This document shows, one piece after another, positions 1 to 64,000 of a DNA stretch of 64,000 bases (positions are counted from its first letter, which is position 1; each line of letters begins with the position of its first letter). This stretch comes from Alicyclobacillus herbarius DSM 13609 (GTDB lineage Bacteria > Bacillota > Bacilli > Alicyclobacillales > Alicyclobacillaceae). The translations under genes and the position numbers were made by a program. The notes below the pieces were generated by a model. The model had not been told where the DNA came from. It did not search any database and saw nothing but the letters and a program-made list of their open reading frames with translations. The DNA is taken from NCBI RefSeq assembly GCF_000430585.1, contig NZ_AUMH01000016.1, forward strand, positions 1-64,000, in the 5' to 3' direction.

Positions 1-255
1 ATCTGCAGATATCCCCGGCTCCAGGAGCAGTTCGATATCTTGCCGTTCATAGAAACGTTGTACCCGATAGAGGGCTTTTCTGTCCGTCAGAATATTGATG
101 AGAAGGGCCTTAATCCGCACCCCGACGGAAACACGGCAGTCTTCGGGTTTGACTGGAACAATCGCATCAATACGCTCCACCCATTTCAATCGCCGTATGA
201 GTTCAGCGAATACGGGAGCTGCTTCAACCTGAAACTGCGATATGGGTTCAATCAA
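1..255 (-). CDS. IS1634/IS4-type transposase, N-terminal part (runs off left edge)
   Basis: An open minus-strand frame runs from position 327 to the window edge. TTG at 255-253 is the likely start, because GGAGG lies 8 nt upstream at 269-265. The visible 85 residues contain VERIDAIVPVK, a VSVGVRIKALLIN stretch, TDRKALYRV, and end in EPGISAD. This is the pattern of the N-terminal domain that precedes the DDE core in IS1634-type transposases. The rest lies outside the window. It differs from the second IS1634-type gene at 3449-5281. The element appears to have inserted into an IS110 gene whose C-terminal part starts just to the right. Family assignment is from remembered motifs. Confidence 0.7.
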   Translation of the reverse strand, partial: MIEPISQFQVEAAPVFAELIRRLKWVERIDAIVPVKPEDCRVSVGVRIKALLINILTDRKALYRVQRFYERQDIELLLEPGISAD

Positions 256-344
256 CTGGAAATCCTCCGTGCCATGTTGCGATGGATGAAAGATTTCGCT
301 GTGAACCCCCGTAAACCCTTTGGAAAATTACTGAACCACCCTAT

Positions 345-717
345 ATCAGGCGCGGAATCTGTGTTATTCACAAGCTGGCACCAAATCCGCAAACTGGCGG
401 GATTGAACTTGAGGGAAAACAGTTCCGGCAAGCATAAAGGGCAAACCCGCATCAGCAAGCGGGGAAGGGCCAGGTTACGAGCACTGCTGTATCAAGGCGT
501 GTTCCACCTGGTAGCGGTAAATGCAGAGTTCAAACTCCTGCATCAACACTTCAAGACCCGTGGGGATAACCCGCTCAAGCCGAAGCAATCGCTCATCGCC
601 CTCTGTGGAAAACTGATACGGATTCTATTTACCATTGGAACCCGGCATGTGGACTATGATCCCGAACGAGTACTGGGACTCGCTTATCGACAACTCACGA
701 GCCAGATGGTTGCGTAG
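345..717 (+). pseudogene. IS110-family transposase, C-terminal fragment
   Basis: The frame carries the typical C-terminal half of IS110/IS1111 recombinases: IRKLAGLNLRENSSGKHKG, RISKRGRARLRALLYQG and KLIRILFTIG. The N-terminal DEDD catalytic domain is missing. Although the frame stays open to position 1, the upstream translation matches no transposase and is antisense to the IS1634-type gene at 1-255. The junction is therefore placed roughly at 300-350. It is most simply an IS110 copy cut by another insertion, and it cannot be active alone. Confidence 0.75.
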
Positions 718-957
718 TTCACAGGACTGACGGCTAAGCTACCGGATGAATTCCTTATTGGTCGCATGATCTGCATTTGACAAACGTACAGCACGGAGAA
801 GCCAGCAGATATCTGATCCATTCGGGCATAGACCCTGCACATGAGCTTGGCCGGCCTCCACCCTTTCGATAGGCCGTACGAAGGACTGCTTGGGGCACAG
901 ACCCTGTGAGACATGAGAGGGTAAACCACGAAAGTGTTTGGTGAAGATCCGAGGTGC

Positions 958-1006
958 GTACCAAACCAAAATCTAGAAGGCGATGCTACACCGTCTGGTT
1001 TGGTAC
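958..1006. repeat. 11-bp perfect inverted repeat
   Basis: GTACCAAACCA at 958-968 is the exact reverse complement of TGGTTTGGTAC at 996-1006, with a 27-nt loop. It may mark the end of the IS110-related segment or a small stem-loop RNA. No T-run follows, so it is not an obvious terminator. Confidence 0.55.
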
Positions 1007-1329
1007 ACCCTCAAACGGGTCGGCCCACTCACATCACACATTTTGCGGTCTGGGTACGCAAGGAGTCAAATGCGAAATCGTGCGATTGAGTGAGAAAAAC
1101 GAAGAAAAACCTACTTTCCCTGAGAGAGGAAGTGGGAGGCCAGAATCATGCTCTTTCAAGTTCCAATCAGGCGCTCAGTTGATCCATGGTGGTATGAAGA
1201 CATGTGGATTGTGGAAGTTTGTTGGGGGCATCCCCCAACCAGATGCGGGCGGATATAAAGTTTTCAAGGAACAAGCGCATGATAAAGAAGCGGAGTAGCC
1301 GTCAAGCGACTCCGGTGACTCAACCGATA

Positions 1330-1560
1330 ACAATCATCTATGGGTCAATGGGAACCTCCCCATCCATGGGTGAAAACGGGTATTGCGATACTGCGAGATT
1401 GTTTGGATGGGGAAGCCCCATCAACCACTTCCCATCCTCCTGAGCAGCTGTCTCATTCGGATGGTCTTGAGCCGGCTCTGGAAATTCTCCAGCGCTGTTC
1501 CAGCAGTTCCGGACCTACTGGAAATTCGACGGAGGAGAACTTATACTACCCTCATACGAG
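1330..1560 (+). ncRNA. Candidate structured RNA / right end of a TnpB-type element
   Basis: The stretch is dense in short self-complementary segments (for example GATGGGGAAGCCCCATC near 1407-1423) and has no open frame with protein-like content. Its look, including the GGGGAAGCCCC hairpin, resembles what I remember of right ends and guide RNAs of IS200/IS605 TnpB-type elements. No tnpB gene is visible beside it. It ends just upstream of the ribosome site of the gene at 1574 and would be in that gene's leader. This is recognition by appearance only. Confidence 0.25.
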
Positions 1561-1573
1561 GAGGGGGAACTTT

Positions 1574-2473
1574 ATGGACTACCGGAACGTTACGGTCGCT
1601 GGGGGTGGCGTCTTAGGCAGCCAGATTGCCTTTCAGACTGCCTTTAAAGGGTTTCATGTCACAGTGTATGACGTAAGTGATGTGGCGCTGGAAAGCGCCA
1701 AAGACCGAATCAAAAACCTGAAACCACGCTATCAAGAAAGTTTTGGGGTCCCGCAAGATCAGGTGGATGCGGCGTACGAGAGGATGCAGTTCTACACCGA
1801 TTTAGCCAAGGCCGTCGCAGATGCCGATTTGGTCATTGAAGCGGTTCCTGAGGTGGCGGACATTAAGATGGACTTTTACAAGACATTAGGTCCGCTGGCA
1901 CCCGCCAAGACGGTCTTCGCAACCAATTCGTCCACGATGTTGCCGAGTCAGTTTGCAGACGCGACGGGACGCCCCGAGAAATTCTTGGCACTGCACTTTG
2001 CGAACGAGATTTGGATCCATAACACAGCGGAAATCATGAAACACCCGGAGACGGATATGCAGGTCTTTCAGGACGTCATTGACTTTGCCCGGGCGATTGG
2101 CATGGTTCCGTTACCGTTGTACAAAGAACAGCCGGGGTACATTCTCAACTCTTTGCTGGTTCCGTTCCTGGAGGCTGCTCAGATGTTATGGGTAAACGAG
2201 GTGGCGGATGTTGAGACGATTGATAAGACGTGGATGATTGCCACCGGGGCGCCGGAAGGCCCGTTTGCCATATTGGATACCGTTGGTATCCGCACGGCCT
2301 ACAATATCGCGGCCGGAAAGGCGAATGCTACCGGGAGTGCGGATTACAAGAAATTGGCGGAGCGCCTGCAGACAGAGCTCATTGCGAAGGGTAAGCTGGG
2401 AAGAGAATCGGGGGAAGGTTTCTATCGCTACCCAAACCCGGCTTTCGAGCAACCGGATTTTCTCAAGGGTTGA
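1574..2473 (+). CDS. 3-hydroxyacyl-CoA (3-hydroxybutyryl-CoA-type) dehydrogenase
   Basis: The 299-residue product oxidises 3-hydroxyacyl-CoA to 3-oxoacyl-CoA with NAD+, as in beta-oxidation or butanoate metabolism. The N-terminal Rossmann fold begins VTVAGGGVLGSQIA, a GxGxxG-type NAD site, with an acidic residue ending the second strand (VTVYD). ATNSSTM and the following LHFANE give the catalytic Ser and His of the family, and the C-terminal helical domain ends in GEGFYRYPNP. ATG 1574 follows GAGGAGGGGG; an open extension upstream to 1340 looks non-coding. Neighbours are mobile-element remains, so it appears as a single gene. Exact chain-length preference cannot be told. Confidence 0.88.
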   Translation: MDYRNVTVAGGGVLGSQIAFQTAFKGFHVTVYDVSDVALESAKDRIKNLKPRYQESFGVPQDQVDAAYERMQFYTDLAKAVADADLVIEAVPEVADIKMDFYKTLGPLAPAKTVFATNSSTMLPSQFADATGRPEKFLALHFANEIWIHNTAEIMKHPETDMQVFQDVIDFARAIGMVPLPLYKEQPGYILNSLLVPFLEAAQMLWVNEVADVETIDKTWMIATGAPEGPFAILDTVGIRTAYNIAAGKANATGSADYKKLAERLQTELIAKGKLGRESGEGFYRYPNPAFEQPDFLKG

Positions 2474-2618
2474 GCACACTTCCTCGTTTCGCCCAAAAGG
2501 ACTGCCCCTTGCGCCATCGCGCTTGGGACAGCCCCCGTATTGAACCCGACTTTGTCAAGACAGATGGGATGGCCTTTAAGAGAGAAGCGGGGGTCTTGAA
2601 ATTCCGATAAAGATTGTC

Positions 2619-2769
2619 TCACGCTGCGTTCCGTCGTGTTTGCCAATTTCTGAATTTCAACGGCGACCGATAACCGAGTGCGGAATGTGGTCGGTCCGTG
2701 TTGTGAAAATGAATGTACGACTCAATCGCCGCTTTCGCCTCGTCCAAGCTACTGTAGGGTCTGCTGAAC
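2619..2769 (-). pseudogene. IS3-family transposase (OrfB), C-terminal fragment
   Basis: Read on the minus strand, this gives YSSLDEAKAAIESYIHFHN followed by DRPHSALGYRSP, the hallmark end of the IS3 OrfB integrase core, and stops at 2621-2619. Only about 45 residues remain. It abuts the IS5-type fragment at 2773 without a gap, so one element interrupted or replaced the other. The frame is too short to appear as an ordinary gene. Confidence 0.8.
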
Positions 2770-2772
2770 GAG

Positions 2773-3310
2773 TCACGAGTTCACCAGCGTAGTTGAAGTT
2801 TGGACCTGTTGGAGCCACGAAAGAACAAGGGACAGAAGAAGGCGAAGTCGGTGTTCCAAGTTCATCACGAGCAGTTGCAGCGCGATAACCGTCTCGCTCG
2901 TTGCCTGCAGGCACGCCCGAATCAAGCCGAGACCGTACAGACACTTGCCTTCGCCGAACTTCCCTTCAATTTTGTTTCGTTCCGCTGCGTCCTGTCTCTC
3001 AATCCGTGCCTCTTCTGCTCGCGCCGTCTTTGAGGGCCGACCGAGTGGAGGTCCACTCAGGCGAATGCCACGCTCTTTGCAGTAACGCAGGTTCTCCCGA
3101 CTCCGGTAGGCCCTGTCGGCCAGCACAGCTTCCGGATAATTGCCATACCACTCCCAATAGGCCTCCACTGCCACCTGCAGGGTATTGCCTTCGTGTGTCC
3201 CAGTGTCCAACCGCTCCAGCCTTGCGTACCCATTCACACACTGATTGCCACCTTCGTGCCAAACTTCACGTTGGCGCGTACCTTACCACGTACGATGGGC
3301 CTCACATGGT
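2773..3310 (-). pseudogene. IS5-type (IS1182-like) transposase, C-terminal part, frameshifted
   Basis: The minus strand encodes HVRPIVRGK and VKFGTKVAISV, then in a second frame VNGYARLERLD, LADRAYRSRENLRYCKE and ERNKIEGKFGEGK, the order expected for the C-terminal half of IS5-superfamily transposases. The frame changes near 3243, where one base appears to be missing. A stop in frame just above 3310 ends the recognisable part, near the left end of the IS1634-type element. The N-terminal half is absent. Non-functional. Confidence 0.8.
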
Positions 3311-3341
3311 TAACTTAATCCCTCAAGTTTCGCACCTTCAG

Positions 3342-3357
3342 CTCAAGTTTGACAGTA
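3342..3357. repeat. Left terminal inverted repeat of the IS1634-type element
   Basis: CTCAAGTTTGACAGTA is matched perfectly in inverted orientation at 5431-5446. A partial copy, CTCAAGTTT, also occurs at 3322-3330 just outside. Confidence 0.8.
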
Positions 3358-3448
3358 CCCTTGATGTGGCGCGGATTGTAGGCGCAAGTTTGTACCACAC
3401 GCACGCTAGCTCCGCATCGCTGCGGGGCTCGCAATCGACTATGGGGAC

Positions 3449-5281
3449 TCACGGTCTTCGCGGTGGTTCTGTCGGGCGTTTACTGGGCAGGGTCAGCACA
3501 CTCATGGTTCGAACGGACAAGGTCTTGTTCGGCATCGGAATACCCAGGCTGGTGAGGATTTTCTTCACACTGTCGCTCGCTTTCGTCACGCTGAGAAACT
3601 CCTTGTCCATGGCGTGCACCGCCTGCCATCGCCTCAGTTCACGTACAATGGCTTCTCCGGTGTACCAGCGCTTATCCAACTCCGTCAACGCCTTGGCTCG
3701 CTCCTGGTCATTCTCGATTTTCTCCGCGTCGTTCTTGTCTTGCTCCCATTGGCGACGGTACAGCACTTGCATCTCTTGCTCGAACAGATAGGCCAGCACG
3801 CAGACAAAGATGTGCCCTCTGACCCTCTGCTCGTTCCAGGGATACACAGATCCCACATCGAGGAAGTTCTTGATTTGGTCAAACGCCCGTTCAATCCCCA
3901 TCAGCGTCTTGTACGACAACACCACGTCCCCTGCGGACAAGTCGGTGTTCGTCCGAATCAGGAACTTCCCGTCCCGCAGTGCCTCCTTGGCAACGGCTTC
4001 TTCATCCCATTGGTATGTCAATACCCTGTCCCTGTAGTCGACCTGAAAGAACGCCTGAACCCCCTTCTTTGTCAGCAGTTCCGCCACCTTGAGCATGACA
4101 CCTTTGTCGGTCGGTTTTCGGCCGCGCCTTGGTTTCGTCAACCCTTCTGCCAAGGCCATTAGACCGGTCTCGGCCTCCGCGATAGCACTCTCTCGAAATG
4201 CGGCATCGTGGGCCGCCTTCTCGGGATTGTAGCAGAGGATGTACCGTACGCCGGCCGTCTTTTCATCGTCGTCCACACTCTCCGCTGGCACCTCGAGATA
4301 GCGCAGGTTGTCCTTGAGTTCGCTGTATGTATCGACATCTGCAAACTGCTCCAGCAACGCGTCGCTCACGATTCGGCCACGCTTGTGAAACCCGACGATG
4401 TACGGAAATCCAGCCTCCGCCATCAAGGCCATGTTCTTTTCCGTGACCATCCCGCGGTCACCGACGAACACACACTGCTCGACCGCGAATTGCTCCTTGA
4501 GGCGCTTCAAGATGTCGGGCACGGTCTGCTTGTCCGAGACGCTGCCCGCGAACACCTCGTGGGTGATCGGGATACCCTCCGGTGTCACCAGCAGCCCGAG
4601 CTCGACTTGCTCGAGATCCGGGCGATGAGTGCGCGAGTACCCATGCTCGTCTAAGGGGCAGGCGTGCCCGTGTAGGTGCGTGCTGGTCAGGTCATACGGC
4701 ACCAAAGACAGCTTGAAGTTGAGCAAGTCCGTCAGCCGACTGTACAACGCCCGCTCCAGCTGCGGTTTGATCTCCACGAGGTGATCCAGCGCCCGATAGA
4801 AGTGCTGAAGCTGCCACGGTTCCGACCCGGCGTCCGGAAGATACAGGTCATCCAGCGTTCGAAACAGACGGAGTTTACTGGAGGGGTCCACCAATCGATG
4901 AACCACCATGGCCTGCACGTACCGGGCCACGTCGAAGGTGATATCCCGGTCTTTCAATGCATCACGGATGGCCTCTGTCAGTCCGAGCTGGTTCCACAGA
5001 AATTGAACCACGTAGGGAACACCAAACTGGAGGACCTGCTGGGCCTCGAAGTCTTCGAGCGAACCCGTAGTGCGGTGTTGTAGGAGAGACTCGAGCGTCC
5101 GGATAATCTGCTCAATCTCCCGCTCTGAGTACTGACTAATGTTACCGAGACTAGCGACACGGCGTTTTTTGACGGTCCCGCCCTCGCGAGAGGACTCGAC
5201 GATGTGGAGATATTTGTAGGTTTTACCGTCCGGTTTCTTTGTGGATACAATTTGAGCGAACACGGAGCTCACCACCGCCAA
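3449..5281 (-). CDS. IS1634-family transposase
   Basis: The 610-residue DDE transposase mobilises the surrounding element. Family features are the N-terminal YKYLHIVES region, VARYVQAMVVHRLVDP, the DLTSTH strand that carries the first catalytic Asp, the VFVGDRGMVTEKN block with the second, and the C-terminal IERAFDQIKNFLDV plus VRGHIFVCVLAYL block that contains the late Glu region. Length is close to the 500-600 residues usual for the family. The start is uncertain: TTG at 5281 has no clear ribosome site, and in-frame GTG codons shortly downstream are alternatives. The frame is intact, with no internal stop. Confidence 0.85.
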   Translation of the reverse strand: MAVVSSVFAQIVSTKKPDGKTYKYLHIVESSREGGTVKKRRVASLGNISQYSEREIEQIIRTLESLLQHRTTGSLEDFEAQQVLQFGVPYVVQFLWNQLGLTEAIRDALKDRDITFDVARYVQAMVVHRLVDPSSKLRLFRTLDDLYLPDAGSEPWQLQHFYRALDHLVEIKPQLERALYSRLTDLLNFKLSLVPYDLTSTHLHGHACPLDEHGYSRTHRPDLEQVELGLLVTPEGIPITHEVFAGSVSDKQTVPDILKRLKEQFAVEQCVFVGDRGMVTEKNMALMAEAGFPYIVGFHKRGRIVSDALLEQFADVDTYSELKDNLRYLEVPAESVDDDEKTAGVRYILCYNPEKAAHDAAFRESAIAEAETGLMALAEGLTKPRRGRKPTDKGVMLKVAELLTKKGVQAFFQVDYRDRVLTYQWDEEAVAKEALRDGKFLIRTNTDLSAGDVVLSYKTLMGIERAFDQIKNFLDVGSVYPWNEQRVRGHIFVCVLAYLFEQEMQVLYRRQWEQDKNDAEKIENDQERAKALTELDKRWYTGEAIVRELRRWQAVHAMDKEFLSVTKASDSVKKILTSLGIPMPNKTLSVRTMSVLTLPSKRPTEPPRRP

Positions 5282-5383
5282 TATTTATAACCACAATTAT
5301 GCCAAATAACTCCTTTCATATTAATGAAAAATGATCCTTTAGTTTGACCTACATTTTTGATGCAAAAGTACCACCAAACAACG

Positions 5384-5406
5384 AAAAAACCGCGCCGTAG
5401 CGCGGT
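5384..5406 (-). terminator. Rho-independent terminator inside IS right end
   Basis: On the minus strand ACCGCGC-TACG-GCGCGGT is followed by a T-run (5389-5384). It lies between the right inverted repeat and the transposase start, placed to stop outside transcription entering the transposase gene, a common insulating device in insertion sequences. Confidence 0.75.
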
Positions 5407-5430
5407 GTTGGCCTCTGGATCAAGGGGTGT

Positions 5431-5446
5431 TACTGTCAAACTTGAG
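5431..5446. repeat. Right terminal inverted repeat of the IS1634-type element
   Basis: TACTGTCAAACTTGAG is the exact reverse complement of the left repeat at 3342-3357. Confidence 0.8.
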
Positions 5447-5612
5447 ATTAACCAGCACCACTCAGCCATCGATGGCAAAGCCCTGGTGACTCGGTCAGGA
5501 TATTTATTCCATATTCACACACCACCCCAACTTCCTCCCGCACTCACGCTTCATCCATGATACTCCTCCACATACTCAGGCCCGTCATTCTGCACATTTC
5601 TCACCAGATGAT

Positions 5613-6116
5613 TCACTTGGAAATATAGGTCTGTAGATCATGAACGAAAGTTGCTGCATCCGTTTCAGAAGGAAAAACGCGCTTAGGAATGACGAACAAG
5701 TTTCTAGCGTTCTTGAACCTTAGAAATATATATTTATCCGTGTCTTTGCAGCTTTTAGCGTACTTCCAGTCAATCTTAGCGTTTAGGCCTGCCCCGTTTA
5801 CTCCAAAACCATCTGGGCCAATAGTAATCACCATAGGTTCTTGTCCTGAACTTTCCTTGTGAGTGCGATTATACATGAGGTTTAATCGACAATAGAGAAG
5901 AATGGGTACCAAGATAACAAAGAGTAAAGACATATACAGGAGATGAGTCATAGAGCAAATTATCAAAACGAGAATAAAGCCAGCGAGTATAATCGCCCCA
6001 TGCCGATTTCGGGTCGTTTGAATAAACGACAGTTTAATATACTCCGGTTTCGTCAGTGAACAATTTGTCAGGAAATAAGTACCTTCTCTTTTTTTCATCA
6101 AGATTCTCCCACTCAT
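5613..6116 (-). CDS. YcxB-like two-helix membrane protein
   Basis: The 167-residue protein has a short soluble start, two adjacent membrane segments at about residues 39-59 and 61-77 (GAIILAGFILVLIICS; LYMSLLFVILVPILLY), then a soluble domain with ITIGPDGFGVNG, IDWKYAKSC, YIFLRF and VIPKRVFP. This layout is that of the YcxB family, whose function is unknown. The gene is visibly richer in A+T than its surroundings and lies between an intact IS and two half-tRNA scars, so it was probably acquired horizontally. No partner gene is seen. Confidence 0.65.
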   Translation of the reverse strand: MSGRILMKKREGTYFLTNCSLTKPEYIKLSFIQTTRNRHGAIILAGFILVLIICSMTHLLYMSLLFVILVPILLYCRLNLMYNRTHKESSGQEPMVITIGPDGFGVNGAGLNAKIDWKYAKSCKDTDKYIFLRFKNARNLFVIPKRVFPSETDAATFVHDLQTYISK

Positions 6117-6326
6117 TGTTTTGTTTTATTTTATAAGATACTCTTATTTAACGACGATTGAAATCGTTCCATTGTGATTCGTGATCTCGCACGACGCGGA
6201 CGAGGGTGCGGCGATAAAATGTTTCGAGGAACGGAGGTTAGCAATTCGTTTGCAAATACGGTTCTGGATTGCGGAGGGTATGGAAAAGCGGCTCCCCGGG
6301 GGAGTCGGGAAGCCACACCACGACTA

Positions 6327-6381
6327 GCGGAGAGGGTGGGATTCGAACCCACGGTGAGCTTGCGCCTACAGCGGTTTTGAG
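6327..6381 (-). pseudogene. 3' half of tRNA-Leu(CAA), probable attachment-site scar
   Basis: On the minus strand the sequence starts in the anticodon loop (CTCAAAACCG, anticodon CAA), continues through a long class II variable arm (GTAGGCGCAAGCTCAC), a perfect T-arm (GTGGG-TTCGAAT-CCCAC) and the acceptor strand TCTCCGC. The 5' half, with the D-arm, is absent upstream. Integrases of phages and islands often recombine within this tRNA 3' half, leaving such a copy. It is not a functional tRNA. Confidence 0.75.
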
Positions 6382-6581
6382 GTTCCCAACGTATCATTTT
6401 TATTGAATAAATGAGCACATGAATTAGCACATGGGCGCTTGTGTGCGGTTTGTGTGCGAACTCAGCCGAAATGCGTGTCAGTGGATGTAAATACGGTTCA
6501 GAACAGAGGGCCTAAAATGCCTGTCATGGCGCGGAAAATGACACTCAGAGGAACTGCCCGGTATTCGGTGTAAAATGCCTC

Positions 6582-6634
6582 CGGCCTGCCTTACAAGCAG
6601 GGGGTCAGCGGTTCGAGCCCGTTACCGCCCACCA
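6582..6634 (+). pseudogene. 3' half of tRNA-Val(UAC) with CCA, probable attachment-site scar
   Basis: The anticodon stem-loop (GCCTGCCTTACAAGCAGG, anticodon UAC), variable loop, T-arm (AGCGG-TTCGAGC-CCGTT) and acceptor strand ACCGCCC followed by ACCA are present. No D-arm or matching 5' acceptor strand precedes it. Lying 200 bp from a tRNA-Leu half in the opposite orientation, it is best read as the duplicated end left by an integrative element. Confidence 0.75.
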
Positions 6635-6868
6635 TGAAGAAACCCCGCATATACAACGAAAATCGGATGGAAAGCTGTTATTGGCTTCTATCCAATTCGT
6701 GTTTCAGTCTAATTTTCCGTGATGATCTATCTATTCACGCGAACCCTTCGAATGAATCGATGCTACTTCAAGCTTGAGCTGATCTGTTTTTTAGGAGAAT
6801 CAAAGCACAGATCCGTAACTGATGGCCTTTAGAGCCCTCAGCGGATGGATACCCGTAAGCACGCCCCC

Positions 6869-7021
6869 AGGTCCAGGACAAACGTACAGACAACCCCGAA
6901 CCCAGGAAAGCTGCTGCTCGATGCCACATGCGCGCTGGCGGACATCTCCTGTCTGACCGACTTGTCGCTTCTAAATGAGGCCCGTGACCAAACGGCCTTG
7001 TTCATCGTTTGTGTGCATTAG
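6869..7021 (+). pseudogene. IS5-type transposase, internal fragment
   Basis: About 50 residues translate as NVQTTPNPGKLLLDATCA, ADISCLTDLSLLNEARD, then a stop. This is the block around the first catalytic Asp (LLLDAT) of the same IS5-type transposase family whose C-terminal half is found at 2773-3310. No ends or other domains are recognisable. Confidence 0.65.
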
Positions 7022-7032
7022 GTCTCCAATCC

Positions 7033-8058
7033 TTATGTAAAGTACTCGATTTTGGCTTCCGGGAAGTGTCGGTCGAGCAGTTCGCGAAATAGGTCTTTGA
7101 TCTCCTGTTGCTGCTCATCGGTGTAAACGTACTTTCCGATGCCGTAGCGGCCCCACTTGTATTTGCGCTTATTTTCATCCAAATCAAGTTTTGTCTTGGG
7201 ATAGCGCTGTTCTATAACTCGCTTAGCAGGTTTGGTAAACCGGTGCTGAATCAATTCGAACGTTAGGTCACGGCGGGTCTCCGGCGGCATCGCCTCGGCC
7301 AGGTTCTGAACGAGTTTTTTGTAGTCAGACTTCCAGTCGTCGTAAAGATAGATTGGAGCAATGATAAAACCAAGTGGGTAGCCGGCGAAGGCGGCCTTGC
7401 GAGCGGCGGAAATCCGCTCATGCAGCCGGGCGGTCGACGGTTCAAAATAACGGATCACATACTCTGTGTTGACCGAGAAACGGATGCGCGTGTGGTCATT
7501 GTGCTGTAGCAGAAGCAAGGAATCAATCTGGTCGTACTTCGTTACGAAACGAAGGCGTCCGTACTCTTGTGTAGCCATAAACTCAATCAGTTCCTTAAGT
7601 GATCCCGTGAGGTGTTCGAGGCTCAGTGGATCGCTCGTGCAGGCAGCCTCAAAGCGGGTGATTTCGGGCGCACGTTGGTCGATGTAGCGTTTCGCCTGTG
7701 CTAGGATGTCCGGCAGGTTAACGTACACTCGGATGTAAGGCCTGGTGCCGAGCGTCGTCTGGAGATAACAGTAATGGCAATGACCAATACATCCGGTCGC
7801 GATGGGAATGGCATACTCCGCAGACGGTTTAGAGCTATCGAATTTGAGTGTTTTACGCAGGCCAACCACTAGGGTTCGTTTCGCATTTCGGTACTTCTGT
7901 AATGGATTATTCCCTGGCAGCCCGGTTACCCGGTTGTGCGAGGTGGTCGTCAAAATTTCAACTCCAAGAGCGCGTAGCTTTGCGTAAAGCTTACGTCCCA
8001 GCGGGTAATCTAATGCTTCGGGTTCAAAGTAGGCTCGGTCGGGGATAAACGGCTCCAT
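7033..8058 (-). CDS. splB: Spore photoproduct lyase
   Basis: SplB is a radical-SAM enzyme that repairs the UV-induced spore photoproduct back to two thymines during germination. The 341-residue length matches Bacillus SplB. The [4Fe-4S] motif is C90-x3-C94-x2-C97 in ATGCIGHCHYCYL, and Cys140 in FEAACTSDP corresponds to the catalytic H-atom-donating Cys. ATG 8058 is chosen over an in-frame ATG at 8064, because AGGAGG (8070-8065) abuts the earlier one and stands 6 nt from the later one. The gene stands alone; forespore-specific expression is expected from family knowledge, though I did not identify the promoter. Confidence 0.93.
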   Translation of the reverse strand: MEPFIPDRAYFEPEALDYPLGRKLYAKLRALGVEILTTTSHNRVTGLPGNNPLQKYRNAKRTLVVGLRKTLKFDSSKPSAEYAIPIATGCIGHCHYCYLQTTLGTRPYIRVYVNLPDILAQAKRYIDQRAPEITRFEAACTSDPLSLEHLTGSLKELIEFMATQEYGRLRFVTKYDQIDSLLLLQHNDHTRIRFSVNTEYVIRYFEPSTARLHERISAARKAAFAGYPLGFIIAPIYLYDDWKSDYKKLVQNLAEAMPPETRRDLTFELIQHRFTKPAKRVIEQRYPKTKLDLDENKRKYKWGRYGIGKYVYTDEQQQEIKDLFRELLDRHFPEAKIEYFT

Positions 8059-8216
8059 GCTCATCCTCCTGGTGTTGACGAGTGTCTCGGACCTAGCTTG
8101 GTCCGTCGGATATGACGTATGCATAATGCGCCACGCCGGAATCATCCATTTTGTGTAAGTCTATACATGGGGAAGGCATTATAAGGGGATGATGAACTGC
8201 GGAACTGATTGGAGGA

Positions 8217-8393
8217 ATGAAAGTGGGAGCGAGGGACTCGGTTCATGTCATTGATTCCCTTTGTCCATTGTGTGGTGGGAATTTGTGGAAAGATGAACTC
8301 ACCCGGGAAGTTTGGTGTTCAAGTATGAAGTGTCGGTACGGCGTAGAAGAGGAAATACTGTACGAAGAAGGAGAATTGTCAGCAACCCCGTAG
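8217..8393 (+). CDS. Zinc-ribbon microprotein (58 aa)
   Basis: ATG 8217 follows GGAGGA directly, and the frame encodes 58 residues with two cysteine pairs, CPLC near residue 16 and CSSMKC near residue 34, spaced like a small treble-clef or rubredoxin-like zinc ribbon. The tail is acidic (GVEEEILYEEGE). There is no membrane segment or signal. I recognise no named family; nucleic-acid or protein binding would be the usual role for such a knuckle. It lies between divergent splB and the NlpC-fold gene. Confidence 0.6.
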   Translation: MKVGARDSVHVIDSLCPLCGGNLWKDELTREVWCSSMKCRYGVEEEILYEEGELSATP

Positions 8394-8643
8394 CTGAATC
8401 AAGGGGTTGCATCGCGCATGGCTGGTTGACCGCAACCCTCCTGGGAGACCAGCAGCGAAGTTGAAGAGCACTAGATAAATGGTAGTCACAAATGTCTCAA
8501 ACCCAGGCGCTCGCAATCCGTGCTAAGATAGAAGAGGTAAGAGTCCGGCGTTTTCATCCACAGGCCATCGAAACGAGCGGGTTACGACAAGGCCGGCCTG
8601 CTGTCGATGGCCACACATGCCTTGCCTGGAGGGATGAGCGGGC

Positions 8644-9195
8644 ATGAAAACTTGGGTTTGGCTTAAGATGGTGTTGAGCGGTTGTTGTGGTGCCGCCATC
8701 GTCCTCGCGGGTGTTATTTATTATTTCGCGCATGAGCGGCAACAAGCAACGAAAACAAACAAATCCGTACCAAAAGTGACCATTCAGGTTGGACCCGCCC
8801 AGCCGGTATATACTGTGAACCCAAACGGACAGACTGTGCAACAACAGCGGGAGGTGTACGCAGCCGTCAAGCGAATGCTGCAATCCTCGGGTAGTCTCAG
8901 CCTGGATGCATCGGGGTTTGTCCAAGCCGCCCTCTCTTCTGCAGGTGTCTCACTTCCGCGTACGATTGCGGATCAGGCGCAAACCGGTACCATCATTCAA
9001 GATAAACAGGATTTACAAACCGGCGACCTTGTATTTTTTGATCTCTCGGGCAACGGGAATGCACCGACTTTTGATGGGGTCTATATGGGTCAAGGACAGT
9101 TTGCAGCTCTGACAACGCATGGCTTACGGTTAATTGCGTTGAGCGATGAATACTGGGCTGGGAAATATCTGTACGGTCGCAGGGTTCTTGGCTAG
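8644..9195 (+). CDS. Membrane-anchored NlpC/P60-fold protein lacking catalytic Cys and His
   Basis: The 183-residue protein has an N-terminal membrane anchor (about residues 9-27), a linker to about 65, and a C-terminal NlpC/P60 domain (about 66-183). Active family members cut peptidoglycan stem peptides with Cys in DCSGFV and His in HVGIYLG. Here these read D88-A89-SGF and F143-DGVYMG, so both catalytic residues are replaced while the scaffold, with LPRT and LQTGDLVFF, is kept. I infer a non-catalytic cell-wall-binding or regulatory role. A 9-bp inverted repeat (GGCCATCGA, 8563-8571 and 8604-8612) lies in the upstream region. Confidence 0.8.
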   Translation: MKTWVWLKMVLSGCCGAAIVLAGVIYYFAHERQQATKTNKSVPKVTIQVGPAQPVYTVNPNGQTVQQQREVYAAVKRMLQSSGSLSLDASGFVQAALSSAGVSLPRTIADQAQTGTIIQDKQDLQTGDLVFFDLSGNGNAPTFDGVYMGQGQFAALTTHGLRLIALSDEYWAGKYLYGRRVLG

Positions 9196-9270
9196 ACTCC
9201 CATTTCGCCGGGGCAGCACTATCAGAAAGATGAAAATGGTCACCTGAGGCTCTTTTCAGGATATACGGGT

Positions 9271-9300
9271 GCCGAACCACAGGGATACCCGTGGTTCGGC
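9271..9300. terminator. 10-bp perfect hairpin between convergent genes
   Basis: GCCGAACCAC at 9271-9280 pairs with GTGGTTCGGC at 9291-9300. It sits between the NlpC-fold gene and sspH, which point toward each other. There is no good T-run on either strand, so terminator function is probable by position only. Confidence 0.5.
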
Positions 9301-9312
9301 CATGGCAGGATG

Positions 9313-9489
9313 TTATTGTTCTTCACGCAGGTCCCCGACAGGTGCCGTATAGACCTCTCCGTTTTCGTAGTGAACTTTCGCGTAGCCATTGGTCTCGTAG
9401 ATTTCATCAATGTGGACCGGTTTCCCGCGATAAGTTACGGGGATGATGCGGGGAGATTCGAGGATCTGTTTCGCGCGTTGAACATCCAT
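9313..9489 (-). CDS. sspH: H-type small acid-soluble spore protein
   Basis: The 58-residue protein begins MDVQRAKQILESP and continues IPVTYRGKPVHIDEI, the pattern of the SspH family of minor spore-core proteins. These are made in the forespore and packaged in the spore core; their exact role is unclear. ATG 9489 is preceded by GGAGGT. The gene is monocistronic and convergent with the NlpC-fold gene. The assignment to the H family rests on the N-terminal DVQRAKQIL signature and the length. Confidence 0.85.
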   Translation of the reverse strand: MDVQRAKQILESPRIIPVTYRGKPVHIDEIYETNGYAKVHYENGEVYTAPVGDLREEQ

Positions 9490-9682
9490 GAAGATCGACC
9501 TCCGGAAAAAATCTTGAGTGATGGTGGTCCAGGATGGGTTCAGTGGCCCAGCCGTTTCCGCAACCCCGTCAGCGGCTCAGGTATGTCGCGTTCACGTATC
9601 GCTTGACAAACAGCGTCCTTCCTCATAAAATAGATGATGTCCCATTGATGTGGGAAGCATACAAACCAGTCATGGTATACAT

Positions 9683-9776
9683 GGAGTGATGGCCGAGTAG
9701 GTCGAAGGCGCTCGCCTGCTAAGCGAGTATACGCTGTAGAGGCGTATCGAGGGTTCGAATCCCTCTCACTCCGCCA
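9683..9776 (+). tRNA. tRNA-Ser(GCU)
   Basis: Acceptor GGAGTGA pairs with TCACTCC. The anticodon arm CTCGC-CTGCTAA-GCGAG gives anticodon GCU, there is a long class II variable arm (TATACGCTGTAGAGGCGTATC), and the T-arm is GAGGG-TTCGAAT-CCCTC. G73 and CCA are encoded. Confidence 0.95.
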
Positions 9777-9783
9777 GATACGA

Positions 9784-9806
9784 AGCGAGCTAAGGGCTCG
9801 CTTTTT
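9784..9806 (+). terminator. Terminator of tRNA-Ser
   Basis: AGCGAGC-TAAGG-GCTCGCT is followed by TTTTT, 7 nt after the tRNA. Confidence 0.85.
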
Positions 9807-9896
9807 GATTGCCGAGATTCGTTGGTCTACCTTTTGTGGCGCGACTGATGGCATTTTTGTCCGCACTTTTTCTCCAGAGTTGTCATTCCGCGGATA

Positions 9897-10373
9897 CTAT
9901 TGAAAGCGAGCTTGTTGACCGATGGCTTCTTGGTACCACGCCAAGAAGGCCTTGGCCAAAGCCGCTTCAATTTCGTTTTCCTTGAATTCCCCGTTGAAGA
10001 CCACTTTCTGATCCAGCCAATCTGCGAACTTGTCGAAGACGTTGGGCATCTGTTGCCAATGCCCGTCCTTGACCAAAACTTGGACAAGCCTACCCTTGCA
10101 TTTGGTGGAAACTGTGAAGACCGGTGGTAGGCTTGGCCCCTCCAGGGTGATTGTAAATCCCGGGTGGTTGTCTGGGGATAGTCCTACGCTTAAGTGTTCA
10201 TCGTTCGCCGCCCATTCGTTTGCCCACCGTTTGAGACATTGCTTTAACAATCGCTCTGTCGCCATCTGAACGGCTTCCTTCTCCTGTTCCTGCATGTTGT
10301 GGAGGGTTGCCAGCAGTTCTTGTTGGTGCCGGATTCGTTCCATTTCTGTGGTCACATCGGGAATATGGGACAT
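9897..10373 (-). CDS. Hypothetical protein (158 aa)
   Basis: ATG 10373 follows GGAGGTG, giving a soluble protein with a helical, coiled-coil-prone N-terminus (residues about 8-55, rich in E, Q and R), a central beta-like part (FTITLEGPSLPPVFTVSTKCKGRLVQVLVKDG) interrupted by a basic stretch, and a C-terminal helix ending AWYQEAIGQQARFQ. No signal peptide or membrane segment is visible. I do not recognise the family. It is divergent from the gerA-type gene and downstream of tRNA-Ser on the opposite strand. Confidence 0.6.
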   Translation of the reverse strand: MSHIPDVTTEMERIRHQQELLATLHNMQEQEKEAVQMATERLLKQCLKRWANEWAANDEHLSVGLSPDNHPGFTITLEGPSLPPVFTVSTKCKGRLVQVLVKDGHWQQMPNVFDKFADWLDQKVVFNGEFKENEIEAALAKAFLAWYQEAIGQQARFQ

Positions 10374-10592
10374 CGGATAGCACCTCCGGATTTTGAGACG
10401 GAATATACGAAGTGATGGTCGGCCAAAGTGATGAATGGTCTGGCATTTTCAGTCTCGCTGTTTAAGCGCCAGATATACAGGTACGATGGCGGGGAAGTCG
10501 TTGAAATTCGTCGATCCCGCCGGACTGTCGTGGGTATGACAGGGGGTGTCGGAGGGAGAATAAACAGGCAGTCTCGGTGAGGAGGCAGTTGG

Positions 10593-12167
10593 ATGTTTGA
10601 GACGAATCAGGAGAAGAAGGTTGGTCAACAGCTGCGACAGTGGGATATTGATAAACAGCATGTACCGCCCATTTCACGCAACCTCCAGGAGAATGTAGAG
10701 TACCTCAACCGTCTGCTTGGCATCGGATATGGTCCGGGAAACGCGTGGGATCTGATGGCCAAGCCGTTTCGCTACGGCGGTTTGAACATGATGGCATACG
10801 TTCTAAACGGATTTTTCACCACCACCAACCTGGTTCTGATTCTGGACAATTTTGAGCGGCAAATCAGTGAATTTGTGACCCGAAAGCAAGGTCAGGACTT
10901 CAGTATTCAAGAACTCGCGGAGTTTCTTAACACGCATATTGGCTTCGTCCAGGTTCAGCCGTTTGCGGACATGGGGGAGCTCATCCGTCAAATTCTCTCC
11001 GGACCCATGGTCATTTTTATCGATGGATTTGATGTAGCGCTGCTCATCGATACCCGTATCTACCCGATGCGTAGTATTGGGGAGAGTGAGATTGAACGCA
11101 CCGTGCGCGGCCCGCGAGACGGCTTCGTAGAGACGATGCTGTTTAATGTCGCATTGGTTCGCCGCCGGTTAAAGGACCCTCGCATTCGAACGGAACTCAT
11201 CCAGGTGGGAAACCGCTCGAAAACCGATGTCACGATTATGTACTTACAAGACGTCACGAACCCTGAACTGGTCGACAACGTCCGCAGATCCCTCACTTCC
11301 ATCGACGTAGATGCGATTACGATGGCCGAACAGGCGATCACCGACCACATGATGCGTGTCAAATGGAACCCGTATCCCGTTGTTCGTTACACGGAGCGAG
11401 CTGATGTGGCCGCGACAGCACTCGTTGACGGTCATGTGTTAATCATTCCCGACACCACACCTGAGGTCATTATTGCGCCGGTGACATTCTTTCAGTTGCT
11501 GCAAAACCCAGGTGAGTATCATTCGTATCCGCTTGTCGGTACGTACATGCGATGGGTCGTTTTACTCTCCGTCATCGTGAGCACCATCCTGCCGGGGCTG
11601 TTCCTGATGGTGAATCTTCATCCCCAAGTGGTGCCAAAAGAGTTTTCATTCTTTCGTGCGGACACCACATACCCATTACCCGTTTGGGCGCAGTTGTTGG
11701 TTGCAGAGATTGGGCTCGATATTTTACGCATGGCAGTTGTCAACATCCCGAGCGTCCTGGCGGGATCGGTCAGTATTGTCGCTGCCGTCATCTTTGGCCA
11801 GTTTGCCAGTAAGATTCAGCTCTTCCAACCCGAAGTGCTGGTCTATATGGCTTTCGTGATGATTGCTCAGTTTGCGATTACGTCGTTTGAATTGGCGAAT
11901 GCGAACGCGCTGACGCGCCTGTTTCTGATTTTGACTACGGAAGCAGGATTCGCCGTCGGCATCCGCGGCTGGGGGTTTATCCTTGGTCTTGCGGCGTGGG
12001 TATTGTTATTAGCGACCACACGTTCTCTCGGGGTACCTTATTTATGGCCATTGATTCCATTCCGTTGGAAAAATGGCATGCAGGATGTGCTGCTGCGAAA
12101 ACCGATGTCCACCATTCGTGGACGACCTCCGATTCTCTTCACCCGCACGGCCAAACGGAAAGGCTGA
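10593..12167 (+). CDS. GerA-family spore protein, SpoVAF-like
   Basis: The 524-residue inner-membrane protein belongs to the GerA/SpoVAF family that takes part in spore germination and dipicolinate channel function. The soluble N-terminal region (about 1-300) contains [16 protein letters not shown] and the characteristic [20 protein letters not shown] block; about five membrane helices follow between residues 310 and 480. The cytoplasmic tail is basic. ATG 10593 follows GTGAGGAGGCAG. No spoVA or gerB/gerC genes lie beside it, so it is a standalone copy; SpoVAF versus GerA-A subunit cannot be settled from sequence alone, but the short N-terminus fits SpoVAF. Confidence 0.85.
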
Positions 12168-12282
12168 GCCTGGCACTCGGCGAACGTCATCTAGGCGATC
12201 ACCCACATGGGCCTCGACGCATAGGTTATCGTGGTCGCTGGCATACACGGCCAGAGGCTGCGGAAACTTGACCGTCGAGGTG

Positions 12283-13272
12283 ATGTGCGTGCGACGAACA
12301 CCTCCCAATCCTCAGGTCCGAGAACAATCCCAAGAGATCTTACAGCGTTACCGTGACGGTCAGATTGCGCTGGCAGAGGCGTTACAGTGGTTGGCGGGTC
12401 CAGCAGAAACGAAATCAGATGCGGAAAGTCCGCCTTTGACGCGTTCCGCGTTGTTGAGTCAACTCGCGGAACTCGACACGTTGGTCGGTCTCGAACAAGT
12501 CAAGGCGACGGTGCGGGAAATTTTTGCGTTGTTCTATATGCAGCAGCGGCGTCGTGAATTTCATCTGCAGACGGAACCGGTGGTTTTGCACATGGTGTTT
12601 AAAGGCAATCCAGGTACGGGTAAGACCACGGTAGCTCGTTTGCTGGCAAAGATATTTCACCAATGCGGACTGCTTAGCAAAGGACATCTGGTCGAGGTTG
12701 AGCGCGCAGATTTGGTCGGAGAGTATATCGGGCATACGGCACAAAAGACGCGTGAACAAGTGAAAAAGGCCTTAGGCGGGATTTTATTCATCGATGAGGC
12801 TTATTCACTGGCTCGCGGCGGTGAAAAGGATTTTGGACGAGAGGCTATCGATTGCCTCGTCAAGAGCATGGAGGATTACCGGAATCAATTTATCGTCATT
12901 ATCGCTGGGTACGAACGGGAAATGGACTGGTTTCTGTCCACCAATCCGGGCCTTCCCAGCCGTTTTCCCATTCATCTGGTGTTTCCCGATTACGATGTCA
13001 GGGCACTTATGAACATCGCCCGCAAGATGGCCAGTGAACGGCAATATCAACTGAGTCGGGAAGCCGAACAAAAGCTGCGCGAGCATCTGAAAGAGGTGCT
13101 CTCCGTTCACGATCCGTATGGCCGTTTTAGCAACGCGCGGTTCGTTCGCAACACCATTGAGCGTGCCATACGCCGACACGCTGTTCGGTTGTTTGATGAA
13201 ACACGTTTGAATCGAGAGACTGCCATGACGTTGGAGGCTCGTGATTTTGTCTGGGAGGGGGAAGTCTTTTGA
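12283..13272 (+). CDS. spoVK: SpoVK/CbbX-type AAA+ ATPase
   Basis: The 329-residue hexameric-type AAA+ protein is required late in Bacillus sporulation. Walker A is GNPGTGKT (residues 108-115), Walker B is [12 protein letters not shown], and [23 protein letters not shown] covers sensor 1 and the Arg-finger region, all typical of the CbbX/SpoVK group. The frame opens earlier, inside the gerA-type gene; ATG 12283 in GAGGTGATG is the simplest start, but its ribosome site is close, and TTG 12268 is possible. Its stop overlaps the next start. Position ahead of ynbB-glnR-glnA matches Bacillus. Confidence 0.88.
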
Positions 13273-13856
13273 GGTGCGTTCTTGTAATTGGGCGCAGCAA
13301 CGTTGGGAAAACGCTATTCTGTATCCACTTCGCCGAGTATCTCGGCCTCTCCAAGCTCATCTGGAAAATTCAGCAGCCTTCCGGTCAACTCGAAAACAAG
13401 CGGCTGACCGTACCGCAAGCGGAAACCACATTGACCGACGCCTCTCCGCACTTTACACGCTGTTTGCAATCGGTGGAGATCGACGTGCCGAAAAGGAAAG
13501 TGGATTGCCGACTGATGCTTACCGACTCGACCGGACTCACCGATGGAATTCATTCCGATACGGGGTTACGTTATGCCATGGCTCAGACGCTCGAAGCACT
13601 ATTACAGGCCGATGTGATTTTGCATATGGTGGACGCGGCCCAGTCGGCCTGGGAACCGTTGGATGAGCAGATATACCTCTATGGCCGTACATGCGACGCT
13701 TATCTTGTATTGGCAAATAAGATTGATTTGCCGGCAGCCAAGCGGGGGTATCGTCAACTCACGCGCCGTCTCTCGTCAACCCGAATACTCCCGATTTCGG
13801 CTCTCTACGGAAACGGATTTCGGGAGGTAAAGCAATATGTCTGGCGGATGGCTTGA
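13269..13856 (+). CDS. Small GTPase of the SpoVK cassette
   Basis: The 195-residue P-loop GTPase has G1 GRSNVGKT (residues 8-15), G3 DSTG (86-89), G4 NKID (150-153) and G5 near SAL (177-179). The start is TTG 13269, whose last two bases form part of the spoVK stop (TTGA), so translation is coupled. In Bacillus the gene between spoVK and ynbB encodes the larger GTPase HflX; this protein is half that size and lacks HflX's N-terminal domain, so it is not simply hflX. It overlaps the next gene by 20 bp. Role unknown; a molecular switch acting with the neighbouring AAA+ and membrane proteins is an inference. Confidence 0.75.
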
Positions 13857-14457
13857 TTATGTACGAGTGTTCGCTTGTTTGTTGCTCATGGCTGGCGCCA
13901 TTAAAGTGATGGATGATTACCTGGACAGAGATTTCGACCTGACTTGCGGGAAACGTACCCTGGCTGCGCGTCTGGAACGATCCGCGCTACCCTATGGGCT
14001 GGTGCTTGCGCTGGTCGCGACGTTTCTTGATTTGCGTGTTGCCCTGGCCGTTTTTTTTGGCAGCTACGCGGTTGGGATGTTTGCGAATTGGAAGGAAAAG
14101 ATGCCGACCCACCTACCTGCATACGTAGAAATTGTCGCTTCGATAATATTGGCTTGCCTGTTTAGCGGGTGGCAAACTGCACTCTGGGGAATTGCGATGA
14201 TGGCGGCCATCGATTGGCTTGATGATCTCTTAGACCAGGCTGTCGACCGACGGAGTGGGCAGAGAAACTTAGCATCTAAAATGGGTACGATTGAGACTTT
14301 GCTCTTGGTGCTTGCGGCGCTTGGGGTGGCCGTGTTGGTCAACGCCTCGTTGACCGTCCTGGCATTCTTAGCCCTTCCCATGATTATCGTGCTCGACGAA
14401 TTGACCACACAGCGCCTATGGAAGACATCGGAGGAAGACGGGGTGAATGTTCCGTGA
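13837..14457 (+). CDS. Duplicated Asp-motif membrane protein (UbiA-like?)
   Basis: The 206-residue protein has about six hydrophobic segments and two near-identical acidic motifs 103 residues apart: D26-D-Y-L-D30-x3-D34-x3-G-x-R-x-LA and D129-D-L-L-D133-x3-D137-x3-G-x-R-x-LA. DDxxDxxxD is the Mg-diphosphate site pattern of UbiA-type prenyltransferases, which carry two such Asp motifs, but those proteins are about 280-300 residues. This may be a minimal UbiA-like fold built from a duplicated half, or an unrelated protein with convergent motifs. ATG 13837 follows GGGAGGT inside the GTPase gene, and the stop overlaps the next start (TGATG). Confidence 0.6.
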   Translation: MSGGWLDYVRVFACLLLMAGAIKVMDDYLDRDFDLTCGKRTLAARLERSALPYGLVLALVATFLDLRVALAVFFGSYAVGMFANWKEKMPTHLPAYVEIVASIILACLFSGWQTALWGIAMMAAIDWLDDLLDQAVDRRSGQRNLASKMGTIETLLLVLAALGVAVLVNASLTVLAFLALPMIIVLDELTTQRLWKTSEEDGVNVP

Positions 14458-14657
14458 TGGGGTCCGTTGGGTGGCTCGTGATTGTGGCCGTCCTTTGGAC
14501 GTGTCTTGTCTTTGCTGTGGCACGGCGCATCGGGACGGCTGAAGGAAGACAAGAGGCCAAGGCCGAAATTCCCATTCAATTGCGGGTCTGTGCATTGAGA
14601 GAGGGCCGCTGTCCGGTCTGCGACAAAACCTATGATACAATCGCGCAAGAGGAATGA
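14457..14657 (+). CDS. Single-helix membrane protein with C-terminal zinc knuckle
   Basis: ATG 14457 overlaps the preceding stop as TGATG. The 66-residue product has one membrane segment (about residues 5-22) with no signal-peptide cleavage pattern, then a charged stretch and a CPVCDKTYD end that, with an upstream Cys, could bind zinc. It is the fourth tightly linked gene after spoVK. No family recognised. Its size and coupling suggest an accessory subunit of the membrane protein at 13837-14457; this is inference. Confidence 0.6.
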   Translation: MGSVGWLVIVAVLWTCLVFAVARRIGTAEGRQEAKAEIPIQLRVCALREGRCPVCDKTYDTIAQEE

Positions 14658-14739
14658 CCCGAGGTCATCCGGCTCCACGAAACAACGTAAAAAACGACGT
14701 GTTGTAAGCACAGATTCATATCTTGGAAAGGATGCCCAT

Positions 14740-15978
14740 ATGCAGAATACAGGATCTTCACTTTTAAAAGCGGCCTGGCAAAGGGTACAGCCGGTGTTTA
14801 CGCAAATTGACGCCCAGGCCATTGAGAATCAGCGGAAGGTTCTCCGGGCCTTTCAATCCGAACAGGTGGCTGCTCATGATTTGTTGGGGACCACGGGGTA
14901 TGGTCTCGACGATGCGGGGCGGGACAAGCTGGAATCCGTTTGGGCGCGTGTCTTCGCGACGGAAGCGGCGTTAGTCCGACCTCAGATTGTTTCTGGCACG
15001 CATGCCTTACGGCTGGGGTTGTTTGCAGCCCTGCGTCCGGGAGACCATTTATTGTTTGTCACAGGCACCCCATACGACACCTTAGAGTCGGTCATTGGGC
15101 TACGAAACGCTCGTGGGAGTCTGCGGGACTGGGGGGTTGAATGCACCACCGTACCGCTCGGCGAAGACGGGCAAATTGACCTGGAGGCATGCCAGGCTGC
15201 GATACGGCCACAGACGAAAGTGGTGATGTTTCAACGTTCCCGTGGCTACAGTGACCGAAGGGCGTTTTCGGTAAAGGAGATTGGCGACGCGATTGACGCC
15301 ATCCGCAAAACCGCCAGACAAGCGGTTATGTTGGTGGATAACTGTTACGGCGAATTTGTCGAGACGTTGGAACCGTCAGAGGTCGGTGCCGATTTGGTCA
15401 TAGGGTCATTGATTAAGAATCCGGGAGGTGGATTGGCGACAACCGGGGGATACCTGGTTGGCCGACAGGACTTGATCGAGGCGGCTGCGGACCAATTGTA
15501 CGCCCCGGGATTGGGACGCGAGTCTGGCCCCACACATACCTTTTTACGGTCGTTTTACCAGGGGCTCTTTTTGGCTCCCCATGTGGTGGCCCAGGCTCTA
15601 AAAGGTTCCGTCTTGGCTGCGGCCGTGTTCGAGGCGGCCGGGTTAAAAGTGTCGCCGAGGTGGTCTGAACCGCGTACGGACCTTATCCTTTCCATTCGGT
15701 TTGACCAACCGGATCCGCTGTTGGCTTTCTGTCGCGCGGTGCAGGCGAGTGCCCCGATTGATTCGTTCGTTCGCCCGGAGGCGGCCCCGATGCCTGGATA
15801 CGATTCGCCCATTGTCATGGCAGCAGGTACGTTTGTTCAAGGCGGATCGCTCGAATTGAGCGCCGATGCGCCATTGCGTCCACCGTACGTGGCCTACATG
15901 CAAGGCGGGTTGACGTTGGAGCATGTGTACCTGGCCTTGGAAAAGGTTCTTGAGACGATCCCGGTTGATCAACGTTAA
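14740..15978 (+). CDS. ynbB: PLP-dependent YnbB / methionine gamma-lyase-like protein
   Basis: The 412-residue fold-type I PLP enzyme belongs to the family annotated as methionine gamma-lyase-like or aluminium-resistance protein; its real substrate is not established. GTTGYGLDD and VSGTHALRLGLF form the cofactor pocket, VDNCYGEFVE holds the pyridine-binding Asp, and the Schiff-base Lys is in GSLIKNPGGG. ATG 14740 follows GGAAAGGATG; open frame upstream to 14632 overlaps the preceding gene. Its place just before glnR-glnA is as in Bacillus subtilis. Confidence 0.88.
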   Translation: MQNTGSSLLKAAWQRVQPVFTQIDAQAIENQRKVLRAFQSEQVAAHDLLGTTGYGLDDAGRDKLESVWARVFATEAALVRPQIVSGTHALRLGLFAALRPGDHLLFVTGTPYDTLESVIGLRNARGSLRDWGVECTTVPLGEDGQIDLEACQAAIRPQTKVVMFQRSRGYSDRRAFSVKEIGDAIDAIRKTARQAVMLVDNCYGEFVETLEPSEVGADLVIGSLIKNPGGGLATTGGYLVGRQDLIEAAADQLYAPGLGRESGPTHTFLRSFYQGLFLAPHVVAQALKGSVLAAAVFEAAGLKVSPRWSEPRTDLILSIRFDQPDPLLAFCRAVQASAPIDSFVRPEAAPMPGYDSPIVMAAGTFVQGGSLELSADAPLRPPYVAYMQGGLTLEHVYLALEKVLETIPVDQR

Positions 15979-16005
15979 GAAGTTTATGTCTTCCGTAAAC
16001 TTATA

Positions 16006-16022
16006 TGTCAGGAAACATGACA
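16006..16022. promoter_or_regulatory. GlnR box
   Basis: TGTCAGGAAACATGACA fits the GlnR/TnrA consensus TGTNA-N7-TNACA exactly. It lies 68 bp upstream of the glnR start, the position for feedback repression of glnRA when glutamine is plentiful. Confidence 0.88.
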
Positions 16023-16089
16023 TACATAGTTGCTCCGTTCGACAAGGAGTGATACGATCACGATAACCGCTGGGCACGGAGGGGTGGCG

Positions 16090-16485
16090 ATGGACCTCGG
16101 AGACCGGATGCGGCAGCCGCTTTTTTCCATTGGCATCGTACAGCAATTGACCGGATTAACCGCTCGGCAAATCCGGTATTATGAGCAGCAAGGCCTGGTT
16201 TCACCCGGCCGTACGCAAGGGAACAGACGTCTGTTCTCGTTTGTCGACGTGGAACGTCTGGTTCGAATTCGTGGTCTGCTGGATGAGGGGATGACCCTGT
16301 CCGATGTACGGAACTTTTTAGCGGCCGAGGCAAAGCAAAGGCGGAAAGGCAGAATGGTCAAAGAGGAAGCGACGGACCGGCAGGTATACCGCTGGATTGA
16401 GCGTGAATTGCTCGGCGAGGGCAAAGGCCCATCCCAGTCGGTGCTGCAAGGCGATTTGTCGCGGTTCTATCGTCGTCGTCCATGA
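16090..16485 (+). CDS. glnR: MerR-family nitrogen repressor GlnR
   Basis: The 131-residue repressor controls glutamine synthetase in response to feedback-inhibited GlnA. The N-terminal winged helix shows the MerR signature ARQIRYYEQQGLVSPGRTQGNRRLFS, and the C-terminal tail, involved in GlnA binding in Bacillus, is short and basic. ATG 16090 follows GGAGGGG. glnA starts 76 bp after the stop, in the same operon. The GlnR box at 16006-16022 implies autoregulation. Confidence 0.93.
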   Translation: MDLGDRMRQPLFSIGIVQQLTGLTARQIRYYEQQGLVSPGRTQGNRRLFSFVDVERLVRIRGLLDEGMTLSDVRNFLAAEAKQRRKGRMVKEEATDRQVYRWIERELLGEGKGPSQSVLQGDLSRFYRRRP

Positions 16486-16561
16486 GTGCCAGATTGTTCG
16501 GGCGTGATCGCCGTCGTTGGTGGTCCGACGGGCAGAATATGCTTTGAGTGGAGGGTATCCA

Positions 16562-17899
16562 TTGAAGCCAGACTACAGCAAGGAACAGATTTTGGAACTC
16601 GCGAAAGAGCATGATGTGAAGTACGTCCGTCTGCAATTTACGGATCTCCTCGGAGTCGTGAAGAACGTCGAAATTCCTGTGGATCAGCTGCCGAAGGCGC
16701 TGGATAATAAGATCATGTTTGACGGTTCTTCCATTGAAGGCTTCGTGCGCATTGAGGAGTCCGACATGTACCTGGTGCCGGACCGGAGCACGTGGCTGGT
16801 TCTTCCGTGGACTTCGGAACAGGGTTCGGTGGCTCGGCTAATTTGTGACATATATACGCCGGACGGTGAGCCTTTCAAGGGCGATCCTCGCTCCGTGTTG
16901 AAGCGTGTCCTCAGTGAAGCTCGTGACATGGGATTCACAACGTTCAATGTCGGACCCGAACCTGAGTTTTTCCTCTTTAAACTGGATGAACGTGGCCGTT
17001 CCACGCTGGAGGTTAACGATGAGGGCGGCTACTTCGATTGGGCGCCGCTGGATTTGGGTGAAAATTGCCGTCGCGAGATTGTCTTGACCCTGGAATCTAT
17101 GGGCTTTGAAATCGAAGCTTCGCACCACGAGGTGGCTCCGGGACAGCACGAAATTGACTTTAAGTACGCGGATGCGGTGGCGGCTGCCGACAACATTGCG
17201 ACGTTCCGCATGGTGGTTAAGACGATTGCCCGCCAATACGGGTTGCATGCCACGTTTATGCCGAAACCGGTATTTGGAATCAATGGTTCGGGCATGCACT
17301 GCCATCTCTCTTTGTTTAAAGACGGGCAAAATGCGTTCTACAACGAGTCTGATGAACTAGGACTGAGCCAAACGGCCCGGCATTTCTTGGCTGGAATCTT
17401 GGAGCATGCGCCTGCGTTTACTGCCATTTGCAACCCAACGGTCAATTCGTACAAGCGCTTGGTCCCGGGATTCGAAGCGCCATGTTACGTGGCTTGGTCG
17501 CCGAAGAACCGCTCGCCGCTCGTCCGGATTCCGGCTGCACGCGGTATGAGCACCCGCATCGAAGTCCGTAGCCCAGACCCGTCTTGTAACCCGTATCTGG
17601 CGATTGCCGCGATGCTGGCTGCTGGTTTGGATGGAATTCGTCGTCAACTGTCTCTGCCGGATCCAGTCGACCGCAACATCTATATCATGACGGAAGAAGA
17701 GAAAGAGGAAGTCGGCATCCGCAGTCTGCCTGAAAACTTGCTGCTGTCGCTTGAGGCACTCGCGAAGGACGAGGTCATCTGCGGTGCGCTTGGCGAACAC
17801 GTTCTCACTCACTTTACGGAGGCCAAGAAGATTGAGTGGAATATGTATCGCACTCAGGTCACCGAGTGGGAAAAGGAACAGTATTTGAGCGTCTATTGA
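16562..17899 (+). CDS. glnA: Glutamine synthetase, type I-alpha
   Basis: GlnA makes glutamine from glutamate, ammonia and ATP. The start is TTG 16562, 7-8 nt after TGGAGGG, giving 445 residues, the length of Bacillus GlnA (GSI-alpha, without the adenylylation loop). Signatures are FDGSSIEGF, the [11 protein letters not shown] metal-ligand block, [27 protein letters not shown] and [13 protein letters not shown]. Arg in [10 protein letters not shown] corresponds to the residue linked to feedback inhibition in Bacillus. Regulated through GlnR; a strong terminator follows. Confidence 0.97.
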
Positions 17900-17927
17900 T
17901 CAAACCTATGGACATTCCGTCATAAAC

Positions 17928-17979
17928 AGGGGCTGCCCTGCAATCCCATCGTAAAACGGGGGAAGGGGCAGCCCCTTTC
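17928..17979. terminator. glnA / lexA convergent terminator
   Basis: AGGGGCTGCCC near 17928-17938 pairs with GGGCAGCCCCT ending at 17975, followed by TTCT on the plus strand. It lies between convergent glnA and lexA and may serve both. Confidence 0.7.
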
Positions 17980-18035
17980 TCATCGCTCCTGGCAGGATGG
18001 ATGGTATACATGTCAAGGAACCGTATCTGGGCCCC

Positions 18036-18662
18036 TCAATCGATACGGCGAAATACGCCTATGACCTTTCCCAAGATGCGAACATCCTTGTACCGTAGGG
18101 GCAGCATGGTCGAATTCTCGGGTTGCAGGCGAATGTGGTCGCGCTCGCGATAGAACCGTTTTACGGTCGCCTCGTTATCCTCGGTCATGGCAACGACGAT
18201 TTCTCCATTTCTCGCAGTCTCTTGTTTCCGCACAATCACGTAGTCACCGTCCAGGATACCCGCATCCACCATGCTATCTCCTTGCACGTTCAGGAGATAG
18301 ACCTCGTTGTCACGCACCATATCTTTGGGTAGGGGAAAATAATCCTCAATGTTCTCTATGGCGGTGATGGGCATCCCGGCAGTAACCTTGCCGACAACCG
18401 GAGCCAATACCAGATCCGCTGCGGGGAACGACGGATTCGCTTCCGGTGGGTCTTCGAGAAGTTCAATCGCGCGCGGCTTGGTCGGGTCTCGTCGGAGAAA
18501 ACCTTTGGCTTGTAAGCGGGTCAGGTGCCCGTGGACGGTAGAACTGGACGTGAGTCCCACCGCTTCTCCGATCTCACGAACCGACGGAGGATATCCTTTT
18601 TCGCGAATGTTCTTCCGGATGAAGTCAAGAATGGCCTGTTGTCTTGGGGTCAGACCTGTCAC
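18036..18662 (-). CDS. lexA: SOS repressor LexA
   Basis: LexA represses DNA-damage genes until RecA-assisted self-cleavage. GTG 18662 follows GAGGA by six bases and gives 208 residues; the frame is open further upstream through the promoter region but that part is not protein-like. The N-terminal winged helix ([25 protein letters not shown]) is followed by the cleavage site Ala-Gly in KVTAGMP, the nucleophile Ser in [10 protein letters not shown] and the general-base Lys in EATVKRF. Divergent from yneA across two LexA boxes, as in Bacillus. Confidence 0.95.
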
Positions 18663-18754
18663 AAGGAATCCTCGCTTTCCGTACCACGTACCATTTTGTG
18701 CAATCATAACATAGATCCGCGGTGCACACAAACAAACGTTCCCGTCCGTGAGCC

Positions 18755-18806
18755 TTGACACGAACATATGTTCTATATTACGTTTGGAGACAGGAACATA
18801 CGTTCG
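18755..18806. promoter_or_regulatory. yneA -35 region and two LexA boxes
   Basis: TTGACA at 18755-18760 is directly followed by CGAACATATGTTC (18761-18773), a perfect Cheo-type LexA operator (CGAAC-N4-GTTC). A second site, GGAACATACGTTCG (18793-18806), reads as the same operator in inverted orientation. Together they would shut off the yneA promoter and probably autoregulate lexA. Confidence 0.85.
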
Positions 18807-18844
18807 CAACGGTTTTGCAACAATCCGATGGGGAGGGACCGGAT

Positions 18845-19204
18845 TTGTTCAGCTATCGGCAATTGACCGGGGCACGGAACGAACACCGTCAGCGAGTTAA
18901 TGGGGCGTCCCGGGTGAAGAGATGGCCAGTCGAATGGGTTCTCGGTATCGTGGTGTTATTATGGGTTGTTGTTTGGATGGCAGCCGATGTTCTTCAGGAT
19001 AGCCCGCGTGTCGTCAGGGGAGTTGTAGCGTATCGGGTTCAGCCCGGAGATACTTTGTGGTCGATTGTTGAGAAAGAACGTCTGGAAGGAGATACGCGCC
19101 ACTGGGTGGAATGGCTTCTGGAGTTTAACCATTTACCCAACTCAAACAGCCTGCGACCTGGCGAGATACTGCGGGTGCCACAACCCACAGGCCACCTGCC
19201 TTGA
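18845..19204 (+). CDS. yneA: LysM membrane protein, YneA-type SOS division inhibitor
   Basis: The 119-residue protein has a single membrane helix (about residues 36-52, [16 protein letters not shown]) and a C-terminal LysM domain ([16 protein letters not shown] to [10 protein letters not shown]). This is the structure of YneA, which delays cell division during SOS. TTG 18845 is chosen because GGAGG lies 8 nt before it; an apparent longer frame begins inside the -35 and LexA boxes and so cannot be translated from there. Divergent to lexA, as in Bacillus. YneB/ynzC genes do not follow. Confidence 0.82.
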
Positions 19205-19212
19205 AGCCTCTG

Positions 19213-19995
19213 TCATTTTAACAGTCCAAGGCTTTGGCACGCTCGCAGTACGCCATCCTCTTCAACGGTTGTGGTGACAAAGGAAGCTTGCTTCTGGACG
19301 TCGGGAGCAGCGTTCCCCATGGCCACCGAGATTCCGACTTGTTGGAACAGCGGAATGTCATTCCCGCCATCGCCGATGTGTATCGCTTGGTCTGGACGGA
19401 TGCCGAGGTGAGACAGGAGTATCTGGGCGCCCACTGATTTATCGCATGAACCCTTTTGTAGGTCAATGGCATGAAAATCCCAGCGGTACAAGAGGCACTC
19501 TGGAAACTTTGCGCGAACTCGATCGTCCCAGTCTGGAGTAAGCAGCACGTTCGACTGAAATACCGATTGGCTATCGCAAGACCACTCGGTCTCTTCGATT
19601 ACCTGGATGGGCGGAAAATCGTACGCATCCAGCAGAGGGCGGAATTGCCCGGGAATCGATTCAAAGGTGACGGCCGACTCGGTGGTGTGCAGAATGAGTG
19701 GCAACTTGTACCGTTTGGTAAACGAGATCATCCGCTGAACGACTGTAGCGGAAAGAGGAAATGACTGAATGATGTGTCCCTTTGAATAGGTGAGCGCTCC
19801 GTTGAAATAGACGCAATGCCTAACGCCCAACTCCGCTTGAACCTTCCTGCCGTGCAGGACAGAACGGCCTGTACACAGGGCAACTTCTATCCCGTTGTTT
19901 TGAAGGCCGCGAACGACACGGTGCGCGCTTGGGACCAAACGCCGGTCATGCACCAATGTGCCGTCAATGTCGAGGAATACCATACGAATGTCCAA
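19213..19995 (-). CDS. Cof-type HAD-IIB phosphatase
   Basis: The 260-residue haloacid-dehalogenase phosphatase probably hydrolyses a sugar phosphate or other small phosphate. Motif I is FLDIDGTLV, motif II is CTGR, and motif IV is HIGDGGNDIPLFQQ; the cap between residues about 85 and 190 is of the C2B (Cof) type. ATG 19995 is preceded by AAGGAGGAG. It is convergent to yneA, only 8 bp away, and divergent from glyS. Substrate unknown. Confidence 0.85.
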   Translation of the reverse strand: MDIRMVFLDIDGTLVHDRRLVPSAHRVVRGLQNNGIEVALCTGRSVLHGRKVQAELGVRHCVYFNGALTYSKGHIIQSFPLSATVVQRMISFTKRYKLPLILHTTESAVTFESIPGQFRPLLDAYDFPPIQVIEETEWSCDSQSVFQSNVLLTPDWDDRVRAKFPECLLYRWDFHAIDLQKGSCDKSVGAQILLSHLGIRPDQAIHIGDGGNDIPLFQQVGISVAMGNAAPDVQKQASFVTTTVEEDGVLRACQSLGLLK

Positions 19996-20184
19996 TCAAG
20001 CTCCTCCTTGCTGGAGTCCATGAAACTCACTGGCCTCATTATACATGTTAGACATGGATGATCTTCCCGACGGTGTGTGAAATGCAACGGAAGGTCTATC
20101 GTGGGGTTCGTTGCACCTAACGAATCCATTACAGTATCATAACCTTGTGTGCTTGTAGGCTTGCAGGAGTCGGGAGGACAAACC

Positions 20185-21564
20185 ATGTCAGTTACAATGG
20201 AGCAATTAGTTGCATTAGCCAAACATCGCGGATTTATATTTCCAGGTTCGGACATCTATGGCGGTCTAGCGAATGCTTGGGACTACGGCCCGCTCGGCGT
20301 CGAACTGAAAAACAATTTGAAACGCGTGTGGTGGCAGAAGTTCATTCAGGAGTCTCCCTATAACGTTGGATTGGACGCGGCCATCTTGATGAATCGCGAG
20401 GTATGGGTTGCGTCTGGACACGTCACGAACTTTAATGACCCGATGGTGGATTGCCGTCAATGTAAAGCCCGATTTCGGGCGGACAAGCTTCTCGAAGATG
20501 CTCTAGCCGAAAAAGGAATCGAGCTGTTGGTCGACGGGCTGCCGTTTGCGGAAATGGAATCCTTGTTGCGTAAGCACGATGTTCACTGTCCGGAGTGTGG
20601 TGCGGCAGATTTTACGCCCATTCGTCAATTCAACATGATGTTTCGCACCCATCAAGGAGTTACCGAGGATACCAGCAGTGAAATCTTCTTACGGCCGGAG
20701 ACGGCACAAGGAATCTTCGTGAATTTCCGCAATGTGCAACGTACGATGCGAAAGAAGCTCCCTTTTGGCATCGGACAGATTGGGAAGAGCTTTCGCAACG
20801 AAATCACTCCGGGGAATTTTATCTTCCGAACCCGCGAATTTGAGCAGATGGAGCTGGAGTTTTTCTGCGAACCTGGGACCGATATGGAATGGTTTCGGTA
20901 TTGGCGCCAGTTTTGCTACGACTGGTTGCGGACGCTCGGGCTTTCCAAGGAGAACCTACGGCTTCGTGACCACGCACCTGAACAGCTTTCCCATTATAGC
21001 GCCGCCACCACGGACGTCGAGTATCACTTCCCATTTGGTTGGGGCGAGTTGCTTGGGGTGGCCAATCGGACGAACTATGATTTAGGGCAGCATCATCAGC
21101 ATTCCCATGAAGACTTTATGGTGTCTGAAGAGGGGAAAGAGCCGTTTATCCCGTACTGCATCGAGCCTTCCATCGGTGTGGAGCGTTTGCTGCTGGCGAT
21201 ATTCGCCGACGCATACGAAGAGCAGTCACTGGATGGTGGGGATACGCGCACTGTACTGCACTTCCATCCAGCCATCGCGCCGTTCAAGGCTGCGGTGTTT
21301 CCGTTATCGAAAAAGTTGTCTGAACCTGCACGCGAACTCTTTCAGCAACTATGTCGAGAGTTTCGAGTGGATTATGACGAATCGGGTTCCATCGGCAAGC
21401 GATATCGTCGCCATGATGAAATCGGCACTCCTTACTGCATTACGTATGACTTTCAGTCGACAGAAGACCAGTGTGTGACCATCCGCAATCGCGATTCCAT
21501 GGAGCAGTCTCGCGTGCCGATTGCGGAATTGAAGGACTGGCTGCGCGAACACACCCGGCTCTGA
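20185..21564 (+). CDS. glyS: Glycyl-tRNA synthetase, dimeric type
   Basis: The 459-residue class II synthetase charges tRNA-Gly and is the single-chain alpha2 form, not the alpha/beta glyQ-glyS pair. Seen are [14 protein letters not shown], the zinc-ligand pairs CRQC and CPEC, motif 2 [21 protein letters not shown], motif 3 GVERLLLA, and the C-terminal anticodon-binding domain ([11 protein letters not shown] to [11 protein letters not shown]). ATG 20185 lies behind GGAGG. I saw no T-box leader upstream. A small gene follows 65 bp later. Confidence 0.95.
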
Positions 21565-21629
21565 CACTTGAGTTGCCCTGGTGCATGTCCGGGGAGGACT
21601 TGGGCAGACCATAAACGGGGGTGTGTGGC

Positions 21630-21818
21630 ATGACAAATCAACACACGGACAACCATAATGATGCGTTCACGTTTTATGGCGCTCTGAAGCAAAACGACAT
21701 TGCGGAAGGCATTGTCGATCGACGCAACCGGGTGATGGATGAGGCAGCTTTGACGCCTATCCCGTGGAAGCAGATTCACCACGCAAACGTGCCGCATCTG
21801 TCCAGGCGTTCGAACTGA
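21630..21818 (+). CDS. Hypothetical small protein (62 aa)
   Basis: ATG 21630 follows GGGGGTG. The product is hydrophilic, starts MTNQHTDNHND and has EGIVDRRNRVMDEAALTPIPW in the middle; no motif or membrane segment is seen. It is followed closely by a perfect hairpin terminator, which supports transcription together with glyS. It is not recognised; it could still be non-coding. Confidence 0.4.
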   Translation: MTNQHTDNHNDAFTFYGALKQNDIAEGIVDRRNRVMDEAALTPIPWKQIHHANVPHLSRRSN

Positions 21819-21851
21819 TTTGGAGTGGACATCACATTCCCGCAACGGTCG

Positions 21852-21872
21852 GGGGAGCTGCAGCTCCCCTTT
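21852..21872 (+). terminator. Terminator after glyS unit
   Basis: GGGGAGCTGCAGCTCCCC is a perfect 18-base palindrome followed by TTT. Confidence 0.65.
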
Positions 21873-21929
21873 GCCGTATTCGGGTATCATCCCTTACGCA
21901 TCGGTTGAATTTCTAGGAGGGAAATGAGA

Positions 21930-22721
21930 ATGGATATGGGCGTCACAGATAAAGTCGTTTTGGTACAGGCGGCGACTCGTGGCCTTGGGTTCGCCGTGGC
22001 CAGGGCGTTTGCTCAAGAAGGGGCGCGCGTGGTCATTACGGGTCGCAATCAATCGCGGATGGCCGAAGCCGTGGCCGAGCTCGAGTCGTTGACAGACAAA
22101 GAACACGTTTTAGGGGTGCTCTGCGACCTGAGTCTTCCTGGGGACATTGATGCTCTGTTTGAAACGATTGAACAAAGTTGGGGTGGGGTGGATGTACTCA
22201 TCAATAACGCCGGCGGTCCTCCGAAGGGAAACTTTCTCGACTTTTCGGATGGGGACTGGGAGGAAGCCTTTTCGTCCTGCCTCATGAGCATGATTCGATC
22301 CGTTCGCCACGTCCTTCCGCACATGCGGAGTCAGCGGTGGGGACGGATTGTGAATATCGCCTCCTCGTCGATTCGTCAACCCATTGAAGGACTCATCCTA
22401 TCGAATACGTTTCGCGCCGGGATACTCGGTCTCGCCAAGAGCCTTGCGGTGGAATTGGCCCCAATCAATATTCTTGTCAACACATTGGGACCGGGGCGCA
22501 TAGCCACCGACCGCGTGCGCTCACTCGACCAATCCGATGCGGCTGCTGCCGGCATTTCAGTTGCCGACGTGCAAAAACGGTGGCATGAAAAGATTCCGAT
22601 GGGGCGCTATGGAGAACCAGATGAATTTGCTGCGGTCGCATTGTTTCTCGGTTCTGCGGTCAACGGGTATGTTACCGGCCAGGCATTGCTCGTGGACGGC
22701 GGGATGGTGCGCAGTCTGTAA
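21930..22721 (+). CDS. Atypical short-chain dehydrogenase/reductase
   Basis: The 263-residue SDR-fold protein has the nucleotide-binding start KVVLVQAATRGLGFAVARAF, NNAG at the fourth strand and VDGGMV at the C-terminus, as in FabG-like proteins. The catalytic YxxxK is not present: the aligned segment reads S-N-T-F-R (LSNTFRAGILGLAKSLA). This substitution marks a known divergent SDR group, so classical oxidoreductase chemistry is doubtful. Of three near ATG codons, 21930 sits 9 nt from AGGAGG. Probably monocistronic. Confidence 0.82.
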   Translation: MDMGVTDKVVLVQAATRGLGFAVARAFAQEGARVVITGRNQSRMAEAVAELESLTDKEHVLGVLCDLSLPGDIDALFETIEQSWGGVDVLINNAGGPPKGNFLDFSDGDWEEAFSSCLMSMIRSVRHVLPHMRSQRWGRIVNIASSSIRQPIEGLILSNTFRAGILGLAKSLAVELAPINILVNTLGPGRIATDRVRSLDQSDAAAAGISVADVQKRWHEKIPMGRYGEPDEFAAVALFLGSAVNGYVTGQALLVDGGMVRSL

Positions 22722-22836
22722 TGTGCGGAGGGTTGTAAAAGGATTGATCCTCCGTCAAGCACTGAAAGAATTGAAAAATCGTCCGTAAACTTATATAATT
22801 ATGTTGCCTCGAGTGGCTAGTTGTTCTATTTAACAG

Positions 22837-22850
22837 CGTAAGCGTTCACA
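22837..22850. promoter_or_regulatory. Candidate cre (CcpA) site upstream of acsA
   Basis: CGTAAGCGTTCACA matches 13 of 14 positions of the cre consensus TGWAANCGNTNWCA. It lies about 100 bp before acsA, a gene under CcpA control in Bacillus subtilis. Confidence 0.5.
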
Positions 22851-22950
22851 TAGCTGTTTCCGTTTCCGGCAAACGGTCACAGACTCTGACTTTCGTTCTC
22901 AGCAGTACGCATTCAAGTCTGACTGAGGTACGACAAAGGAGTGTTGAGAT

Positions 22951-24909
22951 ATGCAGGTTCAGAACGAGCGTTTGGATACGCTCTTACGGGAACAGCGGGT
23001 GTTTGCGCCATCCGAAGACTTCCAAAAACAAGCGAACTTTTCCGATCCGGACGTGTATGAGCGGGCCGCAAAAGATCCAGAAGGGTATTGGGCAGAACAA
23101 GCGTCCTTTCTCAGCTGGATGAAACCGTTCACAAAAGTACTGGAGTGGAATCCACCGCATGCACGATGGTTTGTTGACGGCCAGTTAAACGCGGCTCACA
23201 ACGCGGTCGATCGGCATCGCGAAGGCGCACGAAAGAATAAAGCGGCGATTCTCTGGGAGGGAGAACCCGGGGATCGCAAAGTATATACGTATGAGATGCT
23301 GGGGCGCGAGGTCGACCGAGCAGCCCATATGCTGAGGCGACTGGGGGTCACAAAAGGGGACCGCGTAACCATCTATCTCCCGATGATCCCTGAGCTACCT
23401 ATCGCGATGTTGGCCTGTGCGAAGATTGGCGCCATACACTCCGTGGTATTCGGTGGGTTTTCGGCATCCAGCCTGCGTGACCGCATTGTGGATGCTGGCG
23501 CGAAGTTGTTGATCACGGCTGACGGTGGATGGCGGAGGGGAAACATTGTTCCCTTGAAACAAAACGCCGATGAAGCCGTGTCGGGGACTTCGGTTGAAAA
23601 GGTGCTAGTCGTCCGGCGTATTGGGGACGCCGCTGGCGTATCCATGGTGCCTGACCGCGACCTTGATTGGCATGAGGAAATGGCCAAATCACCATTCACG
23701 CCATACCCTGCCGAGCCGATGGACGCAGAGGATGTTTTGTACCTCCTGTACACCTCGGGTACGACTGGCAAACCGAAGGGGATTGTGCATACGACCGGCG
23801 GTTATCTCGTCGGGGTCAACACCTCGATGCGGAGCGTCTTCGACATCAAGGACAGCGATGTGTATTTCTGCACCGCGGACATTGGCTGGGTGACCGGCCA
23901 TAGCTATGTGGTGTATGGCCCCTTGTCGGCAGGTGCAACGGTTGTTCTGTATGAAGGTGCGCCGGATTATCCGGATCGAGATCGCTTTTGGGAAATCATT
24001 GAGCGGTACGGGGTGACTATTTTCTATACGGCTCCCACGTCGATTCGCATGTTCATGAAATGGGGGGAAGAGCATCTCCAGAAGCATGACTTGACCAGCT
24101 TGCGCTTGTTGGCTACCGTCGGCGAGCCGATTAATCCAGAAGCTTGGATGTGGTTCCACGAACACGTCGGACTGGGTCGATGCCCCATTGTGGATACCTG
24201 GTGGCAAACGGAGACAGGATGTGCGATGATTGCGTCGCTTCCCGGGCTAATTCCCACGAAACCAGGCTCTGCCACAAAGCCGGTTCCTGGGATTGAAATT
24301 GACATCGTCGACGAAAATGGCACATCCGTACCACGAGGACAGGGCGGTTACCTTGTCGTTAAACGGCCATGGCCTTCCATGTTACGTACGGTATGGGGCG
24401 ATGACGAGCGATTTAAGAACACATACTTTGGCAAGTTCGACGGGATCTATCTATCTGGAGACGGGGCCCATATGGATGAAGACGGATATGTATGGATTCT
24501 GGGTCGGATTGACGACGTCATCAATGTCTCGGGTCACCGGATAGGGACGATGGAAGTGGAGAGCGCCTTGGTATCGCATCCGACCGTGGCGGAGGCCGCC
24601 GTTATCGGGCGCACCCACGAGGTGAAGGGACAGGCGATTACGGCATTTGTCACTTTGAAGGAAGGAGTAAGCCCTGACGATGCGTTGGTCAAGGAGTTAA
24701 AGGGCCACGTTGCCGCACAGATTGGCGCTATGGCGCGTCCTGAGGAAATCGTATTTGTGGCCGATTTGCCAAAAACCCGCAGTGGGAAAATCATGCGTAG
24801 ATTACTGCGCGATATCGCAGAAGGCAGGGTGGTAGGAGATACGTCTACCCTGGCTGATCCCAGTGTCATTCGGACCTTGCAAGAGGAGCATCGAGCCGTC
24901 GAAGTCTAA
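22951..24909 (+). CDS. acsA: Acetyl-CoA synthetase
   Basis: The 652-residue AMP-forming enzyme activates acetate to acetyl-CoA. Core motifs are [16 protein letters not shown] (P-loop-like A3), DTWWQTETG (A5), [13 protein letters not shown] (A7) and the C-terminal [10 protein letters not shown], whose Lys is the usual acetylation-controlled catalytic residue. Length and N-terminal domain match Acs rather than shorter acyl-CoA synthetases. ATG 22951 follows AAAGGAGTG. It stands alone, with a candidate cre site upstream and a GC-rich hairpin downstream. Confidence 0.95.
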
Positions 24910-24935
24910 GAGGCTAATTGAATCGAGGTAAACCG

Positions 24936-24968
24936 GGGACCGGAGCGAAATCCATCTGCTTCGGTCCC
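24936..24968 (+). terminator. Hairpin after acsA
   Basis: GGGACCGGAGC at 24936-24946 pairs, with one mismatch, with GCTTCGGTCCC at 24958-24968. The T-run is poor. Confidence 0.5.
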
Positions 24969-25000
24969 GTGGTTCCGTGATTTTCCCTTCTTTCAGTTGT

Positions 25001-25141
25001 TTAGCCTTTCATGGACTCTAGCCACTCCGCGTAACAGTTGTCGCATAGGGGTTCGTCGTGTTCGTCCTCTACCTCGTAGAACGTCACGTAATGTGGCTTT
25101 CCTTCAATGCGGTGTTGGCAATAGTAGCAGGTATCCTCCAC
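25001..25141 (-). CDS. Zinc-ribbon microprotein (46 aa)
   Basis: GTG 25141 follows GGAGGGG by eight bases. The 46 residues hold two cysteine pairs, CYYC at residues 5-8 and CDNC at 33-36, around an acidic middle (EVEDEHDEP), a compact zinc ribbon. The frame is open upstream to 25387, but that part overlaps another possible gene and lacks a good ribosome site. No named family recognised; convergent with acsA. Confidence 0.55.
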   Translation of the reverse strand: MEDTCYYCQHRIEGKPHYVTFYEVEDEHDEPLCDNCYAEWLESMKG

Positions 25142-25291
25142 CGTGAATTCCCCTCCGCAACTTGTTTCTCTGGGTAACGCCACTGTCCTGGCGTCTTTAG
25201 CTTGCGCAGCCGTCACCGACTTTTGCATGGATTTTCTTGGATGGTGATCGGTATGACACCCGTCCAGCCGCTTTGGGGGTGCTATCATAGG

Positions 25292-25486
25292 ATGCCCCAA
25301 AGGAGGTGGCATTGGCGATCCGCCTATCGCCGCGTCCGACCAATTTCCGCACCATCTCGGGAAGTTGATGACATTCGACTCCTTCAAGATGTAGCCGAGG
25401 GGTTAACGGAAACGGCCTGGTTTCCGTTTTGGTTCTTTCCCTGGGCATTTTTAGGGGGATTTTGGCTCTGGGCTTGGTGGTGGTAA
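25292..25486 (+). CDS. Small protein with Trp/Phe-rich tail (64 aa)
   Basis: The frame from ATG 25292 encodes a basic, Arg/Trp-rich N-terminus and a final membrane-like segment AWFPFWFFPWAFLGGFWLW ending in Trp residues. Only a weak ribosome site (GGGGGTG) is visible. It lies just ahead of two YjcZ-like sporulation microprotein genes and may be a related small spore membrane protein, but I recognise no family. Confidence 0.4.
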   Translation: MPQRRWHWRSAYRRVRPISAPSREVDDIRLLQDVAEGLTETAWFPFWFFPWAFLGGFWLWAWWW

Positions 25487-25616
25487 TCCTTAACCGGCCA
25501 AACACCCTCACCGGCGCTCCTTCCCTGAGAAGGCTTGGCAGCGGGCGGATACCGCGACAGCGTCATCGTGTGGCGTCATATGGTGAATCAGCTTTCAGCG
25601 AGGGAGGTGTTTGAAC

Positions 25617-25727
25617 GTGTACGGAGTTTTCGGTGGATATACCCGGTGGGCGGTTGTATTCCTGATCATCTTCGTCCTGTTCTTCTTGCTGGTTCCAGGC
25701 TACTACGGTGCAGCGGCCACCTGCTAA
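25617..25727 (+). CDS. YjcZ-family sporulation microprotein (copy 1, 36 aa)
   Basis: GTG 25617 lies nine bases after GGAGG. The protein is essentially one membrane helix, with GGYTRWAVVFLIIFVLFFLL and a short Pro-Gly-Tyr-rich tail ending in Cys. The pattern and size fit the YjcZ family of tiny sporulation proteins; the function is unknown. A close relative follows at 25813. TTG 25611 is an alternative start but is too near the ribosome site. Confidence 0.72.
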   Translation: MYGVFGGYTRWAVVFLIIFVLFFLLVPGYYGAAATC

Positions 25728-25812
25728 GTGAACCTGTTTCGGGTTATTTAGGTGGAAGAAGCGCTGTCCTGATGGGGCCGGAATGAGTGTGTGCACGAAG
25801 GAGGGCTGTGGA

Positions 25813-25935
25813 ATGTACGACGCCGTTCTCGGCGGATACACCCGCTGGGCGATTGTATTCCTAATCATCTTCGTGTTGTTCATGCTGCTGATTCCATACA
25901 ATGTGACCACTTGTACAACCACATCCGTCTATTGA
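25813..25935 (+). CDS. YjcZ-family sporulation microprotein (copy 2, 40 aa)
   Basis: ATG 25813 follows GGAGG by eight bases. GGYTRWAIVFLIIFVLFMLL is almost identical to the first copy, while the tail (PYNVTTCTTTSVY) differs, so this is a tandem duplication with diverged C-termini. Expected in the spore or forespore membrane by family analogy. Confidence 0.72.
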   Translation: MYDAVLGGYTRWAIVFLIIFVLFMLLIPYNVTTCTTTSVY

Positions 25936-26091
25936 TGCGTGATACGCCATTCCGGAGGAATCACGGCCCTGTGCGGGGACATCCATCCCCCGCACAGTGT
26001 CACAGATGAAATACAAACGGGTATTGCAAAGGGGTCCATCCCTCGGTATATTGGGGAAGGAATCACGAAAAGTACATAACGTGCAGATGAC

Positions 26092-26315
26092 TGCTGGCGT
26101 GAGAGTGTAGCGATACCACCGATGGGGCAATGTGCGGTCGCGTCCTCGGCCCGCACAAAATCTCTCAGGTCATGATAGCGCCGCAGGATGCAGCTCTGGA
26201 GAAGCCGTGTAATCACGGCTACCGATGGGGTAACCGTTTCGAGAAAACGGGGAACTCTCAGGTTGACGAGACAGAGACGACGGAGGCCTAGCTTTCGTAT
26301 GTCTCTGTCTTTTTT
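26092..26315 (+). promoter_or_regulatory. Tandem glycine riboswitch with terminator platform
   Basis: Two glycine aptamers follow each other. The first (about 26094-26181) has GAGAGTG, ACCGATGGGGCAA and TCTCTCAGG; the second (about 26190-26287) has CTGGAGAAG, ACCGATGGGGTAACC and AACTCTCAGG. The end of the second aptamer overlaps the 5' arm of a terminator at 26270-26315, so ligand binding should stop terminator formation and turn on gcvT and the genes after it. This is the arrangement known upstream of Bacillus gcvT. Confidence 0.93.
26270..26315 (+). terminator. Riboswitch-controlled terminator
   Basis: GACAGAGAC at 26270-26278 pairs perfectly with GTCTCTGTC at 26301-26309, followed by six T residues. 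Confidence 0.9.
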
Positions 26316-26368
26316 GCATAGAACTTGGACCGTCTGCAGAACAGTTGGATGCAAGGGAGGGAGCGTGC

Positions 26369-27502
26369 ATGTCCAGCTTGAAACGAACCGCACTTTACCC
26401 GCTCTACGCGCGTTCGGGTGCCAAGATGGTCGACTTTAGCGGATGGGAGATGCCTGTTCAGTTCGACAGCATCTTGCGCGAACACGAAGCGGTTCGAACG
26501 AGAGCCGGTCTGTTTGATGTATCGCACATGGGGGAGTTCGAGGTCATAGGCAGGGAAGCAGGTCTTTTTTTACAGTCGATGCTCACCAATGATGTCTCGA
26601 GGCTGGTCCCTGGCCGGGCCTTGTACTCGCCCATGGTCTATCCGAACGGGGGAACGGTGGATGACCTTTTGGTCTATTGCCTTAAGGAGAATCACTACCT
26701 CGTGGTCGTGAACGCAGCAAACATTCAAAAGGATTTCGACTGGTTGCATGCCTACACGGGGAAGTATCAAGTCTTTGTCCGTGACCGGTCCGACGAGTAC
26801 GCCCTCTTGGCTGTACAGGGCCCACGCTCGGAGTCGATTCTGCAGCCGCTTGTCGATAGGGAAGTGTCACTGGCCGCACTCCGTCCCTTCCGTTTTCAAT
26901 ACACGAGTGTGGCCGGCGTGCGGGTTCTGATTTCCTGTACCGGATATACCGGCGAAGACGGTTTTGAAATTTACGCTCCGGCCGAGCATGCTGGGGTGCT
27001 TTGGCAGCGCATCTTGGCGGACGGACAGGAACTGGGTCTCGTTCCGTGCGGCCTTGGGGCGCGGGACACCTTGCGGTTGGAGGCGGCGTTGCCGCTGTAC
27101 GGACACGAACTGACCGCAGATATCACCCCGCTTCAAGCCGGATTGGACCGATTTGTCAAGTTCGATAAAGGAGATTTTGTCGGTCGCGAAGCCCTGTGGC
27201 AAGAGCGGCAGCTGGGTGTGCCGCGCCGGCTTGTCGGACTTACTCTGTTGGAACGCGGCATTCCGCGTGCCCATCAACCTGTTGTCTCACTTGCGGGGAA
27301 ACGCGATGCCGACAATGACCGGCCAGAGGTCATCGGTATGACAACCTCAGGCACGATGTCCCCCACGCTGAAGCAAGGGATTGCCCTCGCTCTGGTCGAC
27401 ACCGGATACCTCTCGAGGGGTGGCGCGATGGGGGTAGACATCCGCGGCCGAGTGGCTCCTGCGAAAGTTGTAGAATTACCTTTTTATCGTCGGCAACGGT
27501 GA
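26369..27502 (+). CDS. gcvT: Glycine cleavage system T protein
   Basis: The aminomethyltransferase takes the aminomethyl group from lipoylated GcvH, releases ammonia and gives methylene-tetrahydrofolate. The 377-residue protein shows [36 protein letters not shown] and [12 protein letters not shown], with the C-terminal barrel ending near [17 protein letters not shown] 26369 follows GGGAGGGAG. It is the first gene after the glycine riboswitch; gcvPA follows after 76 bp. Confidence 0.95.
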
Positions 27503-27578
27503 AGAAGAAGTTCTCCGAAAGTCCCGGGCTATCGCCGGTCTATAGGGTCGCAAGCAATATGAGGTGGGAGGTTGACGC

Positions 27579-28931
27579 GTGACAAACTTTAGCTATCTGC
27601 CCCATACCGAACGAGATTGCCAAAAAATGATGGAAACGCTGGGGATAAAGGACGTCGCGGAGCTGTTTGCCGATATTCCGGAAACGGTTCGCTTGCAGCG
27701 GGACCTAAACCTTCCTAAAGCGATGTCCGAAATCGAATTGAATCGTCATATGCAGGGCTTGGCGGCGAAAAACCGACATGTGGAAGAATTGGTCAGCTTT
27801 CTCGGCGCCGGTGCTTACGAGCATTATCAGCCGAGTGTGATTGATGCGATTGTCAGCCGATCCGAATTTTATACGTCCTATACGCAATACCAACCGGAGG
27901 TCAGCCAGGGGATGCTCCAGGCCATCTTCGAGTACCAGACCCTGGTGGCGGAACTAACGGGGATGGATTTGGCCAACGCGTCCATGTATGATGGGCCGAC
28001 GGCGCTCGGGGAGGCTGGGATGGTCGCCTGTACCCAGACGCGCCGCAACCGCTTGTTGATTGGGACGACTGTCCATCCAGAATACTGCGAGGTCACGACC
28101 ACCTATGCAGGCGGTCAGTCCGTGGAGTTGGTCGAGATTCCGCATCGTGACGGCCGGATTGACCTCGACGCGCTAGCTCGGTTATGTGACCAGACGGTGG
28201 CCGGCGTGCTGGTGCAGTACCCGAATTTCTTCGGACAGCTGGAGGACCTGGCGCGGGTGGCTGAACTCGCCCACGAGGCGGGAGCCTTACTCGTGGTCAG
28301 CACCTATCCCATCGCTCTTGGCTTGTTGGAGCCGCCCGGGAACTTTGGCGCGGACATTGTGGTGGCGGAAGGCCAATCGCTGGGCAACCCGCTCAGCTTC
28401 GGTGGTCCGTATCTGGGCATCATGGCCGCCCGCAAGGATTTGATGCGCCGCTTGCCGGGGCGTATCGTCGGCGAAACCACGGATGCCCAGGGGCGTCGCG
28501 GCTACGTCCTGACCCTCCAGGCGCGCGAACAACACATCCGGCGTGAAAAAGCGTCGTCCAACATTTGCTCCAACCAAGCCCTGAACGCCCTGGCAGCCAC
28601 GGTGTTCCTGGCCTACATGGGGCCGCAGGGGATGCGCGAGCTGGCGCTGCAAAACTATCACAAGGCGCACTACCTGCAAGGGCGGCTGTGTGAGCTAGAC
28701 GGGATATCCCGTGTCTTTTCCGGGCCGTTCTTCAACGAATTTGTTGTACGCCTACCGAAATCTGCGGAAGTGGTGCAAAACCAACTTCTACAACAAGGGT
28801 ACCTGTTTGGACTTCACTTAGGGCGCTGGTATCCAGAGTTTCGAGATTGCGTCCTGGTCAACGTGACCGAGATGCGCACGCGCGAGGAAATGGACACGCT
28901 CGTACGGTTGGTGAAGGAGGCGCTCGTATGA
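27579..28931 (+). CDS. gcvPA: Glycine dehydrogenase (decarboxylating) subunit 1
   Basis: This is the N-terminal half of the split P protein, 450 residues, which with GcvPB decarboxylates glycine on PLP and passes the aminomethyl group to GcvH. The start carries [25 protein letters not shown]-like [11 protein letters not shown] and [17 protein letters not shown] are family hallmarks. GTG 27579 follows GGTGGGAGG. The stop overlaps the gcvPB start (ATGA), as expected for a 1:1 complex. No gcvH or lpd gene is in the window. Confidence 0.95.
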
Positions 28932-30394
28932 ATCCACTGCGTGAGCAAGAAGTGCCGTTGTTATTTGAACGGAGCCAACCCGGCCGCAGAGCCTACACGC
29001 TGCCAGACTTGGATGTGCCGGAGGCCGATGCCGCCGCAGACCTGGGGGCGTTTTTCCGCAAGTCGGATGCACGGCTACCCGAACTGGGGGAGTTGGACGT
29101 GGTCCGCCATTTCACGGCGTTGTCGACGCGGAATCACGGGGTCGACTCCGGGTTTTATCCGCTTGGGTCCTGCACGATGAAATACAATCCAAAGCGGAAT
29201 GAGAAAATGGCCCGCCTGCCCGGGTTTACCCATCTTCACCCCTACCAGCCGGAGGAAACGGTGCAGGGCGCGTTAGCATTGATGTATCGACTGCAGCACG
29301 ACCTAATGGAAATCACAGGCATGGATGCCGTCAGCCTGCAGCCAGCCGCTGGGGCGCAAGGGGAATGGACAGGGCTCTTGATGATTGCCGCTTATCATCG
29401 GGATCGCGGAGAAAAGCGGGATAAAGTCATTGTCCCGGACTCTTCCCACGGCACCAACCCGGCCAGTGTCACCATGGCGGGACTAAAGGCGATCACGATC
29501 CCGTCGGATGCCGAGGGAAACGTCGACCTCGCGGCTTTACGCGCGGCTGTCGGCCCCGATACCGCGGCTTTGATGTTGACCAACCCGAGCACCTTGGGCC
29601 TCTTTGAAACGCAAATCGAGGAGATTGCCCGCATCGTACACGAAGCGGGGGGGCTGCTGTATTACGATGGTGCCAATGCCAACGCGATTCTCGGGTTTAC
29701 GCGGCCTGGGGATATGGGCTTTGACGTCGTCCACCTCAATCTGCACAAGACGTTCTCCACACCACACGGTGGTGGGGGACCGGGAGCCGGGCCGGTCGGG
29801 GTCAAAAAATTCCTCGAGCCGTACTTGCCCAAACCCGTCATTGAACAGGATGCGAACGGGGAGTACCGATGGAACTGGGATCGGCCGTTTTCTATCGGCA
29901 AGGTCAAAGGGTTTTACGGCAACTTTGGCGTGCTCGTGCGGGCGTACGCCTACATTCGCACCATGGGCCCAGACGGGTTGAAGCGTGTCTCGGAATCGGC
30001 CGTGCTTTCCGCCAACTACCTAATGCGGCGTTTGCAGGAAGCCTACGAGATTCCATTTAAGCGGGTGTGTAAGCACGAATTTGTGATGTCCGGCGTACGT
30101 CAAAAAGAACGCGGTGTCAAGACCCTCGATATCGCGAAGCGAGTCTTGGATTTCGGCATGCACCCACCCACCGTGTACTTCCCGTTGATTGTCGACGAGT
30201 GCATGATGGTGGAACCGACCGACACGGAGAGCTTGGAAACCCTGGACCGATTCGCCGACATCCTGCTGCAGATTGCGAAAGAGGTAGAAAATGAGCCCGA
30301 AGTCGTCAAAGAGGCGCCGCACACGACCGTCGTTGGGCGCCTGGATGAGGTCAAAGCGGCAAGGAAGCCGGTACTCCGTTATCGGTTCGAATAG
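28928..30394 (+). CDS. gcvPB: Glycine dehydrogenase (decarboxylating) subunit 2
   Basis: The 488-residue C-terminal half of the split P protein binds PLP through the Lys in [16 protein letters not shown]. Other marks are [29 protein letters not shown] and [11 protein letters not shown] 28928 overlaps the gcvPA stop; GAAGGAGG lies just upstream. An earlier open frame at 28847 is inside gcvPA. sdaAA starts five bases after the stop. Confidence 0.95.
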
Positions 30395-30399
30395 GTGAG

Positions 30400-31371
30400 G
30401 TGGCTAAGGTGTCGTTTACACGTCTGGACGACCTCGTCAGACAGGCGGAAACCAGCAACACGTCGATTGCTCGCCTCATGATTGCTGTCGAATGCCGACA
30501 ATCCGGCCTTTCCGAGGCGCAAGTCATACAGCGTATGGCCGGGCAGTTTGACATAATGGAGCAGGCGGTGCGGCGGGGGATTGCAAAGCCCGTTCGTTCC
30601 CGCACCGGTCTCACGGGTGGGGATGCGTATCGTGTCCACCGCTATCTCACCCAAGCGAACACGTTTGTCGGTTCCGAGCCCTTGCGCGCGATGGCCTACG
30701 CGCTGGCGGTCTCGGAAGTGAATGCCGCCATGGGCCGCATCGTCGCCACGCCCACTGCCGGGGCCGCCGGGATATTGCCGGGAGTTCTCGTCAGTGCCCT
30801 GGATTCCGGACGTTATCACCGAGATGACCTGGTTTTTGCGCTCTTCACCGCAGCGGCGCTTGGTTTAGTTATCGCCAATTCGGCCTCCATCTCCGGAGCG
30901 GCTGGTGGCTGCCAAGCGGAGGTCGGATCGGCCACGGCCATGGCGGCCGGTGCCCTCGTGGAGCTCGCTGGCGGTACCCCCTCCATGGTCAGCCATGCCG
31001 CCGCCTTGGCGCTACAAAATTCCCTCGGCTTGGTGTGCGATCCGGTCGCCGGACTGGTCGAGGTGCCTTGCGTCGTTCGCAACGGCCTGCACGCCATCAC
31101 CGCTATGGCGGCCTCCGACATGGCTTTGGCCGGGGTTCAGAGTGTCATTCCACCCGATGAGGTGGTCGCAGCCATGCGGCAAATCGGCAATGACTTGCCG
31201 GTCTCCCTTCGCGAAACGGGTATCGGTGGACTGGCCGGGACGCCGACAGGCCGGTTGTTAAAGGCCAAGGTCTTCGGCGAGGAAGAACTGATTCCCGAAG
31301 GAACGCCACCTTGTCGAACCTCGGCGTCGATGCCTGCCGGACGCGCAGAAGAAGCGGGGGCGGAGCGATGA
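30400..31371 (+). CDS. sdaAA: L-serine dehydratase, iron-sulfur-dependent, alpha subunit
   Basis: With SdaAB this converts L-serine to pyruvate and ammonia on a [4Fe-4S] cluster. The 323-residue protein has TGLTGGDAYRVHRY, the ATPTAGAAGILPGVL segment, and Cys residues in GAAGGCQAEVG, VCDPVAGLVEVPCVVRN that ligate the cluster. GTG 30400 is five bases after gcvPB; GTG 30409 is an alternative. The alpha gene precedes beta, the reverse of the usual order. The C-terminal about 25 residues are low-complexity and overlap the beta start. Confidence 0.92.
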   Translation: MAKVSFTRLDDLVRQAETSNTSIARLMIAVECRQSGLSEAQVIQRMAGQFDIMEQAVRRGIAKPVRSRTGLTGGDAYRVHRYLTQANTFVGSEPLRAMAYALAVSEVNAAMGRIVATPTAGAAGILPGVLVSALDSGRYHRDDLVFALFTAAALGLVIANSASISGAAGGCQAEVGSATAMAAGALVELAGGTPSMVSHAAALALQNSLGLVCDPVAGLVEVPCVVRNGLHAITAMAASDMALAGVQSVIPPDEVVAAMRQIGNDLPVSLRETGIGGLAGTPTGRLLKAKVFGEEELIPEGTPPCRTSASMPAGRAEEAGAER

Positions 31372-32036
31372 AATATAACAGCGCATTTGAAATCATTGGG
31401 CCTGTGATGGTTGGTCCCTCCAGCTCTCACACTGCGGGTGCCGTTCGCATTGGCCGCTTGGCCAGGGCCGTCTTGGCAGAGCAGCCGACCCACGTCCGGT
31501 TTGAACTGATGGGTTCCTTTCTGGCCACGTACCGCGGGCACGGCACCGATGTCGCGCTTTTAGCCGGGGTATTGGGGATGTCCACTGATGACGCCCAGGT
31601 TCCAAATGCCTTGGAAGTGGCCAAGGAGTCCGGCCTGGTTTACGAATTTGCCGCGGCCAATCTCGGGCATTATCACCCGAACACGGTCCGCATCACGTTA
31701 TCGGGGAAGTCAAAGACCATCTGCATGGTGGCCAGTTCCCTCGGCGGGGGGAAGGTCGAAGTGCAGGAGCTTGATGGGCTGCCGGTCAAGTTCACAGGTG
31801 AACGTTCGACGTTTATCCTGTATCATGTGGATGAACAAGGCTTTCTCGCGCGCATGTCGCGGTGGTTGGATGAGCGGGGCATCAACATCGCGCGGCTCAG
31901 CCTGGAGCGCTGGCAAAAGGGCGGTGACGCGATTACCGTCTGTGAGGTGGACACGCCGGTTTGCGCCCGCTTGACGCGTGACCTTTTCGCCGCGATTCCC
32001 ACGTTGCGCGACATCTGTATCATTGACGAGCTCTGA
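31368..32036 (+). CDS. sdaAB: L-serine dehydratase, iron-sulfur-dependent, beta subunit
   Basis: The 222-residue subunit begins FEIIGPVMVGPSSSHTAGAVRIG, the classical serine-dehydratase beta start, and has a C-terminal ACT domain (about 150-222, TFILYHVDEQGFLARM), which may sense the amino acid. ATG 31368 overlaps the alpha stop (ATGA), implying coupled synthesis. glyA follows after 50 bp. Together with GlyA it gives a glycine-to-serine-to-pyruvate route. Confidence 0.92.
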   Translation: MKYNSAFEIIGPVMVGPSSSHTAGAVRIGRLARAVLAEQPTHVRFELMGSFLATYRGHGTDVALLAGVLGMSTDDAQVPNALEVAKESGLVYEFAAANLGHYHPNTVRITLSGKSKTICMVASSLGGGKVEVQELDGLPVKFTGERSTFILYHVDEQGFLARMSRWLDERGINIARLSLERWQKGGDAITVCEVDTPVCARLTRDLFAAIPTLRDICIIDEL

Positions 32037-32086
32037 CTGAAGCTTAGGCCATGGCAAGCAGAGCCCGACCACGAGGAGGAAGGAAA

Positions 32087-33334
32087 GTGACGTTTTTAAA
32101 CCAGGTCGATCCGGACGTCGCCAAGGCGATGCAGGCAGAATTGGAGCGGCAGCGCGCCAAAATTGAGCTGATTGCTTCGGAAAACTTCGTCAGTCGGGCT
32201 GTCCTTGAAGCGATGGGAACCGTACTCACCAATAAATATGCAGAAGGTTATCCCGGGCGCCGGTATTACGGTGGATGCGAACACGTCGACGTGGTCGAGC
32301 AGATTGCCATTGACAGAGCGAAACAGTTGTTTGGGGCAGAGCACGCCAACGTGCAGCCTCATTCGGGTGCTCAGGCCAATACAGCCGTCTATTTTGCCGT
32401 GCTCAACCCTGGAGACACGGTCTTAGGTATGAACCTGGCGCATGGGGGCCACTTGACCCACGGGAGCCCGGTCAACTTTTCGGGAAAAACATACCGATTT
32501 GTCGCTTACGGCGTCGATGCGAACACGCAGCAAATCGACTACGACGAAGTGGAGCGTTTGGCGGTGGAACACCGTCCGAAGTTGTTGGTGGCCGGGGCCA
32601 GCGCTTATCCGCGGGTGATTGATTTTGCGCGTCTGCGGGAAATCGCGGACAAGGTCGGGGCGCTGCTCATGGTCGATATGGCGCACATTGCGGGATTGGT
32701 CGCAACTGGTCATCACCCCTCACCGGTGCCGTATGCGGACTTCGTAACCACGACCACACACAAAACCCTGCGTGGTCCGCGCGGCGGCATGATCTTGTGC
32801 AAAGCCGAACATCAGAAGGCCATTGACAAAGCGGTCTTCCCGGGCATACAAGGCGGCCCCTTGATGCACATCATCGCAGCGAAGGCGGTGGCCTTCGGAG
32901 AGGCGCTGCGTCCTGAGTTTCGCCAGTATTCCCAAGCCATCATCGATAACGCGCGCGCCTTGGCAGACGCATTGATGGAACGGGGATTTACGTTGGTGTC
33001 CGGGGGAACGGACAATCACCTCATGCTGGTCGACTTGCGGAACTTGGGCATCACGGGGAAAGAAGCGGAACGTCGATTGGATGAGGTCGGCGTGACCGTG
33101 AACAAGAACGCCATCCCGTTCGATCCGGAAAAACCCAACACCACGAGTGGTATTCGGTTGGGAACCCCCGCTGTGACTACTCGCGGCATGGGTGTACCGG
33201 CGATGGGGGAGATTGCGGATATCCTGTCCTTGACGTTAAAGGACGGGAGCGAGCCAGCTTTAATCGAGGCGCGGCGAAAGGTCAGCGCACTGTGCGAGCG
33301 CTTCCCACTGTATGACGGACTTGTGTATGCGTGA
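32087..33334 (+). CDS. glyA: Serine hydroxymethyltransferase
   Basis: GlyA interconverts serine and glycine with tetrahydrofolate. GTG 32087 follows GAGGAGGAAGG and gives 415 residues, the usual length. Visible are [53 protein letters not shown] and the PLP-Lys motif [15 protein letters not shown]. It is the last gene of the riboswitch operon, adjoining the glycine cleavage and serine dehydratase genes, and is followed by a strong terminator. Confidence 0.96.
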
Positions 33335-33370
33335 ATGAAATGCGACGGCTAAAAACGGAAGAAGATGATG

Positions 33371-33397
33371 AAGGAGGGGACAAGCCCCTCCTTTTTT
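33371..33397 (+). terminator. Terminator of the glycine/serine operon
   Basis: GGAGGGG-ACAAG-CCCCTCC is followed by six T residues. Confidence 0.92.
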
Positions 33398-33481
33398 CGA
33401 TTCATTTTGCGATGGCCCTACATCGATTGTGTTTCATACTCTTCGGATTTGCTGCTGCGCCGCGGCGTCGTTCGTTTACGG

Positions 33482-35122
33482 TTACGCTTGCGGAGCGGAG
33501 GCGGCCAAGAGCTTGCGGATGGCCCTATCCAGTAAGTCAAAGGTGACCGCCCAGGCACTTTCCACATGGAGTCTTTCTGAGATTTGGTGGGCGTCGCGTC
33601 CTAGAGGCCCGAGGTTGAGCACTGGGATATCCATTTGCGCCAACTCCTGCAATGGAAAACTGTAGTCGCGATTCCACGTCGGCATGCTGTCCACGATGGC
33701 TTTAACCGCGGGAATCGGTTGCTGAAGGCCTGCATAGCTGAGGTCGGAGATGCCGTTAAAGTAATGTTTACGAACGAGATTCACCTGGTGCTGGGTGCAC
33801 GCGTACTGGGCAAGGTCTTCAACCACGTTTTCCAGGCATGGGTGGTCGGAAGAGCACACGGCCGGATAATACGGGGGCGCGAAAAACAAAACATACATCG
33901 GCCCCAGCCATGGACACAAGTCCACGAGCGCCTCCGCGCAGAGGGCGCTTTTGAGGCGAGCGTCCGCGCTCTCGGGTGTCTGCTCCAGACACCTCTGTAC
34001 TGCGCTTTCGACGGCTGCTTGACCGTTTTGAGAAACGGCGTAGCGCCAGAGTTCCCGATACGTCATCACCTGTACCTTGAACCCACGCGACGCCCAATCG
34101 GAATGCATGCCAGAATCCGAATACCGCTGCCTGTAAAGCGATTCGACGCGTGTCGCGGCTCGTTGCATGACGGATAAGAGGGCACTTTCCACCTCTGCTC
34201 CGGTACGGCGAAGCAGAAAAAGGTTGGCAAAGACAACCGCTCGGTGCGGGACCTTGACCGAATATTGGCGCTTTAAATCGGTTTGCCAAAGGATCGTCGG
34301 CGGAGGTGTCACCTCGCCCCTATCTGATTCACTAAGTTGGTTGTTCAGTTCAAGTTCCATCGTCAGCACCGACGCCAACATCGTCGCGTTCATTCCCGCA
34401 AATGGTTCGCCTACATGCGTTTCTTTTCCGCAACACAAGAAACCGGGCAGCACTTTTCCCATGGAGCCGGTGTATAACACGTGGTCTTGCTTACCGATGG
34501 GGGAAGAAAATACAGGTTCCGAGTTGAGCATGCATGTGTAGCGGATACCCAGCTGGGCTTGAAGGTGCCCCAGAACCGGGATCATCGCTCGCATCCCTGC
34601 CGAGTTCGCCTCTTCATCTGGTACGGTCACCAAGAGCACGTTGCCTTCAAACTGTCCGAAAGTTGCCCGTTCGACGAGGGCGAGGTGAAGCGCCAAACCG
34701 CACTTCATATCCATGCTGCCGCGACCGCCCAACCAGCCCCCGTGCGTGACCTCATTCCATATGGCAACCGGGATACTATCCTCCTTGGCCAGGACTCGGG
34801 TCATTTGTTCCATATCAAACGCACAGCCTTGCCATGGGCCAAACTCGTCTACCGGTACGACGTCAAAGTGGCTTAAGAGGATAACGGTTTCCGGCCGACC
34901 CGAGGGAGAACGGACAAACGCGCTCACGGCATGCCTTCCATCGCCTGTGGGCCAAGTCCGCAAGTGGGAGGGATGTTCTTGGAAGTAGGAAACTTCAGCG
35001 AGTAATGAATGAATATATAATGCCATGTCTTCTTCGGCTGGCGATCCCGTAATGCTTGGAATGCGAACGAGATCTGCCAATAGATTTTGCCAGCCTTGGC
35101 GGTCCTGCCAACGCGCCATCAT
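33482..35122 (-). CDS. M20-family peptidase, RocB-like
   Basis: The 546-residue metal-dependent hydrolase resembles RocB, linked to arginine use in Bacillus, whose reaction is unsettled. The M20 metal site is seen as LLSHFDVVPVD, GRGSMDMKCGLALHL and VTVPDEEANSAGM; the longer C-terminal part (YVLFFAPPYYPAV) is typical of RocB rather than ArgE/DapE. ATG 35122 in AACATGATG follows GGGGTGG; the earlier open frame reaches into the divergent promoter of the transporter. Divergence from an amino-acid ABC transporter suggests amino-acid or peptide catabolism. Confidence 0.8.
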   Translation of the reverse strand: MMARWQDRQGWQNLLADLVRIPSITGSPAEEDMALYIHSLLAEVSYFQEHPSHLRTWPTGDGRHAVSAFVRSPSGRPETVILLSHFDVVPVDEFGPWQGCAFDMEQMTRVLAKEDSIPVAIWNEVTHGGWLGGRGSMDMKCGLALHLALVERATFGQFEGNVLLVTVPDEEANSAGMRAMIPVLGHLQAQLGIRYTCMLNSEPVFSSPIGKQDHVLYTGSMGKVLPGFLCCGKETHVGEPFAGMNATMLASVLTMELELNNQLSESDRGEVTPPPTILWQTDLKRQYSVKVPHRAVVFANLFLLRRTGAEVESALLSVMQRAATRVESLYRQRYSDSGMHSDWASRGFKVQVMTYRELWRYAVSQNGQAAVESAVQRCLEQTPESADARLKSALCAEALVDLCPWLGPMYVLFFAPPYYPAVCSSDHPCLENVVEDLAQYACTQHQVNLVRKHYFNGISDLSYAGLQQPIPAVKAIVDSMPTWNRDYSFPLQELAQMDIPVLNLGPLGRDAHQISERLHVESAWAVTFDLLDRAIRKLLAASAPQA

Positions 35123-35222
35123 GTTCCACCCCGATGTGCGAAGATGAAAGGTTATCAATCCGTGTCTTTGCCAAGATACCACGGATTGGGCCGGTAGGAA
35201 ACAGGCAGTGATTGCATAATTA

Positions 35223-35251
35223 TTGACGAATGTGCATGGAGTAACTATAAT
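35223..35251 (+). promoter_or_regulatory. Sigma-A promoter of the amino-acid transporter
   Basis: TTGACG (35223-35228) and TATAAT (35246-35251) are separated by 17 bases, a near-consensus vegetative promoter reading toward the binding-protein gene. Confidence 0.8.
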
Positions 35252-35388
35252 GCCCATTGTGGCATGACCAAACTCGTTTGTTGGTTTTGCAGGGGAATGG
35301 ATATCCATGTCGAAAACGTCCGTATTATGCGCTTCTTATGCACTTTGTTTCTCGGGTTCCGTCAAGACATCTAGAGAGGGGATTAAAT

Positions 35389-36210
35389 GTGAAAAAAACA
35401 GGCGCGTTTGGCGCTGCGTTGGCACTGGCTTTGGTATTGGCAGGCTGCGGGACACAGAATCAAAACAACTCGTCCACGACGAGCGGCAAAGGTCAAGGAG
35501 AACAGTCCATCGTGATCGCCAGCAATGCGACGTATCCGCCGTTTGAATACGCGGAGAACGGGAAGATTGTCGGCTTTGATATCGATATGATTAAGGAGAT
35601 TGCCCAGGCGGAGCACTTGAAGGTCCAGATTAAGTCGGTCTCCTTCGACGGCATCATTCCTGCACTGCAGGCTGGCTCTGTCGATGCCGCAGTCGCTGGG
35701 ATGACGATTAAGAAGGACCGCTTGCAGAACGTGAATTTTTCGAATGCCTATTATCGATCCGGCGTCTCCATTTTGACGAAAAAGAATTCGCCGATTCACA
35801 GCCTGCAAGATTTGAAAGGCCACGTCGTAGCAACGGAAACGGGTACGTCTTCGGTCGATGTGCTGAAAAAGGCAGGGATTACGAACATCAAGCAGTTCTC
35901 GGTGACCCAGGACGCTTACAACGCGTTGGAAAGTGGTGGCGCGGATGCGGTGGTGTTTGATAACCCCTCCAACGTCTTGTTTGCCAAGTCCCATAACGAT
36001 GTTCACATTGTCGGTGGTTTGTTGACGGGTGAGTACTATGGAATTGCCGTCACCAAGAAGAACCCGGAATTGCTAAAGGAGCTCAATGACGGACTCAAGA
36101 AGATTCAACAGAACGGCGAATACGAAAAGTTGTTTGACAAGTACTTTAACGGCGATAAGCGAGGCATGATTAAGGGTGTTGTGAACCCAAACTCGGTCGC
36201 GGTGAATTAA
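35389..36210 (+). CDS. Polar amino-acid ABC transporter, substrate-binding lipoprotein
   Basis: The 273-residue family-3 solute-binding protein is exported and lipid-anchored: signal VKKTGAFGAALALALVLAGC has lipobox LAGC. The mature part has NATYPPFEYAENGKIVGFDID, GSVDAAVAGMTIKKDR and ADAVVFDNPS, characteristic of glutamine/polar amino-acid binding proteins. GTG 35389 follows GAGAGGGG; the open frame upstream to 35257 is leader. A terminator-like hairpin separates it from the permease gene, likely giving excess binding protein. Exact amino acid unknown. Confidence 0.9.
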   Translation: MKKTGAFGAALALALVLAGCGTQNQNNSSTTSGKGQGEQSIVIASNATYPPFEYAENGKIVGFDIDMIKEIAQAEHLKVQIKSVSFDGIIPALQAGSVDAAVAGMTIKKDRLQNVNFSNAYYRSGVSILTKKNSPIHSLQDLKGHVVATETGTSSVDVLKKAGITNIKQFSVTQDAYNALESGGADAVVFDNPSNVLFAKSHNDVHIVGGLLTGEYYGIAVTKKNPELLKELNDGLKKIQQNGEYEKLFDKYFNGDKRGMIKGVVNPNSVAVN

Positions 36211-36263
36211 ATCTCTTTCTTATATACGTATTATATACGTATTTCCGTAAAAGGTTACGCGGC

Positions 36264-36302
36264 AACGGGCGCAGCCGGGACGCTCTGGCTACGCCCGTTT
36301 TT
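36264..36302 (+). terminator. Intercistronic hairpin between binding protein and permease
   Basis: AACGGGCG-AGCC pairs with GGCT-CGCCCGTT and ends in TTTTT. A partial terminator here would lower expression of the membrane and ATPase subunits relative to the binding protein. Confidence 0.8.
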
Positions 36303-36328
36303 CCAGGGAAAGGAGCTTGGCTGCACGC

Positions 36329-37006
36329 ATGAATTCTTGGCATACGGCCATTCTGCAACTCCCCTTATTGTTACACGGGTTGTTGCGCACGGTGGAGTAC
36401 TCGCTTGTCGCAGGAGTGGCCTCACTCATTCTTGGCTTGATTGCGGCCTTATTGAAACTATCACGATTTTCCATCCTGCGCGGGATTAGCACCGTATATG
36501 TCGAAGTGTTTCGCGGTACGCCGCTTTTGGTTCAGATTGTTTATATCGTATTTGCATTACCATCCATCATGCCGCTCAACCAATGGTTTGGCCAGAATTT
36601 CTATCCCATTATCGGCGTATCGGCAGCTCTGGCGTTAAATGAAGGGGCGTATGTGACGGAAATTGTCCGTGCCGGAATCCTGGGCGTTGACCGTGGTCAA
36701 CGGGAGGCGGCAGAGAGCATTGGTATGACCGGCTATCAGACTATGCGTTACATTATTTTACCGCAGGCGTTCAAACGCATGATTCCCCCACTCGTGAATC
36801 AGTTTGCACAGACCATCAAGGACACCTCATTGGTCGCTCCGGTTGGGGTGGTCGACCTAATGTATCAAGGACAAATTACTGTAGCCCAGACGTATGCGGC
36901 GTTCTCGATTTACACATTGGTCGCGGCCCTTTATTTCATCGTCATTTTCGCGGTCAGCCGCTTCGCAAACTACTTGGAGAGGAGGCTGCAGATTGATCAG
37001 CGTTGA
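36329..37006 (+). CDS. Polar amino-acid ABC transporter, permease
   Basis: The 225-residue HisM/GlnP-type permease has about five membrane helices and the EAA loop [23 protein letters not shown] that contacts the ATPase. [12 protein letters not shown] is the family's second signature. ATG 36329 is used; TTG 36317 lies too close to AGGAG. It overlaps the ATPase gene by 14 bp. Confidence 0.92.
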
Positions 37007-37715
37007 AAATCTTCGCAAACAATTCGGTCGCCACGAGGTACTCCGCGGCATCACAACACAGGTGCAAGAAAAAGAGGTTGTCGTCGTGATTGGTCCTTCC
37101 GGCAGTGGCAAGAGCACCTTTCTCCGCTGCTTGAACCGGTTGGAACAACCGACATCCGGCAAGATCGTCGTGGTAGGAGAAGAGATCACCCACCCGAAGA
37201 CCAACATTGTACAAGTACGGCAAAAGGTTGGAATGGTCTTTCAACGCTTCAATCTGTTTCAGCATCTAACGGTTTTGGACAACGTGACGATTGGTCCACG
37301 CAAGGTGCAGGGCATGTCGACCGATGAAGCGGAGGCGCTAGCGCGTTCGCTCTTGGCAAAGGTCGGACTGACAGGAAAGGAAACGAGTTATCCCGATCAA
37401 CTATCGGGTGGTCAACAGCAGCGTGTGGCCATCGCCCGGGCGCTGGCGATGCGTCCTAAGGTCATGCTGTTTGACGAACCGACCTCGGCCTTGGACCCCG
37501 AGATGGTCGGGGAAGTCCTGCAGGTCATGAAGGACTTGGCGCGCGAGGGGATGACGATGGTCATTGTGACGCACGAAATGGGCTTTGCCCGCGAGGTAGC
37601 GGACCGTGTGCTCTTTATGGACGAGGGTCTCATTATTGAAGAAGGCCGACCAGAGGCGCTGTTCAACCATCCGCGCGAAGAGCGGACACGCGCCTTTCTG
37701 AGCAAGGTTCTATAA
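36993..37715 (+). CDS. Polar amino-acid ABC transporter, ATP-binding protein
   Basis: The 240-residue GlnQ-type ATPase has Walker [11 protein letters not shown]-loop MVFQRFNLF, signature [15 protein letters not shown], Walker [14 protein letters not shown] and the switch His in VTHEMGF. TTG 36993 follows GAGAGGAGG and lies inside the permease gene, so translation is probably coupled. It completes a standard three-gene importer. Confidence 0.94.
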
Positions 37716-38106
37716 TACCTGCTCGCATGCTCGCCCCCAATGGGCGAGTGGGGATACATAGTCCGTGTGGCCGATGTAACCGAGCCCAGAGAGAACTTCG
37801 TCTAGGCTGTTGTTGTGTATGCGTACGGGATCGTGTAGCCGTGGGTTAGTATCGCAGGCACTAATCCGGACTATCGCCGTAGCACGAAAGGACTATGTCA
37901 GAAACAGGCCATGTGCGTCTTACTCAGTCTCTTTACAGGCAGTATGGTTGTCATGGGTTCATTCCGATGCGTACCGGAATGAACAAAGTGTGAACGCGCC
38001 CCTGTGAGAGTTGCAAGTGTGATTCGGCGCACTGGCGACGCCTCAGCGCCTCGATATGCTGGAGAACGGGGCGTCAGACTTTTTCACGGAAAGGAGAGAT
38101 GAGGCC
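37716..38106. other. Intergenic region before the quinol oxidase operon
   Basis: No gene is supported. A small hairpin CTCGCCC/GGGCGAG (37730-37748) without a T-run may end the transporter operon. The qox promoter must lie in the second half; I found no clear sigma-A or regulator site. Confidence 0.5.
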
Positions 38107-39057
38107 TTGAAGAGTTGGACACCTAGACGCATGGCGACCATGGGTCTGACGGCTCTAGCACTTCTATTCCTGGCCACTGGATGTGGACCGGAATACATAG
38201 TACTCAATCCTGCCGGACCTGTTGGCCGTGAGGAACTGCATCTGATTGAGTTGTCCACGATTCTCGTGCTCATCGTCATCGTACCCGTAATGGCTTTATT
38301 GGCGTATATCGTCATTCGTTATCGGGATCGACCAGGGAATACAGCCAAATATACGCCCGAATGGTCGGAGAGCAAGGTGCTCGAAGTTGTCTGGTGGGGA
38401 GTCCCGATTGTCATCGTGGGCGTGCTCGGGTACTACACCGGCAAGAGCACCTTTGCACTCGTACAACCTCCAGAACAGGACGTCAAGCCTATCACCATTC
38501 AGGTGACGTCTCTCGACTGGAAATGGTTGTTCCAGTACCCAGACCAAAAAATTGCTACGGTCAACTACTGCGAGATTCCCACCGGGGTACCGGTTCAGTT
38601 TGTGCTCACTTCGGACGCGCCGATGAACTCGTTCTGGGTTCCACAGCTGGGTGGTCAGGAGTATACCATGCCGGGTATGGCGATGCGACTCTGGCTGCAG
38701 GCGGATAAGCCCGGTAGCTACTTCGGCACGGGAGCCAACTTCACAGGTGAAGGCTTTGCCCACATGCACTTCCAGGTGGTTGCGAAGTCGAACAGCGACT
38801 TCAATCAATGGGTTCAGCACGTGAAGTCGACCTCGCCGGCCCTGACCATGGCGGACTACAACAAGTTGAAGCAGCCGAGCACCATGGGAACTGCGTCCTA
38901 TTCGTCGTTCCCGAAAAACTTGTTCGATAAGGTTGTCTGGCAAAACGGTGGCCGTTATATGCCAGACATGATGATGGACCAAGGTCTTGGCGCGTCGATG
39001 AATGGTATGAGCGGCATGGATTCAAACGGATCGAAAAACGCCGGCAGTAATTCCTGA
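38107..39057 (+). CDS. qoxA: Quinol oxidase aa3 subunit II
   Basis: The 316-residue lipoprotein (lipobox ATGC after a hydrophobic signal) has two membrane helices (about 55-75 and 98-115) and a cupredoxin domain. The CuA ligands of cytochrome c oxidases (Cys-x3-Cys, with following His and Met) are not present; the matching loop reads GTGANFTGEGFAHMHF. This identifies a menaquinol-oxidising enzyme. TTG 38107 follows AAGGAGAG. The C-terminal tail is Met/Gly/Asn-rich (MDQGLGASMNGMSGMD). First gene of qoxABCD. Confidence 0.92.
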   Translation: MKSWTPRRMATMGLTALALLFLATGCGPEYIVLNPAGPVGREELHLIELSTILVLIVIVPVMALLAYIVIRYRDRPGNTAKYTPEWSESKVLEVVWWGVPIVIVGVLGYYTGKSTFALVQPPEQDVKPITIQVTSLDWKWLFQYPDQKIATVNYCEIPTGVPVQFVLTSDAPMNSFWVPQLGGQEYTMPGMAMRLWLQADKPGSYFGTGANFTGEGFAHMHFQVVAKSNSDFNQWVQHVKSTSPALTMADYNKLKQPSTMGTASYSSFPKNLFDKVVWQNGGRYMPDMMMDQGLGASMNGMSGMDSNGSKNAGSNS

Positions 39058-39087
39058 TGCAAGACGTACGAAGGGAGTGAACGACCG

Positions 39088-41058
39088 ATGCCAGCGTGGC
39101 TCCATACCTTTGGAGACAAATACCTGATGTGGAACGAGGGTCCATTGATTTGGATCTCGGACGTTCTCATCTTGTTGACTGGACTCGGGATTGTCTTCGT
39201 CCTCACGTACTTTAAAAAGTGGGGATGGCTTTGGCGTGAATGGTTGACGACCGTTGACCATAAGAAAATTGGCATCATGTACATGATTGCCGCCTTGCTG
39301 ATGTTGTTCCGCGGCGGTGTGGACGCATTATTACTGCGCACGCAGCTGGCCGAACCGAACAGTCACTTTTTGAATGCGGAACACTACGACCAGATTTTCA
39401 CGACGCACGGCACGATTATGATTTTGTTCATGGCGATGCCGTTTATCTTTGCTCTGTTTAACATCGCGGTGCCGCTGCAGATTGGCGCGCGCGATGTGGC
39501 CTTCCCATACCTGAATGCCATCAGTTTCTGGCTGTTCTTCTTCGGGGCGCTGCTCCTAAACATTTCCTTCGTCTTCGGTGGCTCACCGGACGCGGGCTGG
39601 GTCAGCTATCCGCCGCTGGCGGGTCCGGAGTTTGATAAGGGCCCCGGTGAGAACTTCTACCTCTTGGCGCTTCAGATTTCAGGTATCGGAAGTATCGGTA
39701 CCGGTATCAACTTCTTGGCGACGATTCTTAAGATGCGTGCGCCAGGAATGACATTGATGAGGCTGCCGTTGTTTACTTGGTCGGTTCTGGCAACTTCGTT
39801 TGTCGTCATCGCTGCGTTCCCGGCCTTGACGGTGGCGTTGGCGTTGTTGCTGCTGGACCGGATTGTGGGCACGCACTTCTTTACGATCGCGCACGGCGGC
39901 GATCCGATGATGTACATCAACCTATTCTGGATTTGGGGTCACCCCGAAGTCTATATCGTTATTATGCCTGCCTTCGGTGTGTTCTCTGAGGTCGTGGCGA
40001 CCTTCTCGCGCAAACGCGTCTTTGGCTATACATCGATGGCTGCGTCGCTGATTCTCATCAGTGTCATCAGCTATTTCGTTTGGGCACACCACTTCTTTAC
40101 GATGGGTGCTGGCGCAGATGTGAACACGTTCTTCGCCGTGGCCTCGATGGCGGTCGCGATTCCGACTGGCGTGAAAATCTTCAACTGGTTGTTGACGATG
40201 TATCGTGGCCGGATTCGCATGGAACTGCCGATGCTTTGGACCATCGCTTTCATACCGTGCTTTGCCATTGGTGGCGCAACCGGCGTCATGTTGGCAGCCG
40301 CGCCGGCTGATTATCAGTATCATAACAGCTACTTCTTGATTGCTCACTTCCACCAGGTTTTGATTGGTGGTACAGTATTCGGCGTTTTGGCGGGCATGTA
40401 CTATTGGTGGCCGAAGATGTTTGGCTTTAAGCTGGATGACCGCCTCGGACGCTGGGCATTCTGGTTCTTTAACATCGGGTTCTATGTTTGCTTCATGCCC
40501 CAGTATGCACTTGGGTTCATGGGCATGCAGCGACGCATCTACGTTTATCCGGCCAATATGGGCTGGACGACGCTGAACCAAATTTCAACCGTCGGGGCTT
40601 ATTTGATGGGCATTGGATTCTTGTTTATCGTGGCTCAGATTGCGTACAGCATTAAGCATGGTGAGCGCGACACGACGGGAGATATTTGGGATGGGCGGAC
40701 GCTGGAATGGTCGTTACCGTCACCGGTTCCGCATTACAACTTTGCGGTCATTCCGACGGTGACTTCGCGAGATGCATGGTGGGAAATGAAGCAAAAAGGT
40801 CAGACGCATGTTTTGCTTCCCTCCAAGGATCAGATTGCTCCCATTCACATGCCGAAAAATTCGGGTCGCCCGTTCATTTTGAGTGCACTGTTCTTCGTGG
40901 CCGGTTTTGGGTTCGTGTTTGAGTGGTTCTGGCTTGCAGCTCTGGGGTTGTTTGGCGTATTCATTTGCCTGGCGTTGCGTGCATTTGAATACGACGACGA
41001 GTACCACATTCCGCCCCATGAGGTCATAGAGACCGAGTCTGCTCTGGGGAGGTTATAA
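39088..41058 (+). CDS. qoxB: Quinol oxidase aa3 subunit I
   Basis: The 656-residue A-family heme-copper oxidase subunit, with about 15 helices, reduces O2 to water and pumps protons. The low-spin heme His is in FTTHGTIMI, the CuB His and cross-linked Tyr in WGHPEVYI, the His pair in WAHHFFT, and the heme pair in AHFHQVL. The Glu in GHPEVY marks the D-channel type. ATG 39088 follows AGGGAGTG. It is larger than subunit I of many cytochrome c oxidases, as is usual in QoxB. Confidence 0.96.
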   Translation: MPAWLHTFGDKYLMWNEGPLIWISDVLILLTGLGIVFVLTYFKKWGWLWREWLTTVDHKKIGIMYMIAALLMLFRGGVDALLLRTQLAEPNSHFLNAEHYDQIFTTHGTIMILFMAMPFIFALFNIAVPLQIGARDVAFPYLNAISFWLFFFGALLLNISFVFGGSPDAGWVSYPPLAGPEFDKGPGENFYLLALQISGIGSIGTGINFLATILKMRAPGMTLMRLPLFTWSVLATSFVVIAAFPALTVALALLLLDRIVGTHFFTIAHGGDPMMYINLFWIWGHPEVYIVIMPAFGVFSEVVATFSRKRVFGYTSMAASLILISVISYFVWAHHFFTMGAGADVNTFFAVASMAVAIPTGVKIFNWLLTMYRGRIRMELPMLWTIAFIPCFAIGGATGVMLAAAPADYQYHNSYFLIAHFHQVLIGGTVFGVLAGMYYWWPKMFGFKLDDRLGRWAFWFFNIGFYVCFMPQYALGFMGMQRRIYVYPANMGWTTLNQISTVGAYLMGIGFLFIVAQIAYSIKHGERDTTGDIWDGRTLEWSLPSPVPHYNFAVIPTVTSRDAWWEMKQKGQTHVLLPSKDQIAPIHMPKNSGRPFILSALFFVAGFGFVFEWFWLAALGLFGVFICLALRAFEYDDEYHIPPHEVIETESALGRL

Positions 41059-41060
41059 CC

Positions 41061-41690
41061 ATGGCGCTGGCGGAAAACCGTGTGTTACGCAAAGGGGATA
41101 CAAGCGCGCTCTCCATTGAATACCAGGATACGCACCAATCCTTGCGTATCTTCGGTTTCTGGCTGTTCCTGTCCACGGACATGCTGCTGTTTGCGTGTCT
41201 GTTCGCCACCTATCTGGTCTTACGTACACACACCGACGGAGGCCCGACACCAAAAGAAATCTTTGATATTCCGGGATTCACGATTGAGACGTTTATCCTT
41301 CTTACCAGTAGCTTCACGGGTGGTTTGGCCACGCTGGCGATGCGTAATGGTCACAAAAAACAGCTGATGGCCTGGCTCATCATCACGATGCTGCTCGGAC
41401 TCGGATTCGTTGGTCTGGAGGTTCAAGAGTTCATCCATGACGTGGCGGAGGGCGCGACTATGCAACGCAGCGCCTTCCTGTCCGCCTTCTTTACCCTGGT
41501 CGGCACGCACGGAAGCCACGTTTCCCTAGGTATCTTGTGGATGTTTGCAACACTGCTCCAGGTCGCCCGGCGAGGTATCACGCATGTGACAGCCCGCAAG
41601 GTGTTCATTGTCAATCTTTACTGGCACTTCCTTGACGTGGTCTGGGTGTTTATTTTCACGGTCGTCTACTTGTCTGGGGTGGTGATGTAA
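41061..41690 (+). CDS. qoxC: Quinol oxidase subunit III
   Basis: The 209-residue five-helix protein has FGFWLFLSTDMLLFACLF, the loss-tolerant FTLVGTHGSHVSLGILW and a C-terminal YWHFLDVVWVFIF, the common subunit III motifs. ATG 41061 follows AGGTTATAACC, two bases after the qoxB stop, and the stop is one base before qoxD, so the genes are co-translated. Confidence 0.95.
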   Translation: MALAENRVLRKGDTSALSIEYQDTHQSLRIFGFWLFLSTDMLLFACLFATYLVLRTHTDGGPTPKEIFDIPGFTIETFILLTSSFTGGLATLAMRNGHKKQLMAWLIITMLLGLGFVGLEVQEFIHDVAEGATMQRSAFLSAFFTLVGTHGSHVSLGILWMFATLLQVARRGITHVTARKVFIVNLYWHFLDVVWVFIFTVVYLSGVVM

Positions 41691-41691
41691 A

Positions 41692-42012
41692 ATGGAACGA
41701 GGGACCCAGGCTTCTCACCACGGGCACCATTCACCGACGCTTTATATTGTCGGGTACGTGCTATCGCTCGTCTTGACCGCCATTTCCTTTACGTTGGCGC
41801 TGACCCATGCGATGGCGTTGGGCCCGATGATGTGGATCTTGATGATTCTGGCGGGGCTGCAAATCCTAGTTCAGCTGTTTTTCTTCATGCACGTGACAGA
41901 GGGAGACGGACCGCCTTACCATTCGCTGACTCTGTTCGTCGGTCTGATCTTCACCTTTGCCATCTGCCTGATGTCCATCTGGATTATGACCTTTCATTAT
42001 CAATCGTACTGA
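41692..42012 (+). CDS. qoxD: Quinol oxidase subunit IV
   Basis: The 106-residue three-helix protein stabilises the CuB site during assembly. It has a His-rich N-terminus (HHGHH), then LYIVGYVLSLVLTAISF, LQILVQLFFFMHV and a final helix. Overlap and order match qoxABCD. Confidence 0.93.
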   Translation: MERGTQASHHGHHSPTLYIVGYVLSLVLTAISFTLALTHAMALGPMMWILMILAGLQILVQLFFFMHVTEGDGPPYHSLTLFVGLIFTFAICLMSIWIMTFHYQSY

Positions 42013-42042
42013 CAAATTGGGTGTGGTGTATTTTACCGTCCC

Positions 42043-42101
42043 AAGGGTCGCACACTGGGAAGGGTCGGGTAAGTTTTTCCGGCCCTCCCAATTGGACCCT
42101 T
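42043..42101 (+). promoter_or_regulatory. Nested stem-loop before ctaB
   Basis: AAGGGTC (42043-42049) pairs with GGACCCTT (42094-42101), enclosing a second stem GGGAAGGGTCGG with CCGGCCCTCCC whose loop holds five T residues. It lies between qoxD and ctaB and could be an attenuating terminator or RNA-stability element. Confidence 0.45.
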
Positions 42102-42123
42102 GAATTAGAAAGGAGAATCGTCC

Positions 42124-43053
42124 ATGGCGACGATGTCAGTCGGACGGGCAAATTCGGATACGGACGCCGCTCTGGTGCCGCGCGGCTGGTTGGATACCGT
42201 CAAGGTGTTCGTGGAACTGACCAAGCCGAGAATCATGGTGTTGCTGTTGTTCACTGCGTTCGCCGCGGCGATCGTCGCGCGGGGCGGATTGCCGAGTCTC
42301 AAGGAAACCCTCGTTCTCCTGATTGGCCTGGCGCTCTCCACCGGAGGAGCGGCAGCCGTAAATATGTGGTTTGACCGCGACATTGATGCTGTGATGTCGC
42401 GAACGGCAAAGCGTCCACTTCCGACCGGGCAGGTGTCGGCGACGGCGACCCTGGTATACGGTATCGTGTTGGGCGTCCTGTCGATTGTCGTACTAGCCGT
42501 GTTTGCCAATCCCTTGTCGGCTTTGTTATCGACGGCGGGGTATATCTATTATGCCGTCATCTACACGATGTGGCTGAAGCGAAGCACGCCGCAGAATATC
42601 GTCATTGGCGGCGGGGCAGGGGCGTTTCCGCCGCTCGTGGGATGGGCGGTTGTCACAGGTAACGTCAGTCTCACTGCATGGGCGATGTTTGCCATTGTGT
42701 TCTTCTGGACACCACCGCACTTTTGGGCCCTGGCTCTCTACAAGAATGCGGACTACGTGCGAGCGGGGATTCCGATGATGCCGGCCGTGCGCGGACCGCG
42801 GACCACCAAACGTCAGTGCGTCGGGTACGCAATCCTCTTGCTTGCGGTATCCTTGGTCCCGTATTTTACGGGCTCCGTTCACTTTTGGTACGTGCCCACG
42901 GCCTCGTTTGTCGGTCTGGTGTTCCTGGCGGCAAACGTATGCATGTGGCGGGAGGCCGACGACTCCACGGTGTGGGCGAAACGGACCTTTCTGTGGTCGC
43001 TGTTGGATTTGCCTGCGCTGTTTACGCTCTTGGTTGTCGCGAGTGTCATTTAG
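42124..43053 (+). CDS. ctaB: Protoheme IX farnesyltransferase (heme O synthase)
   Basis: The 309-residue UbiA-family membrane enzyme adds a farnesyl group to heme B, giving heme O. The first Asp motif is NMWFDRDIDAVMSRT with KRPLPTGQVS after it, and the second region is NADYVRAGIPMMP. About nine helices are seen. ATG 42124 follows AAAGGAG. It follows qoxABCD and precedes ctaA, so the cluster makes both the oxidase and its heme A. Confidence 0.94.
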   Translation: MATMSVGRANSDTDAALVPRGWLDTVKVFVELTKPRIMVLLLFTAFAAAIVARGGLPSLKETLVLLIGLALSTGGAAAVNMWFDRDIDAVMSRTAKRPLPTGQVSATATLVYGIVLGVLSIVVLAVFANPLSALLSTAGYIYYAVIYTMWLKRSTPQNIVIGGGAGAFPPLVGWAVVTGNVSLTAWAMFAIVFFWTPPHFWALALYKNADYVRAGIPMMPAVRGPRTTKRQCVGYAILLLAVSLVPYFTGSVHFWYVPTASFVGLVFLAANVCMWREADDSTVWAKRTFLWSLLDLPALFTLLVVASVI

Positions 43054-43152
43054 CTGAGTCTCATTTCGCATCGAGCGACTGGTGCAAAAGCTGAGTTCCG
43101 CTGGTCGAGGAGGACGAGCCACCGGCGGGGATGGTGTACAGGAGGTACCCGT

Positions 43153-44193
43153 ATGAGTATGAACGCTGCGAGACCCATACCCCATGCGGATCGACAGCCG
43201 GAAAAGGGGCGTTTGTTTGGTCTCGCTTTAACAACGCTGATTGTTTTGTTTGTGGCGAATGTGATTGGCTTTACCGATACCGCCACTGGCTCCGTATACG
43301 GATGTGGCCACGATTGGCCGCTCTGCAATGGACAGCTCATTCCGTCCGTATGGTCCGAGCATACGGCCATCGAGTACGCACACCGAGTGAGTGTGTTTTC
43401 GATGGAAGTGTTGCTGGTAGCGGTCGTCGTTGCGGCGTTGCGTTGGTACCGCCATACGCGTTGGGTGCGCATCGCCATCCTCTGGATGGTAATTGGCGTA
43501 GTGTTAGAATCGATTCTCGGGGCTCTGGCTGTGTTCGGCATCAATCCGCCCGCCCTGATGGCGACCCACATGGGGATTGCGCTTCTTGCCTTGGCAGGCC
43601 TGACCATGTTGACCGTGGAGAGCTGGCGAGTCGAAAAGGGACCGCGGCGGGAAATGGAGGATAGGGGAAACCGCCAGGCCAAAGCGTCGAACGGCGCAGA
43701 CGAACGGAGAACCCTATACCGGTGGTCGTGGATTGCCCTGGTTTACTCCTATGTTGCGATTTATGTCGGTTCCTATGTGGCCAGTACGGGCGATGGGGCG
43801 AGCTTTAAGGGCTGGCCCTTGCCGCTGGAATCGTATCAAGCGATGCCCGGGGTGTTTTGGGTCGATGTGTTGCATCGAACCTTGGCGCTCGGTATGTTGC
43901 TTCTGGCGATCCGCTTGGCTGTCCTTGGGTTTCGTATGAAGGGTGTGGCGCCGGGGGCATTCCGGTTGGCCCTTCTGTCGGTAGTACTGGTGTGTTTGCA
44001 GGCTGGCAGCGGCGCCTGGTTAATCGCGTCACATCTTAGTCTTTCCGCGTTTCTGACGCACGTATCGTTCGCGTCGCTCTTGTTTGCCGATTTGTGTGCT
44101 CTGACCACTTTGTCTTCACACCAGTCGGTGTCCGTGGCTACGAGAGAGGCACTTCGACTTGTACCGTTGTACCCCGACCGATCTCGGAGTTAA
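43153..44193 (+). CDS. ctaA: Heme A synthase
   Basis: CtaA oxidises heme O to heme A. The 346-residue, eight-helix protein has the paired Cys in GCGHDWPLCNG and conserved His residues in EYAHRVS, MATHMGIALL, DVLHRTLAL and LTHVSFASL. ATG 43153 follows AGGAGGT. There is an extended hydrophilic loop (about residues 157-190) between the two four-helix halves. The last 56 bp overlap, in antisense, the end of the kinase gene on the other strand. Confidence 0.92.
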   Translation: MSMNAARPIPHADRQPEKGRLFGLALTTLIVLFVANVIGFTDTATGSVYGCGHDWPLCNGQLIPSVWSEHTAIEYAHRVSVFSMEVLLVAVVVAALRWYRHTRWVRIAILWMVIGVVLESILGALAVFGINPPALMATHMGIALLALAGLTMLTVESWRVEKGPRREMEDRGNRQAKASNGADERRTLYRWSWIALVYSYVAIYVGSYVASTGDGASFKGWPLPLESYQAMPGVFWVDVLHRTLALGMLLLAIRLAVLGFRMKGVAPGAFRLALLSVVLVCLQAGSGAWLIASHLSLSAFLTHVSFASLLFADLCALTTLSSHQSVSVATREALRLVPLYPDRSRS

Positions 44194-44923
44194 CCGTGCA
44201 GGTGGCTCCGATGAGTTGACAGCGCTCACGCATGGTTGAGAGGCCGTAATGTCCAGGCGTGACGGGCCTGTCGGTATCAAAGCCGTGGCCATCGTCCTTG
44301 ATGACTACCAGCAAAGCGTGACCGGGTGTGGAATCGGAAACGGTACCAAGCGAATCCGAAGATGGATTTCGCGCGACTTTCTGGAGGTGAATGTTGACCG
44401 CCTGTGCTTTAGCATGTTTACGCACGTTTGCTAAAGCTTCTTGAATAACCTTCAAAATTTGGTTGTTCACGTAGGCGTCGAGCATCGGAAGGGTGCCATC
44501 GACATCTACCGACACCGGGATGTTGTACCGAGATTGAAAGTCCGACGCATAGCGGTAGATATGTCGGACAAGGTCTTCATCCGGGTGCAGGGTGAGATCA
44601 TAAATCGCTTGCCGGAGTTCCAATAAACTTTGATCAAGAATCCGGCTGACTGTTTTCAAATCCTCAAGGTCAATGGCCTGTCCAGCCTCATAGTCTGCGA
44701 CGAGTCGTTTCGTCAGGGAACTGGCGTAGGCGAGGTCCTGCGAGACGCCGTCGTGGAGGTCGCGTGCGAGGCGATGGCGTTCCTGTAAGGTATAGTGCAG
44801 TTCAAGGCGTCGCCGATCCGTTTCGCTGACCGTATACGTGATGCACCCATGTTGGGTGTGTCGCCTGCTTTGAATCGTCTTATCCACTCGACATCCACTC
44901 CGTTCCACCGTAAACCCTTCCAT
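44138..44923 (-). CDS. NarL-type sensor kinase without sensor domain
   Basis: The 261-residue kinase has a HisKA_3 dimerisation region (RHRLARDLHDGVSQDLAY, phosphoacceptor His57) and HATPase motifs VIQEALANVRKHAKA, IKDDGHGFD and HYGLSTMRERC. Nothing upstream of residue 40 resembles a sensor, and there is no membrane segment, so it is soluble and must receive input from another protein or cofactor; Cys11 and Cys27 are the only Cys near the N-terminus. ATG 44923 is the longest start; a GTG about 21 bases later has a better ribosome site. It is divergent from its probable partner at 45121. Confidence 0.85.
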   Translation of the reverse strand: MEGFTVERSGCRVDKTIQSRRHTQHGCITYTVSETDRRRLELHYTLQERHRLARDLHDGVSQDLAYASSLTKRLVADYEAGQAIDLEDLKTVSRILDQSLLELRQAIYDLTLHPDEDLVRHIYRYASDFQSRYNIPVSVDVDGTLPMLDAYVNNQILKVIQEALANVRKHAKAQAVNIHLQKVARNPSSDSLGTVSDSTPGHALLVVIKDDGHGFDTDRPVTPGHYGLSTMRERCQLIGATCTVNSEIGRGTTVQVEVPLS

Positions 44924-45120
44924 CCGAAGTTAAGCATTCCTGGACAGAACGATGGGTTCTCTGCACCTACATTGTAATGAATCGGTTGTCGTGGTGGCCA
45001 GTTGGACCATCATCTTTTCATTGTTCCGACACACTCCGACACGGCGTGATTTCTGCAAACTCCTGCGACAAAGCGGTATGATGATGGATGAGGGTATTGT
45101 AGAAACAGGAGGAAGCACGG

Positions 45121-45807
45121 ATGGGTACAGCAGAGCATGATGCGGCGATTCGGGTCTTAATTGTGGATGACCACGAGCTGTTCCGACAGGGGGTGCGCGC
45201 CATCCTTGACCGGGCCGAGGACATTTCGGTGGTGGGAGAGGCCGGGGATGGGCAGGAGGCTGTGGAAAAGTGTGCGGCTCTTGTCCCAGACATCGTGTTG
45301 ATGGACATCAACATGCCCGTCTGCAATGGACTGGAGGCCACACGACTGATTAAGCGGCAGACGCCGGATGTAGCGATTTTGATTTTGACCGTATCTGACG
45401 CGGAGGAAACCCTGTTCGAAGCGGTGAAGAACGGCGCGGCGGGGTATGTATTAAAAAACGCCAGTCCGTTGGAGGTCCTGGAGGCTGTGCGTCGTGTGCA
45501 TGCCGGAGAACCGGTCATTCCCGGGAACTTGGCGATGCGTATCATCACCGAGCTCAATAATCCCCAGCCGACCAATCCGTCGGATGGGGCGGAAAAACTT
45601 ACGGAAAGGGAAATTGAGGTGCTTCGGCACCTGAGTGTGGGCGCCAGCAATCGCGACATCGCCCGCGCCCTGTTCATTAGCGAAAACACGGTGCGAAACC
45701 ACGTCCGCAACATCTTGGATAAGCTCCATCTGAATAACCGGGCCCAAGCTGCTGCTTATGCCGTTCGTGAGGGTTACACGATTCACAACCCATCGGAGAA
45801 CGAGTGA
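45121..45807 (+). CDS. NarL/LuxR-family response regulator
   Basis: The 228-residue regulator has a receiver domain (VLIVDDHELFRQGV, phospho-Asp62 in VLMDINMP, Lys in YVLKNAS) and a C-terminal LuxR helix-turn-helix (LTEREIEVLRHLSVGASNRDIA). ATG 45121 follows GGAGGAAG. It is divergent from the sensorless kinase at 44138-44923. Targets may include the adjacent oxidase or nitrite genes; no site was identified. Confidence 0.9.
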   Translation: MGTAEHDAAIRVLIVDDHELFRQGVRAILDRAEDISVVGEAGDGQEAVEKCAALVPDIVLMDINMPVCNGLEATRLIKRQTPDVAILILTVSDAEETLFEAVKNGAAGYVLKNASPLEVLEAVRRVHAGEPVIPGNLAMRIITELNNPQPTNPSDGAEKLTEREIEVLRHLSVGASNRDIARALFISENTVRNHVRNILDKLHLNNRAQAAAYAVREGYTIHNPSENE

Positions 45808-45821
45808 TGAAGCCATCAAGC

Positions 45822-46463
45822 TCAGGGGGAGCGCCGTTTTCGCTGCAGTTCTTCCTGTTCGATTTCTGTAAACAAGGCCTCAATCCGAGACAGCTCATCG
45901 GTCGCCTTTTTCAATTCCTGGCTGGTGTGTTCATCGTGCAACGGAAACAACAAGAACCGTATGGCCGCCAAAGACGTACGTATCTCGTTGACCACGGCCC
46001 AGGGTAAGACCTGTGGCTCATGGCCGTCTTGCGTGGTCAAGAGCCGCTGCATGGTTTGCTGTTTTTGCTGCTTATGCCGGAAACCCAGCCAGGCGCTGCA
46101 ACCATAACCGACGCATTGGACTAAAACCGGCGTGATACTCAGCCCGGCGTGCAGTCCAAATCCGATGTCGAGCCCCGTAAAAACGACGCCACAAAGCAAC
46201 GATACTGCGAGTCCGAAAAAGTAACCGAGCGCCCCGACTACCGCAAGTGCTCCAACAAACCAGGCCAATCCGGATACAAGTCCCCAAATACAAAGTCCGA
46301 CCAATGCCAGGGCCATCAACAGATTGAATCGCGTTTGCAAACAATCAATCAGCCACGCGTCCATGCGTGCAAAGAGATGTCTGGGTTCGTGAAACCGATT
46401 GAACTTACTCACGAGCGAAATCACCGGGCTTTCCGAGAGGTTGTTCCTTATCGACCCACCCAT
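45822..46463 (-). CDS. Membrane protein with degenerate kinase H-box
   Basis: The 213-residue protein has three to four membrane helices (about 45-130) and a cytoplasmic tail in which VVNEIRTSLAAIRFLL aligns with the kinase H-box HEIRTPLAAIR, but the phosphoacceptor His is Asn159. A coiled helix (DELSRIEALFTEIEQEEL) follows and no ATPase domain is present. It may be a membrane partner dimerising with a kinase. The start is uncertain; ATG 46463 is used, with the frame open to 46529. It converges with the response regulator gene. Confidence 0.6.
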   Translation of the reverse strand: MGGSIRNNLSESPVISLVSKFNRFHEPRHLFARMDAWLIDCLQTRFNLLMALALVGLCIWGLVSGLAWFVGALAVVGALGYFFGLAVSLLCGVVFTGLDIGFGLHAGLSITPVLVQCVGYGCSAWLGFRHKQQKQQTMQRLLTTQDGHEPQVLPWAVVNEIRTSLAAIRFLLFPLHDEHTSQELKKATDELSRIEALFTEIEQEELQRKRRSP

Positions 46464-46604
46464 CTTATAGACGTTCTTCGGAGATATCCAACCCAGTCTA
46501 CAACATCGTACGGCTTTCAAAACTTTCACTCCAGTTCCAAGGGAACTAGTTCGATGCTAGTCCGAACGGACCATCTGTGTAGGTGGTTCCAGGCCATCTC
46601 GTCA

Positions 46605-47906
46605 TCACCTCGGCACATCGTCGACGGGCCTAGGGCCACCAATGGTCAAGACGTACGAGAGGGCTGTAAAGAGCGTCAGGGCTCCCACGGTGGTGAAGAA
46701 GGCACTCATCCACGACACTGGGACTGCCCAGTCAGCGGGGAAAAAGTGCACCACTTCCAATCCACCAACAAGCACCCCGATTCCATAGAGTACGAGTGCA
46801 ACTCGTACCCGACGCGGTGGCACCATGTCGTCAATCAGTGGTGCGGATCTGCGTTCCGGCCGTTTGCTAAACCTGTATTCAAACCATAAGAATGGAATGA
46901 TCTTTTGCATATAGGAAAAAACCAACGGAATCAGTCCGGCAAACAGGAACAAGTAGGCTGCAAGGACGAGTAAAACCCGACTCGTGTGAATCGCGCAAAA
47001 AACCAGTAAAGCCTCGCTGATGAGCATGAGTCCGAGTGCAGCCAGGGCGACCTTGAGCGGAAAGACAATCCGCTTGCGTTTGCGGCTTTTCACAATGCTT
47101 GTGACATCCCACGCAAAGAATCCCATGCCTACAAGAACGGCGAGCGCAGACAGGACGCGCAGCCAATACAGCCAAACGGATGTGGAAAGCACCGGGTCTA
47201 GATACTGGAAAAAATGGGTAAAGGCCAGAAGTCCGCCGCCGAGGAAATAGAACAGTCCGGCTCTCGGCAGGGAGGCCTGATATCCATGACTCAATACGAA
47301 CATGGGAACGAACTTGTAGGAGACCACCAGGACAAGTCCTCCCCAAAAAAGAATTCCACCGAGGATGGCATGGGTGAGGAGCAAGGGAAGCCCGATATGG
47401 GCTGGCTGCCAGAGCTGAAACAGCCCCAAGAGGATCGTTGCCCCTAAGGATGCGATGGGAATCCCAAGCATCCGGTGGACGGGGGTGCGGTTCCGTGCGT
47501 GTTTGTAGCTGACATGGTATAAAAAGTGCGCAAAACCCAAAAGGCCGATAAGAACCCCGATTCCCCCGATGCGTGATAGGCTTTGTTCCCGGCTCACAAA
47601 GCCCGCAATGAGGGCTAGAACCGACAGAATGTGCAACGGCAAATGCCAATACAGGACATGTCTCGGCATGGGAGGGGCTTGAAAGGCGATGGGCACCACC
47701 TGGTAGAGAACGCCGTAGGCCACGGTGAGGAGAAACCCCAATAACAACCCATGCAGCACGCCTACCGTGTTTACGCTCCACCAATCTCCTTTCGCCCACT
47801 GGGACAGTGTAGTCCCTGTCACTGCCAGACAGACGCACGCCACCAACAATCCGCAGAGGAGATAGGTCACCGTTGCGGATAGACGTTTCTTGGTAGACGT
47901 TTCCAC
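46605..47906 (-). CDS. Polytopic heme-copper oxidase I / NnrS-like protein (A)
   Basis: The 433-residue protein has about twelve helices and His-bearing helices such as LHGLLLGFLLTVAYGVLYQVV, HAILGGILFWGGLVLVV and FTHFFQY. These resemble subunit-I-like and NnrS-like membrane proteins that bind heme, often found with NO and nitrite enzymes. It lacks a recognisable HPE-Y motif, so it is not a standard oxidase. GTG 47906 follows GGGAGG; ATG 47933 is weaker. Divergent from nirK. Function inferred from context. Confidence 0.55.
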   Translation of the reverse strand: METSTKKRLSATVTYLLCGLLVACVCLAVTGTTLSQWAKGDWWSVNTVGVLHGLLLGFLLTVAYGVLYQVVPIAFQAPPMPRHVLYWHLPLHILSVLALIAGFVSREQSLSRIGGIGVLIGLLGFAHFLYHVSYKHARNRTPVHRMLGIPIASLGATILLGLFQLWQPAHIGLPLLLTHAILGGILFWGGLVLVVSYKFVPMFVLSHGYQASLPRAGLFYFLGGGLLAFTHFFQYLDPVLSTSVWLYWLRVLSALAVLVGMGFFAWDVTSIVKSRKRKRIVFPLKVALAALGLMLISEALLVFCAIHTSRVLLVLAAYLFLFAGLIPLVFSYMQKIIPFLWFEYRFSKRPERRSAPLIDDMVPPRRVRVALVLYGIGVLVGGLEVVHFFPADWAVPVSWMSAFFTTVGALTLFTALSYVLTIGGPRPVDDVPR

Positions 47907-48231
47907 CTTAGACTGCCTCCCGCTTGCCGTCATTATCTACAGTCTAACCCATTATCGGAGATTGTGGAGACGAAAACGGACGGCTTGTCGTGGGCAGCAT
48001 CGACCAACGACAAACAGCCAATGTGGATGAGAGAAAATGGTCTAAACGCACTATAGGCGATTGGGCGCATCCGTACTGGCTTCGGGTGGATAATCCTCGT
48101 ACCCTAACATGCGAATCATGTGTGACCTAATTTACAGTGTATGGTCAGCGCATTTGGTAGGTTGTCGGAGAGTGAAGGCAACGAAAGAGCAGGAATGACG
48201 GATCACGTAAGTATGAAGGAGGCACATCACG
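47907..48231. other. Divergent promoter region, protein A / nirK
   Basis: It carries no gene. An Fnr-like site at 48121-48136 is the only clear signal; the remaining sequence has no evident hairpin or open frame with a good start. Confidence 0.5.
48121..48136. promoter_or_regulatory. Fnr/Crp-type box upstream of nirK
   Basis: TGTGACCTAATTTACA differs at one position from TGTGA-N6-TCACA. It lies 96 bp before the nirK start; the Crp/Fnr regulator encoded at 49296 is the likely binder. Confidence 0.6.
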
Positions 48232-49248
48232 ATGGAACGCAACGGAGGCCGGTTCCGTTTGCCAAGGCGCAGGTGGCCACGGCCTATCGCGTATCAGCGT
48301 GTTCTGATTTTCTTACCTGTCGTACTGTTGCTGGTGGGAATAGCAGGATGTGGAATCTGGTCCGGCGAAACGCATTCAAGCTCGGCCAACATCCGGCCAG
48401 GAAAGATGCAGATGGATGGTGGCAGCGCTACCGGAAAAGCGTTGAATCAACGACCGGTACCGATGAAAGTGACACGCCATGGACACCAGGTCCATATCAC
48501 AATGGTGTCGGAAGAAACGAGGGTGCAGATTGCACCTGGGAAGTATTACAACGCGTGGACGTTCGACGGCACCGTCCCCGGCCCGACCCTGCAGTTGCAA
48601 CAGGGAGACCACGTGACGTTGACACTGCGGAACCTCGATCCGAAGATGTCACATTCGATTGACTTGCACGCGGCGCTGGTTTCACCCAATCAAACGTTTG
48701 TGGATGTGCCGCCAGGTAAAACGAAGACCATTCACTTTACCGCTAAAGTTCCTGGTGTATACATGTATCACTGCGCGTCGATGCCGATGCTCCAGCACAT
48801 CGGCAATGGCATGTATGGGGCCGTGGTAGTCACGGCGCCTGGACAGCCCAAACCGGACTATACCATTGTCCAGAGCGAGTTTTATCCAGGCGGCAATTAC
48901 GATAAGATGAAAAATGGACAACCGTCCTATGTCGTCTTTAACGGGAAGGCGTTTCAGTATGTAAGCCATCCCCTGAGGGCGAAAGTTGGCAAGCCGTTGA
49001 CGATTGCGTTTGTGAACGCAGGACCGAATGAGGTTTCGGCGTTTCACATTGTCGGGAGCGTGTTGTCGGATGTCGAGGCGTCCGGAAATCCGAAAAATCA
49101 TTTTTACGACGTCTCAACGCAAGCCGTGGTTCCTGGGGAAGGAGTCTTGATCCGCGTGACTTTTCAACAACCCGGTACGTACAACATGGTGACACACGTA
49201 ATGCGTGATGCCGATAAAGGGGCGACTGGGAGTATCGTGGTGACATAA
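48232..49248 (+). CDS. nirK: Copper nitrite reductase, lipoprotein
   Basis: NirK reduces nitrite to NO. The 338-residue two-cupredoxin protein is exported (lipobox AGC, Cys40). Type 1 Cu ligands are His141, Cys181, His189 and Met194; type 2 ligands are His146, His180 and His322; Asp144 (SIDLHAA) is the catalytic Asp, and His272 (AFHIVG) the likely catalytic His. Spacing matches AniA-type enzymes. ATG 48232 follows GAAGGAGG. An Fnr-like box lies upstream, and the regulator gene follows 47 bp after. Confidence 0.92.
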   Translation: MERNGGRFRLPRRRWPRPIAYQRVLIFLPVVLLLVGIAGCGIWSGETHSSSANIRPGKMQMDGGSATGKALNQRPVPMKVTRHGHQVHITMVSEETRVQIAPGKYYNAWTFDGTVPGPTLQLQQGDHVTLTLRNLDPKMSHSIDLHAALVSPNQTFVDVPPGKTKTIHFTAKVPGVYMYHCASMPMLQHIGNGMYGAVVVTAPGQPKPDYTIVQSEFYPGGNYDKMKNGQPSYVVFNGKAFQYVSHPLRAKVGKPLTIAFVNAGPNEVSAFHIVGSVLSDVEASGNPKNHFYDVSTQAVVPGEGVLIRVTFQQPGTYNMVTHVMRDADKGATGSIVVT

Positions 49249-49295
49249 TAGACCTTGAATCCAATCTCACCAAGGGAGGAGGAGAACCGGGAGGA

Positions 49296-49970
49296 ATGGG
49301 GTTTGAAGAATCGAGACGACATGTTTTACGCGAAATCGAGTTGTTTCAAGACTTAAGTGACGAAGAATTGGCCAAGGTGTCCGATCTATGCGTCGAACAC
49401 CGGTATCCCAAGGGGACCTACATTTTTATGGAGGGAGACGAACGGGAGGCCGTCTACTTCATTCGTCGTGGATTGGTGAAGGTGTTCAAGGTCGACGAGG
49501 AAGGTCGAGAACACATTGTGACCGTTCTCGGAAAGGGACAGATGTTTCCGCATGTGGGATTTTTCGATGACGCCCCTTATCCGGGAACCGCGCAGGCGAT
49601 GGAAGAGAGCACCCTGCTTATGATTCGACGTAGCCAATTTGACGCTTTGTTGATGAGCCAGCCCGCCATCATGCGCAAGGTGATGCATGTGATGGGGCAA
49701 AAAATTTTAATGCTCCAAGCAAAGCTCCAGGAGCTGGCTTTGTTTGATGCGCACGACAGGGTGGTCGCACTCATTCGTCACTTCGCCGAGGAACACGGGC
49801 AGCCCGAGGCTGACGGGATTCATATCCGGTTGCCTGTCACACACGGAGAAATGGCTCAGATGATTGGTATGACGCGCGAGTCGGTCAACCGTGTCTGGAG
49901 CCAATTGCGACGCAGTGGTGTGCTCAGCGGTGAACGAGACGAATGGGTGGTTCATTTTGACCGTCTATAA
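49296..49970 (+). CDS. Crp/Fnr-family transcription regulator
   Basis: The 224-residue regulator has an N-terminal cyclic-nucleotide-binding fold (YPKGTYIFMEGDEREAVYFI, GLVKVFK) and a C-terminal winged helix with recognition segment MAQMIGMTRESVNRVWSQL. It has a single Cys (SDLC), so it lacks the [4Fe-4S] set of Fnr and is more like Dnr/ArcR-type regulators. ATG 49296 follows GGGAGGA. Context suggests control of nirK and neighbours by NO or low oxygen; this is inference. Confidence 0.88.
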   Translation: MGFEESRRHVLREIELFQDLSDEELAKVSDLCVEHRYPKGTYIFMEGDEREAVYFIRRGLVKVFKVDEEGREHIVTVLGKGQMFPHVGFFDDAPYPGTAQAMEESTLLMIRRSQFDALLMSQPAIMRKVMHVMGQKILMLQAKLQELALFDAHDRVVALIRHFAEEHGQPEADGIHIRLPVTHGEMAQMIGMTRESVNRVWSQLRRSGVLSGERDEWVVHFDRL

Positions 49971-50037
49971 ACGTTGGATCCGTGGTACGGTGGTCCATGT
50001 ATGCCGGTATCGGTTGATGAAAAAGGGGAGCACTTCG

Positions 50038-51345
50038 GTGACAAGGCCGGGTTTGCAGGCATTGCCCAAAATCTTCATTTTGTTTGCAGGGCTTCACTTT
50101 TTGCTGGGTGCAGCACTGGGGGCCTGGATGGCGGGCGATAGGTATGCTATCTCTTACATCGTCAACGTCCACGCGGAAATCAATCCGTTCGGTTGGCTGA
50201 CGATGATGATTTACGGCATGACCTATGCGGTGCTGGGAGTCTCGGCTGGGCTTCGCCTTCCCTGGCGATGGCTGGGCTGGCTGCACTTTGGCATGGCTGA
50301 GACAGGGATCTTGATCGTTGTCGTCGGTATCTTAACCCGTGCCGACGCGGTTGGCCTTGTCGGAGGCCTTCTGCAAGCAGCCGCACCCGTCGTGTTCTTG
50401 GTGAACATCCTGAGCGCCGTGTTTACCTCCAAACGACACCGATCTTCAGAAGGTTCTGCAGAGCGCCGTCACTTGCCTGCGGAGTTAGAGTTTTTAGGAC
50501 GATTCCCGCAACTTCGAGATTCGGACAGGATTGCCCAACGGGGAACGGACGTGGCACTGATGGCGTTCTTGATAGCCGTGCTGTGGGCGGCCGAACAAAG
50601 CATTTCTTACGGGCGATGGACATGGCTGGATATGCCGGTTCCGGCCTATCTCATTATGGCGGGGTGGATTGGAGGAACGCTGCTCGCCGTATCACTTCAT
50701 CTGTTTCCACGCTTCTTTGGGATAGGCGCAATGCCACGCGGCGTCATACGGTGGGTGCAAGGATTGTGGGGACTATCGCTTGTTTCCGCAGTTCTCGAAG
50801 ACTTCCTGGGTCACCCGCAGTTCCGTCTGGCAAATACCATGTTTGCGGTCGCTTTAATCATCCTATCGGTGACCTACGCATGGTTCCTTTTCCGATCCGC
50901 ACGTCAGCAATGGAGAACGACCGGTCCTGCAGCCTTGGCGTGGTGTGGTGCGTTTGCATGCGCATTTGCACTTGGGATATGGCTTCTTACGGGGCAAGAT
51001 TTGCGTTCGGTGGCCGCGATGCATCTTTTGTTTCTCGGATGGGCGACCACGCTCATTTACTCGGTCGGATATACGTTATTCCCGTTGTTTTTTCACACCC
51101 CACCTGTATCGTTAAAATGGAGTTATGGACAAGTGATAGGGTCACTTGTGGGCACGTTTTTGCTGATTGTCGGATTACAGATGGGTCAAGCGCAGAGCGT
51201 TGTATCTTCCGATTTCGTTCAGGGATTGACAGGATTGGGTGGCCTTTTGGCGGCTTTGTCCGCGTATGTGTTCATGGGACAATGGTTCTGGAGAAGACGG
51301 GGGACAGCGCGTACCCCCGCGCCAAAGGCTTCGACTCCTCGGTGA
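50038..51345 (+). CDS. Polytopic heme-copper oxidase I / NnrS-like protein (B)
   Basis: The 435-residue protein has about twelve helices. HAEINPFGWLTMMIYGMTYAV near residue 45 and MHLLFLGWATTLIYSVGYTL near 340 are repeated H-x3-(N/G)-x-GW blocks that resemble the heme-His helices of subunit-I-like and NnrS proteins. No HPE-Y catalytic motif is seen. GTG 50038 follows AGGGGAG by seven bases. It lies just after the regulator and is the counterpart of protein A across nirK. Probably involved in NO or nitrite handling. Confidence 0.55.
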   Translation: MTRPGLQALPKIFILFAGLHFLLGAALGAWMAGDRYAISYIVNVHAEINPFGWLTMMIYGMTYAVLGVSAGLRLPWRWLGWLHFGMAETGILIVVVGILTRADAVGLVGGLLQAAAPVVFLVNILSAVFTSKRHRSSEGSAERRHLPAELEFLGRFPQLRDSDRIAQRGTDVALMAFLIAVLWAAEQSISYGRWTWLDMPVPAYLIMAGWIGGTLLAVSLHLFPRFFGIGAMPRGVIRWVQGLWGLSLVSAVLEDFLGHPQFRLANTMFAVALIILSVTYAWFLFRSARQQWRTTGPAALAWCGAFACAFALGIWLLTGQDLRSVAAMHLLFLGWATTLIYSVGYTLFPLFFHTPPVSLKWSYGQVIGSLVGTFLLIVGLQMGQAQSVVSSDFVQGLTGLGGLLAALSAYVFMGQWFWRRRGTARTPAPKASTPR

Positions 51346-51372
51346 TCCGCTTCATTCACGTTTATCCACGGC

Positions 51373-51585
51373 TCACGCGTCTTCCTGCCAGACGCCACGA
51401 CGGGAGTACTCATCAATGGCGGTCAGCCCCTGACCCAAGAAACGTTCAAATGAAAGCAGGCAGAGGTACCATGCCGTGCCATCGAGAACGTTCGTGACTT
51501 GTACGACATCGTGGCAATCGTGATCGCAAATCTGTTCTGCGGTTGGAAAAATTCGCGTCAGCAATACGGCCTTGGCTGGCTCCAT
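51373..51585 (-). CDS. Hypothetical small protein (70 aa)
   Basis: ATG 51585 follows AGGAGG by eight bases, a strong sign of translation. The product starts MEPAKAVLLTRIFPTAEQIC and holds CDHDCHDVVQVTNVLDG, a His/Cys-rich segment that could bind a metal, then YLCLLSFERFL. No family is recognised. It converges with protein B of the nitrite cluster. Confidence 0.55.
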   Translation of the reverse strand: MEPAKAVLLTRIFPTAEQICDHDCHDVVQVTNVLDGTAWYLCLLSFERFLGQGLTAIDEYSRRGVWQEDA

Positions 51586-51758
51586 CGCAATGCCTCCTAC
51601 GAATCACGGCGGAATACCGTGGCGTTTCGTATTCTTTCACAGGATAGCCACGGAATGCGTCCGTCCATACCTAGGGAAACGTGTCGTATTGCGAAACGTT
51701 CGAGAAAAAGGACCATGAACCCATGCCGTACGTTTCCGGAAAAGGAGGCGAAACCGTT

Positions 51759-52889
51759 ATGTGGCTCGATGTCTTCGTTGGGTGTTACAGCTCGCCCCAC
51801 GAACGAGGCGTCCATTGGCTGAAAATGCATTCGAAAACCGGTGAGCTGGTTTATGTGGATGGGCTTACGGGTATCGAAAATCCGTCTTTTCTCGCGCTGC
51901 ACCAGGCTGGCGTACGGTTGTACGCGGTCGGTGAAAGCAAAAACGGGGAAGTGGTCTCCATAGAAGTTGACCGGGAAGCGTGCAGCCTTCGATTGCTCAA
52001 TCGCGCCTCCACCCGCGGTGCGGATCCGTGTCACGTCCGACTCACAAGTGACGCGAAGGTTCTCATCGTCACGAATTACTCAAGTGGCAGTGTCTGTACA
52101 TTTCGTCTCGATCCGGACGGGCGAATTGGTCAAATGGCGGCGCATGTTGTTCATCAGGGGCACAGCGTTCGACCGGATCGTCAACAGGGACCTCATCCAC
52201 ACAGCGCGATGCCCGAGTCGGATTCTTCCTGGGTCTTGGTCCCAGATCTAGGGCTCGATCAAGTCTTGATATATCGGTTGGATAAGACCACAGGACAAAT
52301 ACGCAGACACGCTTCCGTCGCCACGCCGGCGGGGTCGGGACCCCGTCACCTGGCCTTTCACCCGCGGTTGGCCTTGGTCTATGTCTGCTGTGAACTCGAT
52401 TCTACAATTGTCTCCTACCGGTTCGACCGGGCGGATGGTCGGATGACAGAATGGGAGTGTGTTTCACTCCTACCCGCTGGATTCACGGGCCTGAATACGG
52501 CGGCCGACATTCACGTCCGGCTAGATGGACGTTTTCTGTACGCATCGAACCGCGGACATGACACCGTTGCTTGTTTTGCGATTGGCGAGGATGGCCGTCT
52601 CACCGGTCTTGGACATGTGAGTGCGGGTGGCCGAACCCCGCGAAACTTCGCGCTAACCCCGGATGGCCGGCATATGCTTGTCGCCAGCCAGGATGATGAC
52701 CAATTGTCGGTATTCGCGCTTGATGAAGCGGGATGGCCTCGGCCAACAGGAAGCACGTATGCGATGTCACGGCCAGTCTGTATCCAAGTCCAGGATCAGA
52801 AAGGGCCCCTGCAAGAATGGATCTCACAGGAGTCATCAGTCGAAAAAGGCGGTTACGGTGAGCCCCATCACTGGCCTCAGTACATATAA
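51759..52889 (+). CDS. Lactonase, 7-bladed beta-propeller (6-phosphogluconolactonase type)
   Basis: The 376-residue protein belongs to the YbhE/Pgl propeller family that opens sugar lactones, in the pentose phosphate pathway or related oxidation. Repeated blades contain VGCYSS, GENPSFLAL-like IENPSFLAL, DPCHVRLTSD, GSGPRHLAFHP, DGRFLYASNRGHDTV and RTPRNFALTPDGRHMLVA. ATG 51759 follows AAAGGAGG. It stands alone. Specific substrate cannot be settled. Confidence 0.85.
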   Translation: MWLDVFVGCYSSPHERGVHWLKMHSKTGELVYVDGLTGIENPSFLALHQAGVRLYAVGESKNGEVVSIEVDREACSLRLLNRASTRGADPCHVRLTSDAKVLIVTNYSSGSVCTFRLDPDGRIGQMAAHVVHQGHSVRPDRQQGPHPHSAMPESDSSWVLVPDLGLDQVLIYRLDKTTGQIRRHASVATPAGSGPRHLAFHPRLALVYVCCELDSTIVSYRFDRADGRMTEWECVSLLPAGFTGLNTAADIHVRLDGRFLYASNRGHDTVACFAIGEDGRLTGLGHVSAGGRTPRNFALTPDGRHMLVASQDDDQLSVFALDEAGWPRPTGSTYAMSRPVCIQVQDQKGPLQEWISQESSVEKGGYGEPHHWPQYI

Positions 52890-52983
52890 GGCCATCACAG
52901 GTACAATGAACAAGCAGAACCAGGCAGCACTGTAGGGGACGTTGCCGTTTATAAACTGACTGGGCGAGAGTGGGGGAATTTCA

Positions 52984-53178
52984 TTGCTGGTTGCGTTTAT
53001 TCACGGGTTTGCGTTGTCTCTTGGATTAATTTTACCCATTGGCATGCAGAATGGGTTTATCCTGACACAGGGAGCGCTGCACAGGCGGTGGTCCAAATTG
53101 TTGCCATCTGTGGTGACCGCGTTGATGATGTGGGCATCGGCGATCTATCTCGCCTATATCATCCATACGTTCGAATGA
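52984..53178 (+). pseudogene. LysE/ArgO amino-acid exporter, truncated
   Basis: The frame from TTG 52984 begins FIHGFALSLGLILPIGMQNGFILTQGAL, the typical start of LysE/ArgO exporters, but stops after 64 residues where about 200 are normal. The end (MMWASAIYLAYIIHTFE) may be joined from another part by deletion. It marks the left side of a decayed stretch reaching 54456. Confidence 0.7.
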
Positions 53179-53246
53179 TATGGATTATGACGCGTTCGAG
53201 GTGCAGCGCATTACGTCCGATAATATATATTATGTTAACTTAGAAA

Positions 53247-53450
53247 TTGGGGCGGGGAATTGAAGTATTATTTGGACGCCGAGCTTTACCATACGGGCGT
53301 GGTATTGCAGGCTTCATTTCTAGTGCAGCGGTACTCTATGGCATACAACTGTTCGTACCGGGAATGCGGGTAAGTATTCTCGGAATGCTGCTTGCTTCAT
53401 TGGTGATTGGACTTGCAGACTTAGCTATCCCAACAGGATCAAAAGCGTAA
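53247..53450 (+). CDS. Small membrane protein, possible fragment
   Basis: The 67-residue frame ends in two hydrophobic segments, GFISSAAVLYGIQLFVPGMRV and ILGMLLASLVIGLADLAI, like small holin-type or YvlD-like membrane proteins of Firmicutes. The N-terminus is not convincing and the TTG start has only a poor ribosome site. It could be a relic. Confidence 0.4.
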   Translation: MGRGIEVLFGRRALPYGRGIAGFISSAAVLYGIQLFVPGMRVSILGMLLASLVIGLADLAIPTGSKA

Positions 53451-53499
53451 CCTGAATACTGGTCGTAAACGGGGCGGTCGTGGCTGATTCTGACTTCGC

Positions 53500-53720
53500 G
53501 CCACTTTCCCGGCTATATCGGGTGGTCCGAAAGCGCCAGGGCGGATCGAACGTCGAACTTCAGCCAAATCCCAATATCGGTTCCCCGCACCCATTTTCCC
53601 CAAGTCGATGAATCTCCGAATCTTCCCTTCCGAGACAAGGATGTTGGGAAGTAAATAATCGCCGGGCATACCACCAGATCCTGGTCTCCCCTCCCCTGCT
53701 ACTCCTGCAGTTGAAAGGGA
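53500..53720 (-). pseudogene. Aminoglycoside phosphotransferase (APH(3')-like) relic
   Basis: The minus strand encodes DQDLVVCP and, after a frameshift near 53668, GDYLLPNILVSEGKIRRFIDLG and NRYWDLAEVRRSIR. These are the catalytic HGD loop and the Mg-binding D-x-G block of APH(3')-type kinases. The catalytic His is replaced in the frame shown, the reading frame is broken, and the N-terminal domain is missing, so it is inactive. Confidence 0.65.
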
Positions 53721-54195
53721 CACGTGTTTGCGTCTAAAAGGCAAGGGCCTCATCAATTCATCGCAAGCCTGCAGTGGTCCGAAGCAGCCAGGCCGTTGAC
53801 CTCGGAAATGAGCGAAAACTGGCAAGGCCCATACACGCAAAAATTCAAGACACGCGGTAAAGACACATTCCCTGCGGTCACTTCAGCCGTCTGAACTCCG
53901 GCTCAATGCTGCACCGTAGCCTGCACTTTCAAGTGCAAGGGTTGGCGGGTCGGTGGTACAAGCGGGTACACACGGTTGAAAACTTTCATCTCTACGTCGT
54001 CGGAGCCCACAAACACTCATCGGACACTTTTCTGCTCGTCGGGCGACCCCTGCTTCCCAGTATACGACGGTACTGTTTTTTCAACGCTCACTTGGCTGGT
54101 AGAAATTCGTACAACGTGACGTATTGTTGGCTTTTGAGCCGCTGCAAAATTAAATGCTTCTACAGATGACCTTCGCTCGCTAGAACCGCGGCGTG
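53721..54195. other. Decayed stretch without supported gene
   Basis: Open frames here (for example 53906-54169) show no family motif, hydrophobic pattern or ribosome site. It lies between a phosphotransferase relic and a lipase relic and is probably degraded coding DNA. Confidence 0.45.
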
Positions 54196-54456
54196 TTAAG
54201 TAGCCAAAGGACCTCCAAGGCTAAAACCTGCCACTGTAAACGACGCATCTGGGTCCAGACTTGCCAGATAATCTTGAAGGCTTTGCGAAGGTCCATTTAC
54301 CGGATCGACAAATGAAAATGACTTATAAAATCTCGTGAACCCGTAATCCGTTGCCCCGCCATTCGGGACAAGCGTAAAATCCGTCATCGAAAACCCAAAA
54401 TTATCGATGAAATATAAAATAGTACCGGTTCCGTGTAAAATGACTGCAAATGTCAT
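54196..54456 (-). pseudogene. Lipase (class 3-like), truncated
   Basis: The 86-residue frame holds ATDYGFTRFYKSFSF, LQDYLASLDPDASFTVAGFSLGGPLA, the nucleophile-elbow GxSxG of an alpha/beta-hydrolase lipase, and stops straight after. The C-terminal half with the Asp and His is missing. AAGGGAG abuts the first ATG. No intact partner. Confidence 0.6.
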
Positions 54457-54615
54457 CTCCCTTAATCCCCGGATTTTTCATCGCTCTTACAGGTCTTGTA
54501 CAAACTCACGGATCTGTTCAGGCGTCGCTTTTGGCGTACCTTCCGTTTTGATTCACTGGATATTTCTCACCGTCATCTCTTGACAAAATTCATTCCACTC
54601 GTCCATCCTATGTGC

Positions 54616-55278
54616 TTACTGCCTCAATTTAATGCTCCGAGATATTACTTGTCGAACGCCGAACCCGATGCCGAGGATTGCAATGGTAATTAGACACTGA
54701 AACGTCGTTCGCGGCGCATCATCCAGAGTTTCGATAAATCGCTTGACAACTGGAATATCCAGCATCAGCGAGGCCGCTGCCCAGGCCATCATCCCTGCCC
54801 CAAGCGGTAAAATCCATTGCTGTTTTTCGATTTGCCGGGATAGAAACAGCCCGACAATTACAAACAGGGGCACCGTGCCGACGGATGACACAACGAGCCA
54901 CAGTCGGTCCCCTTTTAGCTCCGACCCGAGCCAAATCATGTTGTCCAGGTTGCCGAACACCGTAAACAGCCATAGCTTCACCACGGTCCCCCATGCTCGA
55001 AAGACACTTCGTATTTCTGGGATCGTACCGAGTGTGCGAATACACATCCACCCAAGTAGAATAATCGCCACCAAGCGAAACAGGATGTTATCAAGCATTT
55101 TATCTACGCTTGCCGCTAATATCACCTGCGATCCGCCCAACAGAATGCCCACAGCGGTAAGGAATGTGACTTTTTGCCGCTGAGTCGTATGTGAGGGTAA
55201 CAATAGACCCGTGAGCAGTGCATTATCAATTGTGACGACGAGTGCGATCAACACAATCCCGATGAATAGTTTCGGCAT
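54616..55278 (-). CDS. TerC/YjbE-family integral membrane protein
   Basis: The 220-residue protein has about seven helices and two Asn-rich helix motifs with acidic residues, VTIDNALLTGLLLP and FGNLDNMIWLGSELKGD, as in TerC-family proteins, which include manganese exporters. ATG 55278 follows GGGGTGG. The leader carries a 14-bp perfect stem (55299-55338), but I did not find the yybP-ykoY riboswitch core. Divergent from the aldo/keto reductase gene. Confidence 0.72.
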   Translation of the reverse strand: MPKLFIGIVLIALVVTIDNALLTGLLLPSHTTQRQKVTFLTAVGILLGGSQVILAASVDKMLDNILFRLVAIILLGWMCIRTLGTIPEIRSVFRAWGTVVKLWLFTVFGNLDNMIWLGSELKGDRLWLVVSSVGTVPLFVIVGLFLSRQIEKQQWILPLGAGMMAWAAASLMLDIPVVKRFIETLDDAPRTTFQCLITIAILGIGFGVRQVISRSIKLRQ

Positions 55279-55298
55279 AGTCCACCCCACACGATGAG

Positions 55299-55338
55299 AT
55301 AGCCCCTACTGCATAATAAGACCGGCAGTAGGGGCTAT
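55299..55338. repeat. 14-bp perfect inverted repeat in TerC-like gene leader
   Basis: ATAGCCCCTACTGC at 55299-55312 is matched exactly by GCAGTAGGGGCTAT at 55325-55338, with a 12-base loop. No T-run follows on either strand. It starts 21 bases upstream of the TerC-like gene. Confidence 0.7.
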
Positions 55339-55542
55339 TAGTCGGCTTGCGCCGGACGATTAAAGGTGAGCTCCATCACCTATTCTCTTCTTCTCTTGCC
55401 GAAGTGTATGTCCACAATTCGAGTCGTATGACACGGAAAGCTGGAGTGCATACAGGTGGTCCAGACACAGAAAAAGCGCAGAGCCATACCTCGCCCGCTT
55501 TTGATACAATGAAAGCGGATTTTGTGATAGGGGGCGATTCGC

Positions 55543-56526
55543 GTGCGTTATCGAACACTAGGCAATACAGAACTGCAAGTGAGTGAAGTCAGCTTCGGCA
55601 CCTGGGCCATTGGCGGCGCTTGGGGTACCGTGGCCGAGAGCGACGCCCTCAATGGTCTGGCTCGTGCCATCGATGCGGGGGTTAACTTCTTTGATACGGC
55701 TGACGTCTATGGGGACGGCCGCGCCGAGCGTCTCTTGGCCAAGGCAACCAAAGGCCGCGAACACGAGATCTACATTGCGACGAAATTCTGCCGCGCCGGG
55801 GACATTCATGACCCTGCCACCTACTCGGAGGCCTCGGTGCGAGCTTATTGCGAAGCGAGTCTACGTCGACTGGAACGAGACACGATTGATCTCTATCAAG
55901 TCCACTGCCCGCCGCATGAAGTGATTCGTCAGGGCGCCGTGTTTGAAGTGTTGGACAAGCTACAGCAGGAAGGGAAAATTCGGTACTATGGCGTCAGCGT
56001 GGAAACCGTCGATGAAGGTCTCACGGCCCTTACATTTCCCGGCGTACGGGCGCTGCAGGTGATCTTTAATATCTTTCGCCAGAAACCGGCCCTCGAATTG
56101 CTTCCGAAGGCTATGCAGCAAGGGGTGGGAATCCTCGTTCGCCTGCCTCTTGCCAGCGGTCTGTTGACTGGAAAGTTCAAGAAGACGGATACGTTTCCGG
56201 AGAATGACCACCGCAACTTCAACCGCGATGGGCAGGCATTTAACGTAGGAGAAACCTTCGCCGGGCTGCCGTTTGAGAAAGGTGTCGAATTGGCCGACGA
56301 GCTGCGCTGGATTGCCGAAGGACGCGGCACCATGGCCAGAGCCGCCATGCGTTGGATATTAGACCACGAAGAGGTCAGCTGCGTCATTCCCGGCTTCAAA
56401 AACGTGGCTCAGGTCGAAGATAACCTAGCGACCGAAGAGGCACCGGGATTTTCCGAGGAAGAACGCACCCGTCTGCGCAAGTTCTATACGGAAAAGATCG
56501 CCCCATTTATTCGCGGCGCCTACTGA
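55543..56526 (+). CDS. Aldo/keto reductase
   Basis: The 327-residue NADPH-dependent (beta/alpha)8 barrel reduces an aldehyde or ketone of unknown identity. The tetrad is seen: Asp in FFDTADVYG with Tyr after it, Lys in IATKFCR and His in LYQVHCPP. The C-terminal cofactor region is IPGFKNVAQVEDNL. GTG 55543 follows GGGGGCG. Monocistronic, with a bidirectional terminator after it. Confidence 0.9.
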   Translation: MRYRTLGNTELQVSEVSFGTWAIGGAWGTVAESDALNGLARAIDAGVNFFDTADVYGDGRAERLLAKATKGREHEIYIATKFCRAGDIHDPATYSEASVRAYCEASLRRLERDTIDLYQVHCPPHEVIRQGAVFEVLDKLQQEGKIRYYGVSVETVDEGLTALTFPGVRALQVIFNIFRQKPALELLPKAMQQGVGILVRLPLASGLLTGKFKKTDTFPENDHRNFNRDGQAFNVGETFAGLPFEKGVELADELRWIAEGRGTMARAAMRWILDHEEVSCVIPGFKNVAQVEDNLATEEAPGFSEEERTRLRKFYTEKIAPFIRGAY

Positions 56527-56573
56527 TTTCGCGGTGCGTACTGAGTCTCTGGCGCGCGTGGATTCCTAGGCGA

Positions 56574-56605
56574 AAAGCGTCCGCATCCCCTCGGACGCTT
56601 TCTTT
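56574..56605. terminator. Bidirectional terminator
   Basis: AAAGCGTCCG (56574-56583) pairs with CGGACGCTTT (56592-56601), with T residues on both strands. It lies between the convergent aldo/keto reductase and CwlO-like genes. Confidence 0.85.
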
Positions 56606-56622
56606 CTCTCCTTCTTTTGCCC

Positions 56623-57840
56623 TCAACCCACAAACGCGAGAATGTCGTGAAAGTATTGCCGGACACCGTACGCCCAATGCGGATCCGTCGCGTAGATGCC
56701 CCAGGGGTTGTGCGGATCGTTCAACCAAAGGATGGCATCTTCCCCATTCGGAGGCGGTGTCGATAATTTGTGGCGAATGGTGTCTGCGGCGATGTTCGCC
56801 GCATCCGCGAGCGTCGTGTTATAGACCTGCCAGCTGTAGAACACATTGAACGGGTTGTTGCGGATTAAAGCGGCGTCTGGACCGGGCGGCACAAACGCCT
56901 GTTCCTGCCCAGTGATGGCCACCATCAGGGCCGGGTTGACGTCATACCGCTGCGCCGCCTGACAGATGGTCTCAATGTCAGCGAGTGAAAATGTCGATCC
57001 GTGTCGTTGTACGTACGCGTACAACTTACTCGGTGGGATGTCATGCCAGCGCAAGGCGGGCACAGACACATCTCCAGAAGGTGTGGCGATGATGCGCTCT
57101 TGTTCAGCCGCCTGGCGTTTGAGCTCTGCAATCTGCTGCTGCGTCAGGTGGATGCGCGAATTCAGTTCCCGCTCTTTTTGCAACAAGGACGAAACGCCCC
57201 GGTTGGCCAGTTGCAGCGATGCCTGCTGCTGTCTTTCCATAGCCAGGCGGGATTGCTTCAAAGCAACCAGATTGTGGCCTTTGCGGACGAGTGTCAGAAC
57301 GTTATCCTGCTGTTGGCGTTTATCGGCTTGCAGCTGCCGCTCCAACTGCTGGACCTGACGCATGAGTTGATGTTCGTGTTCGGTGACCGCAGACATGGTC
57401 TGTACCCGGCTGAGTAGATCCGACCAGCTCGACGCTTTGAACAAGACCTCCAGGTACGGGACATTTCCGTATTCATACGTAGCCTTAAGCATCGATTCTA
57501 CGTTTTGCTTATCGATATTCAATTGTCGCTCTTGTTTGGCGATCCGTTCGTTCAATGCGGTAATCTTTGCCTGCAGTTTCTCAATCTCTGCTTGATTCTC
57601 CTGAATTTCTTGAGAGAGCTGCGAGATTTGCTGACGGGTCCTCGCAACACTTCCTTGCAATTGTCCGACTTTTCTGCGTTGCTGTTCTAACCGCTGCTTG
57701 GTTTGATTGGCCTGCTGTTGTAATTGGGTCATCTCGTGCTGCTTGTCACTCAAGGTGCTGGCGTCCGCCAAACTGCCGTAACAACCTGCCACCATGCAGA
57801 TGGCGGCTGCGGATGCCGCCAGCTTTCCGTTTCGTCGCAC
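56623..57840 (-). CDS. Secreted coiled-coil peptidoglycan hydrolase, CwlO/PcsB-like N-terminus
   Basis: The 405-residue protein has an export signal (about 1-26, with AGC that could also be a lipobox), then a long coiled coil (about 30-250) rich in Q, E, R and L, as in CwlO/PcsB. The C-terminal domain (about 265-405) contains DIETICQAAQRYDVNPALMVAITGQEQAF and NPFNVF, a lysozyme-like glucosaminidase fold rather than the NlpC or CHAP domain of CwlO/PcsB. It should cut glycan strands at the cell surface, likely under control of its coil. Confidence 0.8.
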   Translation of the reverse strand: MRRNGKLAASAAAICMVAGCYGSLADASTLSDKQHEMTQLQQQANQTKQRLEQQRRKVGQLQGSVARTRQQISQLSQEIQENQAEIEKLQAKITALNERIAKQERQLNIDKQNVESMLKATYEYGNVPYLEVLFKASSWSDLLSRVQTMSAVTEHEHQLMRQVQQLERQLQADKRQQQDNVLTLVRKGHNLVALKQSRLAMERQQQASLQLANRGVSSLLQKERELNSRIHLTQQQIAELKRQAAEQERIIATPSGDVSVPALRWHDIPPSKLYAYVQRHGSTFSLADIETICQAAQRYDVNPALMVAITGQEQAFVPPGPDAALIRNNPFNVFYSWQVYNTTLADAANIAADTIRHKLSTPPPNGEDAILWLNDPHNPWGIYATDPHWAYGVRQYFHDILAFVG

Positions 57841-58056
57841 GACGTGCCGTCACTCCTCTTGCAGTTTCAATCTTAGCCCTATTGTATACCTGTTCGGAGC
57901 CGATGACCATTTTTGACCGTCGTGTGGGAACGGTTGGACCCCCCTGGGGACTGTAGGCAGCATGATTCAGGCCTGGTCACCCTCCCCAATCGCACATGCG
58001 TGGACAAGACACCAGCCATATGGTGGTAACGATCCGTTTCGAAGGGGGGTGCGAGG

Positions 58057-58362
58057 ATGGCGGTGACCTATCATGTGGCCCGTCGGTACTTGGGCCAGTG
58101 GGTGAATTGCCACTCGGTGTATGGGATTCATCGGGGGGTATTGACCCGGGTGCTACCCAGCGGTATTGTCTTAGGTCGCGCCGTACAACTGGCCAGCGAC
58201 AGCACAGCGTTTCACGAACCACGGCTGCTCTCTTCCTCGTCTGACACGTTACGCAACTTGAATGAGGATGTCCAGCTTGTCCAGTTTTTCGGTGGGTTCT
58301 TTGTCCCGTTTGGTGGCATCTACGGACTGTATCCGGGCTTTGGATTTGGGTTTGTCATCTAA
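58057..58362 (+). CDS. Hypothetical protein (101 aa), possible spore-related
   Basis: The ATG lies after GGTGCGAGG. The product starts MAVTYHVARRYLGQWVNCHSVYG, has a basic central part and ends in a Gly/Phe-rich tail (FFVPFGGIYGLYPGFGFGF). The start resembles small hypothetical proteins common in spore-formers, but the family has no known function. Convergent with the sugar transporter gene. Confidence 0.6.
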   Translation: MAVTYHVARRYLGQWVNCHSVYGIHRGVLTRVLPSGIVLGRAVQLASDSTAFHEPRLLSSSSDTLRNLNEDVQLVQFFGGFFVPFGGIYGLYPGFGFGFVI

Positions 58363-58486
58363 AAATCCGAATCGCAACCGTGGCGGTTGTCAAAATGGGC
58401 TCGCAAAAACGGGGAACGCCGGCGCTTTGGCCATCGTTCCCCACACACTTTTGACGTCCAGGTCGAGTTTCTCCGTCGAGGCGCGG

Positions 58487-59893
58487 TCAAGCGGTCGGCG
58501 TGCGCCGCCAATTCCGCTCGATTTCTTCCAGCGATTTGTTTTTCGTCTCTGGTACCACGCGCCACGTAAAGACAAAGGCGACCGCCGACAAAATCATAAA
58601 GGCAAAGAACGTGGTTGCAGGTCCGACCCCGCTGAGCATCATGGGGAAGGTTTGCGACACCAGATAGTCCGCTGCCCACAGGACCAGGGATGCGATGGCG
58701 GTGGCGCGGCCGCGAATGCGAGTTGGGAAAATCTCCGCCATGATGAGCCAGACAATCGGTCCAAACGATACGGCGAAAGCCGCCACAAACATCAGGATGA
58801 AAATTAGAACCAGGGCCCCGCCAATATGCCCGGTTTGGAAGGCAGCTCCGACGACAAGCAGGCTTACCGTCATGAAGGCGGAGCCGACGAGCAGCAAAAC
58901 CTTGCGGCCCACCCGGTCAATCAGCCAGATGGACACGAGTGTAAAGATGAGGTTCACCGCGCCGACAAAGATGGTCTCGGTTAAGGACGCGTTCGTCCCA
59001 GCACCGGTTTTCTCAAAGATTTCGGGGGCGTAATACATAATGGCGTTAATTCCCGTCACCTGCTGGAGAATCGCCAGCACCACCCCGACAATGAGGGCCA
59101 TCCGCAGACCCGGCTGGAACAACTGCGACAAGCGCCCGTTTTCTTCCGACAAAGAGCGGCGGATTGCCGCCATTTCGACCTGCGCCTGCGCGCTGCCTTC
59201 AATCCTCGTCAGGGTTGCCAGAGCCTTGTCCGTCCGGTTTTGCTTCAGCAGCCAACGAGGGCTTTCCGGTACCAGGAATAAAAGCAGAATGAAGATGACA
59301 CCGGGAATCAGACCCAATCCGAACATCCAGCGCCAACCGGTGGAAATATCCCACGCCGTACCGCCCGCGCTGCTGACTGCACGATTGACAAAATAAATCG
59401 CGGAGATGCCAATGACAACCGCCAGCTGATTGAGTGACACCAACCGTCCGCGGTGGCGCGCCGGCGCGATTTCGGCAATATACACAGGCACCAGAGTTGA
59501 GGAGATGCCGATTCCAACCCCGCCGATGATCCGTGCCACCACAAACATGGTTATCGTCGGTGGAAGTGCGGATCCAATCGAACCAAGGGCAAACAGAAAG
59601 CCGGCCAAAATCATCATCTTCTTGCGGCCAAAGCGGTCGCTAAGCAAACCGGCAAACGCGGCACCGATGATGGCACCAATCATAAAACAAGAGACCGCCC
59701 AACCTTCCATGACTGGAGATAGGTTGAACCGTTGCTGCATGAAACCGATGGCACCGGAGATGACGGCGGTATCATAACCGAACAAAAAACCGCCAACCGC
59801 TGCCACCACCGACACCAGAGTCACAAACCCTAAGCCCGCTCCCTGGCTCGGAGCCTCAGCGTGCCGGTTCTCGGAATGGGCCATACTATTCAA
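58487..59893 (-). CDS. MFS sugar:proton symporter
   Basis: The 468-residue twelve-helix transporter belongs to the sugar porter family. Seen are GGFLFGYDTAVISGAI, DRFGRKK, VPVYIAEIAPARHRGRL, VPESPRWLL, QQVTGINAIMYY and the C-terminal VPETKNKSLEEIE. TTG 59893 lies seven bases after GGAAGGAGAG. A dyad at 59947-59967 overlaps the promoter region. Substrate could be xylose, arabinose, glucose or a polyol. Confidence 0.92.
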   Translation of the reverse strand: MNSMAHSENRHAEAPSQGAGLGFVTLVSVVAAVGGFLFGYDTAVISGAIGFMQQRFNLSPVMEGWAVSCFMIGAIIGAAFAGLLSDRFGRKKMMILAGFLFALGSIGSALPPTITMFVVARIIGGVGIGISSTLVPVYIAEIAPARHRGRLVSLNQLAVVIGISAIYFVNRAVSSAGGTAWDISTGWRWMFGLGLIPGVIFILLLFLVPESPRWLLKQNRTDKALATLTRIEGSAQAQVEMAAIRRSLSEENGRLSQLFQPGLRMALIVGVVLAILQQVTGINAIMYYAPEIFEKTGAGTNASLTETIFVGAVNLIFTLVSIWLIDRVGRKVLLLVGSAFMTVSLLVVGAAFQTGHIGGALVLIFILMFVAAFAVSFGPIVWLIMAEIFPTRIRGRATAIASLVLWAADYLVSQTFPMMLSGVGPATTFFAFMILSAVAFVFTWRVVPETKNKSLEEIERNWRRTPTA

Positions 59894-60269
59894 CGTTTTT
59901 CTCTCCTTCCCATGCGCCGATGATGAAAGCGTACAGCCACCATTATACAACGTTATGTAAACATTGTTATATACGGGGTGTACTTACAGAATTGGATAAT
60001 TACAATCAACCTAACAAAACAGATGGCCGTTTGTTTGGTTGACGGACTCTATTAAAGACCATTATTTGCGTGTTTTCAACTATCGTTGTTTCATTAGGAG
60101 CTCCCATCCTTCATGCGTCCATCCTCGGCCGAACGCATACGCGCGCAGGATTTCCGCTATTTGCAGCGAACTTCATACTTATCCAATTTCTTGGATGAAA
60201 CGGGTATGAACACCCGTCCGCACAACCTCTGCAAGGGTGATGACGAGCTTGCTGTCGTTTTCGTATTCA
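59894..60269. other. Divergent region of transporter and decayed alcohol dehydrogenase
   Basis: It contains the transporter promoter and its dyad operator. A possible TTGACG / TATTTG pair near 60038-60070 may once have served the dehydrogenase. No gene is supported; the frame at 60113 lacks protein character. Confidence 0.45.
59947..59967. promoter_or_regulatory. Dyad operator upstream of sugar transporter
   Basis: ACAACGTT-ATGTA-AACATTGT is an interrupted palindrome with 7 of 8 matching pairs, 54 bp before the transporter start. A TATAAT reading toward the transporter overlaps its proximal edge (59946-59941 on the minus strand). A LacI/GntR-type repressor site is likely; no regulator gene is nearby. 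Confidence 0.5.
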
Positions 60270-60830
60270 ATGCACACGGACATTCAGTTTGGCTGGGGGG
60301 CTTCGCGTCGATTACCAGAGTGGCTTCGGGCGCACGCGGCAGGGCCTCGTCTCCTGTTGGTTACGGATGAGGGGGTCCTCCAGGCGGGCGTGGTCGATCC
60401 GGTAGTCAAAGGTTTGCAAACTGCGGGTTACGAGGTCGTCATCACGGAAGAACGTACCCACCGCAAACTCACGCTCAAACACGCTCAACTGCGTCCCCGG
60501 TTGGCCGTCCTAGATGCCGCTTTGACCTTGACGGTGCGCCACACGGCGTAGCGAACGCCGTGTTTCTCCCCCATAGTATTGAAGTTCAATGCTGCCGTCG
60601 AGACGGAGCTGCACAGGGACATCGCGGTTCGGACGGGGTTTGCCCGGAGTGACGATGCCCCCGAGGCCGCTGTGGCAAAGCTCGTGGAAGGTATCGCTGT
60701 TTGGACGCGGCAATTGGGGATTCCTAAGTTGTCAGAACTCCCTGGAGTCCATCCAAATGATTTTCCGGTCTTAGCAAAGCTCGCTTATGCGAACGGATTG
60801 ATTGGGACGGACGTCTGGAGAAAGCGGCCG
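60270..60830 (+). pseudogene. Iron-containing alcohol dehydrogenase with internal deletions
   Basis: The N-terminal strand-helix part is clear (TDIQFGWGASRRLPEWL, LLLVTDEGVLQAG, LQTAGYEVVI), then jumps in frame to RKLTLKHAQLRPRLAVLDAALTLTV, omitting the GGGSxxD cofactor region. After a stop, the C-terminal part resumes in another frame near 60585 (FNAAVETELHRDIAVRTGF, LAKLAYANGLIGT), without the metal-binding His region. Two deletions and a stop make it non-functional. Its right end runs into the MacB relic. Confidence 0.8.
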
Positions 60831-61346
60831 ATGCCTTGGGCTCCGACAATCCCCACGAGAATGCCGATGCACCCACCCAGGAGACCGACGACCGCAGATT
60901 CGGTCAGGAACTGTCCGAGGATAGACCCTTAAGTTGCACCCAGCGATTTCCGCAGACCGATTTCGCGCGTCCGCTCGGCGACCGTGACCAGCATGATGTT
61001 CATGATGCCAATCCCCCCGACCAGCAGGGAAATGCCCGCAATCCCACCGAGAAACGTCTGCAGGGTATGGCTCACATTGGACAATGTGGAGAGTAGCGTC
61101 GCTTGGAAGTGCCCAGCCCCTGACTGATGCCATCTTGGCTGGACTGGCCCGGGGAGATGACCAATACGTTTGTGCCGAGCCCTTGGATCTAGGAGGTCAC
61201 GCTCTGGGTGGCCGCCTGACCCACCCCTAACAAGGCGACAACGGCTCCGACTCCGATAATGATGCCAAAAGCAGCGTCAACACCGTACGCAGCGGGTTGT
61301 GACCCAAGCAGGCAAAGGCGGTGCGAAGGATTCGGTTGGCTCTCAT
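60800..61346 (-). pseudogene. MacB-like ABC transporter permease, degraded
   Basis: On the minus strand it begins MRANRILRTAFACLG and, after a frameshift, [23 protein letters not shown], a stop at 61191-61189, then [15 protein letters not shown]. The large periplasmic domain is missing. [21 protein letters not shown] and [15 protein letters not shown] follow, then another stop (60931-60929), then ILGQFLTESAVVGLLGG. Two stops, a frameshift and a large deletion show decay. The intact kinase-regulator pair upstream probably once controlled it. Confidence 0.82.
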
Positions 61347-61447
61347 GCCTTCACCTCCGCCTGAGGGGCGACGGGGTGGGAGATGCATCAGAAGGGTGGT
61401 GGATAGGTTGTGAAGAAAATGTGGAGAAAATGTGGAGGTAATGACCC

Positions 61448-62860
61448 TTACGACACGTCGTTTGCTGACCTGTCGGGTTCTGACGCGCCGAGCGGCAACC
61501 GTACGATAAAGGTGGTGCCGTGGCCAGGGGTCGAACGGACGTCAATCTGTCCTTGATGGGCCTCCACAAACTCTTTCGCGATGGCCAGCCCCAACCCGGT
61601 TCCTCCACTTTCCCGGGACCTATCTGGCTCACCGCGATAAAAGCGATCGAACACATACGGCAGGTGCTCTGGCGCGATGCCCGGACCGCTGTCCTGTACG
61701 GATACGACCACCTGGTCCCCTTCCAATTGGGTTTCCACCCGGACACATCCACCCTTTGGTGTGTAGCGCAGGGCATTTCCAATCAGATTGACAAATACCT
61801 GCGTGATTCGGTCCGGATCGACCGGACTGCGCACACCCTGCTCAAGCCGTGAAGCAAAAGTCAGCTGTACCTGTTTGACCTCGGCCTCCACCTGAAAGTT
61901 GTCAACGATGCGGGCGAGCAGCGCATCCAATGCGGTCGGCTGAATCTGCAGGGGCAACTGGCCGACTTCGGCCAAGGTCAACTGGTGCAGGTCTTGCACG
62001 AGGCGGGTTAACCGAATCACCTCGTCGTGGATAGGTAACAAGGTTTCTGGGCCTGCCGGTTTCACCCCTTGCTGAATCAATTCCAGTTGTCCCTGCATGA
62101 TGGTAAGCGGGATCCGGAGTTCATGCGCGACGTCAGCGACCAGGTGTCTTCGAGCTTCCTCGGTCTTATGCAGGCGAGCGGCCATATCGTTGAAAGCTTG
62201 CGCGACCTCGCCGTACTCATCCCTGGAGTCAATCGGGAGCTGGGTCTGCAACTGGCCTTCGCCAATGCGGTGAATGGCCTCCATGATCCGATGCAGGGGC
62301 CGGGTTAGGCGCCGCGAAAACCAGGCCCCGACGACAAGTGCGATGCCGACGGTGAGGACAGTGCCAGCCACGCTCGCGACAGTCATAGAGTGAACCACCG
62401 TCTGTTTCATGGCATACAGGGCATCGAGACCGCGGTCGCGAATCCAGAGATGCCCGACGACCTGGTTGCCGACGGTGACCGGCACCTCCACCTCCCCATC
62501 ATGACCCAGGGCAGGCGGCACCAGGGCATGGAAGCGTGGACCCGGGTGGCCAATCACCGCAATCACATGGTTGCCTGCGTCCTCGAGAACCAGTTGGTCG
62601 AGTCGCCGCGTGCCCGGGACGCTCTCGCCTTGCTGGAAGATCCCCGAGATGTATTCGTCGACACCTGTCCAGGAGTCATTGTTGGCGTGATAGTAATAAG
62701 CCAGCGATTGCGCCCACTGTTCGGCCGTGCCTTCTTCCGCGGCTTGCGCGTATTTCCGGAACAGTCCTCCGAAATAGGTGTAGGAAATCAAGAGGTCAAC
62801 TGCGGCGAGAAATAGAATCAGGCTGGCAATCCCGAGAAAAATCTTATTCCGAACCTTCAT
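61448..62860 (-). CDS. Sensor histidine kinase, BaeS-like
   Basis: The 470-residue kinase has TM1 (about 7-26), an extracytoplasmic sensor (27-154), TM2 (155-181), HAMP (181-235), H-box DVAHELRIPL with His246, and HATPase motifs NLIGNALRYTP, DSGPGIA and GGTGLGLAIAKEF. ATG 62860 overlaps the regulator stop (ATGA). BaeS-type kinases sense envelope stress and often control MacAB-type exporters; here the adjoining exporter gene is a pseudogene. Confidence 0.92.
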   Translation of the reverse strand: MKVRNKIFLGIASLILFLAAVDLLISYTYFGGLFRKYAQAAEEGTAEQWAQSLAYYYHANNDSWTGVDEYISGIFQQGESVPGTRRLDQLVLEDAGNHVIAVIGHPGPRFHALVPPALGHDGEVEVPVTVGNQVVGHLWIRDRGLDALYAMKQTVVHSMTVASVAGTVLTVGIALVVGAWFSRRLTRPLHRIMEAIHRIGEGQLQTQLPIDSRDEYGEVAQAFNDMAARLHKTEEARRHLVADVAHELRIPLTIMQGQLELIQQGVKPAGPETLLPIHDEVIRLTRLVQDLHQLTLAEVGQLPLQIQPTALDALLARIVDNFQVEAEVKQVQLTFASRLEQGVRSPVDPDRITQVFVNLIGNALRYTPKGGCVRVETQLEGDQVVVSVQDSGPGIAPEHLPYVFDRFYRGEPDRSRESGGTGLGLAIAKEFVEAHQGQIDVRSTPGHGTTFIVRLPLGASEPDRSANDVS

Positions 62861-63543
62861 TGCGAACCCCCAAACCGGTAACCAACACCGTGCACGGTCT
62901 GGATATACACCGGATTGGCCGGGTCAGATTCAATCTTTTTGCGCAGGTGGCTGATGTGGCTGTCGATTGTGCGCTCGTAATTCATGTAGGCGTCCCCCAT
63001 CGTCGCCTTTAGCAACTGCAATCGACTGTAGACGACGCCTGGCTTTCGCGCCAGTGTCAAGAGCAGCTGAAACTCGGTCGGCGTCAGCACGATTTCTTGG
63101 TTGCCCTTGAACACACGAAATTGCTGCTCATCAATGGTTAAACTGCCGTAGCGGAGAATGCCGCTTTCTTCTGTGGGGGGGTGGGTGCGGCGAAGCACTG
63201 AGCGAACGCGTGCCACCAATTCGCGCAGGCTAAACGGCTTGACGATATAGTCGTCGGCCCCCACCTCGAGTCCGACGACCCGGTCCGTCTCTTCCCCTTT
63301 CGCCGTCACCATGATAATCGGAACCTGGAATTGCTGCCGCAGCTCACGGCACACATCCAGGCCGCTTATCCCGGGGAGCATCCAGTCGAGAATGACCAGA
63401 TGAGGTCGGTGCTTGTCCACCATCTCCAACGCCTGGGGGCCGGAATGCGCCGTGAGAACCTCAAACCCTTCTTCCTCGAGGAAAGGTTTCATCACGTCTA
63501 TGACTTTCGGTTCATCGTCGACCAATAGCAAGGTTGTCCGCAT
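62857..63543 (-). CDS. OmpR/PhoB-family response regulator
   Basis: The 228-residue regulator has a receiver (LLLVDDEPKVID, phospho-Asp53 in VILDWMLPG, Lys in DDYIVKPFS) and a winged-helix domain (LTPTEFQLLLTLARKPGVVYSR, RTIDSHISHLRKKIE). ATG 63543 follows AGAGGG. It is the first gene of the two-gene unit with the BaeS-like kinase, overlapping by four bases. Confidence 0.93.
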   Translation of the reverse strand: MRTTLLLVDDEPKVIDVMKPFLEEEGFEVLTAHSGPQALEMVDKHRPHLVILDWMLPGISGLDVCRELRQQFQVPIIMVTAKGEETDRVVGLEVGADDYIVKPFSLRELVARVRSVLRRTHPPTEESGILRYGSLTIDEQQFRVFKGNQEIVLTPTEFQLLLTLARKPGVVYSRLQLLKATMGDAYMNYERTIDSHISHLRKKIESDPANPVYIQTVHGVGYRFGGSQ

Positions 63544-63569
63544 ATTGTCCCTCTTCTACGGAACGAGAA

Positions 63570-64000
63570 TCAAGTTTCTTTGTGGTATTGGACGCCCACA
63601 CCGAGACTTTCGAGCAGTTCGAAATAGGTGGGGCAGGTTTTACTGACACACCCGGGATCGAGAATGCGGATGCCCGGGACGCGTGTGCCAATCAAGGACC
63701 AAGACATCGCGACACGGTGGTCATCATAGGAGTCCAGGGCGGCGGCATGGATGGGACCTGGAACAATGGTGAACCCGTCCTCTCGCTCCTGCGCCTGAAT
63801 CCCGAGTCTCCCCAACGATTCGCAGACCGCTTGGATGCGATTGGATTCGTGGTGGCGGATGTGAGCCACCCCTCTCACCGTAACCGGGGCATCGGCGAAC
63901 ACGGATACAGCGGCCAGGGTCAGCGCCTGGTCCGACATCTCTTTCATGTCAATCTCCATGCCACCCTTGAGTATGGCCGGACCTTGTACCTCAATGTATG
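63570..64000 (-). CDS. aroA: EPSP synthase, C-terminal part (runs off right edge)
   Basis: The frame continues to the window edge, starting YIEVQGPAILKGG, so the internal ATG at 63959 is not a start. EIDMKEMSDQALTLAAVSV, GVAHIRHHESNRIQA, YDDHRVAMSW and VSKTCPTYFELLESLG are the C-terminal motifs of 5-enolpyruvylshikimate-3-phosphate synthase of the shikimate pathway. The usual HIRxKES-D-R reads HIRHHESNR and KSFP reads KTCP, suggesting a divergent (class II-like) enzyme. About 143 residues are visible. Confidence 0.85.
   Translation of the reverse strand, partial: YIEVQGPAILKGGMEIDMKEMSDQALTLAAVSVFADAPVTVRGVAHIRHHESNRIQAVCESLGRLGIQAQEREDGFTIVPGPIHAAALDSYDDHRVAMSWSLIGTRVPGIRILDPGCVSKTCPTYFELLESLGVGVQYHKET

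Follow-up and report, generated by a model that had tools for sequence, protein, structure and literature searches.

Is spoVK the first gene of a larger sporulation operon in this bacterium, and what could its small neighbours contribute? The window (the whole stretch of 64,000 nucleotides analysed here) carries three small overlapping genes behind spoVK, here named the trio; the second of them encodes a membrane protein, here named mini-UbiA. The features of the locus are the following:

12283..13272, + strand: spoVK-family AAA+ ATPase, 329 aa, ATG start, match to NCBIfam TIGR02881
12334..12393, + strand: SHOCT-like N-terminal module of SpoVK, a 20-residue stretch whose pattern is linked to trio presence
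13269..13856, + strand: small GTPase, 195 aa, TTG start, MMR_HSR1 match at E 2.5e-9
13837..13856, + strand: overlap of the GTPase and membrane protein genes, 20 nt, identical in length in 97/100 loci (as counted below)
13837..14457, + strand: mini-UbiA, 206-aa membrane protein with seven helices, internally duplicated, ATG start
13912..13938, + strand: Asp motif 1, DDYLDRDFD, mini-UbiA residues 26-34; D26, D27 and D30 invariant (n = 39)
14212..14247, + strand: Asp motif 2, DWLDDLLDQAVD, mini-UbiA residues 126-137; D129 and D133 invariant (n = 39)
14457..14657, + strand: 66-aa single-helix membrane protein with CPxC, ATG start, found across related loci
14610..14621, + strand: CPVC pair, residues 52-55 of the 66-aa protein, its sole two invariant cysteines

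Organization of the spoVK locus

The initial annotation had described a four-gene cassette with overlaps of 1-20 nt and a GTPase starting at TTG over the spoVK stop codon. Both points were confirmed: the TTG start overlaps the spoVK stop by 4 nt, the GTPase and mini-UbiA genes share 20 nt, and the mini-UbiA and 66-aa genes share 1 nt. Downstream of the 66-aa gene are a ynbB-like gene, glnR and glnA. In most relatives hflX is located directly after the trio and before ynbB, while no HflX match above the family cut-off was found anywhere in the genome of the window. A gene for a GerA-type germination protein (10593-12167) lies directly 5' of spoVK, as it does in many, not all, of the related loci.

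All four genes kept the same order in the 30 examined loci of the Alicyclobacillaceae (30/30), and the overlap between the GTPase and mini-UbiA genes measured exactly 20 nt in 97 of 100 loci, a set spanning Bacilli as well as Clostridia-like genomes. Start codons were ATG, GTG or TTG, and the one nearest 20 nt was picked by rule, so that the figure of 97 states that a start codon exists there. Such conservation indicates that the four-gene arrangement is not due to chance. The junction between the mini-UbiA and 66-aa genes is less strict, with 4 or 1 nt as the commonest overlap.

Detailed reading of individual loci showed some departures. In two loci of family f87 (L126 and L127) the reading frame of the GTPase is disrupted at a poly-A run of unequal length in the two, and it is intact in L131; sequencing error, decay and slippage cannot be told apart here. 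In L177 and L178 (family f89), two genes resembling a two-component regulator and a sensor kinase are located between the GTPase and mini-UbiA genes, which are adjacent in close relatives.

The encoded proteins

The SpoVK protein of the window scored 412.4 bits against TIGR02881, under the curated cut-off of 422.95, and no other strong SpoVK match was found in its genome. Only 45 of the 272 Bacillota genomes with a strong SpoVK match pass this cut-off, suggesting that it suits Bacillus-type proteins. The N-terminal sequence of the window protein differs from that of the MurG-binding B. subtilis type and includes the SHOCT-like module.

In several Alicyclobacillus genomes spoVK is interrupted. 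Its halves were found at 429-995 and 8371-8772 in L262 (genome G034), and at 721-1275 and 15554-15964 in L263 (G036), and half-matches were also present in G009, G023, G025, G031, G033 and G035. The split falls at about the same codon, with an insert of 7-14 kb in the two genomes read and distances of 7-35 kb in the others, and a large serine recombinase gene adjoins the downstream half. Both inserts read carry metabolic rather than phage-like cargo, a fructose-type PTS in one genome and cytochrome oxidase genes in the other. These inserts look like skin-type intervening elements targeting spoVK, a target not mentioned in the papers that we found on such elements. Another split, in L180 from a distant lineage (G405, family f90; 4537-8435), lies within the Walker A region of spoVK; the insert of about 3 kb carries genes for a serine recombinase and a radical-SAM/SPASM protein, and TAGAGG(C/T)AATCCTG is common to both junctions.

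The GTPase has complete G1-G5 motifs, which are invariant or nearly so across the family. Its structural model (pLDDT 92) has Era as the nearest solved structure (Foldseek E 1e-10) and has, between G1 and G2, additional strands plus a helix; the best sequence family is EngA (E 1e-10). A shortened HflX was considered and dropped, since HflX is separately encoded beside the trio in most relatives and EngA and Era match better.

Mini-UbiA was named for its relationship to the UbiA family. The window protein scored 26.7 bits against Pfam UbiA, below the cut-off of 34.2, and 33 of 39 family members matched at E < 0.01, the best at 1e-11. An hhalign comparison with a mixed UbiA-family set gave a probability of 0.4%, put down to a poor alignment (dominated by CtaB, with some rows in the wrong frame); when the set was sorted by family and MenA was added, the profile of 20 mostly MenA sequences gave a colinear match to residues 8-192 at 93% probability (E 3e-7). 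The duplicated Asp motif noticed at first reading is real, as the two halves of the protein match each other with 97% probability (E 1e-11). Across 39 diverse sequences D26, D27, D30, D129 and D133 do not vary, and D130 and D137 hardly do; the stretch after motif 1 was lost in several clades, and part of motif 1 is unconserved outside Bacilli. By the positive-inside rule, we read both motifs as probably facing the cytosol. The model (pLDDT 91.9) consists of seven long helices, and in structure searches the leading hits were isoprenyl-diphosphate synthases and homologues of UbiA, at weak scores (Foldseek E 0.2-1, Z about 6-8). The isoprenyl-diphosphate synthases were rejected as its family: they are soluble enzymes that matched only at the DDxxD helix (E 0.07-1.3), with short profile overlap.

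The relationship to UbiA and MenA supports the earlier suggestion of a possible prenyl- or diphosphate-binding membrane protein. From motif and family likeness, a prenyl diphosphate is slightly favoured as the ligand, and a cortex lipid precursor in particular is proposed tentatively. A short, duplicated protein of this type is also a lead on the origin of UbiA-type prenyl-diphosphate-binding membrane proteins.

The 66-aa protein combines a hydrophobic segment with a single CPxC pair and a basic stretch that is conserved, and matches no Pfam or NCBIfam family above cut-off. A zinc knuckle needs four metal ligands, as in CCHC. The zinc knuckle first assigned to this protein was thus not upheld, given that Cys52 and Cys55 alone are invariant among its cysteines, half of what a knuckle requires.

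Distribution of the trio and of the SpoVK N-terminal module

A first genome scan with a single-protein query detected no relatives, and an alignment query detected 39 loci in Alicyclobacillus, Tumebacillus, Alkaliphilus transvaalensis and Bacillota MAGs, almost always with the same gene order. The window genome is close to Alicyclobacillus kakegawensis and A. shizuokensis, with mini-UbiA identities of 73-75%. Within the Alicyclobacillaceae, mini-UbiA was found in 35 of 37 genomes, with the trio after spoVK in every evaluable one; in G007 and G014, which had no mini-UbiA match, spoVK lies at a contig end, and these were left out of the loss count. The trio was also present in many Clostridia-like genomes.

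The initial annotation had asked whether the small genes occur independently of spoVK. In an evenly drawn sample of 398 Bacillota genomes, with presence lists matched by hand and a mini-UbiA threshold of 42 bits or more, mini-UbiA was detected in 92 genomes, the GTPase in 98 and SpoVK in 272. Mini-UbiA was never found without the GTPase (92/92). SpoVK was present in 91 of the 92 mini-UbiA genomes and in 97 of the 98 GTPase genomes (hypergeometric P 4e-18, with related genomes as non-independent rows), and thus independent occurrence was not what we observed. The sole GTPase genome without SpoVK, G511, has its trio near a contig start. A functional link between the trio and SpoVK is therefore very likely. 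The trio is missing from 174 of the 272 SpoVK genomes, indicating that SpoVK is able to work alone.

Where both positions could be read by hand, the gap between the SpoVK core and mini-UbiA was 588-804 bp in 41 of 47 genomes, which is the space for one GTPase gene. The remaining six, from a few families, had the trio some 6-16 kb from spoVK or on a separate contig, and its genes stayed together, beside hflX-ynbB, in the loci read. Six genomes (families f88, f90 and f134) had the GTPase with no mini-UbiA detected, and different genes followed the GTPase in those read. In the sister family f2, SpoVK was found in 16 of 18 genomes and a mini-UbiA match in none. In the SpoVK tree, trio-free lineages, including Bacillaceae-like ones, are nested among trio-bearing lineages; many branches are weak and the root was not inferred. 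Several losses of the trio would fit this tree better than a single late gain.

SpoVK proteins of trio genomes contain, upstream of the AAA+ core, a short module of the form GxI(S/T/A)xxxALxxL. The Pfam SHOCT-like family matched it in one homologue only (E 8.6e-6, below cut-off), and HMM scoring across clades was weak (AUC 0.76-0.78), so the pattern was used instead. It was found in 48 of 49 trio genomes, 3 of 3 GTPase-only genomes and 4 of 59 trio-free genomes, all of these being data on which it was built; shuffled sequences match it at about 0.5%. The pattern was then frozen, together with the prediction, before 20 trio and 20 trio-free new genomes were tested, and matched 16 of 17 readable trio genomes and 1 of 19 readable trio-free genomes (P 6e-8). 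The genomes compared are related to one another, and just one independent contrast falls on strongly supported branches. Four of the new genomes were unreadable by the script; of the three with the trio, one later matched and two had near-variants by eye, and the one without the trio had no match. About half of the f2 genomes that were read still had the module, intact or in degraded form. Such leftovers are as expected after trio loss; retention of the module without the trio was also counted against the explanation preferred below.

A possible role in spore envelope building

MurG uses a substrate linked to undecaprenyl diphosphate. In the mother cell of Bacillus subtilis, SpoVK is located on the surface of the forespore; it is needed for the cortex, and the lipid II synthase MurG is recruited by the SpoVK N-terminus (Delerue et al. 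2023, PMC10659427). The text of that paper is silent on the trio, and the legend of its figure 3A names operons and a zinc-binding gene, so the operon may be drawn there. No description of the trio was found in the searched literature naming SpoVK, in agreement with the initial view of the cassette as undescribed.

The trio probably works with SpoVK in building the spore envelope; a sporulation role in trio species rests on the role of SpoVK in B. subtilis. The best matches to a Sigma-E promoter upstream of spoVK were no better than those in shuffled sequences. Our preferred explanation, with a probability of about 0.38, is that the four genes form an old Bacillota sporulation operon for a mother-cell membrane module that was lost in Bacillus. 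Mini-UbiA would bind a magnesium-prenyl-diphosphate group at the cytosolic membrane face, most likely that of a cortex precursor linked to undecaprenyl diphosphate (lipid I/II or its carrier). The GTPase may act as its translationally coupled switch, with the CPxC protein as a small membrane subunit, and the SHOCT-like module would recruit SpoVK to this platform. SpoVK could then remodel the platform, or MurG bound there, to turn on the supply of lipid II at the outer forespore membrane. Bacillus would have lost both trio and module, its SpoVK engaging MurG through a different N-terminus. Weighing against this explanation are the many SpoVK genomes that do without the trio, the trios located apart from spoVK, the weak structure-search scores for the UbiA fold and the part of motif 1 that varies outside Bacilli. 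A platform at the step of MurG is suggested by the prenyl-diphosphate-type Asp motifs, the fidelity of the trio to SpoVK and its covariation with the client-recruiting region of SpoVK. We infer the physical complex, its ligand, the membrane and the direction of control from these patterns, and the specific picture of a complex ancestral to Bacillota spore-formers and lost in Bacillus, in which module-docked SpoVK sits on a GTPase-gated, internally symmetric mini-UbiA that senses or hands over the precursor, is only tentative.

Mini-UbiA could instead be a true prenyltransferase for a spore-specific prenylated compound, with SpoVK and the GTPase as its activase, like CbbX for Rubisco. The invariance of both Asp motifs of a prenyl-diphosphate site, MenA as the nearest family and the existence of dedicated activators within the AAA+ clade of SpoVK all agree with this, but it is unlikely given seven helices where nine are usual, the loss in several clades of the conserved stretch behind motif 1, the canonical UbiA-family enzymes also encoded in the genome, and a trio that travels without biosynthetic partner genes.

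The covariation of the SpoVK module with the trio would also suit an anchor or sensor that positions SpoVK on the forespore and detects the lipid precursor, as a replacement for the SpoVID of B. subtilis, a protein that both localises SpoVK there and restrains it. The Alicyclobacillaceae were reported to be without SpoVID (PMC3533761), and no trio genome of the class sample passed the curated SpoVID cut-off, yet only 28 of 299 genomes passed it overall. This role overlaps with the preferred explanation and as a separate one is distinctly unlikely. A task of the trio outside sporulation, such as membrane lipid or quinone housekeeping, with mere sharing of the operon, would account for trios that remain beside hflX-ynbB when apart from spoVK, in a neighbourhood where ynbB, lexA and hfq are conserved too. 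It is very unlikely in view of the enrichment of SpoVK in GTPase genomes (97/98, compared with 272/398 overall, P 4e-18), even with the genes apart, and of the SpoVK N-terminus that covaries with the trio.

The function of SpoVK was reported recently and in B. subtilis only, a species without the trio and with a different N-terminus. If the trio takes part in the same process, as the preferred explanation of a lost membrane module proposes, the model organism hides half of the system and shows a simplified version, and the control of a lipid-linked cortex precursor at the forespore surface would be testable in trio species.

Compared with B. subtilis SpoVK, the window protein belongs to the same AAA+ family, is encoded at the same place before (hflX-)ynbB-glnRA and is likewise the only strong SpoVK match in its genome. 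However, the three partner genes are absent at that place in B. subtilis, and the N-terminus there is of another type (KNNGQINIILNGQ), whereas the window SpoVK has the SHOCT-like module. The AAA+ clade of SpoVK also includes CbbX and EccA (NCBIfam E 1e-82 and 4e-69 for the window protein), but the window SpoVK is far below their cut-offs, and their N-termini and partners differ. The GTPase shares the complete G1-G5 motifs of Era/EngA/MnmE-type GTPases, as a single 195-aa domain without the KH domain of Era or the second G domain of EngA. With the UbiA superfamily and MenA, mini-UbiA shares two Asp-rich motifs and a colinear profile match; it differs from them in its two matching halves and in having 206 aa and seven long helices rather than the about 300 aa and nine helices of the superfamily.
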